Origin: a virus
Length of the DNA: 43,534 bases
Strand: one strand, 5' to 3'
Virus record (IMG/VR): IMGVR_UViG_3300025030_000198
Location: 1 to 43,534 of that record
Below are positions 1-43,534 of the stretch, in pieces. The notes below the pieces were generated by a model. The model made no database searches. It had not been told where the DNA came from and was given only the letters and a program-made list of their open reading frames with translations. Position numbers and translations under genes: made by a program. Position 1 is the first letter of the stretch. Every line of letters begins with the position of its first letter.

Positions 1-28
1 TTCTCTCCCAAGCACTAAAATAAATAAA

Positions 29-58
29 AATCCTTCCTGTTATTAGTTAGGAAGGATT
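29..58 (-). terminator. Intrinsic terminator overlapping a promoter
   Basis: A 9-bp stem (arms 29-37 and 50-58, AATCCTTCC/GGAAGGATT) with a 12-nt loop is followed on the minus strand by a T-rich tail (TTTTTATTTATTTT). It closes the transcription unit that ends with the gene at 90. The ascending arm overlaps the -10 of the promoter at 56-84, so transcripts started there would lack that arm. Confidence 0.8.
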
Positions 59-84
59 ATATCAGCTTATCTTTTTATTGTCAA
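56..84 (-). promoter_or_regulatory. Sigma70-type promoter, -10 inside the terminator stem
   Basis: The minus strand reads TTGACA (79-84), a 17-bp spacer and TATAAT (56-61), both hexamers matching consensus exactly. It would drive genes beyond the left edge of the window. The -10 shares bases with the first arm of the terminator at 29-58. Confidence 0.85.
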
Positions 85-89
85 GAAGA

Positions 90-611
90 TTATTCAATGA
101 CGGTATAACATTCTCCATTTTCCCACACATAGCGTAATCTTGAATTTTCATTACAGGATTTGGTAATATCCATTTTTGCGTGAGCAGAAATACCATCAAT
201 CCTCATGTTATCCCCAACAATCCTAGCATCATCACAAAGATCAACGTTAGTTATCTTTAAGCGAGTTCCATGTACCCTAGCATTATTAGAAAATCCGCTA
301 TCCTTAATTTCTATATCATCTCCAGAAAGTTTAAAATGATCCGATATTTGAGAGTTACTTATTCTGATCTCTCTTCCGTCCATCATGATATAATTTCCTC
401 TCACGATTACATTTTTAAGATCCACATTTTCTAATTGACCTCTACCCTCAAATTCACAATCTTCTAGGCTACAATTTTCGAAGCTCCAATGACCTTTAAT
501 CTTACTATTTTTAACAATTGAATTCTCAAAATCCTGAGTCTTCAAATTAACTTTTGAATCTTCAATTTTTGAACGATCATCTTTAGACATAGATAATTTC
601 ACTGACCTCAT
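90..611 (-). CDS. Beta-helix-like repeat protein
   Basis: About 173 residues with no recognised catalytic motif. Short irregular repeats of alternating small/polar and aliphatic residues (for example ENCSLEDCEFEG, ARVHGTRLKI, ARIVGDNMRI) suggest a small solenoid of the pentapeptide or beta-helix type. A second protein of the same style is at 16331-16855. No convincing ribosome-binding site precedes either candidate start (611 or 590); the latter overlaps the upstream gene by only 8 nt. It is the last gene before the terminator at 29-58 and lies downstream of the GATAAATA promoter at 1123. Function unknown. Confidence 0.7.
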   Translation of the reverse strand: MRSVKLSMSKDDRSKIEDSKVNLKTQDFENSIVKNSKIKGHWSFENCSLEDCEFEGRGQLENVDLKNVIVRGNYIMMDGREIRISNSQISDHFKLSGDDIEIKDSGFSNNARVHGTRLKITNVDLCDDARIVGDNMRIDGISAHAKMDITKSCNENSRLRYVWENGECYTVIE

Positions 612-1095
612 ATTGAATTTGTTTACATTCTACCATGATTTTGTTCTTGTCGTCAATCTTTTTAATAAAAATTTTCTCTTTTTCCATTCCAGCAGCTTCA
701 GCATTAAGAATCGTCATAATATCAAAATTAGTATACCTATCCTTCTTACCTTCCTTAGCACTGATAATCAGTGCTCTCTTACCATTCTTTGACATCAGGG
801 CATACTCTTCGTTGCGACTAGCTTTTCTCTTAGAAAGAATTTCTAACCCCTTCCTGAGATATTTCTGGAAAGACTCGTCCTGAACATCATCCCACCAAGG
901 CCGGTGTTGGCGAGTATCAATATGCGCTGTTAATCTAACCTTCTTACCGTCCTGATCATAGACAACATCAGATAAGGCTTTCGTCTGAAAGGTAGACTTA
1001 GGCTTAGGAGTAAAGGTTTCTTTTTTCTTAAAGGTATCAGGATTAATATAACCAACCACCTTAGCTTCTTCTAATAATTGGTGTAGAGATTTCAT
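583..1095 (-). CDS. Late phage protein with capsid-targeting-like N-terminus
   Basis: A 170-residue basic protein without a recognised domain. Its N-terminus, MKSLHQLLEEAKVVG, resembles the T4 internal-protein capsid-targeting peptide (T4 IPII starts MKTYQEFIAEA) and offers prohead-protease sites LLE and LEE. The start has a good ribosome-binding site (AAGGAG) and lies 27 nt downstream of a GATAAATA motif. I infer late expression and possible packaging into the capsid; the body gives no clue to activity. It is followed by the beta-helix protein with a short overlap. Confidence 0.75.
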   Translation of the reverse strand: MKSLHQLLEEAKVVGYINPDTFKKKETFTPKPKSTFQTKALSDVVYDQDGKKVRLTAHIDTRQHRPWWDDVQDESFQKYLRKGLEILSKRKASRNEEYALMSKNGKRALIISAKEGKKDRYTNFDIMTILNAEAAGMEKEKIFIKKIDDKNKIMVECKQIQYEVSEIIYV

Positions 1096-1111
1096 AATAA
1101 CTCCTTGAGTT

Positions 1112-1642
1112 TTATTTGTTATTATTTATCATCTTTATGATTTCATCCTCAGATAATGGAGTAAAGTTATTCATATCAACTCCAACATTAATGATATTTC
1201 CACAACGATGAAACAAGTTATGAACATGACCGCACAGCCAAGGCATAGTTAAATCTAGGTTACAGATAGCAGGATCATGAACTAATCCTACAGGCTTACC
1301 TCCAATATATTTAACCATGAAATCAAAGATAACTTCATCCCACCCAACATATAGGAAATCCTGAAGCTTCATAAATTTCTTTAGGGAGCCAGCTTGCTTA
1401 TCATGATTACCGTTAATGAGAATTTTTCTACCATTTAACTGTTTCATAATTTTACGTTGAGCATCTAGATCATAAAAGAAAGCGTCACCTAAAACATAAA
1501 CTGTGTCATCCTTAGAAACTTTGTTATTCCAATTACTGATAATAGTGTTGTGCATCTCTTCCATAGTCTTAAATGGACGACCACAAATTTCAATTATCCG
1601 TTTATGACCAATGTGAAGATCAGAAATGTAATGATTTCGCAT
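1112..1642 (-). CDS. Calcineurin-like metallophosphoesterase
   Basis: About 176 residues with the full calcineurin-type signature: SDLHIGH near the N-terminus, GDA, GNHD, a VHDP histidine and the terminal GHVH, which together bind two metal ions. It should hydrolyse phosphomono- or diesters; the substrate is unknown. I chose ATG 1642 (MRNHYISDLH) because AGGTG sits at the right distance; a TTG at 1657 would overlap the upstream gene. It is short, comparable to other small phage phosphoesterases. Two other members of the fold are in the window at 28804 and 34785. Confidence 0.9.
   Translation of the reverse strand: MRNHYISDLHIGHKRIIEICGRPFKTMEEMHNTIISNWNNKVSKDDTVYVLGDAFFYDLDAQRKIMKQLNGRKILINGNHDKQAGSLKKFMKLQDFLYVGWDEVIFDFMVKYIGGKPVGLVHDPAICNLDLTMPWLCGHVHNLFHRCGNIINVGVDMNNFTPLSEDEIIKMINNNK
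1123..1130 (-). promoter_or_regulatory. Late-type promoter GATAAATA (L1)
   Basis: GATAAATA on the minus strand, 27 nt upstream of the ATG at 1095. It matches the T4 late consensus TATAAATA in 7 of 8 positions and is one of eight identical octamers upstream of genes in this window. It lies in the last codons of the preceding phosphoesterase gene. Confidence 0.65.
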
Positions 1643-1653
1643 AGTTACACCTA

Positions 1654-2265
1654 TCAATCCCAGAAATTATTAGAAAGTTTCATATTCTTCCACAAGAGCA
1701 ACCAGACCTTTTCGTCCATCTTCCTAGCTTTCTCTGACCCCTCACGATATTTTTGTTTATCTTCTGTATCCCAATTATCCTTAGATTGGAATAAGGTAGC
1801 AACCCCATATTCATCATGTTCAACAGGCTCAAAATCCATCAACCTATGACCAGTGTTCTTAAAGTGTTCATCATAATGTTTCATCGTATAATATTCATCA
1901 CGACTCATTTGCATTAATTTTCTAATCCAAGCAATTCTTTTACCTCTATGGTTAGCTCCAACACAATGTGTCTTACCTGACTTAAAGAAAGTCTCCATCT
2001 CGGCTAATTGTTTGTCCATCAGAGTTAGGAGATAACAATAATCATAAACATCATTTCTCCAGACAATAGGAAAAAATATGAAAAGATTTCTTACTCCTCG
2101 TTTTAGACAATACCAAGGATGATTAAATACGGTATCATAGAGTTTACGGAAATTATATTTAAGATCTTGATGAGTAACTTTCCTTTTAGGGAATTTATAG
2201 AGAAGAATTAAATTTTCAATGATGTGTTTAACGTCATAATACAATGATCTAAAAAATTGATTCAT
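1654..2265 (-). CDS. Conserved-looking phage protein, unknown function
   Basis: A 203-residue protein rich in aromatic and basic residues. A central WRNDVYDYCYLLTLMDKQL segment, a GANHRGKRI stretch and the terminal WLLLWKNMKLSNNFWD give it the look of a widespread phage family of unknown function. No transmembrane segment or catalytic motif is obvious. The start has GAGGA at normal distance. It sits between a phosphoesterase and a small membrane protein in the unit running from 6282 to 90. Confidence 0.8.
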   Translation of the reverse strand: MNQFFRSLYYDVKHIIENLILLYKFPKRKVTHQDLKYNFRKLYDTVFNHPWYCLKRGVRNLFIFFPIVWRNDVYDYCYLLTLMDKQLAEMETFFKSGKTHCVGANHRGKRIAWIRKLMQMSRDEYYTMKHYDEHFKNTGHRLMDFEPVEHDEYGVATLFQSKDNWDTEDKQKYREGSEKARKMDEKVWLLLWKNMKLSNNFWD

Positions 2266-2266
2266 T

Positions 2267-2560
2267 TTATTTGTCCTCTTTAATGATGTTGTGTTGATAT
2301 AAATTCTTCATTCTATCTTGAGCTAATTTATCTTTAATTTCTTGAGCTTGCTTAAGATATTTCTGGCTAGGATACCAATTGGGAGGAGCTAAGAAATCCT
2401 CATACCACCAGTAAAATGATTCTAATTTCTTGTACGAATAATCCATAAAATCAGAAAGATATAAAACAACAACTGATAATAACGCTAATGGAAGTCTAAT
2501 TAAATAAAAGGGAATCATCCATAGGTGATATTTAATCTTGAGTTTCTTTAACTCTTTCAT
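2267..2560 (-). CDS. Small single-pass membrane protein
   Basis: 97 residues with a hydrophobic stretch at about residues 15-38 (PFYLIRLPLALLSVVVLYL), flanked by lysines before it and an aromatic, then charged, tail after it. The ribosome-binding site is AAAGGAGAG. It ends 1 nt before the next gene begins. Function unknown; probably an inner-membrane protein made early. Confidence 0.75.
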   Translation of the reverse strand: MKELKKLKIKYHLWMIPFYLIRLPLALLSVVVLYLSDFMDYSYKKLESFYWWYEDFLAPPNWYPSQKYLKQAQEIKDKLAQDRMKNLYQHNIIKEDK

Positions 2561-2615
2561 AGAAGTGTCTCTCCTTTACTCGTCAATAATTCTTAAAATT
2601 ATTAAAATCAGCAAA

Positions 2616-2702
2616 TCAATACGGACCTTCGCACTCTTCAGCATCTTTACAATTGTGACTCGCATGAAATTCACACCAATCTTCATAACATTCAATAGCC
2701 AT
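2616..2702 (-). CDS. Very small Cys/His-rich protein
   Basis: A 28-codon ORF (MAIECYEDWCEFHASHNCKD...), with four cysteines and two histidines that could hold one zinc ion. A strong AAGGAG precedes the ATG, and it fills the gap between the polymerase gene and the membrane-protein gene on the same strand. Coding status rests on the ribosome-binding site, fit in the gap and Cys spacing. Confidence 0.6.
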   Translation of the reverse strand: MAIECYEDWCEFHASHNCKDAEECEGPY

Positions 2703-2714
2703 TATATTTCTCCT

Positions 2715-5234
2715 TTAAAATAGATCATCTAAATCTGTCTTATCTTCAGTCAAGCTAATCTTAACTTTATCAGCAATAGATTGTACCACGCTAAAATAGG
2801 TTTTGTCAAACATTAATTTATAGTCAACTGAATTTAATTCTTTAGGAAAAGGGAATTTCCTAGCAAATCCAACCACGTTACTGTTATAGAAAGCGTTAGG
2901 AGTTTTCATGTAAAGGAATTTTAATTTACAGTTATCCTCAAATGTATTAATTTGGAAATTACCACCATAAAAATCATGCTCTTCGAGATAACGATTAGTA
3001 ATTAATGCCGCCCTCACCGCAATAGGACACCCCTTTAAAATATTTCCGTCTTCATCGTGCCACTTGCTTAAATTATTTGCTGATCTAGGAAAAGCAATTT
3101 CATCAGGACTCATCTTAAAGAAACCAGATTTAACCTCACCAATATACTCATGAAGAGATTCCCCCTTCATCATCTTAATGAGAGTTTTCTTAAGATACTC
3201 CTTCACCACTTTAGGAGTACTACTACGAATAATTTCCAGACCAGTAATCTTTAATTTAGGTTCAGGATATCTAACTCCTTGGTCATCAACAACTAGAGCA
3301 GCATAGCGACTAGGAGCAGAAATCAAATAGTGACTACAAATTTTTTCCTTCTTGAGAATTAATTGACAATCATCAACATTAAGATAAGCACAAAGGTCGT
3401 TAATGGTCTTGTCGATAATAGGTGCTAATTCTCTCTTATAGAATGACTCAATTTCCTCTACGTCATCAACAATTCCGTCTAAACACAAAAAACCACTGTC
3501 CGTGTGACAGAACAAGCAAGTATTTGATTTTGCGTAGGTTTTTTCTAAATATTTTTCAAGGTTCTCGGTTGCACTCCTAATAGCTAACTGACCACTCAGG
3601 GTAATACTCTTAGCGAGTGCTGGTGAGAAATACCGATTTCCCACATTTGCCAAAATTCCGTATCCTGAGTTACCAAGTAATTTAATCGCTTGCTCAAAGG
3701 TACTCAGATTACTAATCTCGTTAGCTAGTTTCAGTTTATCTTCTTCTGATCCTTTGAAGGTTTGATATTGTTTATCTAGCTTCAACATTTTCGGTTTTAT
3801 TTGATCACGATTATCAGATAATTTTTTAAATAGTAAAGGGTAAAAACCCACCTTATCTTTCCGATAAGACCATCCACTAGCAGTTAAAATTCTATCGCCC
3901 TCACAAGGAATTTCTTGAGTTAGGAACCTCTCATCAACCTTATCCTGTCTGACTTTAATGAAGGAGTCTTCTATTAAAGTATCAGGAGAAATATTGAACG
4001 TTCTGCTTAAGGCAGGGTACAACCCCTTATAGTCAAGTGAGATAACGTTTTTGTAAACACCGGGAATGATATCAGTCTTAACATGACCCCCAGCTATAGC
4101 TTCCTTTTCTTTTTTGTTATGAGGGGGGATACAAATATTTTTCTTAGACAAGTCATCGTAAATAAAGTTATCCCAAGTCACAATAGGACTCATGATATCT
4201 TGATAATTAGATTTGGTAAAATATGATAGAGTAATAATTAGTTCAATGAGCTTTCTCTTAGAATTAATTTTACTCAACAAATCCGTGTCTTTTATATTGT
4301 AGGTCACATACTTCTGAGGATTATTTTTTCTTAACTCTTCAAGATTATCGTATTCCTCATAATCAACTTTATCTTCTCCTAACTCTACACCCGCCACAAA
4401 ACTCAAAGTGTTAGTCTCATATTTCTTAATGTTCTTTTGATAGACAGCCGCAAAATCAATTAAACTGATTCCATCAATGACACAGAAATAACTATCATCA
4501 ACCCCGCCCTGTTCATTTATTTTTCTACTATATTTACACTCAACACAACCACGAATAGGAGAAAGATTTCTAGTTTCATCTTCTCCCAAAACATTAATCA
4601 TTCTATTGATTAAATAGGGATCATCGTAACCGCCACGATTAAAACCATTATAACTAACGAGAACATCAGGCTGGAATTTCTGAAATATCTTAATGACAGC
4701 TCTAAGTAAAACTTCTTCTGTCTCACAAAACTTATAACTAATCTTGCCAGAAAATTTGATATCTAATTGTTCAGGGTAGAACCTTTCAGTTGAAACTACA
4801 TAGTATTCGTTCTTGAAATGATCCTTAAATGTGATAGATGTAATCGGCCCCTTAGCGTCTTGAGGAGGACTAAACTTACCAGTCTCAGGATCAACGGTAT
4901 TTTCTATATCATAAAAGAATATCTTAACCTTAGTTACATCAAACTCAATATCATTTGGATATTCATTCACGATAAATTGAGTGATAGGACTGATATCATC
5001 ATAAAGATCAATAACATCTCCATAGGCTTTCTTGTAATCCTTAAATTGTTTTATGTTATCGAAAGTCTTAATCTCAATAGGTTTGCCGTGAATAGATTTA
5101 TGAGTAGGATTATTATTAGATGATAATCCTAAGTGAGGCTGAAAATCTTCCTCATAAATAAATTTACCCTCATCGTTATAGCCGATATGGTAAAGTTTAT
5201 TTCGATGGATTGTGACGTTTGTGTAAAATTTCAT
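2715..5234 (-). CDS. 43: Family B DNA polymerase, T4 gp43-like
   Basis: The replicative polymerase, 839 residues (T4 gp43 is 898). The N-terminal 3'-5' exonuclease shows Exo I (DIE, 109-111), Exo II (YNGFNRGGYDDP, about 195-206) and Exo III (YNIKD, 312-316). The palm shows motif A (DYKGLYP, 401-407), motif B (KLLGNSGYG, 518-526) and motif C (FCHTDS, about 575-580). Motif C is odd: the usual YGDTDS has His in place of the first Asp, while the catalytic second Asp is kept. The C-terminus DLDDLF resembles sliding-clamp-binding tails of T4-type polymerases. AAGGGA precedes the ATG, 9 nt after the small membrane-protein gene. Confidence 0.97.
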   Translation of the reverse strand: MKFYTNVTIHRNKLYHIGYNDEGKFIYEEDFQPHLGLSSNNNPTHKSIHGKPIEIKTFDNIKQFKDYKKAYGDVIDLYDDISPITQFIVNEYPNDIEFDVTKVKIFFYDIENTVDPETGKFSPPQDAKGPITSITFKDHFKNEYYVVSTERFYPEQLDIKFSGKISYKFCETEEVLLRAVIKIFQKFQPDVLVSYNGFNRGGYDDPYLINRMINVLGEDETRNLSPIRGCVECKYSRKINEQGGVDDSYFCVIDGISLIDFAAVYQKNIKKYETNTLSFVAGVELGEDKVDYEEYDNLEELRKNNPQKYVTYNIKDTDLLSKINSKRKLIELIITLSYFTKSNYQDIMSPIVTWDNFIYDDLSKKNICIPPHNKKEKEAIAGGHVKTDIIPGVYKNVISLDYKGLYPALSRTFNISPDTLIEDSFIKVRQDKVDERFLTQEIPCEGDRILTASGWSYRKDKVGFYPLLFKKLSDNRDQIKPKMLKLDKQYQTFKGSEEDKLKLANEISNLSTFEQAIKLLGNSGYGILANVGNRYFSPALAKSITLSGQLAIRSATENLEKYLEKTYAKSNTCLFCHTDSGFLCLDGIVDDVEEIESFYKRELAPIIDKTINDLCAYLNVDDCQLILKKEKICSHYLISAPSRYAALVVDDQGVRYPEPKLKITGLEIIRSSTPKVVKEYLKKTLIKMMKGESLHEYIGEVKSGFFKMSPDEIAFPRSANNLSKWHDEDGNILKGCPIAVRAALITNRYLEEHDFYGGNFQINTFEDNCKLKFLYMKTPNAFYNSNVVGFARKFPFPKELNSVDYKLMFDKTYFSVVQSIADKVKISLTEDKTDLDDLF

Positions 5235-5243
5235 TAAGATCCC

Positions 5244-5396
5244 TTATAGACTTGGAGGTATAAAATCTAAGTGTAATGTTATCTCAAAAACACAAAATAA
5301 CATAATCAGTATACAAATAATTCTAAATAAGAACCAGTATATTTCTGTGAACGCAATAAACACACAAAGAAATAAGATAAACCAAAGAGTTGTCAT
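5244..5396 (-). CDS. Small hydrophobic membrane peptide
   Basis: A 50-residue ORF starting MTTLWFILFLCVFIAFTEIY and hydrophobic almost throughout, probably with one long or two short transmembrane helices. Its ATG overlaps the stop of the upstream gene (ATGA, 5393-5396), the usual coupling in this genome, and it ends 9 nt before the polymerase start. Function unknown. Confidence 0.65.
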   Translation of the reverse strand: MTTLWFILFLCVFIAFTEIYWFLFRIICILIMLFCVFEITLHLDFIPPSL

Positions 5397-5650
5397 ATCG
5401 TCACACTCCCATCAGGACTCAAAATAGTTCCATTACCAATATTCAAATCACGATAACTAACACATTCATCTCCGTCAGGATAACCATTAAAGTAGATATT
5501 TATTGTGTAACCACAACTATAATAAAATGATGGCTTTTCTTTTAACTCAATCTCAGCTTTATACTTAGACAATAATTCCTTAAACTCCTTAATGAAGTTT
5601 CTTTCTCTTTCGTCGTTTACTCCTCTTGAATATTCTGATTCTATGTTCAT
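5393..5650 (-). CDS. Small unknown protein
   Basis: 85 residues: a charged helical N-terminal half (GVNDERERNFIKEFKELLSK) and a beta-rich C-terminal half with YYSCGYTINIYFNGYPDG. Not recognised. It is translationally coupled to the membrane peptide downstream and preceded by a normal ribosome-binding site. Confidence 0.7.
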   Translation of the reverse strand: MNIESEYSRGVNDERERNFIKEFKELLSKYKAEIELKEKPSFYYSCGYTINIYFNGYPDGDECVSYRDLNIGNGTILSPDGSVTI

Positions 5651-5661
5651 TATCTATCTCC

Positions 5662-6279
5662 TTAAATTTTTACAATTAAAGGATAACTCTTTAGATCATA
5701 CTTATCAATATAGTCTAAGATTATTCCCTCTTGTTGTTTAGACAAATCACCAGACATCACAATTTTAGGGGATGGTTCATACCCCTTAGCAGAAATACTA
5801 ATCCAATTCTTCTTTATAATTAAGAAGTCTAGAGGAGATTCCTTTGAAAGTTTATATTCCTCTATCAACCTATCATCATAAGAATAATCACATATGATAG
5901 AAGCTAATGCTCCATGACCACCAAACGCACATTTGTAAAAATTACCCTTTCTATCTATCAACCCATAACCAGACAATTCGTCTCTAGGCGTGATATCATC
6001 ATGGAACTCTTTTCTATAATCTTCTAATGTTGGTATTTCTAAAATTTTAAATTCGTCATCAATCCACATCTTATTCAACTCCTTATGACTATAAATTTTT
6101 CTAATTTCTGAATCTCTGACTTCTCTCATTGAGTGTTGAGTGATATAAGGAAATGGTGAATTATAATGAGGAGAAACATAGATTATCTTAGTGATAGTCC
6201 CAATAGGAATTCTATGACCATATTTATGATCTTCATCATTCACAATCACCACATAATCATTAATTTTAAAATTTCTCAT
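5662..6279 (-). CDS. Unknown protein with SH3-like N-terminus
   Basis: About 205 residues. The first 40 (FKINDYVVIVN...HRIPIGTITKIIYV) look like an SH3/KOW-type barrel, as often found at the start of small phage regulators. The centre has a GYGLIDRKGNFYKC...GGHGALA segment, a pattern seen in phage proteins of unknown function. GAGG favours the second of two adjacent ATGs. First gene downstream of the sigma70-type promoter at 6311-6339, in the unit that also contains the DNA polymerase. Confidence 0.75.
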   Translation of the reverse strand: MRNFKINDYVVIVNDEDHKYGHRIPIGTITKIIYVSPHYNSPFPYITQHSMREVRDSEIRKIYSHKELNKMWIDDEFKILEIPTLEDYRKEFHDDITPRDELSGYGLIDRKGNFYKCAFGGHGALASIICDYSYDDRLIEEYKLSKESPLDFLIIKKNWISISAKGYEPSPKIVMSGDLSKQQEGIILDYIDKYDLKSYPLIVKI

Positions 6280-6295
6280 CATGTCCTCAAATAAA

Positions 6296-6339
6296 AATTC
6301 CTACCATAATATTATAGTAGGAATTCTCATCTAAGTCAA
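6296..6339 (-). promoter_or_regulatory. Sigma70-type promoter nested in a terminator hairpin
   Basis: TTGACT (6334-6339), 17-bp spacer, TATAAT (6311-6316). A 9-bp inverted repeat (6296-6304 and 6317-6325) places the -10 in its loop and its first arm within the spacer. On the minus strand the second arm runs into GGAATTTTTATTT, a terminator-like tail. Read-through RNA from the radical SAM gene would form the hairpin; RNA started here would not. Confidence 0.8.
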
Positions 6340-6348
6340 GGTGTAAAT

Positions 6349-7596
6349 TTATACTAGTTCATATTTATGCGGTAACGTTCCAGCTAAAATAGCGTTACCA
6401 CAAGTGATTCTACCTAAGTCTTCGTCTCTACTAGCAATAAAGGTTAACACCTCAAACCCAACATCCCTTAAATTTTGCTCATGATGTTTATAGGCATAAG
6501 GTTTGGTGTAATCACCTATAGTTTCAATCCCATTCTTAATTGCCGTTATGGTCTTGTGCATAGGAGTTAATTTCACAATAAACCTATCAGGATTAAATAG
6601 ACTCCTAAGCTTCTTAGCGTCAATCTCATAATCAGCAACAGCAAAATTTAAGGTAATCTTTCTCCCTTTAGGATAATCTAGTACTTCTTTGCCAATACGA
6701 GAAATTTCATCTAAAAATAATGAATTGCCAGAAAACATTAACTCTCGCTCATCATCGTTAGTAGAATTAATAGATAATTGCAATCCAGCGTCACCCCTAA
6801 AATCATAATTTTTAATTTCCATCCACTCATTCAAAAATGGAATTAAATGCATATTATGTTTCGGCATCATGGTAGAAATTACTGGATGAATTAATGATCT
6901 TCCTATATAAGGATAAAGCTCTTTCCTCATGTTTTTAGTAAACTGTGTAACGTTCTCATTCCAAGTCGGCTCCCCCATTCTGGCGAAGTGAACGTTCAAT
7001 CTCTTAGTTGAGGTAATTTCTGGATGTAGTTTTAATCCTTCTATAATTTGATTTTTAAGATCATCACAAGTAAGATTTAGTTTACCTTTATGGTGGACTT
7101 TAGGAACATCACAGAAAACACAATTCATCGCACAACTATACTGAGTGGATATAGTAATAACCCATTTTTCTGATAAAGGTAAAATTGGAGTGTTATCAAG
7201 AACTTCTTTATCTTGATTCAAGTTTATGTCTTTACCGTAATCCCCAATAGAAAGAAATTCTAATAAACCATTATCACCATTCATTACACAAATATTGCCA
7301 GTTGGAACTTTATAATTTTTAATTACCACTTGTGGTTCCTCCTCATACTCTTTAATTACATGTCTAAAATTGTCTCTCATATAAATAACAAATTTCTCAT
7401 CAATGAGAAAGAACTGACCTCTCAGGGTTAACATATTCTCATTATGAAGATCGTTAATGATTATTCTTCCCAAGGCGATAACTCTCATCCTCAGATAAAT
7501 GTTATAATCTTTAGGAAACTTAAATGTAACTCTATCCTTAGCAATCGTCAACTTAGGAATTTTACAATCAGTATAAATATATTCAATGTTTACCAT
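6349..7596 (-). CDS. RlmN/Cfr-like radical SAM enzyme
   Basis: A 415-residue radical SAM protein. The 4Fe-4S motif is CAMNCVFC (C155, C159, C162), followed by MGEP (207-210). The layout is that of the RlmN/Cfr family: ISTQ just before the cluster motif, an internal LQLSINSTNDDERE segment, and ARMGEPTWN. A C-terminal Cys (C399 in DLGRITCG) aligns with the methyl-carrying Cys355 of E. coli RlmN. The partner Cys118 appears to be Thr148 here. RlmN methylates C2 of adenosine in 23S rRNA and tRNA; target and exact chemistry in this phage are open. The start follows GAGGATTT. It is co-transcribed with the RNA ligase upstream, hinting at a shared RNA-directed role. Confidence 0.85.
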   Translation of the reverse strand: MVNIEYIYTDCKIPKLTIAKDRVTFKFPKDYNIYLRMRVIALGRIIINDLHNENMLTLRGQFFLIDEKFVIYMRDNFRHVIKEYEEEPQVVIKNYKVPTGNICVMNGDNGLLEFLSIGDYGKDINLNQDKEVLDNTPILPLSEKWVITISTQYSCAMNCVFCDVPKVHHKGKLNLTCDDLKNQIIEGLKLHPEITSTKRLNVHFARMGEPTWNENVTQFTKNMRKELYPYIGRSLIHPVISTMMPKHNMHLIPFLNEWMEIKNYDFRGDAGLQLSINSTNDDERELMFSGNSLFLDEISRIGKEVLDYPKGRKITLNFAVADYEIDAKKLRSLFNPDRFIVKLTPMHKTITAIKNGIETIGDYTKPYAYKHHEQNLRDVGFEVLTFIASRDEDLGRITCGNAILAGTLPHKYELV

Positions 7597-7841
7597 AAAT
7601 CCTCACTAAATAATTCTTCGTCATTACAGGCTCTAGCGATTAATTGGTTATTCAAAATAGCAATCAACTTAGCTGGTTTCCTTAAATAGAAATCACCAAA
7701 GTTATCAATGAAACCTTCCTCACCACTATGAGGAGAAACTTCGTATTCATGAACCATCATCCTAATAACGTCACGATGACGATTAGGTTTAGGTAAGGAA
7801 TACACCGCACCATCTTTCTTAATTGCTACTCCTGTAATCAT
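7590..7841 (-). CDS. Small conserved-looking phage protein
   Basis: 83 residues with the pattern GVAIKKDGAVYSLPKPNRHRDVI...EEGFIDNFGDFYLRKPA...IA...QLIA. This "dG.vysLp.P.RH.dvi ... GF....G.F..R..A..iA" layout recurs in small phage proteins of unknown function. It overlaps the radical SAM gene by a few bases. Confidence 0.75.
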   Translation of the reverse strand: MITGVAIKKDGAVYSLPKPNRHRDVIRMMVHEYEVSPHSGEEGFIDNFGDFYLRKPAKLIAILNNQLIARACNDEELFSEDLW

Positions 7842-8038
7842 AACTGTTCCTTAAACTCGTTATATTCTTTCTCAGTTGTATAACAATTAACTGGCTCAAA
7901 TTCCTCATAACGACAACATAAACTATTAATACCATCATCACTTAGATGAGCGCACATGACCCCCTCAAAATGACCCCAACACCCACCACGCTCAAAGCAA
8001 GTTTCTAGGCAACCACAGAGTTTCCAATCCTTATTCAT
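7838..8038 (-). CDS. Cysteine-rich small protein
   Basis: 66 residues with eight cysteines (LCGCLETCFERGGCWGHFEG, then MCAHL, LCCRYEEF and NCY), probably metal-binding or disulphide-linked. It overlaps its upstream neighbour by ATGA and has AAGGA before its ATG. Function unknown. Confidence 0.7.
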   Translation of the reverse strand: MNKDWKLCGCLETCFERGGCWGHFEGVMCAHLSDDGINSLCCRYEEFEPVNCYTTEKEYNEFKEQL

Positions 8039-9399
8039 CCTTGTGATTCCTCCTCATCAACAAACATTTCATCAGACTTAGCAATACCCTCAAGAATACG
8101 GAAGATAAGACCTTTCTGCTTGTAAATGGTCATCTTACCATTCGTAAGATTATCAACACGAACACAGACCCCCTCAAGAGGGTGTGACTGGTCAATTAAG
8201 TCACAATGATTATCTTCAACAAATTTAACTATCTCACTCTTAACGTGAGCACAATTATCAGCAGTCACTAAGAATTGACAAATTTCTGGTACATGTTTAA
8301 TTCCAGCTTTAACACAACGATTCTTTACCTGACTCCAAGGAAGCTCATAAATATCACCGTCTTCGTTACTAACAGTTATGCGATAAACATAACAGTCGTG
8401 CTCCCCCTCAAGACAACCATATTTATAGGTTACGGTTTCTCCAAACTTCTTCTGAAGATCCTTGGGAAGTTCCTTAGTGCTAACACGGTTCATGATAGGA
8501 GTACTCCCACCCTCAAACCCAACAATTTCCAGATACCAACATTCACCCTTATTCATGAATGGGTCAATTTTCTTATGAACCTTAGTACGGAAATCCTCAT
8601 AAGTTTCAGTAACTTGACCTTTTACCACACGGCGAGTGCCGTAGACACTAACCCAATCTTCCTTAACTTTAGGTTTAATTTTAATAAACCCTCGGTGATC
8701 TTCAGTGAGAGATTTATATTTAGCTAATAATTTGAAATAAATCTTATCAACAATGCTATTCCATCCAGAAAAAATAGGATGTTGCTTCTGTTCAACTGGA
8801 GCTTTAAGTTTTGCATGTCGTGAACTCGTACCATGCACCTTCACGGAAACCGTAACCAACCCGATAAGATCAGTATCATTAGCGTATTTCAACTGTTCAG
8901 TATCAACATGCTCCTTAAATTTATCTTTAAGGTAAGCAACCAGACCTGTCTTCTGTTTAGGCTGATTACCTTTAGCAGCTTTCAGAGTAGCAGGGGTAAC
9001 GTACTTATTGGCGATAGGAATTCCATTAAGAGTATCAAATCTTGTTCCTACCGTGAGAGTAGACAGGTCAATTCCAGTGAAGATAAGACTATCCAATAAA
9101 GCTACATAAGCTTCTGATTTGACTCCTCTGAGGGATTGACAGCGAACCCTACGCTTATTATCAAACAGACCCTTACGCTCTTTATCTTTGTTTAATTCGG
9201 GTTTATTATATAGCGAGTTTTCAAAAACATATTCGTGGGAGAGTTGACCATCACTGTCGAAGAAAACAACAATATCACCGTCCTTAGCATCAAGACCAAC
9301 AATAACAGTTGATCCTAAGCAGGTAGCGATTTGAAGACGATCAGCATTAGGATGTTTTCTTACACTCTCAAGTTTAGCAATAGTAGCTAAGTATGACAT
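8035..9399 (-). CDS. RNA ligase, DRB0094/Rnl5 type
   Basis: A 454-residue ATP-dependent RNA ligase. Residues 1-120 match the N-terminal OB-like module of the Deinococcus DRB0094 (Rnl5) family (LATIAKLESVRKHPNADRL, then GDIVVFFDSD). The nucleotidyltransferase core has motif I KVHGTS with the AMP-accepting lysine at 187, motif III WYLEIVGF (288-294), motif IV LEGVCVRVD and motif V IYKQKG. Such ligases seal RNA nicks with a 3'-OH and 5'-phosphate. In phages they are generally linked to repair of host-cut RNAs, which I infer here. GAGGAG precedes the ATG. It lies between an HNH endonuclease gene and the radical SAM operon. Confidence 0.9.
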   Translation of the reverse strand: MSYLATIAKLESVRKHPNADRLQIATCLGSTVIVGLDAKDGDIVVFFDSDGQLSHEYVFENSLYNKPELNKDKERKGLFDNKRRVRCQSLRGVKSEAYVALLDSLIFTGIDLSTLTVGTRFDTLNGIPIANKYVTPATLKAAKGNQPKQKTGLVAYLKDKFKEHVDTEQLKYANDTDLIGLVTVSVKVHGTSSRHAKLKAPVEQKQHPIFSGWNSIVDKIYFKLLAKYKSLTEDHRGFIKIKPKVKEDWVSVYGTRRVVKGQVTETYEDFRTKVHKKIDPFMNKGECWYLEIVGFEGGSTPIMNRVSTKELPKDLQKKFGETVTYKYGCLEGEHDCYVYRITVSNEDGDIYELPWSQVKNRCVKAGIKHVPEICQFLVTADNCAHVKSEIVKFVEDNHCDLIDQSHPLEGVCVRVDNLTNGKMTIYKQKGLIFRILEGIAKSDEMFVDEEESQG

Positions 9400-10095
9400 C
9401 TATTCGTTCTCCTCTTTAATGTCCCTTGCCCATATTTTACCAGATATGACCCTACTTAAAGTAGAATTATCTATATCTAATTTGAGTTCTTTTATTATAT
9501 TTTGTTGTGACATTCCATTATTATGTAATTCCTTAATCAATTTCACAAGGTCATAATTTAATTTAGCGTGAGGATGTGTGTTGCCATTTCTGACCCTATC
9601 TTTATTATCACGATCTTTTATATTATCAAGTTGTGTTCCTATAAACAAATGTTCGGGATTAACGCATGAGGGATTGTCACATTTATGACATATAACTTGC
9701 CCCTTGTCTATTGTCCCATTTGTTATAGTCCACGAAAATCTATGTGCATTACAAGTTATGCTTTTTATTTTAAAAACGCCATAACCTATTTTATCTTTAT
9801 ATGATTTCCATTCCCAACAACTCTCCGTCTTGTTCACCTTCAACCAAAATCTTTCAATATCTAATGATGTAATCGGAGTGTTCTTAATTTCAAAATTAGC
9901 CACTTGTGTAGTTAATGATTTATTATGTTCACGCCTTTGTAATATACTTTCTATTTCTTCCATTTTTAGTTTACAGTTATTTTCAATATTGCTGGATTTT
10001 TTCAAAAAATCATTAAACGCCATTAACTTTTTAGTTGACCGCTTCAGTAATGTTTTATTTGGTATCATCAATAATCTGTTTAGAACAATTCCCAT
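9400..10095 (-). CDS. HNH homing endonuclease
   Basis: About 231 residues. The central HNH domain is clear: AHRFSWTITNG, then CHKCDNPSCVNPEHLFIGT (zinc-binding Cys and catalytic His), followed by DNIKD. The C-terminal 50 residues (KELHNNGMSQQNIIKELKLD...STLSRVISGK) form a helix-turn-helix DNA-binding module. It is freestanding and sits immediately upstream of the RNA ligase, whose ribosome-binding site lies in this gene's 3' end. The start is not well fixed: GGAG is 14 nt before ATG 10095, and internal Met codons lack better sites. Confidence 0.88.
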   Translation of the reverse strand: MGIVLNRLLMIPNKTLLKRSTKKLMAFNDFLKKSSNIENNCKLKMEEIESILQRREHNKSLTTQVANFEIKNTPITSLDIERFWLKVNKTESCWEWKSYKDKIGYGVFKIKSITCNAHRFSWTITNGTIDKGQVICHKCDNPSCVNPEHLFIGTQLDNIKDRDNKDRVRNGNTHPHAKLNYDLVKLIKELHNNGMSQQNIIKELKLDIDNSTLSRVISGKIWARDIKEENE

Positions 10096-10103
10096 AAGGT
10101 GAT

Positions 10104-10334
10104 TTACTTCTCCTCTTCAAATATTATTTCATCAATAATTTCTTTATTATAAAGGTCATGGTCAAATTTGTCAACTAATTTTTTGATATCAGAGAAATAA
10201 CAACCGTTCCATTTTCTATAATCTTTAATTAGCTTAATGATTAAATGGTGAAATTGTTCTTCTGATAATTCTTCATTAATATATTCATCTAACATTTTCT
10301 TAAACTGAGATTTAGAAACATCTAGGTATGGCAT
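10104..10334 (-). CDS. Small unknown protein
   Basis: 76 residues, charged and mostly helical (KSQFKKMLDEYINEELSEEQFHHLIIKLIKDYRKW). No recognised motif. It lies 10 nt from the next gene in the same direction. Confidence 0.7.
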   Translation of the reverse strand: MPYLDVSKSQFKKMLDEYINEELSEEQFHHLIIKLIKDYRKWNGCYFSDIKKLVDKFDHDLYNKEIIDEIIFEEEK

Positions 10335-10343
10335 AATTAATCC

Positions 10344-10547
10344 TTATTTCCACTCAACCAAATATCCTGAAGACTGTTCATCTTGCACAGGAGTTAACTC
10401 AACTAAATTATTTTTCTCGGCATAACCTAAACAGTTATGCAAATATCGGCTTCTAGATAAGTCTCCTGACCAAATATAAGTCACTCCAAGTTCTTTAGCT
10501 CTAGCTATTGTTCCAAGGAAATCTTCTTCTTTATATAATTCACTCAT
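10344..10547 (-). CDS. Small unknown protein
   Basis: 67 residues from the internal ATG (MSELYKEEDFLGTIARAKEL...), preferred because it gives only an 8-nt overlap with the upstream gene; an in-frame ATG at 10562 is possible. Contains a YIWSGDLSRSRYLHNCLGYAEKNN segment. Not recognised. Confidence 0.65.
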   Translation of the reverse strand: MSELYKEEDFLGTIARAKELGVTYIWSGDLSRSRYLHNCLGYAEKNNLVELTPVQDEQSSGYLVEWK

Positions 10548-10782
10548 AATAGTGTTCACCATTAGACTTCTTAGCTTTACGATGAAGTCTATTCAAGAGT
10601 CGTTTATCTTTAACCTTCACTCCACGATAACCATTAACTCTTTCTTTATGATAAAGGTTATGAGTTAGGTCAATTATAACAATAGAATTAAAGACTTTCT
10701 CAGAACTACCAGACATATTACCCTGACGGTTAGGATAATTAAATTTCCAATGAGTTTGATTGTGAAGTTTATAAGCGAACAT
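10540..10782 (-). CDS. Small basic unknown protein
   Basis: 80 residues, strongly basic at the C-terminus (KVKDKRLLNRLHRKAKKSNGEH). Its ATG follows GAGGAG. First gene after the leader at 10783-11021, which contains the inverted repeat at 10811-10851. Possible nucleic-acid binder, but not recognised. Confidence 0.7.
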   Translation of the reverse strand: MFAYKLHNQTHWKFNYPNRQGNMSGSSEKVFNSIVIIDLTHNLYHKERVNGYRGVKVKDKRLLNRLHRKAKKSNGEHYYE

Positions 10783-10810
10783 GATATCTCCTCAATTTAG
10801 GTTAAAATTC

Positions 10811-10854
10811 ACAACTCTCGTAATCTTATTTGTGTAAGGTGTACGAGTTGTCAA
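10811..10854 (-). promoter_or_regulatory. Leader inverted repeat with a -35-like box
   Basis: Arms 10811-10822 and 10842-10851 (ACAACTCTCGTA/TACGAGTTGT) pair with a 2-nt bulge. A TTGACA box (10849-10854) overlaps the outer arm, but the -10 at the expected spacing (AAATAA or CAAATA) is poor. The arrangement resembles the better promoter-in-hairpin sites of this window. The rest of the 239-nt gap 10783-11021 shows no ORF with a ribosome-binding site and no tRNA. Confidence 0.4.
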
Positions 10855-11021
10855 TACATCTACCCTCGGAATTTATGTTCTCATATTTTCTCTTTATAGC
10901 ACCTGAGAACTTCCTATCACTTTAGAAGGGAGTGAGACTTGATGGTAAGATAATTTTTACGTCAAGCACTTCTAAGTTGCAGATTACGAGACAAGGAACC
11001 ATGATTGGTGCTTTTTAATCT

Positions 11022-11177
11022 TCATTTATCCTCAATTACATTTCTCTTAATTTCGTCTTCATTAATATTCCAAAGTCTTGTATAAAAATAACTTATAGCT
11101 TCTTCTCTAGTTTTGCTAGTGTGATAAACGGTTCTCCATTCATCATAATCCCAAAATTTTAGTTTCCATCTTTTCAT
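11022..11177 (-). CDS. Small unknown protein
   Basis: A 51-residue ORF (MKRWKLKFWDYDEWRTVYHT...) whose ATG overlaps the primase stop codon (ATGA, 11174-11177) and is preceded by GGAGAAG. The aromatic N-terminus and helical REEAISYFYTRLWNINEDEIKR segment look like a folded small protein. Function unknown. Confidence 0.65.
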   Translation of the reverse strand: MKRWKLKFWDYDEWRTVYHTSKTREEAISYFYTRLWNINEDEIKRNVIEDK

Positions 11178-12202
11178 GATCTTCTCCATGAGTTGAATTT
11201 CAATAAACCACTAATATTCATCACTGTATTATTAGATATAATATCCATTATCTGTTCAGAAGTCAAGTTTAATTTTAACCTCATATCATTCACGTCCTTC
11301 ACCTTAATTGACTCAGGCCAAATCACACAAGGAAATCCTAATTCTAAATTTTTCTTAATGAAATTACAAGTCTGTTTATTTCTTCTTTCATTATCTGGAA
11401 CTATCACTAAGTTATGCTTATCGTAAACGTTACAATATTTAGCAATAGTAGCCACATTACCTAATGCTCCAATAGCCCCAATGCAATTATCAAGAAACAG
11501 ACTGTCAATTTGACCCTCAACTAAATACCCCTTCTTATGAGGATTAAATCTATCTAGGCCAAAAATCTTAGGCTTATCCTCATCAAATTTAATGGTGAGA
11601 TACTTAACCTCAGAAAATCCTATTGTTCTCCCACTCAAACCGAAACAAGAACCATCACGGTCAAGGAAGGGGAAGATTAATCTAGGATCATCATTACAAT
11701 CAAAATTAAAAGTCTCAGGTTGTTTATCCTGACACCATTTGTAAAAATTATCTGAGTAGTAATAATTCTTCACTAACTCTAACGGGATTAGGCGATTATT
11801 ACAATACTTAATAACTCTGTGAGTTGAGGGTAAATCCTTAAGCTGAGTCAGATTAATGATAACTGATTCATCTTTAAATAAGTTTATTTCCTTACGCGAC
11901 ACATTAGACGACATTTTGTCGCCATACTTTTCGATTAACTTTTCCTTAGTGTAATCTTCATAATAATATGGAAATTGTTCCTTGAGAAATAACCAGAAAG
12001 GTTTAGCCACTCCACAGTTATGACAGAAATAAGATAACTCTACACCTTGATCAAGAAACCATCCACGCTTAAGTGATTGACTCCTTTGGGAATCGTGACA
12101 ATAAACGCAGCGGAAGTTCCCGAATTGCTTACCATTATTCTTCAGGACAAATTTATTTAATGGTAATAGCGTTGCATATTTTTTATCTAACCAAATGCTC
12201 AT
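11174..12202 (-). CDS. 61: DNA primase, T4 gp61-like
   Basis: 342 residues, the size of T4 gp61. An N-terminal zinc-binding domain has CVYC (C32, C35) and CHNC (C60, C63). The Toprim catalytic domain has VEGQIDSLF with the acidic residue E229, IVPDNE (D270, E272) and KDVNDM. It makes RNA primers for lagging-strand synthesis with the gp41-type helicase at 39449-40849. Coupled by ATGA overlaps to both neighbours, in the unit started by the promoter at 13318-13346. Confidence 0.93.
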   Translation of the reverse strand: MSIWLDKKYATLLPLNKFVLKNNGKQFGNFRCVYCHDSQRSQSLKRGWFLDQGVELSYFCHNCGVAKPFWLFLKEQFPYYYEDYTKEKLIEKYGDKMSSNVSRKEINLFKDESVIINLTQLKDLPSTHRVIKYCNNRLIPLELVKNYYYSDNFYKWCQDKQPETFNFDCNDDPRLIFPFLDRDGSCFGLSGRTIGFSEVKYLTIKFDEDKPKIFGLDRFNPHKKGYLVEGQIDSLFLDNCIGAIGALGNVATIAKYCNVYDKHNLVIVPDNERRNKQTCNFIKKNLELGFPCVIWPESIKVKDVNDMRLKLNLTSEQIMDIISNNTVMNISGLLKFNSWRRS

Positions 12203-12423
12203 GCTCTTTTTCTTAGACTTGAAAGTTTTTCTCGCTTTTCCGTTTCAACCCTATCCTCAATCCAATTCCTAGCAGAATTTCTAGTAGGGAATTCTAAAAA
12301 GTAATAACTGTGCTCAGAGTCATACACCTTAATGTTGAAATAGAATAAACCGAAAATACACCTCTTAGGTCTAAAATATTCTTTACCAAATCCATCAACA
12401 TATTTAAAAATTTTATATTTCAT
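12199..12423 (-). CDS. Small unknown protein upstream of primase
   Basis: 74 residues with a beta-rich core (KYKIFKYVDGFGKEYFRPKR, SYYFLEFPTRNSARNWI) and a basic C-terminal helix. It overlaps the primase gene by 4 nt and has GGAG before its ATG. Not recognised. Confidence 0.7.
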   Translation of the reverse strand: MKYKIFKYVDGFGKEYFRPKRCIFGLFYFNIKVYDSEHSYYFLEFPTRNSARNWIEDRVETEKREKLSSLRKRA

Positions 12424-12430
12424 ATAACTC

Positions 12431-12586
12431 CTATAAAGTAATAGTATCAGAAGAAATTAACTCACCATCAAAATAAAGTCTGATATCCGCATAACCTGTA
12501 GTCACACCATAATCAACAGTGAAATCTTGGTTTACCTCGATTCTCAAATTATCTTTAATTAGCTGGATAATTTCTTCTCTGTTCAT
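12431..12586 (-). CDS. Small unknown protein
   Basis: A 51-residue ORF (MNREEIIQLIKDNLRIEVNQ...), with GGAGAATTAATT before the ATG. Helix then three predicted strands ending YADIRLYFDGELISSD. It fits between neighbours with no overlap. Function unknown. Confidence 0.6.
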   Translation of the reverse strand: MNREEIIQLIKDNLRIEVNQDFTVDYGVTTGYADIRLYFDGELISSDTITL

Positions 12587-12597
12587 AATTAATTCTC

Positions 12598-12765
12598 CTA
12601 TACAAGTTTCTTAACGTAAATCCAAGGCATAAATGATTCGCCAGTTTTCTTCACAATATCATTAGCTTCCTTAGCAGTCATAAAAGAGAGTAAATAAATC
12701 TCTTTTATTTCCTGAGTCTCAGTATTAAATAAGACTAATTTATATTTAGGTTCTGGTTTATACAA
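12598..12765 (-). CDS. Small unknown protein with TTG start
   Basis: A 55-residue ORF whose only well-placed start is TTG at 12765, preceded by GAGG eight bases upstream. It encodes a beta-rich N-terminal half (PEPKYKLVLFNTETQEIKEI) and ends GESFMPWIYVKKLV. It overlaps the 3' end of the upstream gene by 31 nt in another frame. Coding is supported by the ribosome-binding site and gap filling; the TTG is an inference. Confidence 0.5.
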   Translation of the reverse strand: MYKPEPKYKLVLFNTETQEIKEIYLLSFMTAKEANDIVKKTGESFMPWIYVKKLV

Positions 12766-12911
12766 TTTAATTTCCTCAATGTGTTGTCTCTTACTAATCT
12801 AGCAAACTCGATTTCTCTACTAGTCATCGGTTTACTCGTAACAATTTCCCATAGCGATAAAAATTCTTGACCTTCAGTGACACTAGGTTCAATATATTTT
12901 TTAATCTTCAT
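12735..12911 (-). CDS. Small unknown protein
   Basis: A 58-residue ORF (MKIKKYIEPSVTEGQEFLSL...), containing WEIVTSKPMTSREIEFARLVRD. It begins 1 nt after the stop of the membrane-protein gene; the ribosome-binding site is weak, so translation is probably coupled. Function unknown. Confidence 0.55.
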   Translation of the reverse strand: MKIKKYIEPSVTEGQEFLSLWEIVTSKPMTSREIEFARLVRDNTLRKLNCINQNLNIN

Positions 12912-12912
12912 A

Positions 12913-13119
12913 TCAGTTTATTTCTTCCTTATCAACTTTCCTCTTGAAGAAAAGATAACTGAAATTCTTAAAGATAAAGAAAACGTAAAGAGCTATCAGA
13001 AGAATGGTAATGAAACAATTAACCTTAAGAAGATAACACCCACCAGTGATGATAAGGATGTCAAGAGCAAAACAAAGATCAGGATTATTAGTCACGAATT
13101 TTTTATATTTATTCCACAT
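12913..13119 (-). CDS. Two-helix membrane protein
   Basis: 68 residues from ATG 13119 (MWNKYKKFVTNNPDLCFAL...), chosen because GGAG lies ten bases upstream. Two hydrophobic stretches (FALDILIITGGCYLL and FITILLIALYVFFIF) suggest a small inner-membrane hairpin with basic ends. It overlaps the end of the upstream zinc-ribbon gene by 11 nt. Confidence 0.65.
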   Translation of the reverse strand: MWNKYKKFVTNNPDLCFALDILIITGGCYLLKVNCFITILLIALYVFFIFKNFSYLFFKRKVDKEEIN

Positions 13120-13279
13120 GATTATTAATCTCCTCAACATAACAACGTTTAATTTCAGTGACAGCTCCCCAAGTTAAACAATGAAGTTCCTTAATATAAG
13201 GAATTGGATCTTTATAGGGGGTTGCTGTGTTACCACAACAAGGACAAAACCAAAAAATCTTTTCTATTTCAACTCTCAT
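13109..13279 (-). CDS. Small zinc-ribbon-like protein
   Basis: A 56-residue ORF (MRVEIEKIFWFCPCCGNTAT...) with a CPCC knuckle and later Cys residues. It is the first gene after the promoter at 13318-13346, and its ribosome-binding site GAGAGGAG is the descending arm of the hairpin there. Function unknown. Confidence 0.6.
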   Translation of the reverse strand: MRVEIEKIFWFCPCCGNTATPYKDPIPYIKELHCLTWGAVTEIKRCYVEEINNHVE

Positions 13280-13287
13280 AAATAAAA

Positions 13288-13346
13288 ACTCCTCTCAAAG
13301 TTATTAACAGTGAGAGGAGTATAATCTAATTATAAACAAATGTCAA
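13288..13346 (-). promoter_or_regulatory. Sigma70-type promoter with RBS-sequestering inverted repeat
   Basis: TTGACA (13341-13346), 17-bp spacer, TATACT (13318-13323). A perfect 10-bp inverted repeat (ACTCCTCTCA/TGAGAGGAGT, 13288-13297 and 13311-13320) begins inside the -10. Its second arm is the ribosome-binding site of the gene at 13109 and is followed by TTTTTATTT. Read-through RNA from the 13355 gene would hide that site or terminate; RNA started here would not. Near-identical modules are at 21781 and 26456. Confidence 0.8.
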
Positions 13347-13354
13347 GTAAAAAT

Positions 13355-13600
13355 TTACAAAAACGTAACTTTCCGCTTCCCACTCGCCGTCTTTCCGGTC
13401 TTCGACATCTTCTTAGCTAGTTTTTTGTATTTTAAATATTTGCTGCTGCGTCTGAATTTCTTGGCCTTTAATTTCGCCCTAGCCTTATTTTTAAGATAAG
13501 CTATATGGCGCTCCCTTGTAACCGAACGAGGAATTTTCTTCTTTAAGGGTGAAGCTTCCACTAATTCATGTTCAATTAAAATATCTAGAAATGTCACCAT
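13355..13600 (-). CDS. Small basic prohead-core-like protein
   Basis: 81 residues, acidic then extremely basic: MVTFLDILIEHELVEASPLKKKI, then about 55 residues rich in Lys/Arg. The N-terminus has a prohead-protease-type site (LIE), and the PLKKKIxR block followed by a basic tail recalls small head-core proteins of T4-like phages. It lies in the late-type unit behind GATAAATA at 14627, directly after the acidic protein. I infer a DNA- or scaffold-binding head component; function not proven. Confidence 0.7.
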   Translation of the reverse strand: MVTFLDILIEHELVEASPLKKKIPRSVTRERHIAYLKNKARAKLKAKKFRRSSKYLKYKKLAKKMSKTGKTASGKRKVTFL

Positions 13601-13603
13601 GAT

Positions 13604-14599
13604 TTATAACCTATCGAAAACTGAGGTTCTTTTCCAAACAACTTGCTTATGTTCAGTTGACTCTTTGATTTCTTCTACTGATTTAACATCTGGATTAGAT
13701 TTTAATTTGTTGAAGTCTTTTAGTGAAACGTGTTTAGTTTCACCAGTGCCGTCTTTACGAAGAATTTTAACCTTAAGCATGGTATCAGTTTCTTTACTCT
13801 CAGTTAATCCTAAAGCTTTCTTCCCACCATCCTGAACGTAAACTTCCTTAAGTTTAGAGAAATGGTTATCAAGAGCTTTTAGAATTTTGGTAACAGTCCC
13901 ACCCTTCTTAATATCTCTCCAACCACAGCGATCTTTAGTTCCAGTTTTCCAATTACTATAACCAGCAGTACCACTAGACATAGTTAACTCATCTTTTTGA
14001 TTCCCATCCTTATCAAACCCCCAAATTAAGATTGAGGTATGAGCAGGATCATTGTGAATGATACCATTACTCCACTCAGATTTATCCTTACCAATGGCAA
14101 ACTTAATCGCAATGCTAGGAGAAATACTCGTATCAAATTTAGCTCTTACAAAAGACTCGGGGAAATATTTCTTGATAGTGTTCTCAACTTCATGAGCGAG
14201 TTGATTACCAGTCATATCCTTTGATTCTTTCATTTCCTTAGACTTAAATTTAGGATCATCTAAGTCTTCTTCTGAGTCATTTTCAGAATCATTCTCAGAA
14301 TCATTCTCAGAACCTTCAGGATTCTCTTCTGACTCGCCCTCTTCACCAACTAGGTACTCATCCCCAATTCGTTCAATGACAGCCTCATATGCCCCCTTAA
14401 GGTCATCTGTGATTGAATCTTCAGGTAAGGCTAAGATAAAGTCAGCCATAAGGTTATAAAGAGTTTCTTCCTCTTCACCCTCAACCTCTTTATCGATCTC
14501 TTCTTCACCTTCAGGAACTTCGTCAGTGATTTCTTTTTCTAAATCTTCTTCTGGTTTATCAGAAGTGTCTACCTTTTCCCATAAATTAAATCTAGACAT
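13604..14599 (-). CDS. Acidic late protein, candidate head-core or internal protein
   Basis: 331 residues. Residues 1-125 are extremely acidic, with an ENDS tandem repeat; from about 130 to 260 there is a globular domain (GNQLAHEVENTIKKYFPESFVRAKFD...IAIKFAIG), followed by a basic tail. Potential prohead-protease sites (L/I-x-E) occur near the N-terminus (LWE) and in the tail (LTE, IKE). A GATAAATA promoter lies 28 nt upstream. The acidic composition, late promoter and basic downstream partner suggest a prohead core or packaged protein, by inference only. Confidence 0.75.
   Translation of the reverse strand: MSRFNLWEKVDTSDKPEEDLEKEITDEVPEGEEEIDKEVEGEEEETLYNLMADFILALPEDSITDDLKGAYEAVIERIGDEYLVGEEGESEENPEGSENDSENDSENDSEEDLDDPKFKSKEMKESKDMTGNQLAHEVENTIKKYFPESFVRAKFDTSISPSIAIKFAIGKDKSEWSNGIIHNDPAHTSILIWGFDKDGNQKDELTMSSGTAGYSNWKTGTKDRCGWRDIKKGGTVTKILKALDNHFSKLKEVYVQDGGKKALGLTESKETDTMLKVKILRKDGTGETKHVSLKDFNKLKSNPDVKSVEEIKESTEHKQVVWKRTSVFDRL
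14277..14312 (-). repeat. Three 12-nt tandem repeats in coding sequence
   Basis: Three in-frame copies of TCATTCTCAGAA (the first with one change) encode ENDS-ENDS-ENDS in the acidic region of the 13604 gene. They preserve the frame and probably vary in copy number by slippage. Confidence 0.8.
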
Positions 14600-14626
14600 T
14601 TTAATTCTCCCTAAGTGTTTTACTTA

Positions 14627-14634
14627 TATTTATC
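14627..14634 (-). promoter_or_regulatory. Late-type promoter GATAAATA (L2)
   Basis: Minus-strand GATAAATA, 28 nt upstream of the ATG at 14599 and overlapping the stop of the ART-like gene. Same octamer and spacing as the other late-type sites. Confidence 0.65.
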
Positions 14635-15632
14635 TATTCTAAATATTCCTTAACAGAATCTAAGTATTTGTTATACTCATCTTTCTTTATTTTAATCAAA
14701 TCTGATAATCTGAACTGTTGTCTATAGAATCCTCCATCAAATCTTCTCTTAACTTCATCTACACTAGGAACATAAATATTATTTATGTGATTAGGATATA
14801 TTATTCCCTTGTAACCAAATAGACCAAAATCCTTTGACACTCTCATAGGGTTATTTGATATAGTTTCCTTTGACTTAACAAGACCATATGTCTTGACTGG
14901 ATAATATTGTTCTATCCCTGTCATATTTTCCATATCATAATCTGGAATAAGTTTATTCTTATCTGGAATATCAAATTCTATGATAACTGGAAGATATTGA
15001 AGTTTTTTAGTATTTGTTTCTAACTCAGAACTTCTATTTGCGTGTTGAATAGAGAAGGTTTTATCTAGAGCTAAAAATACAATTCCATCATGTTTTATTC
15101 CATAAGAGCCAGTCTTATTTGGTCTTAGACCACTAGTTAATATTTTCTTTGCAATCTCAGAATTTGTTCCATGAAAGGCATTTACTGATTTATTGTTATA
15201 GAGATTTTTAGAAAATACTTTACTAGCTTCTTCCTCATCGATATATTTTATTCCATTAAAATCAATTTCCTTTTTGATTTTATTCATTAAAGCTGAATAA
15301 GGGCTAATTGGTAAATGATTGTAGATATATAAAATTCTATTCTCATCCATATATCCATAAAAAATACCATGAACATATTTCTGTAATGTCATGATAAGAT
15401 TTATAGCACTAGACATCTTCAAATCTTTTGGATACTGTAATTTATATCCCAATTCATTATCATCAAATCTCTTCCTTATTTTAGCAATGATTTCATCTTG
15501 CTTCTTGTCAAAAAAATTATCATCTCCAATATAAATCCATTCGTCAAACCCAATGATAAATGATTTTGGCTTATCCTCACCATAAATTATCATTTCATTT
15601 AAAACAATATCAGTCCAACCATATCTAGCCAT
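14634..15632 (-). CDS. Putative ADP-ribosyltransferase-fold protein
   Basis: About 332 residues. The N-terminal 145 residues are unrecognised. From about 150 there is FHGTNSEIAKKILTSGLRPN (H154, T156), then GIVFLALDKTFSIQHA, and a late GYKGIIYPNHINNIYVPS strand pair. This is the layout of H-type ADP-ribosyltransferase or PARP-like folds (HGT, then an aromatic/LA helix start). The final catalytic acid cannot be assigned. ATG 15632 is preferred to a TTG at 15647 because GGAAAG is correctly spaced. It follows thyX in the unit begun at 16890. It could instead be a related 2'-phosphotransferase or inactive fold. Confidence 0.55.
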   Translation of the reverse strand: MARYGWTDIVLNEMIIYGEDKPKSFIIGFDEWIYIGDDNFFDKKQDEIIAKIRKRFDDNELGYKLQYPKDLKMSSAINLIMTLQKYVHGIFYGYMDENRILYIYNHLPISPYSALMNKIKKEIDFNGIKYIDEEEASKVFSKNLYNNKSVNAFHGTNSEIAKKILTSGLRPNKTGSYGIKHDGIVFLALDKTFSIQHANRSSELETNTKKLQYLPVIIEFDIPDKNKLIPDYDMENMTGIEQYYPVKTYGLVKSKETISNNPMRVSKDFGLFGYKGIIYPNHINNIYVPSVDEVKRRFDGGFYRQQFRLSDLIKIKKDEYNKYLDSVKEYLE

Positions 15633-15634
15633 AT

Positions 15635-16330
15635 TTATTCTTTCCAATAAGGACTCTTCTTAAATAATTGACAACCTTTACTATTACGTTTCTCAGGGCA
15701 ACGACCTAAACGATAACACTTAGGGCCAACATGATCAAAGATACAAGCAAAGGAATTTCTAGCTATTCCTAACATTTGATTAGCTACATTTCGATGTTGT
15801 TCTTGAGTACAGGTACAATCACGTTCCTCAACAATATGAATCAATTCTCTAGCATTCATACTACAAACAATTGTAGTTGAGACAGCTTGAGGTAAAACTA
15901 ATCTAGCGTCTTCGGGTGCTACTCCTACACCGATTAAATCATTATAGAGTTCATATGACCTATTAAAGAGGTCATGAATTCTTTGATCTTCGCTTATATA
16001 AAAGGGTAACGATGTGACTAACTCTTTATGAGTGATATACCGTTGTGACTTGACAGTCAGACTTTGAAGACGGTGACGACTATATTGTCCAAGAGTGGCT
16101 AAATTAACCCCCTCAATAGCAAAGGTAAATTTGATAAATTCAGCAATACTTTCGTGACCGTTGCCGATAATAACAGAATGCAATAGCTTGTCATTAGCTT
16201 CATAATTAAATTTAGTGTTATCTAATATTGTTTGGATATTATCAGAACTCACACAATTTCTAGCGGCAACACAAGCATCTTCATATCCGGCAACACTAAT
16301 TAAAGTTACCTTTGGTTGAACATTTTTCAT
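15635..16330 (-). CDS. thyX: Flavin-dependent thymidylate synthase ThyX
   Basis: 231 residues with the ThyX signature RHRLQSLTVKSQR (RHR-X7-S-x-R) and NARELIHIVEERDC. It makes dTMP from dUMP using FAD, NADPH and methylenetetrahydrofolate, supplying phage DNA synthesis. The C-terminus has an extra Cys-rich segment (CYRLGRCPEKRNSKGC), as in several phage ThyX proteins. It works alongside the deaminase at 22444, which could supply dUMP. It directly abuts the beta-helix gene upstream. Confidence 0.95.
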   Translation of the reverse strand: MKNVQPKVTLISVAGYEDACVAARNCVSSDNIQTILDNTKFNYEANDKLLHSVIIGNGHESIAEFIKFTFAIEGVNLATLGQYSRHRLQSLTVKSQRYITHKELVTSLPFYISEDQRIHDLFNRSYELYNDLIGVGVAPEDARLVLPQAVSTTIVCSMNARELIHIVEERDCTCTQEQHRNVANQMLGIARNSFACIFDHVGPKCYRLGRCPEKRNSKGCQLFKKSPYWKE

Positions 16331-16855
16331 TTAAATATCCTCATCGTCTATTTCAATTACCACTAAATTTTCACTGATAGGCAGTTCATAATCACCTACT
16401 ACATTGTTTTCAATAATTCTTCTAGATACGGTAATATCTTTGAGTTCAGAATCTACTATGTCGCAATTGTCAATCATAGAATTTTCACCAAAATGAGAAT
16501 TCCATGCATCCCCACCAACAACCTTAGCGTTATTGGTGAACCAACATCTTGTTAAAACTACTGGTCTACCTCCACCAGTGATATTAACTTTATTTTCATC
16601 ACCATCTATGTGACATCTAACAATGTCGGTTGTTCTTTTAATTACCCCATTGTTACAGTAAGTTTTTTCTATAATATTATTCTCTTCTATTACAGAATCA
16701 TTAAAATATGACTCTCGACAATCAGACTCAGTAACCTCAGAATTGATGACTGTGCAATTTTTAAGACCAGACTTTATAATAGTGGAGTTAATAACCACAC
16801 AATTTGTCAAAACGCTCTCTTCGTCGATAGAACTCTCAATCACACGATTTCCCAT
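16331..16855 (-). CDS. Beta-helix-like repeat protein, paralogue of 90-611
   Basis: 174 residues made of short repeats such as LTNCVVINSTIIKSGLKNC and INSEVTESDCRES, suggesting a narrow beta-helix. Length and repeat style match the protein at 90-611. ATG 16855 is chosen because GAGG lies five bases upstream; a GTG 15 nt earlier lacks a site. First gene of the sigma70-type unit that continues into thyX. Function unknown. Confidence 0.7.
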   Translation of the reverse strand: MGNRVIESSIDEESVLTNCVVINSTIIKSGLKNCTVINSEVTESDCRESYFNDSVIEENNIIEKTYCNNGVIKRTTDIVRCHIDGDENKVNITGGGRPVVLTRCWFTNNAKVVGGDAWNSHFGENSMIDNCDIVDSELKDITVSRRIIENNVVGDYELPISENLVVIEIDDEDI

Positions 16856-16889
16856 TTTACCCTCTAACACTCAAACAAACTTTCATTAA

Positions 16890-16918
16890 AATATACCTTT
16901 AAGCAAAGTAATTGTCAA
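16890..16918 (-). promoter_or_regulatory. Sigma70-type promoter
   Basis: TTGACA (16913-16918), 17-bp spacer, TATATT (16890-16895). It overlaps the last codons of the preceding gene and drives the beta-helix gene, thyX and the ART-like gene. No strong hairpin is present here. Confidence 0.75.
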
Positions 16919-17258
16919 GTCCAAAATCGATTGTGAGGGTACTAGTCGTGAATAAACTTAAATCAACAGCTACATATTCCACACTCTTAGCAGTAGTTAC
17001 ATCAAGAGCATATTTACCAGTTTCAGATAAAGTGTGAGTAATGGTGGTATAAACTCCATCAATGGGAGTTAGGAGAGTGTAATAATTATCCCCAATAGTA
17101 GTCTCCTTCACTGAGACTGATAAGGTAGGAGTTTCAGCGCCATCCTTAACGAAATCTAAGTAAAGGTAAATTTTCTGACCTCTACTTTCACCCTGAATTT
17201 CAGTCTTATTATAGATTACTTTTTGCCCTGAGACTGTGCCTGTATTTGTCATTAACAT
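16899..17258 (-). CDS. Beta-sandwich-like protein, possibly virion
   Basis: 119 residues, rich in Thr, Val and Tyr with regular beta alternation (KIYLYLDFVKDG, ITHTLSETGKYALDV, VEYVAVDLSLFTTSTLTIDFG). This looks like an immunoglobulin-like or decoration-protein beta sandwich. It is the last gene of the unit led by the late-type promoter at 19086. A structural role is inference. Confidence 0.65.
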   Translation of the reverse strand: MLMTNTGTVSGQKVIYNKTEIQGESRGQKIYLYLDFVKDGAETPTLSVSVKETTIGDNYYTLLTPIDGVYTTITHTLSETGKYALDVTTAKSVEYVAVDLSLFTTSTLTIDFGLDNYFA

Positions 17259-17262
17259 TTAA

Positions 17263-17502
17263 TTAATCCTTAATGTCTGAAATTGTTAAATCTTTTTTAA
17301 ATCCACAATTAGGACACTTTACTTTGTCTTTTTCTTGCTCGCCGACTGGTCCTCTAAATCCACAATTCTTACATTTCACTTTAAACTTAGTGGAATGAGA
17401 TTGTTCCTTAACAATCTCATTCCATTTCATCTTACGTTTCCTTTTCTTAACCTTACCTAATGGTGGATTGCTAACGGCTACATCTGCACATTCAACAGAC
17501 AT
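17263..17502 (-). CDS. Two-knuckle zinc-ribbon protein
   Basis: 79 residues: a basic N-terminal part (LGKVKKRKRKMKWNEIVKEQ) and a C-terminal zinc ribbon made of CKNCGFRG and CPNCGFKK. Probably binds nucleic acid or a protein partner; target unknown. Confidence 0.75.
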   Translation of the reverse strand: MSVECADVAVSNPPLGKVKKRKRKMKWNEIVKEQSHSTKFKVKCKNCGFRGPVGEQEKDKVKCPNCGFKKDLTISDIKD

Positions 17503-17505
17503 AAA

Positions 17506-17661
17506 TTACCCCTTCTTAAGTTTACGATATTCAATAGAATCTTGAATACAGGTAATGATAAATTTAACATCATCAGACTTTAAGATGATTCCTGTCTTAG
17601 TTGCTTTCTTCATGGTATCAACTAAGGATTTAGCTTGTCTTAGAAATTGAGTATCATTCAT
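17506..17661 (-). CDS. Small helical protein
   Basis: A 51-residue ORF (MNDTQFLRQAKSLVDTMKKA...), predicted all-helical. Its ATG overlaps the stop of the upstream small gene by ATGA. Function unknown. Confidence 0.65.
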   Translation of the reverse strand: MNDTQFLRQAKSLVDTMKKATKTGIILKSDDVKFIITCIQDSIEYRKLKKG

Positions 17662-17810
17662 TCTCGAAGTCCTAATGAAACGAATTCAGCGTACTCTTCT
17701 CGACTAACCTTGAGATGTTCCCATAATTCTAATTCAGTATAAACATCCTCGTGCCATTCATCAATCAAATCATTAACTTCTTCCTCAGTATACTTACCAA
17801 AAATTAACAT
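17658..17810 (-). CDS. Small acidic protein of a common phage type
   Basis: A 50-residue ORF (MLIFGKYTEEEVNDLIDEWH...) ending LELWEHLKVSREEYAEFVSLG. The "WH...LxExLxxxxEEYxxxV" layout is common in small phage proteins of unknown function. It overlaps both neighbours slightly. Confidence 0.65.
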   Translation of the reverse strand: MLIFGKYTEEEVNDLIDEWHEDVYTELELWEHLKVSREEYAEFVSLGLRE

Positions 17811-17965
17811 AGAGTGGCTTCCATTTCTTCTTCGTATTTCTTTGCAAAAGTAAGACGGGCTTCATCGTTTTCTGAAATAATAAATTTTCCATTTGGTAAG
17901 ATAGAAAATTTCGAGTTTAGTTTTGTTACCTCAGAAGAAATAATTACAGACTCAACATCAAACAT
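17804..17965 (-). CDS. Small unknown protein
   Basis: A 53-residue ORF (MFDVESVIISSEVTKLNSKF...), with GAGGAG before its ATG, beta-rich first half and a helical EARLTFAKKYEEEMEA end. It overlaps the next gene by 7 nt. Function unknown. Confidence 0.6.
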   Translation of the reverse strand: MFDVESVIISSEVTKLNSKFSILPNGKFIISENDEARLTFAKKYEEEMEATLC

Positions 17966-17968
17966 AGG

Positions 17969-18319
17969 TTACTCCTCAAAGTTAAAGAATTTCATTTTCT
18001 CTTCAATATAAGTGACGAATTTTTCATGATCAGAATCAGACACCTCACCCCTAGTATCAATCATGAGAGTAAACTTAACTGCCTCTAATCCAACATCGTT
18101 CGCCTCAACAACCTTCTCAAGTTCATTGAAATCAAAGTTACCCTTGATCTCAAACTTAAAGGTAGGATCTTGCTGAGACTGTTCAGGCTCAGTCACTTCC
18201 ATTTCTGATTCATCTTCATCACCAAAAGGCTCATCAGATTTATTACCCTCCTTGTCACCAAAGAGGGGCTTATCTAAATCTTCATTTTCTTTTAGGATAG
18301 TTCTAAATGATTTCCTCAT
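17969..18319 (-). CDS. Acidic late protein with protease-site N-terminus
   Basis: 116 residues. MRKSFRTILKENEDLDKP has an LKE prohead-protease-type site; residues 20-55 are very acidic, and the rest is a small alpha/beta domain (FKFEIKGNFDFNELEKVVEAN). It follows the 199-residue protein in the late-type unit led by the promoter at 19086. Candidate core or internal protein; activity unknown. Confidence 0.7.
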   Translation of the reverse strand: MRKSFRTILKENEDLDKPLFGDKEGNKSDEPFGDEDESEMEVTEPEQSQQDPTFKFEIKGNFDFNELEKVVEANDVGLEAVKFTLMIDTRGEVSDSDHEKFVTYIEEKMKFFNFEE

Positions 18320-18322
18320 AAC

Positions 18323-18922
18323 TTAAACCCTCTTTGAGTCTTTAAGCTTCTGAAGTTTCATTTCCAGACCGGCAACATTACGAGGAACAACCTCAAGACC
18401 ATAAAGATTTTCTTCTTTGTTATTCTCAAGCATCTTTTTAAGGATTTCTTCAACTTCAGTTCTAGCAGCATTAAAATAACTACCAGATTTAAGAATAATG
18501 AGGAGAGAATAGATAACACCAATTAGTTCAAACTTAACCTGAGAATTAACAGCACTGGTATCAGCACTAGCGATTTCATCAAGCTTACGACCGAAAGCCG
18601 TAACGAGTTCAGGAAGAAAACGATCACGAACTTGATTAGGTGAATTATCTCTAATGTTAACGTTCTTCATGTCAACACCAAGACCCTTAGTTAAGAGTCT
18701 GCGCCATTGAATATCAGCGCCATCTTCTTTATTGATATAGGCATCCCATAGACGTTTAAAGTCAATGTTACCGTCAACCTTGGGCCTGATTCCTCCTGAA
18801 TTCTTGGCGGTAATCATCGTGATATAACGATTAACTACACTTGAGAGAGGACTAGCAGGAATAGACTTATCTTCTTTCGCTTCTTCGGCTTCAGTGAGTA
18901 GTTCAGTGAATGTAATAGTCAT
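18323..18922 (-). CDS. Late protein with capsid-targeting-like N-terminus
   Basis: 199 residues. The N-terminus MTITFTELLTEAEEAKED carries an LTE protease-type site like T4 internal proteins. The body is mainly helical (VVNRYITMITAKNSGG, DRFLPELVTAFGRKLDEIA, SLLIILKSGSYFNAARTEVEEILKKML). Its start overlaps the stop of the 43-residue gene by one base (TAATG). Likely head-assembly or packaged protein by context. Confidence 0.72.
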   Translation of the reverse strand: MTITFTELLTEAEEAKEDKSIPASPLSSVVNRYITMITAKNSGGIRPKVDGNIDFKRLWDAYINKEDGADIQWRRLLTKGLGVDMKNVNIRDNSPNQVRDRFLPELVTAFGRKLDEIASADTSAVNSQVKFELIGVIYSLLIILKSGSYFNAARTEVEEILKKMLENNKEENLYGLEVVPRNVAGLEMKLQKLKDSKRV

Positions 18923-19053
18923 TACTTGGTTTCTCCTTGATCCTGTTTAAAATGATCAGCAATTTTTTGCTTAAGAATTCCATCAATTGAACTCTTGACC
19001 TCAGCGGGATTTTCTTCGATCACTCCAGCAATAATGTCTTTAATCTCATCCAT
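18922..19053 (-). CDS. Tiny helical protein, possible head-core component
   Basis: A 43-residue ORF (MDEIKDIIAGVIEENPAEVK...) continuing SSIDGILKQKIADHF. The "xxxxILxxKIAdxF" helix recalls short core proteins of the T4 gp67 kind, but similarity this short is weak. GGAG precedes the ATG, and it is the first gene after GATAAATA at 19086. Confidence 0.6.
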   Translation of the reverse strand: MDEIKDIIAGVIEENPAEVKSSIDGILKQKIADHFKQDQGETK

Positions 19054-19085
19054 TTTTTATTTCTCCTTGATTGTTAGTTTATTAT

Positions 19086-19093
19086 TATTTATC
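19086..19093 (-). promoter_or_regulatory. Late-type promoter GATAAATA (L3)
   Basis: GATAAATA on the minus strand, 33 nt upstream of the ATG at 19053; it overlaps the end of the deoxyribosyltransferase-like gene. It leads a run of seven closely packed genes down to 16899. Confidence 0.6.
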
Positions 19094-19517
19094 TATTAAC
19101 GAAGTCGGCTATCTCTTGAAGAGTCTTACACACCTTAGCTTTATTTTCTTCAACCATCTTAGAAACCATAGCTAAGGATTTAAGTTGAACCTTATCAAAT
19201 TCTAACTTACCATCTTTCTCTAAGACACAGAAAATAGTTTTATCTGGTCTTTTTATAGCATCCTCGATAACCTCTGCGATTGAGTAAACTCCAGTCATTT
19301 TTGGAGTGATAACATATAAACAGAAATCGCAATTCTCGCGTTGTTTAATTTCTTCCTTCTGTGCTTCTTCCGTCCAATCTTTTACGATAGGATTAAAGTA
19401 ATTAATATCTAATAGAGGAATTAAATCATCCCTCCAAGTAGAATTATTACAAGTGCCTCCAAGAAAAATAGTTTTCTTAGAATTATATTCCTCTAAATAC
19501 TGTTTCCACTTACCCAT
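19089..19517 (-). CDS. Nucleoside 2-deoxyribosyltransferase-like protein
   Basis: 142 residues from ATG 19517 (CAGGAG upstream), not from the longer frame. Features of the deoxyribosyltransferase-like superfamily are FLGGTCNNSTWRDDLIPLL, NPIVKDW, a CDFCLYVITPKMTGVYSIAEVIE segment with the putative catalytic Glu, and RPDKTIFCVL. Such enzymes cut N-glycosidic bonds of (deoxy)nucleosides or nucleotides. Unusually it has its own late-type promoter 26 nt upstream, and its first residues (GKWKQYLEEYNSKK) precede the fold as a short extension. Confidence 0.75.
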   Translation of the reverse strand: MGKWKQYLEEYNSKKTIFLGGTCNNSTWRDDLIPLLDINYFNPIVKDWTEEAQKEEIKQRENCDFCLYVITPKMTGVYSIAEVIEDAIKRPDKTIFCVLEKDGKLEFDKVQLKSLAMVSKMVEENKAKVCKTLQEIADFVNR

Positions 19518-19519
19518 AA

Positions 19520-19855
19520 TTATTCTCCTGTAGGCTTTATAGTATTTATCATAATCTTCTTCCCACAATGAGGGCAAAAATTATATTCATATACTTCTAT
19601 TTGTTTACCACACTCACTTTGGTAAACATCACGGTAATTTCTACTATAATAAAGGTAAGTATAAAGACAATAATTATTCTGACTAGGTGGAATCCAACCA
19701 AGTTTAAGCAAGGAATCTTTAACTATCTCTTCCTCAAGATTAAGAATGCGCTGAGATATTTGTTTTTGAAATCCATAAATTTCATAATCATATTCCTCAA
19801 CAATAGATAACATTTTCTTATCTAAGTCTAAATGATGATCAAATTTAAATTTCAT
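19520..19855 (-). CDS. Zinc-ribbon-ended unknown protein
   Basis: 111 residues from the ATG at 19855, which overlaps the upstream stop by ATGA. A helical first half (LSIVEEYDYEIYGFQKQISQRI...) is followed by a Tyr-rich segment and a C-terminal FCPHCGKKI knuckle that may pair with the earlier ECG. Function unknown. Confidence 0.65.
   Translation of the reverse strand: MKFKFDHHLDLDKKMLSIVEEYDYEIYGFQKQISQRILNLEEEIVKDSLLKLGWIPPSQNNYCLYTYLYYSRNYRDVYQSECGKQIEVYEYNFCPHCGKKIMINTIKPTGE
19543..19550 (-). promoter_or_regulatory. Late-type promoter GATAAATA (L4)
   Basis: GATAAATA 26 nt upstream of ATG 19517, inside the 3' end of the preceding gene. Same octamer and spacing as the other late-type sites. 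Confidence 0.6.
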
Positions 19856-19989
19856 TTTAGTAAACTTTCTGAAAGCATAGCTGCACCGAATCCAGCAAGA
19901 CATCCACCTAGAACTGTTTGATATGCTATAACATAAACACAAAGCCAAGCACAAACTAGAACGACTAATTTAACAGTATTAAGACTCAT
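19852..19989 (-). CDS. Small membrane protein
   Basis: 45 residues (MSLNTVKLVVLVCAWLCVYV...), one or two transmembrane helices with a glycine-rich middle (LGGCLAGFGAAML). Start at 19989 chosen for the AGGAGTAGG upstream. Function unknown; the nearby 3D-domain protein is also membrane-anchored. Confidence 0.65.
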   Translation of the reverse strand: MSLNTVKLVVLVCAWLCVYVIAYQTVLGGCLAGFGAAMLSESLLK

Positions 19990-20140
19990 TAATCCTACTC
20001 CTCTTATTTTTAACTCCAGTGTAATTCTCACACTTCTTACAATCATCTAAGTTAATTCTGCAATCACCAAACATACATAACCCTGAGTTACCAAAGTTTC
20101 CCTTAATTTTGATAAACCAAGCACACTTTTCTTTCTTCAT
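19979..20140 (-). CDS. Cysteine-rich small protein
   Basis: A 53-residue ORF (MKKEKCAWFIKIKGNFGNSG...) with five cysteines (LCMFGDCRI, CKKCENY). GAGGGA precedes the ATG. Probable zinc binder; function unknown. Confidence 0.6.
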   Translation of the reverse strand: MKKEKCAWFIKIKGNFGNSGLCMFGDCRINLDDCKKCENYTGVKNKRSRINES

Positions 20141-20143
20141 AAC

Positions 20144-20680
20144 TTATCCCTCAAAGTAATAGATTTTTACGTTTTCCTTGAGTCCAAATAACTTAGCAGC
20201 TTTTTTGTTGCCCATCATTATGTCGATGCGTTTAGTGAACCTACTATTTAAGGAGTCTGCAACAATAAACACACCTTGTTTGGGAATATAAATTCTTGAA
20301 CCATGAGCAATTCCATTTTTAAGTAGATCTCGACTTACCGCAACTCTACCAACAGTTGATAAAGTTCCATCAGCAGTCACATAAGGAGTAGAATCACATT
20401 CGTCCACGCTGGCTGTGTAGGCGCTAATGTCAACTCGAATACTCTTGTAATTTTCTTCCTTAATATCATCCTGAAAAATATTATTTAAGAGATTGATTTG
20501 AAATTTATTTTCCTTCTCTAATTGAACAATAGTTTTATCATGATGAATTTCAGCTTCAGATAACTGATCCCTAGCAACTAGTAATTGAAAGGTAACAAAT
20601 AGAAGTAAGGGAACCGTAACTACACTTGTGAGAAATGTTGATAAGTTAAATATTCGTTTCTTGATTGATTGTTTTTTCAT
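20144..20680 (-). CDS. Membrane-anchored 3D-domain (RlpA/MltA-like barrel) protein
   Basis: 178 residues. A basic start and hydrophobic helix at about 12-33 (FLTSVVTVPLLLFVTFQLL) form a signal anchor, followed by a short coiled stretch. Residues about 83-178 match the 3D domain, a double-psi barrel found in lytic transglycosylases and Rpf-like proteins: Asp-rich pattern VTADGTLS, AVSRDLL, IYIPKQGVFIVADSLNSR and RIDIMMGNKKAAKLFG. It probably acts on peptidoglycan from the periplasmic side, perhaps in lysis or envelope remodelling. AAGGAG precedes the ATG. It is just downstream of the TnpB gene. Confidence 0.8.
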   Translation of the reverse strand: MKKQSIKKRIFNLSTFLTSVVTVPLLLFVTFQLLVARDQLSEAEIHHDKTIVQLEKENKFQINLLNNIFQDDIKEENYKSIRVDISAYTASVDECDSTPYVTADGTLSTVGRVAVSRDLLKNGIAHGSRIYIPKQGVFIVADSLNSRFTKRIDIMMGNKKAAKLFGLKENVKIYYFEG

Positions 20681-20709
20681 GATTACTCCTTAAAAGTTAA
20701 TAGTTACAA

Positions 20710-21747
20710 TTATGAAATTGTTTTGAAGTTAGAGGAACTATATGTGCCTCTATGTAGTATGTTCCTAGCACCATTATAATCGGCATCTAGTTCCACACCA
20801 CATGTGGAGCAATGATAGGCTTCGCCTTGGCGAGATTTCTTATCAATAACACCACAACAGGAACAAGTCTGAGATGTGTAAGCAGGATTCACTTTAGTAA
20901 GTTTAAAACCTTTAACCTCGCTAAGTGAGCCGAACTTATCTAGGACTCGTTTATATGACCAGTATTGTAATTTGTTGTTAAATTTAGAACCTAGTTTTGA
21001 TTTATATTTGACTTGTTTAAGATCTTCTACCACAACATGACCAACATCATCAAGTGGTAGATTATTAAGTACTTGGTTTATCATGTTATTTTTATATACA
21101 ACCAATTTCTTGTATTTCCTAGAACCGCGTTTCTTATTTGCTAGTCTATCATATACTAATTTTAGATCAACACCATAATGTTGATTGTTTGAATCAGAAA
21201 GTAATTTCTTGTATCCACAATCGAAAGCAATAGTTTCTGGTTTATTATTTGGCTCTGTAGTCTTTTCGTGAAACAAATCAATATAGTATTTGTTGCCATC
21301 TTTACGAAGTCTAACACTATTTTTATTTGTCCAACCAGCAAATTTGTTGAAATGTTTATGTTTCTTGCTAGGTAGATTGATACTAATCTTATTACCGATT
21401 GATGATAGACGAAACCATAGATCAAAGGAATTATCATCTTGTGATACGTCAATGAATCGACCATCGAAATTGATAACATCTGATTTAAATATGGGTTTTG
21501 TCTTTTTCTTTCGTTTGTTCTGTGATTTGACTATCTCAAGAGCTTGCTTTCCAAGACACTGTTGCATTCTGGCAGACAACCATGTATCTACTTTGGTTGA
21601 GATAAATTTCTGGTTCGTAGCTGAACCAGTCCACAATGAATCAATAAATAGATTAATTACTCGTTTAGATTCTATCAATATAGAATCAAGGGCGTCTAAT
21701 TTATTACGATTTGCGTAACTAATATTGTGTTGAGTTCGTCTAATCAT
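20710..21747 (-). CDS. tnpB: TnpB RNA-guided nuclease (IS200/IS605 type), solitary
   Basis: 345 residues. The RuvC-like active site is complete: AFDCGYKKLLSDS (Asp), VVVEDLKQV (Glu) and LDADYNGARNIL (Asp), with a CSCCG...CSTCG zinc ribbon between. TnpB proteins are programmable nucleases guided by a reRNA/omegaRNA that overlaps the 3' end of the gene. No TnpA lies beside it, and only 29 nt separate it from the next gene, so a canonical right end and guide region are not evident. A hairpin-associated sigma70-type promoter (21811-21839) serves it. Confidence 0.92.
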   Translation of the reverse strand: MIRRTQHNISYANRNKLDALDSILIESKRVINLFIDSLWTGSATNQKFISTKVDTWLSARMQQCLGKQALEIVKSQNKRKKKTKPIFKSDVINFDGRFIDVSQDDNSFDLWFRLSSIGNKISINLPSKKHKHFNKFAGWTNKNSVRLRKDGNKYYIDLFHEKTTEPNNKPETIAFDCGYKKLLSDSNNQHYGVDLKLVYDRLANKKRGSRKYKKLVVYKNNMINQVLNNLPLDDVGHVVVEDLKQVKYKSKLGSKFNNKLQYWSYKRVLDKFGSLSEVKGFKLTKVNPAYTSQTCSCCGVIDKKSRQGEAYHCSTCGVELDADYNGARNILHRGTYSSSNFKTIS

Positions 21748-21780
21748 ATTATCATTTAATAATGAGTGGATTAATATTAT

Positions 21781-21839
21781 ACTCCTCTCAAAGTTGAACT
21801 CAATGAGAGGAGTATAAACGTTTAGATAATAATTGTCAA
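21781..21839 (-). promoter_or_regulatory. Sigma70-type promoter with ACTCCTCTCA inverted repeat
   Basis: TTGACA (21834-21839), 17-bp spacer, TATACT (21811-21816). The perfect 10-bp inverted repeat ACTCCTCTCA/TGAGAGGAGT (21781-21790, 21804-21813) starts within the -10, exactly as at 13288. The tnpB start is 33 nt beyond the second arm, so here the arm is not immediately the ribosome-binding site of the assigned ATG. Confidence 0.78.
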
Positions 21840-21844
21840 GAAAA

Positions 21845-22009
21845 TTAACTAAATTTCCCCACTAACCTAAAATTAAGTGGGCTTACCATGTCCTCAGTCA
21901 CATCACATTCACAATTAGGACACATTGGACTATGACGTTTTTCATCCATCTTAGAAATTAACTCAAACTCATACCCACACTCAGTACACCTATAAGGGTA
22001 AATCGGCAT
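21845..22009 (-). CDS. FmdB-like zinc-ribbon protein
   Basis: A 54-residue ORF (MPIYPYRCTECGYEFELISK...) with a second CPNC knuckle. The MPIYxYxCxxCGxxFE start is that of the FmdB/CxxC_CxxC_SSSS putative regulatory family. Function in phages unknown. Confidence 0.72.
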   Translation of the reverse strand: MPIYPYRCTECGYEFELISKMDEKRHSPMCPNCECDVTEDMVSPLNFRLVGKFS

Positions 22010-22013
22010 TATT

Positions 22014-22214
22014 TTAATCTCCTAACTTGTTATAAAGTGATTTGAAATATTCCCAACATAAGACAACAAAAGAAATAACTAATGAAAATGGAATAAGCAT
22101 AAAAGTTTTAAATTGAGATTTTTTTTCAAAGGCTTTATATTTGAGTAAGAACAATCCAATCATTCTTTCAAACAGTAAATAACTTAGAAGTATATCTAAC
22201 CAAAGCGGCATCAT
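22014..22214 (-). CDS. Two-helix membrane protein
   Basis: 66 residues with hydrophobic segments at about 4-24 (LWLDILLSYLLFERMIGLFL) and 38-55 (FMLIPFSLVISFVVLCWEYF), separated by a basic loop. The start overlaps the upstream stop; two adjacent ATGs follow GGAGAAAA. Confidence 0.7.
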   Translation of the reverse strand: MMPLWLDILLSYLLFERMIGLFLLKYKAFEKKSQFKTFMLIPFSLVISFVVLCWEYFKSLYNKLGD

Positions 22215-22447
22215 TTTTCTCCTTTGAAAGCTTCAGAAAACCAGCTAAATCTAGTTCCCTTTTCTTCCTGATTTTGTTTAATTTCTTCACACTTAATCAT
22301 TGTCTGAAGAAATTCCTTACCTGAATAAGTTTCATTGATAACGATTCCACCTAAAGGAATATAATCATCCTTAATGTGTTGGTGAACATTTTCTACTAAT
22401 TCTCTCAACTCTTTATCTATAAGAATAATATAATCAATAACTTTCAT
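22211..22447 (-). CDS. DUF1737-like small protein
   Basis: 78 residues. MKVIDYIIL, ELVENVHQHIKDDYIPLGGIVI and the following FLQTMIK match the DUF1737 layout ("L...V...i..GW.PlGGi....Q.mik"). Function unknown. Overlaps neighbours by ATGA on both sides. Confidence 0.7.
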   Translation of the reverse strand: MKVIDYIILIDKELRELVENVHQHIKDDYIPLGGIVINETYSGKEFLQTMIKCEEIKQNQEEKGTRFSWFSEAFKGEK

Positions 22448-22827
22448 AACCTAATTTCTCCGTAGAATGGCGACTCTGCCATACTGAAAATAATTCTTTT
22501 AATGTGAAGTTCATTGAGCATCTTAAAACAAGAAGGACAAGGGTAAGCTAATGCTGGTTTACCATCCTTAGTCTCACGGTAGATGTAAACTGTACTACCT
22601 ATTAATTTATCCTTATCGACTTTCCTACAGGCCGACCTTTCTGAATGCAAACTACCTTCCCATTTACTATAACTCTTGCCACCAACCTTACAATAACGAA
22701 TCTCATTGTAAGCCTTACTAATGATCACATTACCTGAAACGATAACACACCCAACCTTATGAGTATAGTCACTCAATAGACTCTGTTTTCTCGCTTCATT
22801 GAGATATCTCTGAATCTTCTTCGTCAT
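22444..22827 (-). CDS. Cytidine/deoxycytidylate deaminase family protein
   Basis: 127 residues with the zinc-dependent deaminase signature: LHSERSA (HxE with catalytic Glu) and PCPSC (two zinc Cys). The usual HAE is HSE here. A dCMP or cytidine substrate would feed dUMP to ThyX, but a tRNA or other base substrate cannot be excluded. The ORF overlaps the upstream gene by 32 nt. Confidence 0.85.
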   Translation of the reverse strand: MTKKIQRYLNEARKQSLLSDYTHKVGCVIVSGNVIISKAYNEIRYCKVGGKSYSKWEGSLHSERSACRKVDKDKLIGSTVYIYRETKDGKPALAYPCPSCFKMLNELHIKRIIFSMAESPFYGEIRL

Positions 22828-23086
22828 AAAACTTAATCGCTTCTTTCAAAACATTCACTTGTTCATCAAGCAAAAGAGCATCACCATTACAATAATCCTT
22901 ACCTGTAATGATATACCAGATAGCTTTTATTTTCTCTTTTAACGATTTTGGATTAACGATAAATTGAACCGAGATATCTCTATCATAAGGTTGATATTGT
23001 TTACCCTCATGACTGACATCAAGTCTAATTGTGTGGCGAATTGATCCACATGAACACGGAATTAAGAATGATTTATACTTCGACAT
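22796..23086 (-). CDS. Unknown protein with small Cys cluster
   Basis: 96 residues: PCSCGSIRHTIRLDV at the start, a beta-rich middle, then LLLDEQVNVLKEAIKFYDEED. Not recognised. GGAG is about 11 nt before the ATG. Confidence 0.7.
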   Translation of the reverse strand: MSKYKSFLIPCSCGSIRHTIRLDVSHEGKQYQPYDRDISVQFIVNPKSLKEKIKAIWYIITGKDYCNGDALLLDEQVNVLKEAIKFYDEEDSEISQ

Positions 23087-23133
23087 TATTAAGTTTGCTC
23101 CTATGGTAGCTGATCCAAATAAGCTTAACCCGT

Positions 23134-23577
23134 TTAAATTTTGTCATCATTAAGTTCCTTTAGTTCATTAATCCAATTAGTCAATTCATCACAAGCGGTG
23201 TTAGTGCTAACGTATTCACAAATAGCTCTAGCTAGATCTTTCTTACGATTAGCTATCCAATATTTCTTAGGGATAACTCCTAGTGGTGGCTTGACTTCCG
23301 TGTTAACTTCCATGTTATTACTATGAGAGACAGAGAAAAAGAAATCTTGATATTCTACTTTCTCACAATGGCCATAACCAAACGAATAGTGAGTTAACGA
23401 ATCAAACCCGTAGTTATCACTGTTTGTTCCTCTAACCGCATATCCTTTATAAAAACTAGGAGTTCTTCCAAACCCCACAAACCAACAGGCGAAAGTAAAT
23501 TCTTCTTCATCATTACATTTAATGATTAATTCCTTATTACCAAAAGCTTCTTCCCAAGTCTTGAAAATTTTCATCAT
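23134..23577 (-). CDS. Unknown phage protein
   Basis: About 147 residues. N-terminal half rich in aromatic residues (FACWFVGFGRTPSFYKGYAV); C-terminal PPLGVIPKKYWIANRKKDLARAICEY is a pattern found at the end of several small phage proteins. Two adjacent ATGs (23577, 23574) follow GGAG. Function unknown. Confidence 0.72.
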   Translation of the reverse strand: MMKIFKTWEEAFGNKELIIKCNDEEEFTFACWFVGFGRTPSFYKGYAVRGTNSDNYGFDSLTHYSFGYGHCEKVEYQDFFFSVSHSNNMEVNTEVKPPLGVIPKKYWIANRKKDLARAICEYVSTNTACDELTNWINELKELNDDKI

Positions 23578-23813
23578 CAAACTCCTAATGTAATGTAATA
23601 GTTTATTCCTTTAGGACTTAACCAAACATAATGCTCATTATAATTTGTCAGACCCTTACGAGTTAAGTTAGCAATCACAGTAAAAATAACTTTAGGATTG
23701 ACATCACAATATTCTTCAAGCACATCTGAATAAACAGGCTTATCTAGTTTTCCGTTAGAATATTCATTTTCAACAATACTACGGAAAACCTTTACTTCTT
23801 CTACAGTTAACAC
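23577..23813 (-). CDS. Small winged-helix-like protein
   Basis: 78 residues (MLTVEEVKVFRSIVENEYSN..., FTVIANLTRKGLTNYNEHYVWLSPKG). The helix-helix-"NLTRKGL"-beta-wing order looks like a small winged helix, so a DNA-binding or regulatory role is possible. First gene after the promoter at 23859. Confidence 0.68.
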   Translation of the reverse strand: MLTVEEVKVFRSIVENEYSNGKLDKPVYSDVLEEYCDVNPKVIFTVIANLTRKGLTNYNEHYVWLSPKGINYYITLGV

Positions 23814-23858
23814 TTACTTCTCCTTGGTTAATTAATGATTTCCTTACGATAAGAATAT

Positions 23859-23887
23859 ATTTTATCATTATCCCTTATAGATGTCAA
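23859..23887 (-). promoter_or_regulatory. Sigma70-type promoter
   Basis: TTGACA (23882-23887), 17-bp spacer, TAAAAT (23859-23864), overlapping the 3' end of the preceding gene and serving the 23577 gene. A 7-bp imperfect stem lies around the -10. Confidence 0.72.
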
Positions 23888-24389
23888 CCCAATTCTTCAT
23901 CTTATTTTCTTTTAAGACACACTCAATGAGTTTATGTTTCGTATTAAATTTTTCTTTACGTTCATATAACATTCCAGATTGCATTTCCTTGAAGGTCATG
24001 TTAATAGCATTACCATCAACAAAGGTTTCCAGTTTAATAGGAGAATACAAATCCTTCTCCTTAAGACCGAATAAACCTTCAGGTGAGGTTAATCTGACAC
24101 TCCAATCAAATAAGTAATCCTTAATCCGACTAGTCAATTTTTGAATATTCACTGACCAGCTATTACGATATTGACGAATTCTAATCCAACCTTTCTTGAC
24201 TAGATCGACAATGATCTCTTCCCTAGCCTTATCCTCTTGCCCTACAGGTTCATTAAAGTTATCATAAATTTCCTTAATACTTTCCTTAGTGTAACCAAAA
24301 GTCTCAGGATTATTTATGACCATATCAATGTGAGTTGTGGTGACTGGTATAATATTTCCTGACGGACTAATCCAGAATGCTCTTGTCAT
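23868..24389 (-). CDS. Unknown late-type phage protein
   Basis: 173 residues starting MTRAFWISPSGNIIPVTTTH; this "AFWIxPxGxIIxV...HI" opening is recurrent in phage proteins of unknown function. The C-terminal half has KGWIRIRQYRNSWSVNI. A late-type promoter and a strong leader hairpin (24413-24440) precede it. No capsid-targeting N-terminus. Confidence 0.75.
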   Translation of the reverse strand: MTRAFWISPSGNIIPVTTTHIDMVINNPETFGYTKESIKEIYDNFNEPVGQEDKAREEIIVDLVKKGWIRIRQYRNSWSVNIQKLTSRIKDYLFDWSVRLTSPEGLFGLKEKDLYSPIKLETFVDGNAINMTFKEMQSGMLYERKEKFNTKHKLIECVLKENKMKNWVDIYKG

Positions 24390-24412
24390 TTATAGCTCCT
24401 TAATTATGCCTA

Positions 24413-24447
24413 ATGGGACTAGGAATTACTCTAGTCCCATATTTATC
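24413..24447 (-). promoter_or_regulatory. Late-type promoter GATAAATA (L5) abutting a leader hairpin
   Basis: GATAAATA at 24440-24447, then directly a perfect 10-bp inverted repeat ATGGGACTAG/CTAGTCCCAT (24431-24440 and 24413-24422, 8-nt loop). A start 6-7 nt past the motif would remove most of the first arm, so only read-through RNA from the DUF932 gene would fold it. The ATG is 51 nt from the motif, the longest spacing of the set. Confidence 0.62.
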
Positions 24448-24449
24448 AC

Positions 24450-25373
24450 TTATCCTTTGGTAAGCTCCAGCGCAATCTCAAAGGCTTTCCGGTTAACATC
24501 GGCGTTAGCTCCAACCCAAAGCGACTTCAAGCGATTATCAACAGACCGTCCAGCTTCATAGTTAAGGTATTCGTTGACAGCTTGAAATGCACCAAAGTAA
24601 TTATGAGTAGCGTTAGAAGCACCACGACCATTCTCATAAAGTTCAGCAATGGCTTCTACTTTGGATTTACGCATTTCCTTAACTTCAGTTTCATTCTCTT
24701 CTTCGTCCTTACCAAAGACAAGGCGAACATACCTTTCAAGATCTTTCTTGTTGACACCCTTACTGGCAAGATAACGATACTGTTCAGCAGTAGCAGCAAA
24801 TTCACGATTATGAAGATCCATGATCTGCTTAATTTTGTCAAGACCCAAATGAACGTTTTTGGTATGTTTCAATTTGAGTTTATTGGAAGTCTTAAGTTTG
24901 GGGAGCTGATTCGCACAAAAAAGACGAATTGGCATGAACATTGCAACCACAGACGTAGTACCATCATGACTATTTAGTAGAGTAGCGTAAGACTGAATTA
25001 CATCACCCTTGATAATTTCAATCGGTTCGCATAGGATCTTAGCTTGGACAAATACGATGTTGCTCTTACCGAGCAATCCAGCGTGTTCAATGGTGGCGAA
25101 CTTGTTTTCAATAAACTCATCAAAGAAACCAAAGGCTTCTTGATTTTGAACCACCTGATACCGCTCCCCCACCACACCCAAAACTTCATTTTTGTCATCA
25201 CGAACAGTCACTTTAGTTTTAGGAACCTGAGTACCATCAGCAAGAAAACAATCCTGAAGACTGACGTTGTAATTCAGACCGGCATCATTCATCGAATCGG
25301 TAACGGATTTGAATTCTTTTTCGATCTTGACAGCAGAGGAACCAAAATTATTACCTTCAGCGTAACGTACCAT
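24450..25373 (-). CDS. DUF932 family protein, copy 1
   Basis: 307 residues of the DUF932 (TIGR03299-type phage/plasmid) family: DCFLADGTQVPKTKVTVRDD, LGVVGERYQVVQNQEAF, FATIEHAGLLGKSNIVFVQA and the C-terminal YFGAFQAVNEYLNYEAGR. The biochemical role of the family is not established. ATG 25373 is chosen because GAGGAGAAAC precedes it. It is an evident paralogue of 32675-33595. Confidence 0.88.
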   Translation of the reverse strand: MVRYAEGNNFGSSAVKIEKEFKSVTDSMNDAGLNYNVSLQDCFLADGTQVPKTKVTVRDDKNEVLGVVGERYQVVQNQEAFGFFDEFIENKFATIEHAGLLGKSNIVFVQAKILCEPIEIIKGDVIQSYATLLNSHDGTTSVVAMFMPIRLFCANQLPKLKTSNKLKLKHTKNVHLGLDKIKQIMDLHNREFAATAEQYRYLASKGVNKKDLERYVRLVFGKDEEENETEVKEMRKSKVEAIAELYENGRGASNATHNYFGAFQAVNEYLNYEAGRSVDNRLKSLWVGANADVNRKAFEIALELTKG

Positions 25374-25389
25374 GATGTTTCTCCTCATT

Positions 25390-25454
25390 TTGAAGTTAGT
25401 GTTCAATGTCGCTCAATGTTTAAATATTATAACTTGAATTCATTTAAATGTCAA
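25390..25454 (-). promoter_or_regulatory. Consensus sigma70-type promoter with imperfect hairpin
   Basis: TTGACA (25449-25454), 17-bp spacer, TATAAT (25426-25431), a perfect consensus. Positions 25430-25438 can pair with 25390-25398 (8 of 9 pairs, one C-C mismatch), ending next to the GAGGAG of the DUF932 gene. The 28 nt at 25428-25455 recur exactly at 31062-31089. Confidence 0.82.
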
Positions 25455-25468
25455 GAACTATTTTAAAT

Positions 25469-25705
25469 CTAAATTCCAAAACTTTTAGGAAACCATTCAG
25501 GAAGTTCATTAACCGAGTAATATCTAACCTTGGCTAATTTGAAAGCATCAATCCTGTTACCATCTTTACTAATACCAGTAGAGGTAAAAGGAACAGTCAC
25601 AACATCATCACAACTCTCATAAGTAGTAACATCAGTCACGATATGACCACACTTAGAACCATCAGCGGCAATGTAAATTTGACCCACTTCAATTCCGTAT
25701 TTCAT
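25469..25705 (-). CDS. Small beta-rich unknown protein
   Basis: 78 residues (GQIYIAADGSKCGHIVTDVTTY..., FKLAKVRYYSVNELPEWFPKSFG), predicted SH3-like small barrel. AAGGATAAC before the ATG. Function unknown. Confidence 0.7.
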   Translation of the reverse strand: MKYGIEVGQIYIAADGSKCGHIVTDVTTYESCDDVVTVPFTSTGISKDGNRIDAFKLAKVRYYSVNELPEWFPKSFGI

Positions 25706-25710
25706 CTCGG

Positions 25711-25968
25711 TTATCCTTTCAATTCTAAATTATGACCATTACCCCAAACTACATCAGCTTTACCGTCAAGTGACCAGATACGGTAAGAAGTCTTTAATGG
25801 TTTCTCTCTAAGAATCGCCGTACCCTTAACAGGATAAGTAACTTCATCTCCATTACTGTTATGAAGTTTTAATTGAAGACCAATAACCCTACACCCATTG
25901 CAGGTATATTCCTTACTAGGGTCAATCCAGTTTTCTTTAGGTATAATTTCTGATCCCCAATTTTTCAT
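25711..25968 (-). CDS. Small unknown protein
   Basis: 85 residues from ATG 25968, preferred because AAGGAG is correctly spaced there. Beta-rich, with a CNGC pair and YRIWSLDGKADVVWGNGHNLEL at the end. Not recognised. Confidence 0.68.
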   Translation of the reverse strand: MKNWGSEIIPKENWIDPSKEYTCNGCRVIGLQLKLHNSNGDEVTYPVKGTAILREKPLKTSYRIWSLDGKADVVWGNGHNLELKG

Positions 25969-25988
25969 AATTAACTCCTTCTCATTCA

Positions 25989-26276
25989 TTAACGTTCAAA
26001 CATACTTTCACTCAGGACAAGTTTAAATTTCTTTTTGAAATCCTTAAAAGAACTAGAATTATCTAATTCCTTTTCTAATCGTTTAATTAATTCTTCAGCA
26101 AAATAGATTTGTTCAGAAAGGATTTCATTAGCTTTTGATTGTGATTCTATTTCCTTTTCATTTTCTTCATTAAGTTCAGTGTAACTCTCAAAGAACCTAA
26201 TCGCATTTTCATCGTCACAATAATGCTTAAAATATTCTTCTGGTGTTATGTTAGAATAGACATAATTATTAGTCAT
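25989..26276 (-). CDS. Small coiled-coil protein
   Basis: 95 residues from ATG 26276 (GGAGCTGAT upstream). An acidic amphipathic middle (LNEENEKEIESQSKANEILSEQ...AEELIKRLEKELD) predicts a coiled coil. The start overlaps the previous stop by ATGA. Function unknown. Confidence 0.7.
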   Translation of the reverse strand: MTNNYVYSNITPEEYFKHYCDDENAIRFFESYTELNEENEKEIESQSKANEILSEQIYFAEELIKRLEKELDNSSSFKDFKKKFKLVLSESMFER

Positions 26277-26449
26277 ATCAGCTCCAACTCTCCTTCTCTC
26301 CAACCACCACCAAATTTGGTGTTACTTAACTTCAAATTGAATAGTTTTTCATTAGGTAATCTAGGACTCCAGTTGTTATTCTTATCCTCAGAAACTATTA
26401 CACCACTCAGATAACTTCCCTTGATTTTAACTTTATCTCCTATCTTCAT
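26273..26449 (-). CDS. Small SH3/KOW-like protein
   Basis: A 58-residue ORF (MKIGDKVKIKGSYLSGVIVS...) with an SH3-like start and FGGGWREGELELI end. It is the first gene after the promoter at 26488-26516 and its ribosome-binding site AGAGGAG is the second arm of the hairpin there. Confidence 0.65.
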   Translation of the reverse strand: MKIGDKVKIKGSYLSGVIVSEDKNNNWSPRLPNEKLFNLKLSNTKFGGGWREGELELI

Positions 26450-26455
26450 AGCAAA

Positions 26456-26516
26456 ACTCCTCTCAGTTACTGTTTCAACGTAAGAGGAGTATAACTTGAA
26501 TCTATTATAAAGTCAA
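26456..26516 (-). promoter_or_regulatory. Sigma70-type promoter with RBS-sequestering inverted repeat
   Basis: TTGACT (26511-26516), 17-bp spacer, TATACT (26488-26493). The 8-bp inverted repeat ACTCCTCT/AGAGGAGT (26456-26463 and 26483-26490) begins in the -10 and its second arm is the ribosome-binding site of the gene at 26273. Third copy of the module seen at 13288 and 21781. Confidence 0.78.
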
Positions 26517-26531
26517 GAGTTAAATTTAAAA

Positions 26532-26753
26532 TTATCCTCTTGGGTGATCATTAGGAATTTTCGGTGGTGCTTTAGGTCCGAACGATTCATTAAATATTTT
26601 TTCTAACGCAGGGTAATATCTTTCCAAAGTTTTAAATCCACAAGTAGGACAAACTAAATCAACCCTTGATCCATTATAACTCTCAGATGTTCCTTGATAT
26701 GAACATAATTTATTTTTGCACTTTAGGTCGATTGTTTCTAGGTATGCCATCAT
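26532..26753 (-). CDS. Small zinc-ribbon protein
   Basis: 73 residues: CKNKLCSYQGTSE and CPTCGFKTLERYYPAL form a zinc ribbon, followed by a Pro-rich tail. Two adjacent ATGs follow GGAG. Function unknown. Confidence 0.7.
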   Translation of the reverse strand: MMAYLETIDLKCKNKLCSYQGTSESYNGSRVDLVCPTCGFKTLERYYPALEKIFNESFGPKAPPKIPNDHPRG

Positions 26754-26755
26754 TA

Positions 26756-26953
26756 TTAATTCTCCAAATTAATCTTAACATTTTTACCAAAGATTTCCAA
26801 AAATTCTTCAGGTGTTAATGGAGTGTAATCCACACACTCAACGTAATCACCTAAATCTCCTAGTCGTTTTACCATATCCACTTGACCAATAACAGTACAC
26901 CAACTTTCACGGTAATATAAACAATCAACAGCATCACATTTAATCTCAGGCAT
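26756..26953 (-). CDS. Small cysteine-motif protein
   Basis: 65 residues with CDAVDCLYYRESWC, a compact Cys cluster reminiscent of DUF1540-type zinc-binding domains, then an acidic helical tail. Function unknown. Confidence 0.68.
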   Translation of the reverse strand: MPEIKCDAVDCLYYRESWCTVIGQVDMVKRLGDLGDYVECVDYTPLTPEEFLEIFGKNVKINLEN

Positions 26954-26966
26954 AATAAAATCTCCC

Positions 26967-27578
26967 TTAAACTATTTCTCTTTTACCTAATTCGTTTATA
27001 GATCTAATTTCAGTTGGGAAATGATGTTCCAAGATTTCTGTTTTGCTATGTAACTTCTTAAAGATAAATGGTCTTCCCTTGACCTTTGAAAAGAATTCCC
27101 CATCTTCTCCAAAAATAGTTCCACCTAGTTTTACCTCTACTCCAATTTTACCACTACCGGGATATCCGTTTTCACATTCATTACTGGAAATTAAATAATA
27201 CTCACCAGACTTCTTTGAAAAGGTAATAGAATCTTGGTCAAACTTAGTTCCTAGTTTAATTAATGTTTCCTTAAGATTACCAAAATCTTTGATATCTAAA
27301 ACGAAGAAGGATTCTTCATCAACCTCAATTTCATTATCAGATTGATAATTTTCAATGTAAGAACCGTCAATAGGAGTGACAGAATAACCACTCTTTAATA
27401 GTAATGCTTTGAGAATAGCGTTTCTATCACCATTCTGTTTCTTAGTGTAAGGTTTCCCATCTCCACAATCAGGAGCATATCTAAACGCAGATATAGTTCC
27501 AGAATCGTGTTCTGTATAATGTCGATAGATCCTAGATAAACTAGATTCCCTTAAATAATCTTTCCAGTTCTTTTTCAT
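26967..27578 (-). CDS. Late-unit protein, paralogue B, protease-site N-terminus
   Basis: 203 residues from ATG 27578, overlapping the upstream stop by ATGA. MKKNWKDYLRESSLSRIYRH has an LRE prohead-protease-type site. The body follows the same plan as its neighbour: HDSGTISAFR, GKPYTKKQNGDRNAILKALL, SGYSVTPIDGSYIEN, EESFFVLDIKDFGNL, FDQDSITF and NECENGYPGSGKIG. The family recurs in large phages but I know no function for it. Probably made late and perhaps packaged. Confidence 0.75.
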   Translation of the reverse strand: MKKNWKDYLRESSLSRIYRHYTEHDSGTISAFRYAPDCGDGKPYTKKQNGDRNAILKALLLKSGYSVTPIDGSYIENYQSDNEIEVDEESFFVLDIKDFGNLKETLIKLGTKFDQDSITFSKKSGEYYLISSNECENGYPGSGKIGVEVKLGGTIFGEDGEFFSKVKGRPFIFKKLHSKTEILEHHFPTEIRSINELGKREIV

Positions 27579-28183
27579 GGTATATCTTTCCAATCCATAT
27601 TAGCAAATATGTGGTTAACCCAATGACCGTAACCAGTCGAAGGTTTACACACACTTTCATTCATCACCATATCAAGGTAATAGGGCTTATCGTTAATATA
27701 AGTGGTGTAATATTTACCCTCAGTCCCGATTTTCTTCTTATCAAAATAAAGTTTAATACCAAGACCTAAACCAGCTTCACATTCGTTTGTTCCTAGAAGG
27801 TAAGGTTTAATCTTAAGATCTTCTCTCTTATCTCCTAATGACCCTTTAGGAACAATCAGTACTGAATCCTGATCGAAGTAGACTCCAAGATGATACAGAT
27901 CTTCTTCTAGGTTTCCAGTATCCTTGATATCAACGACAAAATAAGAATCCTCTTCTACAACTACACCAGACTCAGGATAACGACCACGAACAGAAGTGAC
28001 AGAATAACCCTTAGCTAAAAGTTTATTCACTAAGGATTTGTTTCTCTGTTTGTTTTCTTTTTCAGTGTAAGGTTTACCAGTGTCACAATTATCCGTCTTA
28101 CGAAATGAAGTGATAGTTCCACAATCATGTTCATTAGAATGTTTTATTAATCGTGACATTGAAGATTCTGTTAGTGTTTTCAT
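27575..28183 (-). CDS. Late-unit protein, paralogue A, protease-site N-terminus
   Basis: 202 residues. MKTLTESSMSRLIKH has an LTE site seven residues from the start. It shares the plan HDCGTITSFRKTDNCDTGKPY, KGYSVTSVRGRYPE, EDSYFVVDIKDTGNL, FDQDSVLIV and TNECEAG with the next gene, so the two arose by tandem duplication. Both a sigma70-type promoter (28238-28265) and a GATAAATA site inside a 26-nt palindrome precede it. Start chosen by AGGAG. Confidence 0.78.
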   Translation of the reverse strand: MKTLTESSMSRLIKHSNEHDCGTITSFRKTDNCDTGKPYTEKENKQRNKSLVNKLLAKGYSVTSVRGRYPESGVVVEEDSYFVVDIKDTGNLEEDLYHLGVYFDQDSVLIVPKGSLGDKREDLKIKPYLLGTNECEAGLGLGIKLYFDKKKIGTEGKYYTTYINDKPYYLDMVMNESVCKPSTGYGHWVNHIFANMDWKDIP

Positions 28184-28195
28184 GTTTGTTACTCC

Positions 28196-28223
28196 TAAAT
28201 ATAATGATATCATTATATTTATC
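28196..28223 (-). promoter_or_regulatory. Late-type promoter GATAAATA (L6) in a perfect 26-nt palindrome
   Basis: GATAAATA at 28216-28223 overlaps a perfect palindrome at 28196-28221 (13-nt half-site TAAATATAATGAT). The palindrome ends next to the AGGAG of the 27575 gene. RNA from the upstream sigma70-type promoter would contain the whole fold; RNA from GATAAATA would start within it. Confidence 0.68.
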
Positions 28224-28237
28224 TTGAGCCTCTTTTT

Positions 28238-28265
28238 ATTATACCAAATTAAATTGAGGTGTCAA
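28238..28265 (-). promoter_or_regulatory. Sigma70-type promoter
   Basis: TTGACA (28260-28265), 16-bp spacer, TATAAT (28238-28243), just downstream of the gene at 28277. It lies upstream of the late-type site, so the paralogue pair has tandem promoters of both classes. Confidence 0.78.
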
Positions 28266-28276
28266 TGGAACTGAGA

Positions 28277-28633
28277 TTAAATTCCCTTGAACGCAACTTC
28301 AGTTAAATTTTTAATGATGAGTTCCTTAATATTATCAGCTACATAAATAATATTGTCGATATCATAAAGTGGGTTAGGAACTTCCTTAAATTGGTGACAA
28401 TTATCACACTCTTGATCACAATCAAATTCCTTACATCCCTTCACACTTAACTCACACACTCTTGAGGTAATAGGGTGTGCTCTTGAGACTCCAACACTAC
28501 AATTAGAACTATCAATAGGGATCATTGTAATAGAATGAAGTTTGCGTTTGTTTTTCTCAATAGTAGTATTAGCGTTGACAACAATATAAAGCTCATTAGA
28601 GTGTTTCCATTTTACCACATTTCCGATATACAT
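28277..28633 (-). CDS. Cys-cluster unknown protein
   Basis: 118 residues. A small barrel-like start (GNVVKWKHSNELYIVVNANT) is followed by CKEFDCDQECDNCHQF, a likely zinc site, then a beta-rich end. It starts 4 nt after the upstream stop. Function unknown. Confidence 0.7.
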   Translation of the reverse strand: MYIGNVVKWKHSNELYIVVNANTTIEKNKRKLHSITMIPIDSSNCSVGVSRAHPITSRVCELSVKGCKEFDCDQECDNCHQFKEVPNPLYDIDNIIYVADNIKELIIKNLTEVAFKGI

Positions 28634-28636
28634 AAT

Positions 28637-28804
28637 TCAAATCTCCATAATAGTAATTGAGTATTTACCATCACATGAATGTTCCTTAGCTTTCTCTTCA
28701 TCTAGAAAGGCTGGAACAGAATATTCACCTTCAGGTAATTCTTTAACCTCACCATAAACTAATAAAGAGTTAACAGCTTTCATGACAACATAAAGCTTAC
28801 TCAT
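28637..28804 (-). CDS. Small unknown protein
   Basis: A 55-residue ORF (MSKLYVVMKAVNSLLVYGEV...), GAGAGGAAT before the ATG, overlapping the phosphatase stop by one base. Ends DGKYSITIMEI. Function unknown. Confidence 0.62.
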   Translation of the reverse strand: MSKLYVVMKAVNSLLVYGEVKELPEGEYSVPAFLDEEKAKEHSCDGKYSITIMEI

Positions 28805-29538
28805 TAAAAATTCCTCTCTAACATTTTCCTAGCGGCATAATCATCCTTAAGATCAACAGGAAAGAAATCTTCAACTTCCCTTGTTTCAGTATTAAAACAA
28901 TTCCACACAGGAGTGTCAACACAAACATGAAGGATATCATTCTTATGTCTAGTCATCCTCACCTTATCTCCACAGGTATGACCACAAACCTGATTAAACC
29001 TATGATCATAACTTTCCCTACCATAAGTCAACCAGAAAATCCCACTAACAGCTTCACGACCACCACGGCAATAACCAATATTAAAAATTGGTGATAAGGT
29101 TTGTGGGACTACTGGTGAATTCTTGTACCACTCAAATTCAGAATTAATCCATTCATTAGCTTCCTCAATAGTCTCAAAATTCTTACCTAGAGTTGTCGAA
29201 AGACCACCATGAGTAATCAAGAAATCATCAACAAGATAAGAAGCAATTAATCTATCCTTGTAATCTCTGACTAACTCTTTAAATTTTGGATTGGGTCTAT
29301 TACCCGTACACTCAAAATAACGATGAGCGTTAGGAAGATAATATAAACAATGATTTCCCATCAAGGTGATAGTATTAGAACTCATGACTAATTCAAAAGT
29401 TTTAATAATATCTTCATCTGAGGCTACAAAAGAATCAAGAATATCACCACCAACGACATGTTGAATTTCTGGTTTATATTCTAAGAAAGCTTTAGCTTTA
29501 GCGATGTTGCCGTGAAAATCCGAACTAATTAAACTCAT
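28804..29538 (-). CDS. Calcineurin-like phosphoesterase, protein-phosphatase type
   Basis: 244 residues with metal motifs SDFHGN, GGDILD, GNH, THGG and CGHT, the order found in lambda-type Ser/Thr and diadenosine-tetraphosphate phosphatases. Candidate substrates are phosphoproteins or nucleotides; not determinable here. It sits in the run of small genes below the promoter at 31060. Confidence 0.9.
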   Translation of the reverse strand: MSLISSDFHGNIAKAKAFLEYKPEIQHVVGGDILDSFVASDEDIIKTFELVMSSNTITLMGNHCLYYLPNAHRYFECTGNRPNPKFKELVRDYKDRLIASYLVDDFLITHGGLSTTLGKNFETIEEANEWINSEFEWYKNSPVVPQTLSPIFNIGYCRGGREAVSGIFWLTYGRESYDHRFNQVCGHTCGDKVRMTRHKNDILHVCVDTPVWNCFNTETREVEDFFPVDLKDDYAARKMLERNF

Positions 29539-29877
29539 TTATTTCCCTATCTCCTCATAAATCTTTTTATATTCATCTTTAATCATGTTGCTACTGAAGA
29601 AGAATTGAGCAACAATCTCAGCGGCAATCTCGTGTGCTACTCTAGGATTAACATCATATTCATCAAGAATTTTAATGATGTCTGATTGAAAATTAATCAT
29701 CCCTAATTTCAATTCATTGGCATCTCTATTAACAAACTCCACCTCTTCAATATTAAACCATAGCTTACCTCTACCACCACAATCAAGTTGAACACTAAAA
29801 TATCCCCTCTCTTGTTGAAGAATGGAATAAACAGATCCACAATGACTACTTTTTTCGTTAATCACTTTAGCTTTCAT
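29539..29877 (-). CDS. Unknown protein
   Basis: 112 residues from ATG 29877 (GGTGAT upstream). N-terminal beta-rich part (AKVINEKSSHCGSVYSILQQ) then a helical part (SDIIKILDEYDVNPRVAHEIAAEIV). Not recognised. Confidence 0.7.
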   Translation of the reverse strand: MKAKVINEKSSHCGSVYSILQQERGYFSVQLDCGGRGKLWFNIEEVEFVNRDANELKLGMINFQSDIIKILDEYDVNPRVAHEIAAEIVAQFFFSSNMIKDEYKKIYEEIGK

Positions 29878-29882
29878 AATTA

Positions 29883-30680
29883 TCACCACGCACTCAAGAG
29901 TTTAGGTTCATTAGAATTATTTTCAATTCCACGATTAATATTTACCTTCTCACCCTCAACAGATCCACTCATATAAGCTTTGTTACTCATAAGAATTTCT
30001 TTGTCAGGAATATCCTTAAGTTTACCAAGATTCTCATTAATGTATTGATCAATGCGACTATTCTTAACGAGAGCAATAGCAGTGATCAGGTCATTATTAT
30101 AAATACTCATTCCAGATTCATGAGCATGATTACGAATATTTTCTTCCTCACGTTGTTTCCTAAGAACTTCCAATTTAACATTAACGGCATCAACAAACCC
30201 AAACATGAAATCAGTTCTTGCTTTTTTGGCTTCAGTGGGACTCCATTTTTTCTTTTTGTAACGAACAGATTCAAAATATTCATGACTCTTAGCTTCAGCT
30301 AGACTCAACACGTAAGAGTAAACGAAACTAGCAAAGGCGATATCAACCTTATCACCAATGAAGCGAATCTTCTTCTGAATCTTATGATAACCAGTTTCAG
30401 TCTTAATGATAATTGGCTTAATATTAAAGGTGTTACCTATGAAAACTGAAAGATTAACATGAGGAGCATTGAAACGAGTCTGAAGCTCAAAGTCAATCTC
30501 AATGATGTCACTTACACGACTTTTCTTAATCAAGTCAATGTTATCAACGTTATACTGATACATCAACTCTTGTGCTTTTGCTATTGCTAAAGCTGATTCT
30601 TCAACCGAGGGGTTATTATTACCCAACGCAAAAAGTTTCTGAATTTTCTCAATGATCGTATTTCGCTTTTGCTCAGTCAT
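29883..30680 (-). CDS. DUF2786 family protein
   Basis: 265 residues. The opening KIQKLFALGNNNPSVEESALAIAKAQELMYQYNV is the DUF2786 signature; the rest is a DUF7168-like helical domain (FASFVYSYVLSLAEAKSHEYF..., KKARTDFMFGFVDAVNVKLE). Function unproven, frequent in phages and mobile elements. Confidence 0.85.
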   Translation of the reverse strand: MTEQKRNTIIEKIQKLFALGNNNPSVEESALAIAKAQELMYQYNVDNIDLIKKSRVSDIIEIDFELQTRFNAPHVNLSVFIGNTFNIKPIIIKTETGYHKIQKKIRFIGDKVDIAFASFVYSYVLSLAEAKSHEYFESVRYKKKKWSPTEAKKARTDFMFGFVDAVNVKLEVLRKQREEENIRNHAHESGMSIYNNDLITAIALVKNSRIDQYINENLGKLKDIPDKEILMSNKAYMSGSVEGEKVNINRGIENNSNEPKLLSAW

Positions 30681-30682
30681 GG

Positions 30683-30847
30683 TTACTTCTCCTTCTGCTT
30701 ATAAGTAGAGCAACCATTAGCAAAATTGATATTGTTCTCAGTAACTTCTGATAGTTCTTTAGCAATATCATATGACCAAGAAGTAGAACAAAACTTCTTA
30801 CCATTTTCAGTGACTAAATTTTTACAATCATCACAAGTTTTTTTCAT
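30683..30847 (-). CDS. Cysteine-motif small protein
   Basis: A 54-residue ORF (MKKTCDDCKNLVTENGKKFC...) with CDDC, FCST and GCSTY, a likely zinc binder. The leader GGAGAATTTGAG before its ATG is identical to that of the next gene upstream. Confidence 0.62.
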   Translation of the reverse strand: MKKTCDDCKNLVTENGKKFCSTSWSYDIAKELSEVTENNINFANGCSTYKQKEK

Positions 30848-30858
30848 CTCAAATTCTC

Positions 30859-31029
30859 CTAAAACGTAACGTCAATTATATACCCACAGGCAGGGCAAGT
30901 ATAATCGATATGAATAGTGGTTGAATTACCGCAACATTCGCAGGACTCAACTTCTACCCACACTTCGTTATGGTTGTGTATTGGATTGATACTCTGACAG
31001 TTAGGACACACGTGATTAATCTCAGTCAT
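30859..31029 (-). CDS. Three-knuckle zinc protein
   Basis: A 56-residue ORF (MTEINHVCPNCQSINPIHNH...) with CPNC, CECC and CPAC knuckles. First gene after the promoter at 31060-31088, whose inverted repeat ends beside its GGAG. Function unknown. Confidence 0.65.
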   Translation of the reverse strand: MTEINHVCPNCQSINPIHNHNEVWVEVESCECCGNSTTIHIDYTCPACGYIIDVTF

Positions 31030-31041
31030 CTCAAATTCTCC

Positions 31042-31088
31042 TTCAAGTTAAGTTTGATTACTATAACTTGAATTCATTTAAATGTCAA
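31042..31088 (-). promoter_or_regulatory. Sigma70-type promoter with inverted repeat at the RBS
   Basis: TTGACA (31083-31088), 17-bp spacer, TATAGT (31060-31065). The 9-bp inverted repeat TTCAAGTTA/TAACTTGAA (31042-31050, 31064-31072) overlaps the -10 with its first arm and abuts the GGAG of the 30859 gene with its second. Confidence 0.77.
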
Positions 31089-31273
31089 GGAATTAATTTT
31101 AAAAGTTCATACCGTCCAATAACATATTTTAAATTAGAGTTACTAGGCTTTATTCCCGATAATTTAGCTTTACATTTAGGACAACAAACCTCAAAGTCAT
31201 GTTGGTCATTTAAAACATTAATGGAGGGAAATTTGAACTGATAAGAGCAACTAGGACAAATATGATTCATCAT
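31085..31273 (-). CDS. Zinc-ribbon protein
   Basis: 62 residues with CPSCSYQFKFPSI and CCPKCKAKLSGI, a classical zinc ribbon. AAGGAAT precedes two adjacent ATGs. Function unknown. Confidence 0.7.
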   Translation of the reverse strand: MMNHICPSCSYQFKFPSINVLNDQHDFEVCCPKCKAKLSGIKPSNSNLKYVIGRYELLKLIP

Positions 31274-31275
31274 AA

Positions 31276-31626
31276 TTATTCCTTATACCACGCACCAAGA
31301 CCAACAAAATAACAATGACACTTAGTAGAACAGAAAGCGTAACGACCTTCAATTTCAGCTTCCTCTTCAGGGATAACCTTACCACACTCAGCACACTCAA
31401 CCATACCGTCAAATTCAGTATAGATTCCATGACCCTTAGACCCGAATTGTTTAGCGGTAGAGTCAACAATATTTCCATCCTTATCCTTACACCACCAGTG
31501 TTGTTCATCGGTGTTCCAGATAGGACAGAAATAATAACCACGAACTAAGGTAAGACTAGGATCATTTTTAATTAGTTCTTCTGACATTTCCTTACACTTA
31601 CCACGATACAACTCATAATCACTCAT
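31276..31626 (-). CDS. Unknown protein with C-terminal zinc finger
   Basis: 116 residues from ATG 31626. The N-terminal CKEMSEELIKNDPSLTLVRGYYF...WNTDEQHWWCKDKDGNIVD and TAKQFG resemble a phage family of unknown function; the C-terminus adds CAECGKVI...FCSTKCHCYF, a treble-clef-like finger. Confidence 0.75.
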   Translation of the reverse strand: MSDYELYRGKCKEMSEELIKNDPSLTLVRGYYFCPIWNTDEQHWWCKDKDGNIVDSTAKQFGSKGHGIYTEFDGMVECAECGKVIPEEEAEIEGRYAFCSTKCHCYFVGLGAWYKE

Positions 31627-31784
31627 CAGCACACGCTATTATCCCAATCAATATTGTTCCCACAAACAGGGCAATATCTATGATGCGACATTATATCACT
31701 GCAACTACATTCAGAGCACTTCCACCATTGACAATAAACTTCATCAGAATCTAATGCTATTACTGTTGATCTATTATCGCACAT
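31626..31784 (-). CDS. Small zinc-ribbon protein
   Basis: 52 residues from ATG 31784 (GGTGAGG upstream), rather than from the longer frame. Knuckles CSEC and CPVCG frame SDIMSHHRY. Overlaps the upstream gene by 11 nt and the next by one base. Confidence 0.65.
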   Translation of the reverse strand: MCDNRSTVIALDSDEVYCQWWKCSECSCSDIMSHHRYCPVCGNNIDWDNSVC

Positions 31785-32043
31785 GATAAACCTCACCCTT
31801 AAATTTAATTTCATATAAGGAATCCAGAGAAATATTACGATACTCAAGTTTAGCGGTATCGTAAACAACCTTCAAGTTATCCTTGTGATACTTAGCACCA
31901 ACACCCTTAAGATGTTTCTTAACACCAGTACGACAAGTCATCTTACGGTCAGATAAGTCTTTCTTAATGAAACGACAACTGAAGAATTTACCGTGAGTTG
32001 ACTCTACCAGCTTTTTAGCTTCTTCTTTAGTTATTGTTTTCAT
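31774..32043 (-). CDS. Small unknown protein of a common phage type
   Basis: 89 residues. FSCRFIKKDLSDRKMTCRTGVKKHLKGVGAKY and VVYDTAKLEYRNISLDSL follow the pattern "FxFIKRxxxxRxMxCRxGVkK...YRxIxLxxI", seen in many phage and bacterial small proteins of unknown function. Confidence 0.75.
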   Translation of the reverse strand: MKTITKEEAKKLVESTHGKFFSCRFIKKDLSDRKMTCRTGVKKHLKGVGAKYHKDNLKVVYDTAKLEYRNISLDSLYEIKFKGEVYHVR

Positions 32044-32182
32044 GATTCAATCCTCTCGAAATTTTAAAGAATTCATCAGCATCTAAACATTCACCAGTGC
32101 GCTTACGTTCATACCACTCAATCAAACAATTATCTTCTTCAGACCAATGGCAACTATATTCGTAATCATCACGATTGAACAT
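32027..32182 (-). CDS. Small unknown protein
   Basis: A 51-residue ORF (MFNRDDYEYSCHWSEEDNCL...), GAGGAG before the ATG. It overlaps the next gene by 17 nt. First gene after the promoter at 32226-32254. Confidence 0.6.
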   Translation of the reverse strand: MFNRDDYEYSCHWSEEDNCLIEWYERKRTGECLDADEFFKISRGLNHENNN

Positions 32183-32201
32183 TACAATCTCCTCAAAATA
32201 A

Positions 32202-32254
32202 AAAGTGGTAATACCCGATGAATGAATAATACCACTTTCTTAACCAAATGTCAA
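32202..32254 (-). promoter_or_regulatory. Sigma70-type promoter nested in a terminator
   Basis: TTGACA (32249-32254), 17-bp spacer, TATTAT (32226-32231). A 9-bp stem AAAGTGGTA/TACCACTTT (32202-32210 and 32230-32238) with TTTTTATTTT after the second arm is a terminator for read-through RNA. Its first arm overlaps the -10, so RNA started here escapes it. Confidence 0.8.
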
Positions 32255-32263
32255 TAGTTTAAT

Positions 32264-32428
32264 TTAAAATTTTTCTAGAGGGCACCACTCAGGAATTTCA
32301 TGTTGAGTATGAATAAACTCAAATCCTGTTTCTAAACACACCGAATCAATTCCATCAGTGTCAGGTTCAATAGCATCATAAAAAGGACAAACAGCACAAT
32401 CACAAATAGAAGTCGTAAGTTTTCTCAT
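32264..32428 (-). CDS. Cys-rich small protein ending in WCPL
   Basis: A 54-residue ORF (MRKLTTSICDCAVCPFYDAI...) ending IPEWCPLEKF. The "C.C..CPFY...C...IP.WCPL" layout is a known small phage protein type of unknown function. GGGAG precedes the ATG. Confidence 0.68.
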   Translation of the reverse strand: MRKLTTSICDCAVCPFYDAIEPDTDGIDSVCLETGFEFIHTQHEIPEWCPLEKF

Positions 32429-32559
32429 TTTAATCAAATTCTCCCTAAGAAATTAAAGTTCATCTTAAATACCATCCTCTGCCATTAATGATTGAATTTT
32501 AGTCTCTAATAGACACCTCCCTTTGGACGCTATTATTCATACAACTAAAGATGGATATA

Positions 32560-32588
32560 TTTATAACCGGAAGTTTATGAAAGGTCAA
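32560..32588 (-). promoter_or_regulatory. Sigma70-type promoter with a long leader
   Basis: TTGACC (32583-32588), 17-bp spacer, TATAAA (32560-32565). About 125 nt of leader precede the ATG at 32428; it contains GGGAGG near 32518 but no plausible start behind it. Otherwise the gap 32429-32674 holds only this promoter and the terminator at 32617. Confidence 0.72.
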
Positions 32589-32616
32589 GAAATATTTTAT
32601 TAATTTTCTATAATAA

Positions 32617-32648
32617 AAATGGCGACCATCCTAAGACAGCCGCCATTT
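32617..32648 (-). terminator. Intrinsic terminator after DUF932 copy 2
   Basis: An 8-bp GC-containing stem (AAATGGCG/CGCCATTT, 32617-32624 and 32641-32648) followed on the minus strand by TTTTTATTATAG. Confidence 0.78.
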
Positions 32649-32674
32649 ATTCTTCATTAATTTTCTTTTATGAT

Positions 32675-33595
32675 TTATCTGGCAAGTTTGAGAGCTGTAG
32701 TTAAGGCTTTCTGATTAATTACAGCTCCATTTCCAACCCACAGAGCGCGAAGTCTCGATGAGGTTTCTCGTCCAACAATATAATTCAAATATTCTACTAC
32801 AGCTTGAAATGCACCATAATAATTTCTGGTAAATTCAGTGGCACCACGACCACCTTCAAATAAATCCTTAATAGTCTGAACTCTTGATTCTCTCATCTCA
32901 CGTTCAGGATTATCATTACCGATGACGGCACGAATATACTTATCCAGAGTTTTATCCTTAATCGGTCTTGAGGCAAGGTGTTTGTATTGCTCACAAGTCT
33001 CAAAGAATTCCTCAGAATGAACACTCATAATCTCACGAAGTTTCTCAAGACCGACTAAGGCATTTTTGGTATGCTTGGTTCTATCAAAAATTCCAGTTTT
33101 AAGTTTAGGATTCATACACATAGAATTAACTCTAATCGGCATGAATCCTGTGAAGATTGAGGTTGATCCGTCAAAACTATTCAACAATGTAATATAGGAT
33201 TGAATAAAATCTTCAGGAACAATTTCAACGGGATCAATAGCTACCTTCGCTTCAATGAAGACGATATTAGAACTTCCCAATGTTCCTGCATGTTCGATAG
33301 AGGCAATTTTGTGATGAATGAATTCCTGAAACCAAGCAAAACTTTCAACGTTCTGGAGAGGAACATAACGTTCCCCTACTACACCAATTTGCTGATTGGT
33401 ATCATCACGAACGGTAGCTTTAACCTTCGTAACTCTATCACCAATTTTGTCAGGATTATCAGGATCAGAAAGAAAACAATCTCTCAGACTAACAGTATAA
33501 TCCAATTTAGCAGCTTTCATGACCGCTGATACACTCTGAAACGGTTTTTTGATTTCAGTACCAACAGAACCCCAAGGACTTTTAATTTCTTTCAT
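32675..33595 (-). CDS. DUF932 family protein, copy 2
   Basis: 306 residues, paralogous to the gene at 24450: DCFLSDPDNPDKIG, VKATVRDDTNQQIGVVGERY, KIASIEHAGTLGSSNIVFIEA, LLNSFDGSTSIFTGFMPIR and YYGAFQAVVEYLNYIVGRE. It has its own promoter (33638-33665) and terminator, so it is a single-gene unit. AAGGAG precedes the ATG. Role unknown. Confidence 0.88.
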   Translation of the reverse strand: MKEIKSPWGSVGTEIKKPFQSVSAVMKAAKLDYTVSLRDCFLSDPDNPDKIGDRVTKVKATVRDDTNQQIGVVGERYVPLQNVESFAWFQEFIHHKIASIEHAGTLGSSNIVFIEAKVAIDPVEIVPEDFIQSYITLLNSFDGSTSIFTGFMPIRVNSMCMNPKLKTGIFDRTKHTKNALVGLEKLREIMSVHSEEFFETCEQYKHLASRPIKDKTLDKYIRAVIGNDNPEREMRESRVQTIKDLFEGGRGATEFTRNYYGAFQAVVEYLNYIVGRETSSRLRALWVGNGAVINQKALTTALKLAR

Positions 33596-33637
33596 TTTGA
33601 ATCTCCTTCTCAGTTTAGTTTGTTGTTTGTTGAGTGA

Positions 33638-33665
33638 AGTGTAACCGCACCTTTGTAAGTGTCAA
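33638..33665 (-). promoter_or_regulatory. Sigma70-type promoter for DUF932 copy 2
   Basis: TTGACA (33660-33665), 16-bp spacer, TACACT (33638-33643), about 45 nt upstream of the ATG at 33595. Confidence 0.7.
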
Positions 33666-33672
33666 GCAATTT

Positions 33673-33690
33673 TTATATATTTTTTATCAT
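33673..33690 (-). CDS. Possible five-residue leader minicistron (MIKNI)
   Basis: ATG ATA AAA AAT ATA TAA, preceded by a near-perfect ribosome-binding site (AGGAGG, eight bases before the ATG). It lies between two tandem promoters. The strength of the site for so short a frame suggests a leader or translation-modulating minigene; chance is possible. Confidence 0.35.
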   Translation of the reverse strand: MIKNI

Positions 33691-33736
33691 TTTCTTAACC
33701 TCCTAATTTGCCGTCACTCTTGCATCGTTAGATATA

Positions 33737-33764
33737 ATTATCACCGCTTATAAATAAAAGTCAA
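33737..33764 (-). promoter_or_regulatory. Second, upstream sigma70-like promoter
   Basis: TTGACT (33759-33764), 16-bp spacer, GATAAT (33737-33742). It would transcribe the minicistron at 33673 and then DUF932 copy 2. Weaker than its neighbour. Confidence 0.5.
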
Positions 33765-33806
33765 TTAAAATTATATTATAAAATTTTAATGTTCTAGACA
33801 AAAAGA

Positions 33807-33841
33807 AAATCCCTAATCGTCCATTAGACTTTTAGGGATTT
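33807..33841 (-). terminator. Intrinsic terminator
   Basis: A 10-bp stem AAATCCCTAA/TTAGGGATTT (33807-33816, 33832-33841) followed by TTTCTTTTTG on the minus strand; it ends the unit that finishes with the gene at 33862. Confidence 0.82.
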
Positions 33842-33861
33842 GATATTCAGATAAGATAAGT

Positions 33862-34167
33862 TCACTTATATTTCTTGTTGGTCGCTCTACCAAATTCTAC
33901 AATTTTCTGAATCACCACATCCTTAATTTTTTTCCAATCACTATTATCAAACTCGTCTGTTAAATCACCATCGTCTGAACGAATACTGTCAATAACAATA
34001 TCGTCCTCGTCAGTTTCGTACTCACCAGTAACAGTAAAATACTCGCCCTTATAGCTAATAGGGATTTCAATAAATTCATAAGTGGTAATCTTACCCTCCA
34101 TATCATCGATACTGATATCACTTTTGGGTAATTTAGATTCTGTTAATTTATTGAATTTAAGTTTCAT
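33862..34167 (-). CDS. Small acidic protein with protease-site N-terminus
   Basis: 101 residues. MKLKFNKLTESKLPKSD has an LTE site like the other candidate packaged proteins. The body is a small acidic alpha/beta domain (ITTYEFIEIPISYKGEYFTVTG...). Last gene before the terminator at 33807. No late-type octamer immediately upstream. Function unknown. Confidence 0.7.
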   Translation of the reverse strand: MKLKFNKLTESKLPKSDISIDDMEGKITTYEFIEIPISYKGEYFTVTGEYETDEDDIVIDSIRSDDGDLTDEFDNSDWKKIKDVVIQKIVEFGRATNKKYK

Positions 34168-34177
34168 TTATGACTCC

Positions 34178-34774
34178 TTATATAAAATCTTTCCAGTTAC
34201 CTTCTAGTTTCTTAAAGCAAACAAATCTATCCTCAGTTATTTCCTTGAATCTATATCCTAGTTTCTTTAACTCGTTTAGGAAATTCGTATCTGTTGTCAT
34301 TCTAACATAAATCTTGTGCAACTTTTCTGTGTATCCGCTAAATCTTATTTCCCTTGGTTTGAATTTTTTAATCCCCTCATTCATAACATAAAACACTTCG
34401 TTGAAGACCGATAGGAAATTACTAACTGGCATCTTATCAAAATTAAAGTGAAGTTTCAAATCCTTGACACTATTTATATTTTCATCAACATAATCATTAA
34501 ACTCTGAACCAGTCATCTTCATAATTTTTCTACTACTCAAATTTAGAGAAAAATTTATCTTAACATAATCTTGAAAAAATATAAAGGCACAACAGTAAAC
34601 AAAGACTTCATCGTGTTTGAAAAACGTTATATAAATATCTTCCTTATCTGGTTCCCTTAATACTTTCCATTTTTGATTAATTAAATCTAATCCATATTCA
34701 ACTTGTTTTATTTTAAATGCTTCCTCCAAAGCACTCAAGTAAAAATATTCTTTCATAGGATCTACATTTGACAT
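34178..34774 (-). CDS. Unknown protein
   Basis: 198 residues. Alpha/beta with IRFSGYTEKLHKIYVRMTT and LKKLGYRFKEITEDRFVCFKK, the kind of ending seen in acetyltransferase-like or internal phage proteins, but no cofactor motif is clear. The start region contains LSALEEAF. Not recognised. Confidence 0.72.
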   Translation of the reverse strand: MSNVDPMKEYFYLSALEEAFKIKQVEYGLDLINQKWKVLREPDKEDIYITFFKHDEVFVYCCAFIFFQDYVKINFSLNLSSRKIMKMTGSEFNDYVDENINSVKDLKLHFNFDKMPVSNFLSVFNEVFYVMNEGIKKFKPREIRFSGYTEKLHKIYVRMTTDTNFLNELKKLGYRFKEITEDRFVCFKKLEGNWKDFI

Positions 34775-34784
34775 TAATTAAACC

Positions 34785-35792
34785 TTATAGATAGAATGGA
34801 TACCACTCAGGTACAATTCTGATTAGCGAATGCCCATCAGTGTAACAAGTAACGACCCAAAAGCCTATATGTGCTGCAAGCTTTTTACCTCGCATGAAAC
34901 TAGTCTGACTACAAAGCGTACCAGTCTCAAAGACATGAACGTTTCTGGTTTCATAGAAAATTGATTTATGAGCGTGACCAGCTAAAAGGATGTTAGGTTT
35001 TTCCCCGCCTGATAACATCTCCACGAACTTTTGAGTGCGATAACTATATGCATAACTCGCGCCATCATTTCCGTGCCAGAGCTTAATTTTAATTCCTCCC
35101 ACAACATCGTCTGCTTCTTGATGTCCCATATAAATAAAATTGTCTAATGATTCTTCCAATCTAGCTCCAACACTTAAACCAATATCTCCCTTAATGGTGT
35201 TCCAGCCATCATGATTACCCTCTATCCCCTTGATTTTAAAGGGGATATCTTTCATTAATTGTTTTGCGTGATTAAACTGAGCCTCAAAGCCAATGTTTTC
35301 TAATTCATAAACATGCCCCGGTCTACCACTCATACCCTCAAGAATATCACCAGTATGGTACATCCAGTCAACGTTTTCTCTCACTCCCACCTCAATCATA
35401 TAATTCCACCAATCATCACGAAATTTACTATGACCAATATGAGAATCACCTGTGGCAATAAACTTAAAACATTCCTTTTCAATCGGAGCTTGAAATTTTC
35501 TATTAGCAGGATTTTCAGTTGAACTAGATTTAACTAACAGTCTAAGCTCGTCTTCACTCAAGTTCTTCTTGAGTTGTTCAATTAAAGTGTCTCTATTATC
35601 GATAACGTTATCAGTTTTATTTCTCTTCCAAATTTCGTACTCTAGTTTTCCCTTAGCATAACCCCCAAAAATAGTTTTGAATGGTGTCTCGGGAATTATA
35701 GTTCCTCTAGTTCCATCTCTTGATGGTAAACCCCCATGTTCAGATTCATACTGTTCAAGAATATTAAACAAATCTTCTCTAGTATAATTCAA
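34785..35792 (-). CDS. Metallophosphoesterase with N-terminal adaptor
   Basis: 335 residues. Residues 1-105 are a helical adaptor (REDLFNILEQYESEHGGLPS...) with no known activity. The catalytic domain has TGDSHIGH, HTGDILEG, EGNHDGW, LWHGND and AGHAHKS, a full calcineurin-type two-metal site. The size and Mre11-like order suggest a DNA- or nucleotide-directed phosphodiesterase; substrate unknown. It lies in the same unit as RNase H. Confidence 0.88.
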   Translation of the reverse strand: MNYTREDLFNILEQYESEHGGLPSRDGTRGTIIPETPFKTIFGGYAKGKLEYEIWKRNKTDNVIDNRDTLIEQLKKNLSEDELRLLVKSSSTENPANRKFQAPIEKECFKFIATGDSHIGHSKFRDDWWNYMIEVGVRENVDWMYHTGDILEGMSGRPGHVYELENIGFEAQFNHAKQLMKDIPFKIKGIEGNHDGWNTIKGDIGLSVGARLEESLDNFIYMGHQEADDVVGGIKIKLWHGNDGASYAYSYRTQKFVEMLSGGEKPNILLAGHAHKSIFYETRNVHVFETGTLCSQTSFMRGKKLAAHIGFWVVTCYTDGHSLIRIVPEWYPFYL

Positions 35793-35804
35793 ATTTATTC
35801 TCCC

Positions 35805-36107
35805 TTAGTCATTTAGTTTCAACATATCTTTAGCTTCTGACTCTTTATAATATATTAATCGAATTTCATAATTAACGTCACCATCACCATAAAGTTCATA
35901 ACGTTTCATAACTTCCTTAGACAATAACTCACAAGCTTCTTTATATTGATCCTTTACAAATGCGCCTAAGTTTACACAATCATCACTAACAATCCAAAGA
36001 GGAATTTTACTTTCTCTTTCCTTATACGACATAAGATCAGCGCAACACTTCTTAGCGTAAACTAATTGATCATAATCTAATTCACTTAAAAATTCCTTAG
36101 TGTTCAT
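35805..36107 (-). CDS. Small unknown protein
   Basis: 100 residues, helical (DYDQLVYAKKCCADLMSYKERE, KEACELLSKEVMKRY), with a beta end. Located between the phosphoesterase and RNase H genes. Not recognised. Confidence 0.7.
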   Translation of the reverse strand: MNTKEFLSELDYDQLVYAKKCCADLMSYKERESKIPLWIVSDDCVNLGAFVKDQYKEACELLSKEVMKRYELYGDGDVNYEIRLIYYKESEAKDMLKLND

Positions 36108-36114
36108 TGATTCC

Positions 36115-36975
36115 TCACAAGTTATTTATTAGGTTAGTAAAGTTATTCCTAGCGAGATACCCAACCATATCCTCAAAGTCAGCCTTAACTTTAGCATTAT
36201 TGTAGGCATACATAATTTCAGTTTGTAGGTCTTGAGGAATAATCTCTTCAGATAATTCTACTAAGTTGCGGTTCCTTTCATAATTAGCTATTAAATTATT
36301 CTTGATAACGAATTTATCTAATCCATCCTCTAAGACTTCCTTAATAATTCCTTTTGTGATACTCTTCTGACGTTTACCAGTTGTCACAAAAATATCATCA
36401 GGACTAAGAATGTTTGGAACATCGTCTCCTGAGTCACCACCAAGAATATGTAAGACTAAAAATTCATGAGGATTATCACAAACGATTAGTTTATTATCCA
36501 TAGGATTATGAATTTTAACATTGGGGAATTTTAAGAGTTGAGTGAAGTCTTTATCTCTGGAGACAATGGTAATGTCGTGTTCTCTGAGTTTACTAGTTAA
36601 GATTCCAATAATATCATCTGCCTCAGTTTGTGCAGTCTTAACAACCTTCACTGGCAGATTAGTTTTAATTTCATCTAAGAAGATATTAGATACACGGTTA
36701 AACTCATCAAAGTCTATATCAGAATCTTCCTTCTTCAGAATTCTTCTCGCTTTGTAATATTTGAATGACAACTTTCTGTGTGAGTTGGGGCTATCAATAG
36801 CTAAGATGACTTCATCTGGTTTATATAACTTTTTAACATTGAGAATCATTCCTACCAACAACGATTTCCAATATTGATTTCTTTCTTCTGTAGAACTAAT
36901 ATCTTTATCATATCTTGCCACATGAAAACTTGCGTGAAGATAACTGGAAAAGTCAATGATCATAGTTGATTTCAT
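36115..36975 (-). CDS. rnh: RNase H / 5'-3' exonuclease, T4 Rnh-like (FEN family)
   Basis: 286 residues, close to T4 RNase H (305). FEN-type acidic motifs: IIDFSS at the start, LAIDSPNSHRK with YKARR, TEADDIIG, SRDKDFTQLL and GGDSGDDVPN. It removes RNA primers and flaps on the lagging strand, working with the polymerase, helicase and primase encoded in this window. Confidence 0.93.
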   Translation of the reverse strand: MKSTMIIDFSSYLHASFHVARYDKDISSTEERNQYWKSLLVGMILNVKKLYKPDEVILAIDSPNSHRKLSFKYYKARRILKKEDSDIDFDEFNRVSNIFLDEIKTNLPVKVVKTAQTEADDIIGILTSKLREHDITIVSRDKDFTQLLKFPNVKIHNPMDNKLIVCDNPHEFLVLHILGGDSGDDVPNILSPDDIFVTTGKRQKSITKGIIKEVLEDGLDKFVIKNNLIANYERNRNLVELSEEIIPQDLQTEIMYAYNNAKVKADFEDMVGYLARNNFTNLINNL

Positions 36976-36977
36976 AA

Positions 36978-37163
36978 TTATAAATCTCCAAATTTCAATT
37001 TTGAATTAGCAGCATCTTTGTGAGCCTTTTCAATTTTATTAATTAACTCTAAGGTTCTTTGCCGATAAACAACATTACGAACATCATCACTAGCTTCATC
37101 CATACTTCTCTTATTCCTACCTGAACCTTTTTGTATAAACGAAGGTAAAATGTTATCTTTCAT
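36978..37163 (-). CDS. Small basic helical protein
   Basis: 61 residues (SFIQKGSGRNKRSMDEASDD, ELINKIEKAHKDAANSKLKFG). Starts and ends tightly against neighbours, immediately upstream of rnh. Function unknown. Confidence 0.65.
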   Translation of the reverse strand: MKDNILPSFIQKGSGRNKRSMDEASDDVRNVVYRQRTLELINKIEKAHKDAANSKLKFGDL

Positions 37164-37175
37164 TATAACTCCCGA

Positions 37176-37343
37176 CTAAAAATTCATAGGTCTGATCATT
37201 TGTCTCTGTGTAGGCTTTAATTCTTCAATCTCATCTTCATAACTTTTCTGACGAACATCAAATTTTTTCTTGAGTTCAATTCCAATCTTATTTGATTGTG
37301 ATAAAATATTATCTACTGATAGTCTCATTAATTCGTAATCCAT
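37176..37343 (-). CDS. Small helical protein
   Basis: A 55-residue ORF (MDYELMRLSVDNILSQSNKI...), GAGG before the ATG. First gene behind the promoter at 37360-37388. Charged coiled-coil-like centre. Function unknown. Confidence 0.65.
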   Translation of the reverse strand: MDYELMRLSVDNILSQSNKIGIELKKKFDVRQKSYEDEIEELKPTQRQMIRPMNF

Positions 37344-37359
37344 TTACACCTCTATTTTC

Positions 37360-37388
37360 ATTATATCATGATCCTAATCTTTAGTCAA
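37360..37388 (-). promoter_or_regulatory. Sigma70-type promoter
   Basis: TTGACT (37383-37388), 17-bp spacer, TATAAT (37360-37365), overlapping the end of the gene at 37381. It drives the rnh-containing unit down to the terminator at 33807. Confidence 0.8.
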
Positions 37389-37815
37389 GACTTATGTTCT
37401 TCTTCTTAATATTCATCAGTAAACTTTCAAAAAGAAATATCTCATCCTCAGTTAACTCCTCAAGGATATGACTCTTAATGTTATGTTCTTCTCTGGTGTA
37501 AGATTCTTTCTTAAGTAGGTACAGTCCAATCAGAGAAGAGAGTAAATACCCCCTACCTGAATATTGAGAGATACCCATTTTAATTTTACGAACTAAGTTT
37601 TCAAATAGTCCGAAAGCTCGTTCTTCTTTCTTATTCTTTGGTTGCCGTAAGACATTTCCCTTACGGTCAATCAGTTTTAATTGATAGGCTTCCCATTGAG
37701 AGAAATCAAGCCTGAGAAGATTAGCAAATCTTAAGGTAATCCAAGTGTCATCTTTTTCATTATGACGATTCAGTTTTTCAATAAATAAGTATTCTGTGAA
37801 GCTAGGAAGATTCAT
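37381..37815 (-). CDS. Unknown protein in the late-type unit
   Basis: 144 residues. MNLPSFTEYLFIEKLNRH offers an FIE protease-type site. The body has WITLRFANLLRLDFSQWEAYQLKLIDRKGNVLRQ and ENLVRKIKMGI, a pattern seen in T4-like phage proteins near head genes. It overlaps the ART-like gene by 4 nt and probably shares its late-type promoter. Confidence 0.7.
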   Translation of the reverse strand: MNLPSFTEYLFIEKLNRHNEKDDTWITLRFANLLRLDFSQWEAYQLKLIDRKGNVLRQPKNKKEERAFGLFENLVRKIKMGISQYSGRGYLLSSLIGLYLLKKESYTREEHNIKSHILEELTEDEIFLFESLLMNIKKKNISLD

Positions 37816-38669
37816 TTAATGTGGTCCTTAAACTTCTTTGAGAGGTAAGAAACTATGCCAGATACACTAATATCATTTCCAATTTTATTTTTATTTTTTC
37901 TAACTATCCTAGAAAAATTTTCGACTATTCTCATACCTATGTCTGTTCTATTTATATCATTTATCTCAGCTTTTATTTTATCAACAACTCCTATACCATC
38001 TAATTTATTCAAGAGATTTAAATTTTCTTTATCGAGTTGGTCATAATCCAACATAATTAAATCTATCAAATTTTCTAGGAGTTTCTTTTTCGATGCCACT
38101 TCTATAGATTTTCTTTTATTGTGTAATATAAAATTTTGTTCGTTGTCATATAAAAAGAGTTGAATCTTATTTATGTCACAAATCTTTTTAATTCCTTGAA
38201 CTCTATTTGTAAAATTAACTCTTTCCACATAGCTATCTATATCAGCCATAAAAATATGAACTTCTTTGATAAATTTTGTAGCATCTTCTATAATAGGAGT
38301 TGTGTGATATAATCTATCTTCGTTCTCATTATAGGTAAGATATTCCTCGGTGCTATTGTTTTTGTTGTATCTTTTGTCTTTGTGGTAATTAACTGGTTTT
38401 CCTTTAAATCTTTTATTCAATAAGTCGCCATCAATGACAATATTAACACTACCATTCTTAATTTTATTTCTGTTATATCCACCATGTTTAACTCTGGACA
38501 TACTCAGGAAATAATCATAATCGGGATGAAGACTGTCTTCAGTTGATCCTAATGAGGTAGATAATCTAAATTTATTCTCCATTAAAATATTATTTAATTT
38601 TTTTATATCTGTGAAATGATATAACACTGAAGATAAAGTTTCTGTTAATTTGAAAGTTATTTTAGCCAT
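37812..38669 (-). CDS. DarT-like ADP-ribosyltransferase candidate with packaging-type N-terminus
   Basis: 285 residues. MAKITFKLTETLSS ends an LTE prohead-protease-type site. The next segment VLYHFTDIKKLNNILMENKFRLS (His18), YFLSMSR (54-59), KHGGY, IDGDLL and ENEDRLY (115-121, potential catalytic Glu) follows the order of DarT/DUF4433-like ADP-ribosyltransferase folds. The C-terminal 110 residues are helical and unrecognised. A GATAAATA site lies 27 nt upstream. By analogy with T4 Alt, a late-made, packaged and injected ART is plausible, but this is inference; the transferase activity is also unproven. Confidence 0.6.
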   Translation of the reverse strand: MAKITFKLTETLSSVLYHFTDIKKLNNILMENKFRLSTSLGSTEDSLHPDYDYFLSMSRVKHGGYNRNKIKNGSVNIVIDGDLLNKRFKGKPVNYHKDKRYNKNNSTEEYLTYNENEDRLYHTTPIIEDATKFIKEVHIFMADIDSYVERVNFTNRVQGIKKICDINKIQLFLYDNEQNFILHNKRKSIEVASKKKLLENLIDLIMLDYDQLDKENLNLLNKLDGIGVVDKIKAEINDINRTDIGMRIVENFSRIVRKNKNKIGNDISVSGIVSYLSKKFKDHIK

Positions 38670-38694
38670 TTATAATCCTTAAGTCGTATTTCTA

Positions 38695-38901
38695 TTATTT
38701 ATCACTTAGTTTTGTGAGAGTCGTTTTAATTTCAATAGTCTGAATGAGTCTACCCTTGGTGTCACAGTCAGGACAAGGTTCACAAATAGTTTCGTATTCT
38801 CTATGATGATAATCAACCATTTTTTCGTGACACACTATACCCTTACCTTCACACTTAGGGCAAATGATGATTGATTCTTCTTTAGTTTTCTTAGTAGACA
38901 T
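38695..38901 (-). CDS. DnaJ-type zinc-finger protein
   Basis: 68 residues with CPKCEGKG and CPDCDTKGR, the CxxCxGxG layout of the DnaJ central zinc finger, without a J domain. Likely a small zinc-binding adaptor. TTGAGG precedes the ATG. Confidence 0.75.
   Translation of the reverse strand: MSTKKTKEESIIICPKCEGKGIVCHEKMVDYHHREYETICEPCPDCDTKGRLIQTIEIKTTLTKLSDK
38696..38703 (-). promoter_or_regulatory. Late-type promoter GATAAATA (L7)
   Basis: GATAAATA 27 nt upstream of the ATG at 38669, in the last codons of the preceding gene. A weak TAAGT/ACTTA repeat flanks it and the ribosome-binding region. Confidence 0.65.
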
Positions 38902-38911
38902 TATTTATACC

Positions 38912-39433
38912 TCAAAAATTTCTATGTGTAGGGAAAGGGTAAGCATCGAAATGATTGATAACCTTTTGCTTCTGACCCTCATATCGAATATCAGGATAAA
39001 GAGTTTTGATATTCTTAATCTTCTTAATGATAGTTTTCTCTACTATCTGAGTATTAACTGGCACTTTATCAATGACCACATTCTTAAATTTTACAGGAAA
39101 GAATACCGGAAAGAAACTATCCCTTGGAATATATTTATAGATACCATACTTAATGTATTCTAAGGGTGATGCTGGAACATCAGTTATGATTTCTTTCCAC
39201 TCGGTAATAGTTGTGACTTTAGGAAGAGTCTCAGTTGACTCTTCCTTAGTTGTGGAAGACTCGTAAATATTAGCTAAGAACTCTACAACAACGCCTTCAA
39301 GATAATTATCTAAATAAGTGTTAACCTTATAATTATCTTGAATTTGTTCTTTCTTGATTACTTTTCGTAAAGCATAAGTCGCCACATTTAAAACTTCTTG
39401 TTGAGCTGTAATATCACTATATTTATTTTGCAT
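38912..39433 (-). CDS. Unknown protein
   Basis: 173 residues from ATG 39433 (GGGAG upstream). Helical N-terminus (ITAQQEVLNVATYALRKVIKK) and a central FFPVFFPVKFKNVVIDKVPV segment. Located directly downstream of the helicase. Not recognised; a replication accessory role would be guesswork. Confidence 0.72.
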   Translation of the reverse strand: MQNKYSDITAQQEVLNVATYALRKVIKKEQIQDNYKVNTYLDNYLEGVVVEFLANIYESSTTKEESTETLPKVTTITEWKEIITDVPASPLEYIKYGIYKYIPRDSFFPVFFPVKFKNVVIDKVPVNTQIVEKTIIKKIKNIKTLYPDIRYEGQKQKVINHFDAYPFPTHRNF

Positions 39434-39448
39434 AATCAAATCTCCCTT

Positions 39449-40849
39449 TTAGTCAAACAAATCTTCATCTAACGCCTTATCCTTGAACACCATTTCAACT
39501 TTTTTCTTCTTAGTAACCTTTTTCTCTTTAGCTAATTGTTCAGAGGTTTCTCTGTTGCCATACATCTGCATATCATCATCACTATCATAAATTTTACTCT
39601 TGTCGTGTTCAACCCTAATTGTAAATTTATTATTAACGAATCCACTAAATCTGTTCTTAACTATTTTCCAAATCTGAATATTCTGTTCTCGCAATTCCTC
39701 ATTATAGATAATAGCACAAAGGAGATCGCAGGTGTCCATTAAGCCCTTACTTTCCCCAACGTTTGTGGCATCCATGTCTGTTAACTTAGACGAGTTCCCC
39801 TCTTTGTTAGCCTGAGTCGCGCTGATAATACACAGCTCCCTAGCCACAGCTAGACCTCGAACCTCTTCACAAATACACTTAACCGTTGTATAAGAATTTT
39901 CGTTCGTTACCCTTGAAGACCTCATTAAATTGAGGTAATCGATGATCACCACGGTTGCGTGAAAATTCCGCTTAATCTCTAACTCATCTAATAATGCCTC
40001 AATGTTAAGATTAGTAATTGTTGCCGGGGGATACTCCTTAACAACAATTCTACCTAATGAATCACTCTTAATTTTCTTTAGTCCGGTCTTATATTCTTCC
40101 TCTTCAAGTTTGCTAATGTTGTTAATATATTCATCTAAGAAATTGGCCTCAAATCTTTGTGATATCTTGGCATCCGACATCTCAAGCGTAATATAAAGAA
40201 CGTTCTCACCATTCCTCGCCATGTTAGCCCCTAGAGCAACCATTGACGCAGACTTACCAACTCCTGATCCACCAAAGAAAATACTTAGAGATTTAGTCTC
40301 AAATCCTCCATCGGTTAATTCATCTAATTTTTGTAAGCCTGTTGAGTATTTCTTAATTCTTTTCTGATATGCCTGATATCGATCATCGATAGATTTATCA
40401 TCAAAAATTTCGTAAGAAGAAGATCCTTGAAATGAAATTTGTAATGCCTTTCTCAAGATGTCAGGTATAGCCTCTACTCCCTCACCTTTTTCTTGTAAGG
40501 TAATTGATTTTAAGAGGGCATTACTTAAAGCTCTATCCTGAATCCATTTCTCAGTAAGTTTAACTAAATATTCTTCTGTATAATCAAATGGTGTAGAAAA
40601 CACAGAGTCGATTAATTCTGATACATCCTTATATCCAGTTTCAGATAAATCCTTAACGTTAGCTAGTTCTAATTTTAATGAGGTTAAGGTTGGGAATGCC
40701 TTGTAGGTTGCCATATACTTACGCATTAACTTGAATACATAAGTATCTTCAAATGTTTGGAAATATTCAGCCTTTAAAAATGGCACTACCTTCTTAGCGT
40801 AGCTCTTGTTGTTAACAATTCCAGCAAGCACATGTCTAGCAACAATCAT
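39449..40849 (-). CDS. 41: Replicative DNA helicase, DnaB/T4 gp41-like
   Basis: 466 residues, near T4 gp41 (475). N-terminal helical domain, then the RecA-like core with Walker A GGSGVGKS (193-200) and Walker B VVIIDYLNLM (300-309). It unwinds the fork and works with the primase at 11174. The C-terminus ALDEDLFD recalls the polymerase C-terminus DLDDLF; both may contact a common partner, by inference. It has its own promoter (40882-40910). Confidence 0.95.
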   Translation of the reverse strand: MIVARHVLAGIVNNKSYAKKVVPFLKAEYFQTFEDTYVFKLMRKYMATYKAFPTLTSLKLELANVKDLSETGYKDVSELIDSVFSTPFDYTEEYLVKLTEKWIQDRALSNALLKSITLQEKGEGVEAIPDILRKALQISFQGSSSYEIFDDKSIDDRYQAYQKRIKKYSTGLQKLDELTDGGFETKSLSIFFGGSGVGKSASMVALGANMARNGENVLYITLEMSDAKISQRFEANFLDEYINNISKLEEEEYKTGLKKIKSDSLGRIVVKEYPPATITNLNIEALLDELEIKRNFHATVVIIDYLNLMRSSRVTNENSYTTVKCICEEVRGLAVARELCIISATQANKEGNSSKLTDMDATNVGESKGLMDTCDLLCAIIYNEELREQNIQIWKIVKNRFSGFVNNKFTIRVEHDKSKIYDSDDDMQMYGNRETSEQLAKEKKVTKKKKVEMVFKDKALDEDLFD

Positions 40850-40868
40850 AATTGTCCTTTGATATAAA

Positions 40869-40910
40869 AATCCGTTAGCGCATTATATCACTAACGGATT
40901 CAATTGTAAA
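40869..40910 (-). promoter_or_regulatory. Sigma70-type promoter nested in a terminator, upstream of helicase
   Basis: TTTACA (40905-40910), 17-bp spacer, TATAAT (40882-40887). The -10 lies in the loop of a perfect 10-bp stem AATCCGTTAG/CTAACGGATT (40869-40878, 40891-40900), and the second arm runs into GGATTTTTATATC. Read-through RNA would terminate; RNA started here lacks the first arm. Confidence 0.83.
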
Positions 40911-40955
40911 GCTATTTATTAGATACTAAAATTTAATTTCCATTCTACGTTTACT

Positions 40956-41141
40956 TTAAATTCCTTCTTGGTTAGACTCATCTTTAATCTCCTCGCCATT
41001 CTCACCACATTTACGTAAGCCGAAATTAATGGTTTGTTCTATTTTTTGGCAGGTAAACATCTTACCTTGTTTCAAATATTTACACTCGATATTACAAAAC
41101 ATCTCAGGGGTTAACCCTAATTTATCCATCATCTCTTTCAT
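40956..41141 (-). CDS. Small Cys-containing protein
   Basis: 61 residues with FCNIECKYLKQGKMFTC and a later KCGENG, a possible zinc site. It follows the next gene upstream with a one-base overlap. Function unknown. Confidence 0.65.
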   Translation of the reverse strand: MKEMMDKLGLTPEMFCNIECKYLKQGKMFTCQKIEQTINFGLRKCGENGEEIKDESNQEGI

Positions 41142-41398
41142 TAATCTTTACCTTTCATCTCAAGAATGATATTCTTAAACATATCATATTCGTCGCCAGC
41201 CTTAAAGGTAGTAAATTGTAAATCATTCCTACCAGCTAATCCTAATGACTCGTCAACAAATAATTCTGTTGCCACACAAATTAACTGGTCACTAGGATCT
41301 TCAGTTTCATAGAGGATGAAGTGTTCAATGAACACCCCACCATCACGTTCAACAAAGACTAGGATAGCACTCTTATTTTTCTCTAAGACTTCTTCCAT
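41141..41398 (-). CDS. Small unknown protein
   Basis: 85 residues, alpha/beta (SAILVFVERDGGVFIEHFIL, ICVATELFVDESLGLAGR). Not recognised. Overlaps both neighbours by one base. Confidence 0.7.
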   Translation of the reverse strand: MEEVLEKNKSAILVFVERDGGVFIEHFILYETEDPSDQLICVATELFVDESLGLAGRNDLQFTTFKAGDEYDMFKNIILEMKGKD

Positions 41399-41568
41399 TA
41401 ATCTTCCCCATCATCGTCAGTAAACTTATCTAGACAAGATTTGTTACCAATGGCAATACTTCCTGATTTACAGTATCCTCTTTTATACTCAGTGCGATAG
41501 CTAGTGTTAAGTTTACACTCAGTCATGAAACAAGTAATGTTAGTCTTAGGTAATTTATCAGTTTTCAT
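41398..41568 (-). CDS. Cysteine-rich small protein
   Basis: A 56-residue ORF (MKTDKLPKTNITCFMTECKL...) with four spaced cysteines and an acidic tail. AAGGAAG precedes the ATG, which overlaps the upstream stop. Function unknown. Confidence 0.65.
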   Translation of the reverse strand: MKTDKLPKTNITCFMTECKLNTSYRTEYKRGYCKSGSIAIGNKSCLDKFTDDDGED

Positions 41569-41771
41569 TTTTCTTCCTTCTCAAGTAAAATTACAGTTCT
41601 AACTTCATCCACCCTAACAATAAGAGAGTCGTTGTATTTCTCTGCTAAAGTTATTGCGTCACTAGCTAAATTACAAGTTGAAGTTAGAAAATACTCATCT
41701 AATTTTTCCTCATAAAGCCAAACTTCAAACTTAGAATGAGGTTTGGTGAATTTATCAAATTTATTCATCAT
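41565..41771 (-). CDS. Small unknown protein
   Basis: 68 residues (FEVWLYEEKLDEYFLTSTCN, AITLAEKYNDSLIVRVDEVR), a small alpha/beta fold. Its start overlaps the end of the homing-endonuclease gene. Function unknown. Confidence 0.68.
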   Translation of the reverse strand: MMNKFDKFTKPHSKFEVWLYEEKLDEYFLTSTCNLASDAITLAEKYNDSLIVRVDEVRTVILLEKEEK

Positions 41772-42804
41772 TTAACCCTTTCAGTAAATTATATTGATCT
41801 TCGTGTGACAACCAATATGGGATTTCTATTAATCTAATATTATTTTCTTTACAGTAATCTCTTAATTCTTGATCTCGTTTTTGTTGTTTCTCGAAAGCTT
41901 TCTGACCTCCCCAAAATTCAATTGGTTGGTAGTGTTGTTCACCGTTATATTCTATAAATACTCCATTAACAACGAAATCTATCATATAATTTCTATTGTT
42001 AAATCTTACAGTCAACTTCTTTATATTATCTTCGCCGTATTTTTCTCTCAACCAATTTCTAATTCTAGTTTCATTCTTTAACTTACAATCAGGACACCCG
42101 GTTCCGCGATAAACTTTCTTAGGAACAGCGTCCCACACATTTCCGCATATATCACATCTCCATCTCAGTTTTATTGTACAGTTTACATAATTATCTAATC
42201 TAGTTATATTTCTTCCCTCTAATCTTTTATCCACTTCCGCATTAGTTAATATATTTTTGCCGAAACACTTAGGGCATCTTCTACCCATAAAAATCTTATC
42301 TAACGTGGTATTCCATGTATGATTACAAAATTTACATTGGCAAAGAGTCTTGGTTCTATTAGTAACGTAATCTCCTATCAGCGAGACATCTTTGTCTTTT
42401 AATCTTTCTACTACTTCATCCCTAGTTAATTTTATATTTCCTGCACATTTAGGGCATCCTGTTCCATGTAGAACATTTTCTGGTTTAGCTAACCAAGTGT
42501 GTGAACAGAATTTCTTTAGACATTTAAATTTCACAATTGTTTTGTTATTCACATAGTCGTCAACGAGAACTATATTTCTACTTTTTAGCTTTTCGTTTAT
42601 ACCATCTTTTGTTAGTTTGAGATGTCCAGAACAAGATTTACATCCACCATTATGATACATATTAGCAAATGAAGCTTCATAAATATACTCACACACCAAA
42701 CACTTGAATAAGCCTCTATCTGTTAATTTATCATAATCAGACAGTCTAATTTTATTGAAAGATTTTAATTTTTTGTCCAACTCGTTCAAAGATATTTTTA
42801 TCAT
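41761..42804 (-). CDS. Freestanding homing endonuclease: zinc-ribbon repeats plus Vsr-like nuclease
   Basis: 347 residues. Four tandem units of about 60 residues each combine a helix-type segment (for example LTKDGINEKLKSRNI) with a zinc knuckle pair (CSGH, GCPKC, RCPKC, GCPDC), a DNA-reading array. The C-terminal 110 residues form a Vsr/EDxHD-type nuclease (IDF, FIEYNGEQHY, then KRDQELRDYCKENNIRLIEIPY), the family of I-Bth0305I, which lies in a phage recA gene. Here it sits just after recA/uvsX. Its ribosome-binding site is buried in a 20-bp inverted repeat containing a late-type promoter. Confidence 0.85.
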   Translation of the reverse strand: MIKISLNELDKKLKSFNKIRLSDYDKLTDRGLFKCLVCEYIYEASFANMYHNGGCKSCSGHLKLTKDGINEKLKSRNIVLVDDYVNNKTIVKFKCLKKFCSHTWLAKPENVLHGTGCPKCAGNIKLTRDEVVERLKDKDVSLIGDYVTNRTKTLCQCKFCNHTWNTTLDKIFMGRRCPKCFGKNILTNAEVDKRLEGRNITRLDNYVNCTIKLRWRCDICGNVWDAVPKKVYRGTGCPDCKLKNETRIRNWLREKYGEDNIKKLTVRFNNRNYMIDFVVNGVFIEYNGEQHYQPIEFWGGQKAFEKQQKRDQELRDYCKENNIRLIEIPYWLSHEDQYNLLKGLNDE

Positions 42805-42856
42805 TTGCTACTCCTTAAAAGATGTTTATATTATTTATCTTTTAAGGAGTAGCAAA
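42804..42856 (-). promoter_or_regulatory. Late-type promoter GATAAATA (L8) inside a 20-bp RBS-sequestering hairpin
   Basis: Perfect 20-nt arms at 42804-42823 and 42837-42856, loop 13 nt. The arm nearer the gene holds AAGGAG and ends at the A of the ATG. GATAAATA (42832-42839) covers the loop and the end of the first arm, 28 nt from the ATG. RNA reading through from recA would hide the start; RNA from GATAAATA would begin after most of the first arm. T4 I-TevI, e, soc and 49 are known for the same logic. Confidence 0.85.
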
Positions 42857-42870
42857 ATCTTATTTAATTG

Positions 42871-43534
42871 TTACTCTTCCTCTTCTGTATCTATTTCTAA
42901 AGAATCTTCACTACCAAAGGAATATTTATTTTTGATTTTTACCTGTAAATCGTCCATAATTTCTTTAGTGAAATATTTTCCCATGTTTTTAGCCACTTCC
43001 TTCATCTTAACCTTAGCTCCATCCTTAAAAACAAAACTATGACCTTCCTTATTCACAATACCGAACTCTTCAGCAAAATCCAACATATTACTAAAAGGTA
43101 AAATTCCATCCTTGAAGGAGATATAAACTTTAAATTTACTTCCCTCCCTCATGAATCTTGACTTCTCAACACTACAGGTTATGATAGCTCCAGAACGATT
43201 TTCTCCCTCTTTCATTTGAGCTTTACTGAGAATTATAGACTGGTCAACGGCATAAGTGTAACCGCTGCCACCTCCGCTAACTTGGCGACTATAAAGGTCG
43301 AGTGTGGCATAACTATGATTTACAACAATTAGAGGAGTTTTGGTCAAACTCAGGGGGGCCGTGATAATTCTAAAGACAGATTTGATAATCTTAGCTCTAG
43401 TCATATCGACCTTATCGTTCTCTTCTCTTGCGTCCTTGATTTCTTTATTCGTTGGTAAATTTCCGAGAGAATCTAAACATATCATGTAGTTAGGAGGAAC
43501 AGTTTTATTCTTCTTTGCTTCATCTCTTTGCTCT
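42871..43534 (-). CDS. uvsX: UvsX/RecA-like recombinase, C-terminal part (cut by window edge)
   Basis: The frame is open to the right edge; about 220 residues are visible. PPNYMICLDSLGNL is the Walker B strand, followed by the ATPase core with NHSYATLD, the SGGGSGYTYAVDQSIIL L2-like loop and a C-terminal acidic tail (SLEIDTEEEE) as in T4 UvsX. The Walker A part lies outside the window. It catalyses strand exchange for recombination-dependent replication. The intergenic 42805-42870 contains the hairpin of the homing endonuclease. Confidence 0.92.
   Translation of the reverse strand, partial: EQRDEAKKNKTVPPNYMICLDSLGNLPTNKEIKDAREENDKVDMTRAKIIKSVFRIITAPLSLTKTPLIVVNHSYATLDLYSRQVSGGGSGYTYAVDQSIILSKAQMKEGENRSGAIITCSVEKSRFMREGSKFKVYISFKDGILPFSNMLDFAEEFGIVNKEGHSFVFKDGAKVKMKEVAKNMGKYFTKEIMDDLQVKIKNKYSFGSEDSLEIDTEEEE

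Follow-up and report, generated by a model that had tools for sequence, protein, structure and literature searches.

A perfect 20-bp hairpin in front of a free-standing nuclease gene, overlapping a late-type promoter, is in our judgement very probably a timing lock of the kind known from bacteriophage T4 I-TevI, which would confine translation of the nuclease to late infection. The window, by which we mean the whole 43,534-nucleotide stretch of viral DNA analysed here (IMGVR_UViG_3300025030_000198), carries this hairpin on its minus strand between the nuclease gene and uvsX. RNA reading through from uvsX would carry both arms and fold into the hairpin; with its Shine-Dalgarno (SD) sequence hidden along with its start codon, the nuclease would not be made. 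Late in infection, the late polymerase of the phage would start at GATAAATA, producing an RNA that begins in the loop and lacks the 5′ arm; its SD would be free and the nuclease could be translated. We infer both the read-through from uvsX and the block to translation in the cell, with repression in vivo being predicted from folding.

The hairpin buries the start of the nuclease gene

Read 5′ to 3′ on the minus strand, the hairpin is TTTGCTACTCCTTAAAAGAT-AAATAATATAAAC-ATCTTTTAAGGAGTAGCAAA-TG. Its arms (42856-42837 and 42823-42804) are complementary at 20 of 20 positions and enclose a 13-nt loop. The 5′ arm (42837..42856, minus strand), located by repeat search and folding, contains the anti-SD CTCCTT and would be found in read-through RNA only, whilst the 3′ arm (42804..42823, minus strand) holds the SD AAGGAG (42811..42816, minus strand) and the A of the nuclease ATG, at 42804. 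A T4-type lock calls for a stable stem taking in the SD and/or the start codon, and the hairpin forms such a stem. The first-pass annotation had reported a perfect 20-nt inverted repeat burying AAGGAG together with the first base of the start codon, which proved correct to the base, and had placed GATAAATA in the loop and first arm, where we also find it (GAT in the 5′ arm, AAATA in the loop). No perfect inverted repeat in the window whose arms lie within 60 nt of each other is longer. By composition, such a window should hold only ~1e-5 perfect 20-bp stems closing a loop of 3-40 nt, and the folding z-score of the RNA is -8.1, with 0 of 200 shuffles matching it.

Opening the SD and AUG was computed to cost 17.3 kcal/mol in the read-through RNA, vs 4.7 in the RNA from the predicted late start. 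The median SD-opening cost over 113 starts, taken from the window and a sister contig (IMGVR_UViG_3300037384_000093, hereafter G001), was 4.0 kcal/mol, and nuclease genes ranked 1, 2, 5, and 7 among these starts for SD burial. T4 control genes were computed with the same code. The buried genes e and 49 gave SD-opening costs of 15.3 and 12.1, and the change from read-through to late RNA was 15.7 to 5.8 for segB, 11.4 to 0.4 for I-TevII, and 8.5 to 6.5 for soc; the cost was only 1.4-3.2 for ipI, ipIII, mobC, and mobD. The proposal of a T4-type, SD-burying arrangement is supported, the values for the window resembling those of segB, I-TevII, e, and 49.

A probable late-type promoter overlaps the 5′ arm

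The promoter motif, GATAAATA (42832..42839, minus strand), spans the 5′ arm and the loop, and each of its eight copies in the window is on the coding strand. For a test of promoter identity, we pooled the window with G001 and considered the region 12-65 nt upstream of SD-bearing starts. There, GATAAATA was the top 8-mer of all for enrichment upstream of genes, ranked first among its 168 letter permutations, and had 13 of its 19 coding-strand copies in these upstream regions, which make up 7.3% of the sequence (p=3e-11); this enrichment upholds the promoter identity claimed for the motif at the outset. TATAAATA was also tried as the promoter of the window phage and was rejected, with 0 of 8 coding-strand copies upstream of starts. 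The late promoter of cyanophage S-PM2 has been reported as NATAAATA (PMC2984593), and in T4 a late promoter consists of a single 8-bp box placed roughly one turn ahead of the start (PMC2988020). Because of the upstream enrichment, the S-PM2 motif, and the T4 box layout, we regard it as well supported at the sequence level that GATAAATA is a late-type promoter of the phage group to which the window belongs; its late use would follow by analogy with T4 and the cyanophage motif.

By the published spacing rule (PMC2988020), transcription would start at 42824..42826 (minus strand), about one helical turn past the TATA box. The promoter overlaps the 5′ strand of the stem, and late RNA from this predicted start would lack that strand. 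For comparison, GATAAATA at 38696..38703 (minus strand) precedes another gene at equal spacing and has no hairpin. Promoters of the T4 late type lack a conserved -35 element and are read by a gp55-type sigma factor. A gene for the late sigma factor gp55 was not recognisable in the window fragment or in G001, both of which are partial; gp55 is present in G005, a 214-kb phage with the same nuclease family.

The gene encodes a predicted Vsr-like nuclease beside uvsX

The nuclease gene (41761..42804, minus strand) encodes 347 amino acids, comprising DUF4379 treble-clef zinc-finger repeats followed by a C-terminal Vsr-like (EDxHD) domain. Pfam returned the treble-clef DUF4379 repeats, and PHROGs returned HNH/homing endonuclease families. 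A whole-protein fold search gave mostly weak or low-TM matches, Foldseek with the catalytic domain alone gave no significant match, and a PDB sequence search found nothing significant for the protein. The catalytic domain (residues 235-347; 41764..42102, minus strand) was delimited by alignment, AlphaFold2, and structural alignment. Residues D276, E285, H291, and D311 are invariant across an alignment of 35 homologues and E245 is nearly so, and AlphaFold2 modelled the C-terminal 113 residues with a pLDDT of 92.8. With the second-look aligner VIA, the best structural match of the domain was I-Bth0305I (3r3p; Z 10.1, 2.6 Å, 90 residues) and the second best was Vsr (1cw0; Z 9.1), both above the other rows. 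The predicted domain thus has a Vsr-type fold with conserved E, D, H, and D. Because of these structural matches and the four invariant residues we conclude that the protein, as modelled, is a Vsr-like, EDxHD-type nuclease, in agreement with the earlier suggestion that it is structurally unrelated to I-TevI. A second mobile nuclease gene of the window, an HNH_3 endonuclease at 9400-10095 (minus strand), has no GATAAATA directly upstream.

The catalytic domain is predicted to superpose on that of the EDxHD homing endonuclease I-Bth0305I, which resides in an intron of a phage recA gene; the neighbour in the window is uvsX. The window gene differs in having no intron and in a DNA-binding part made of treble-clef repeats, and its nuclease cleavage is predicted. 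As the first-pass annotation stated, the nuclease adjoins recA: the 3′ part of a uvsX/recA-like gene, cut by the contig end (42871..43533, minus strand), lies directly upstream, with its stop codon 14 nt from the hairpin and no terminator between. The nuclease gene is absent from 60 of 60 distant uvsX loci, and uvsX abuts a helicase gene in the distant relative L014; both are consistent, as sequence comparisons, with insertion of the nuclease gene beside uvsX. Its absence from the 60 loci, together with the several copies in the sister phage, lends indirect support to homing of the nuclease, which we infer.

The arrangement recurs in relatives

G001 is syntenic with the window (their helicases are 68% identical) and carries four nuclease copies, one of them at the same place after uvsX. 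GATAAATA lies upstream of all four, and the SD is strongly buried in three. The copy at G001 885 stands downstream of an unrelated gene, with no uvsX there, and its cassette (CTCCTTAAAAGATAAATAATATAAA..TCTTTTAAGGAG) is almost identical to that of the window, with a near-identical 25-nt core. Beyond the SD, both sides of the stem differ and pairing is kept (GCTAC/GTAGC vs AATAC/GTATT). The remaining G001 copy, at 11053 (the fifth when that of the window is counted), is antisense to its neighbours and has no strong SD burial by the opening-cost measure (3.5-5.0 kcal/mol). A GATAAATA gene of unknown function at G001 17536 has a moderate hairpin (9.0), and the lock is therefore not confined to nucleases. 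In the leader of the uvsX-side copy (G001 27592-28662; leader L201:10057-10137), GATAAATA is found on both strands inside an inverted repeat. Two paralogous genes of the window, at 24450-25406 and 32675-33595 (minus strand), also have relatives in G001; the first matches phrog_1221 (function unknown).

Conservation of the hairpin across the whole nuclease family was considered and rejected: distant homologues in other phages mostly lack both the motif and strong SD burial, and no hairpin was found in relative L004. A check for the repeat in homologues, as suggested at the outset, thus found the arrangement again in relatives, with different hairpin sequences, and mostly not in distant homologues.

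We also scanned viral contigs for an anti-SD, KATAAATA, and an SD in that order, and many such hairpins turned up. Among the matches listed, stems of at least 12 bp occurred at 22 distinct places; an ATG gene followed in the direction of the promoter at 21 of these, against one of 22 in the other direction. A reversed-motif control gave such stems at three places, with an ATG gene at one place in each of the two directions. Behind the hairpins lie T4-like late structural genes, such as that for the terminase large subunit, and others that we take, from recognition of their sequences, to be neck, tail, and baseplate genes. Nucleases of several families are also found there, namely HNH (L111, L115), GIY-YIG with NUMOD3 (L151), a DUF7487 type (L007), and the Vsr-like family of the window (L013).

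Other explanations of the hairpin

By analogy with I-TevI, which binds an operator overlapping its late promoter (PMC2988022), the palindrome might instead be a DNA operator to which the zinc fingers of the nuclease bind, shutting off its own late promoter, the RNA hairpin being secondary. The nuclease has several treble-clef repeats that could serve this end, and the near-identical 25-nt core in the window and G001 885 would fit a binding site. However, other copies pair with different sequences and always place the SD on one side of the stem, and we consider this explanation improbable; an operator and an RNA lock could, moreover, coexist. Even less likely is that the hairpin terminates or stabilises the 3′ end of the uvsX transcript and covers the SD by accident: its position just past the uvsX stop codon would suit such a role, but neither strand has a U-tract or a GC stem with U-tract resembling an intrinsic terminator, and the same cassette occurs at G001 885 behind an unrelated gene, without uvsX. 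That the SD and promoter-region sequences are complementary by chance, with no regulation, is scarcely credible, for although AT-rich leaders and a fixed SD restrict sequence space, the number of stems expected, the folding z-score, the recurrence in relatives with compensatory changes, and the orientation control of the contig scan (21 vs 1) all argue against it.

A structured leader on unrelated nucleases

A leader longer than that of the window stands before the nuclease copy at G001 11053 and before two copies in G005. Its elements, which make up a three-way junction, follow in the order promoter box, inner stem, TAAG, hairpin P2, hairpin P3, TGTC, inner stem, TCTATTTAT, SD, and ATG, where TCTATTTAT pairs with the promoter box. 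A covariance model built from these three leaders picked up one more, ahead of an HNH gene unrelated to the nuclease. We now count 27 distinct leaders (L200:10922-11060, L202:2385-2512, L355:1370-1500, L370, L383, L384, L445, L456, L468, L469, and others), comprising 24 from a pattern scan and listing and three more in G005 from a model search. They precede GIY-YIG, HNH, Vsr-like, and one TnpB-like gene, some of the HNH genes being presumed such from a motif recognised in the sequence. No family was found for the genes after leaders L428 and G005 60712, and no intact gene start was found after L397 and L405.

Across 19 aligned leaders, 94.4% of cells pair and 77 show changes on both sides, where shuffling gives 75.4% and 22.7 (0 of 500 shuffles). 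Because the scan pattern already contained the box, TAAG, and TCTATTTAT, and the later listing TGTC, the conservation of these four elements does not count as independent evidence; neither P2 and P3 nor the genes downstream nor the SD copy had been imposed. P3 repeats the SD region of its own gene, the shared word averaging 7.33 nt within a leader vs 4.56 between leaders (0 of 20,000 permutations; 4.2 for P2, for comparison), and three leaders outside this test share 6, 8, and 8 nt with the SD region. No anti-SD partner for the SD copy was found in cis within 300-400 nt, except in one trivial case. At conserved positions of the inner stem, P2, and P3, only 2 of 208 paired cells are G-U. Folds of single leaders contain 43 G-U among 543 pairs (12.8% in shuffled leaders), which makes the deficit most marked at the conserved pairs. 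The opposite strand carries a late-promoter-like box, ATAAATAGA, and together with the scarcity of G-U this suggests that both strands may need to fold; folding of both strands, or a role at the DNA level, would fit the scarce G-U at conserved helices. The leader may act via an antisense RNA with an anti-SD loop, as an SD decoy, or at the DNA level. In the first case, the antisense RNA might be initiated at the opposing late promoter, display its anti-SD loop, and so repress the nuclease in trans.

Rfam gave no match above the gathering score in the structured leaders, with chance-level matches only and one tRNA elsewhere. The model had no match at E <= 0.1 in T4, Aeh1, KVP40, or S-PM2, four leaders used as DNA queries against annotated phages gave no convincing match, and a literature search for such a leader found nothing relevant. 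The hairpin of the window lies outside this family, with no window match of model R2 at E <= 0.1; R2 does match copies of this nuclease family in G001 and G005. The uvsX-side copy of G001 matches the three-way-junction model weakly (E 0.004), and its leader is perhaps a reduced form. We put forward only tentatively, as a view with less than even chances, that the window lock stands at one end of a wider and so far undescribed control system of T4-like phages, in which unrelated mobile nucleases (Vsr-like, GIY-YIG, HNH, TnpB-like) share a covarying three-way-junction leader that starts at a late promoter and has a copy of the SD region of its own gene in one hairpin.

Separate hairpins of an early type (TATACTCCTCT.. 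/ ..GAGAGGAG) occur on the minus strand of the window near 13323-13288, 21816-21777, and 26493-26458, and at G001 13487. Their 5′ arm holds a TATACT box, preceded 17 nt upstream by TTGACA in at least two, and their 3′ arm holds an SD; they resemble the PeSL (promoter-early stem-loop) cassettes of T4-type phages. One adjoins a TnpB-like ORF (Cas12f1-like_TNB; 20710-21747, minus strand) with no adjacent TnpA recognised. PeSLs, like the nuclease unit of the window, place a promoter and a stem-loop between genes; however, they carry an early promoter, whereas the promoter of the window unit is of the late type and its stem hides the SD.

Relation to known locks and significance

Late-promoter hairpins have been reviewed for the GIY-YIG nucleases I-TevI, I-TevII, and segB and for the HNH nucleases I-TevIII and Aeh1 mobE (PMC2988022, PMC3014915). 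There, too, the SD lies in the stem, the 5′ strand overlaps a late promoter, and only late RNA is translatable. The window differs from these T4 and Aeh1 cases in its Vsr/EDxHD fold, in having GATAAATA instead of TATAAATA, in a perfect 20-bp stem that takes in the A of the start codon, and in a free-standing gene after uvsX. T4 e, soc, and 49 have the same lock at lower costs (8.5-15.3), and are structural, lysis, or recombination genes, whereas the window gene is a mobile nuclease. The idea, put forward in the first-pass annotation, that unrelated homing endonucleases share the lock is not new in itself, having been reviewed for two folds. What is new is the third catalytic fold, the phage group distant from T4, and the structured-leader version in relatives.

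The more novel lead is the structured leader. It gives a concrete RNA family, open to testing and apparently acquired by several unrelated mobile nucleases, on which reporters could show how selfish genes fit the timing programme of their host. With the window, for its part, the late-translation lock would reach a third, unrelated nuclease fold and a T4-like phage group far from T4, which suggests that mobile nucleases may in general need late-only translation to persist in such phages.
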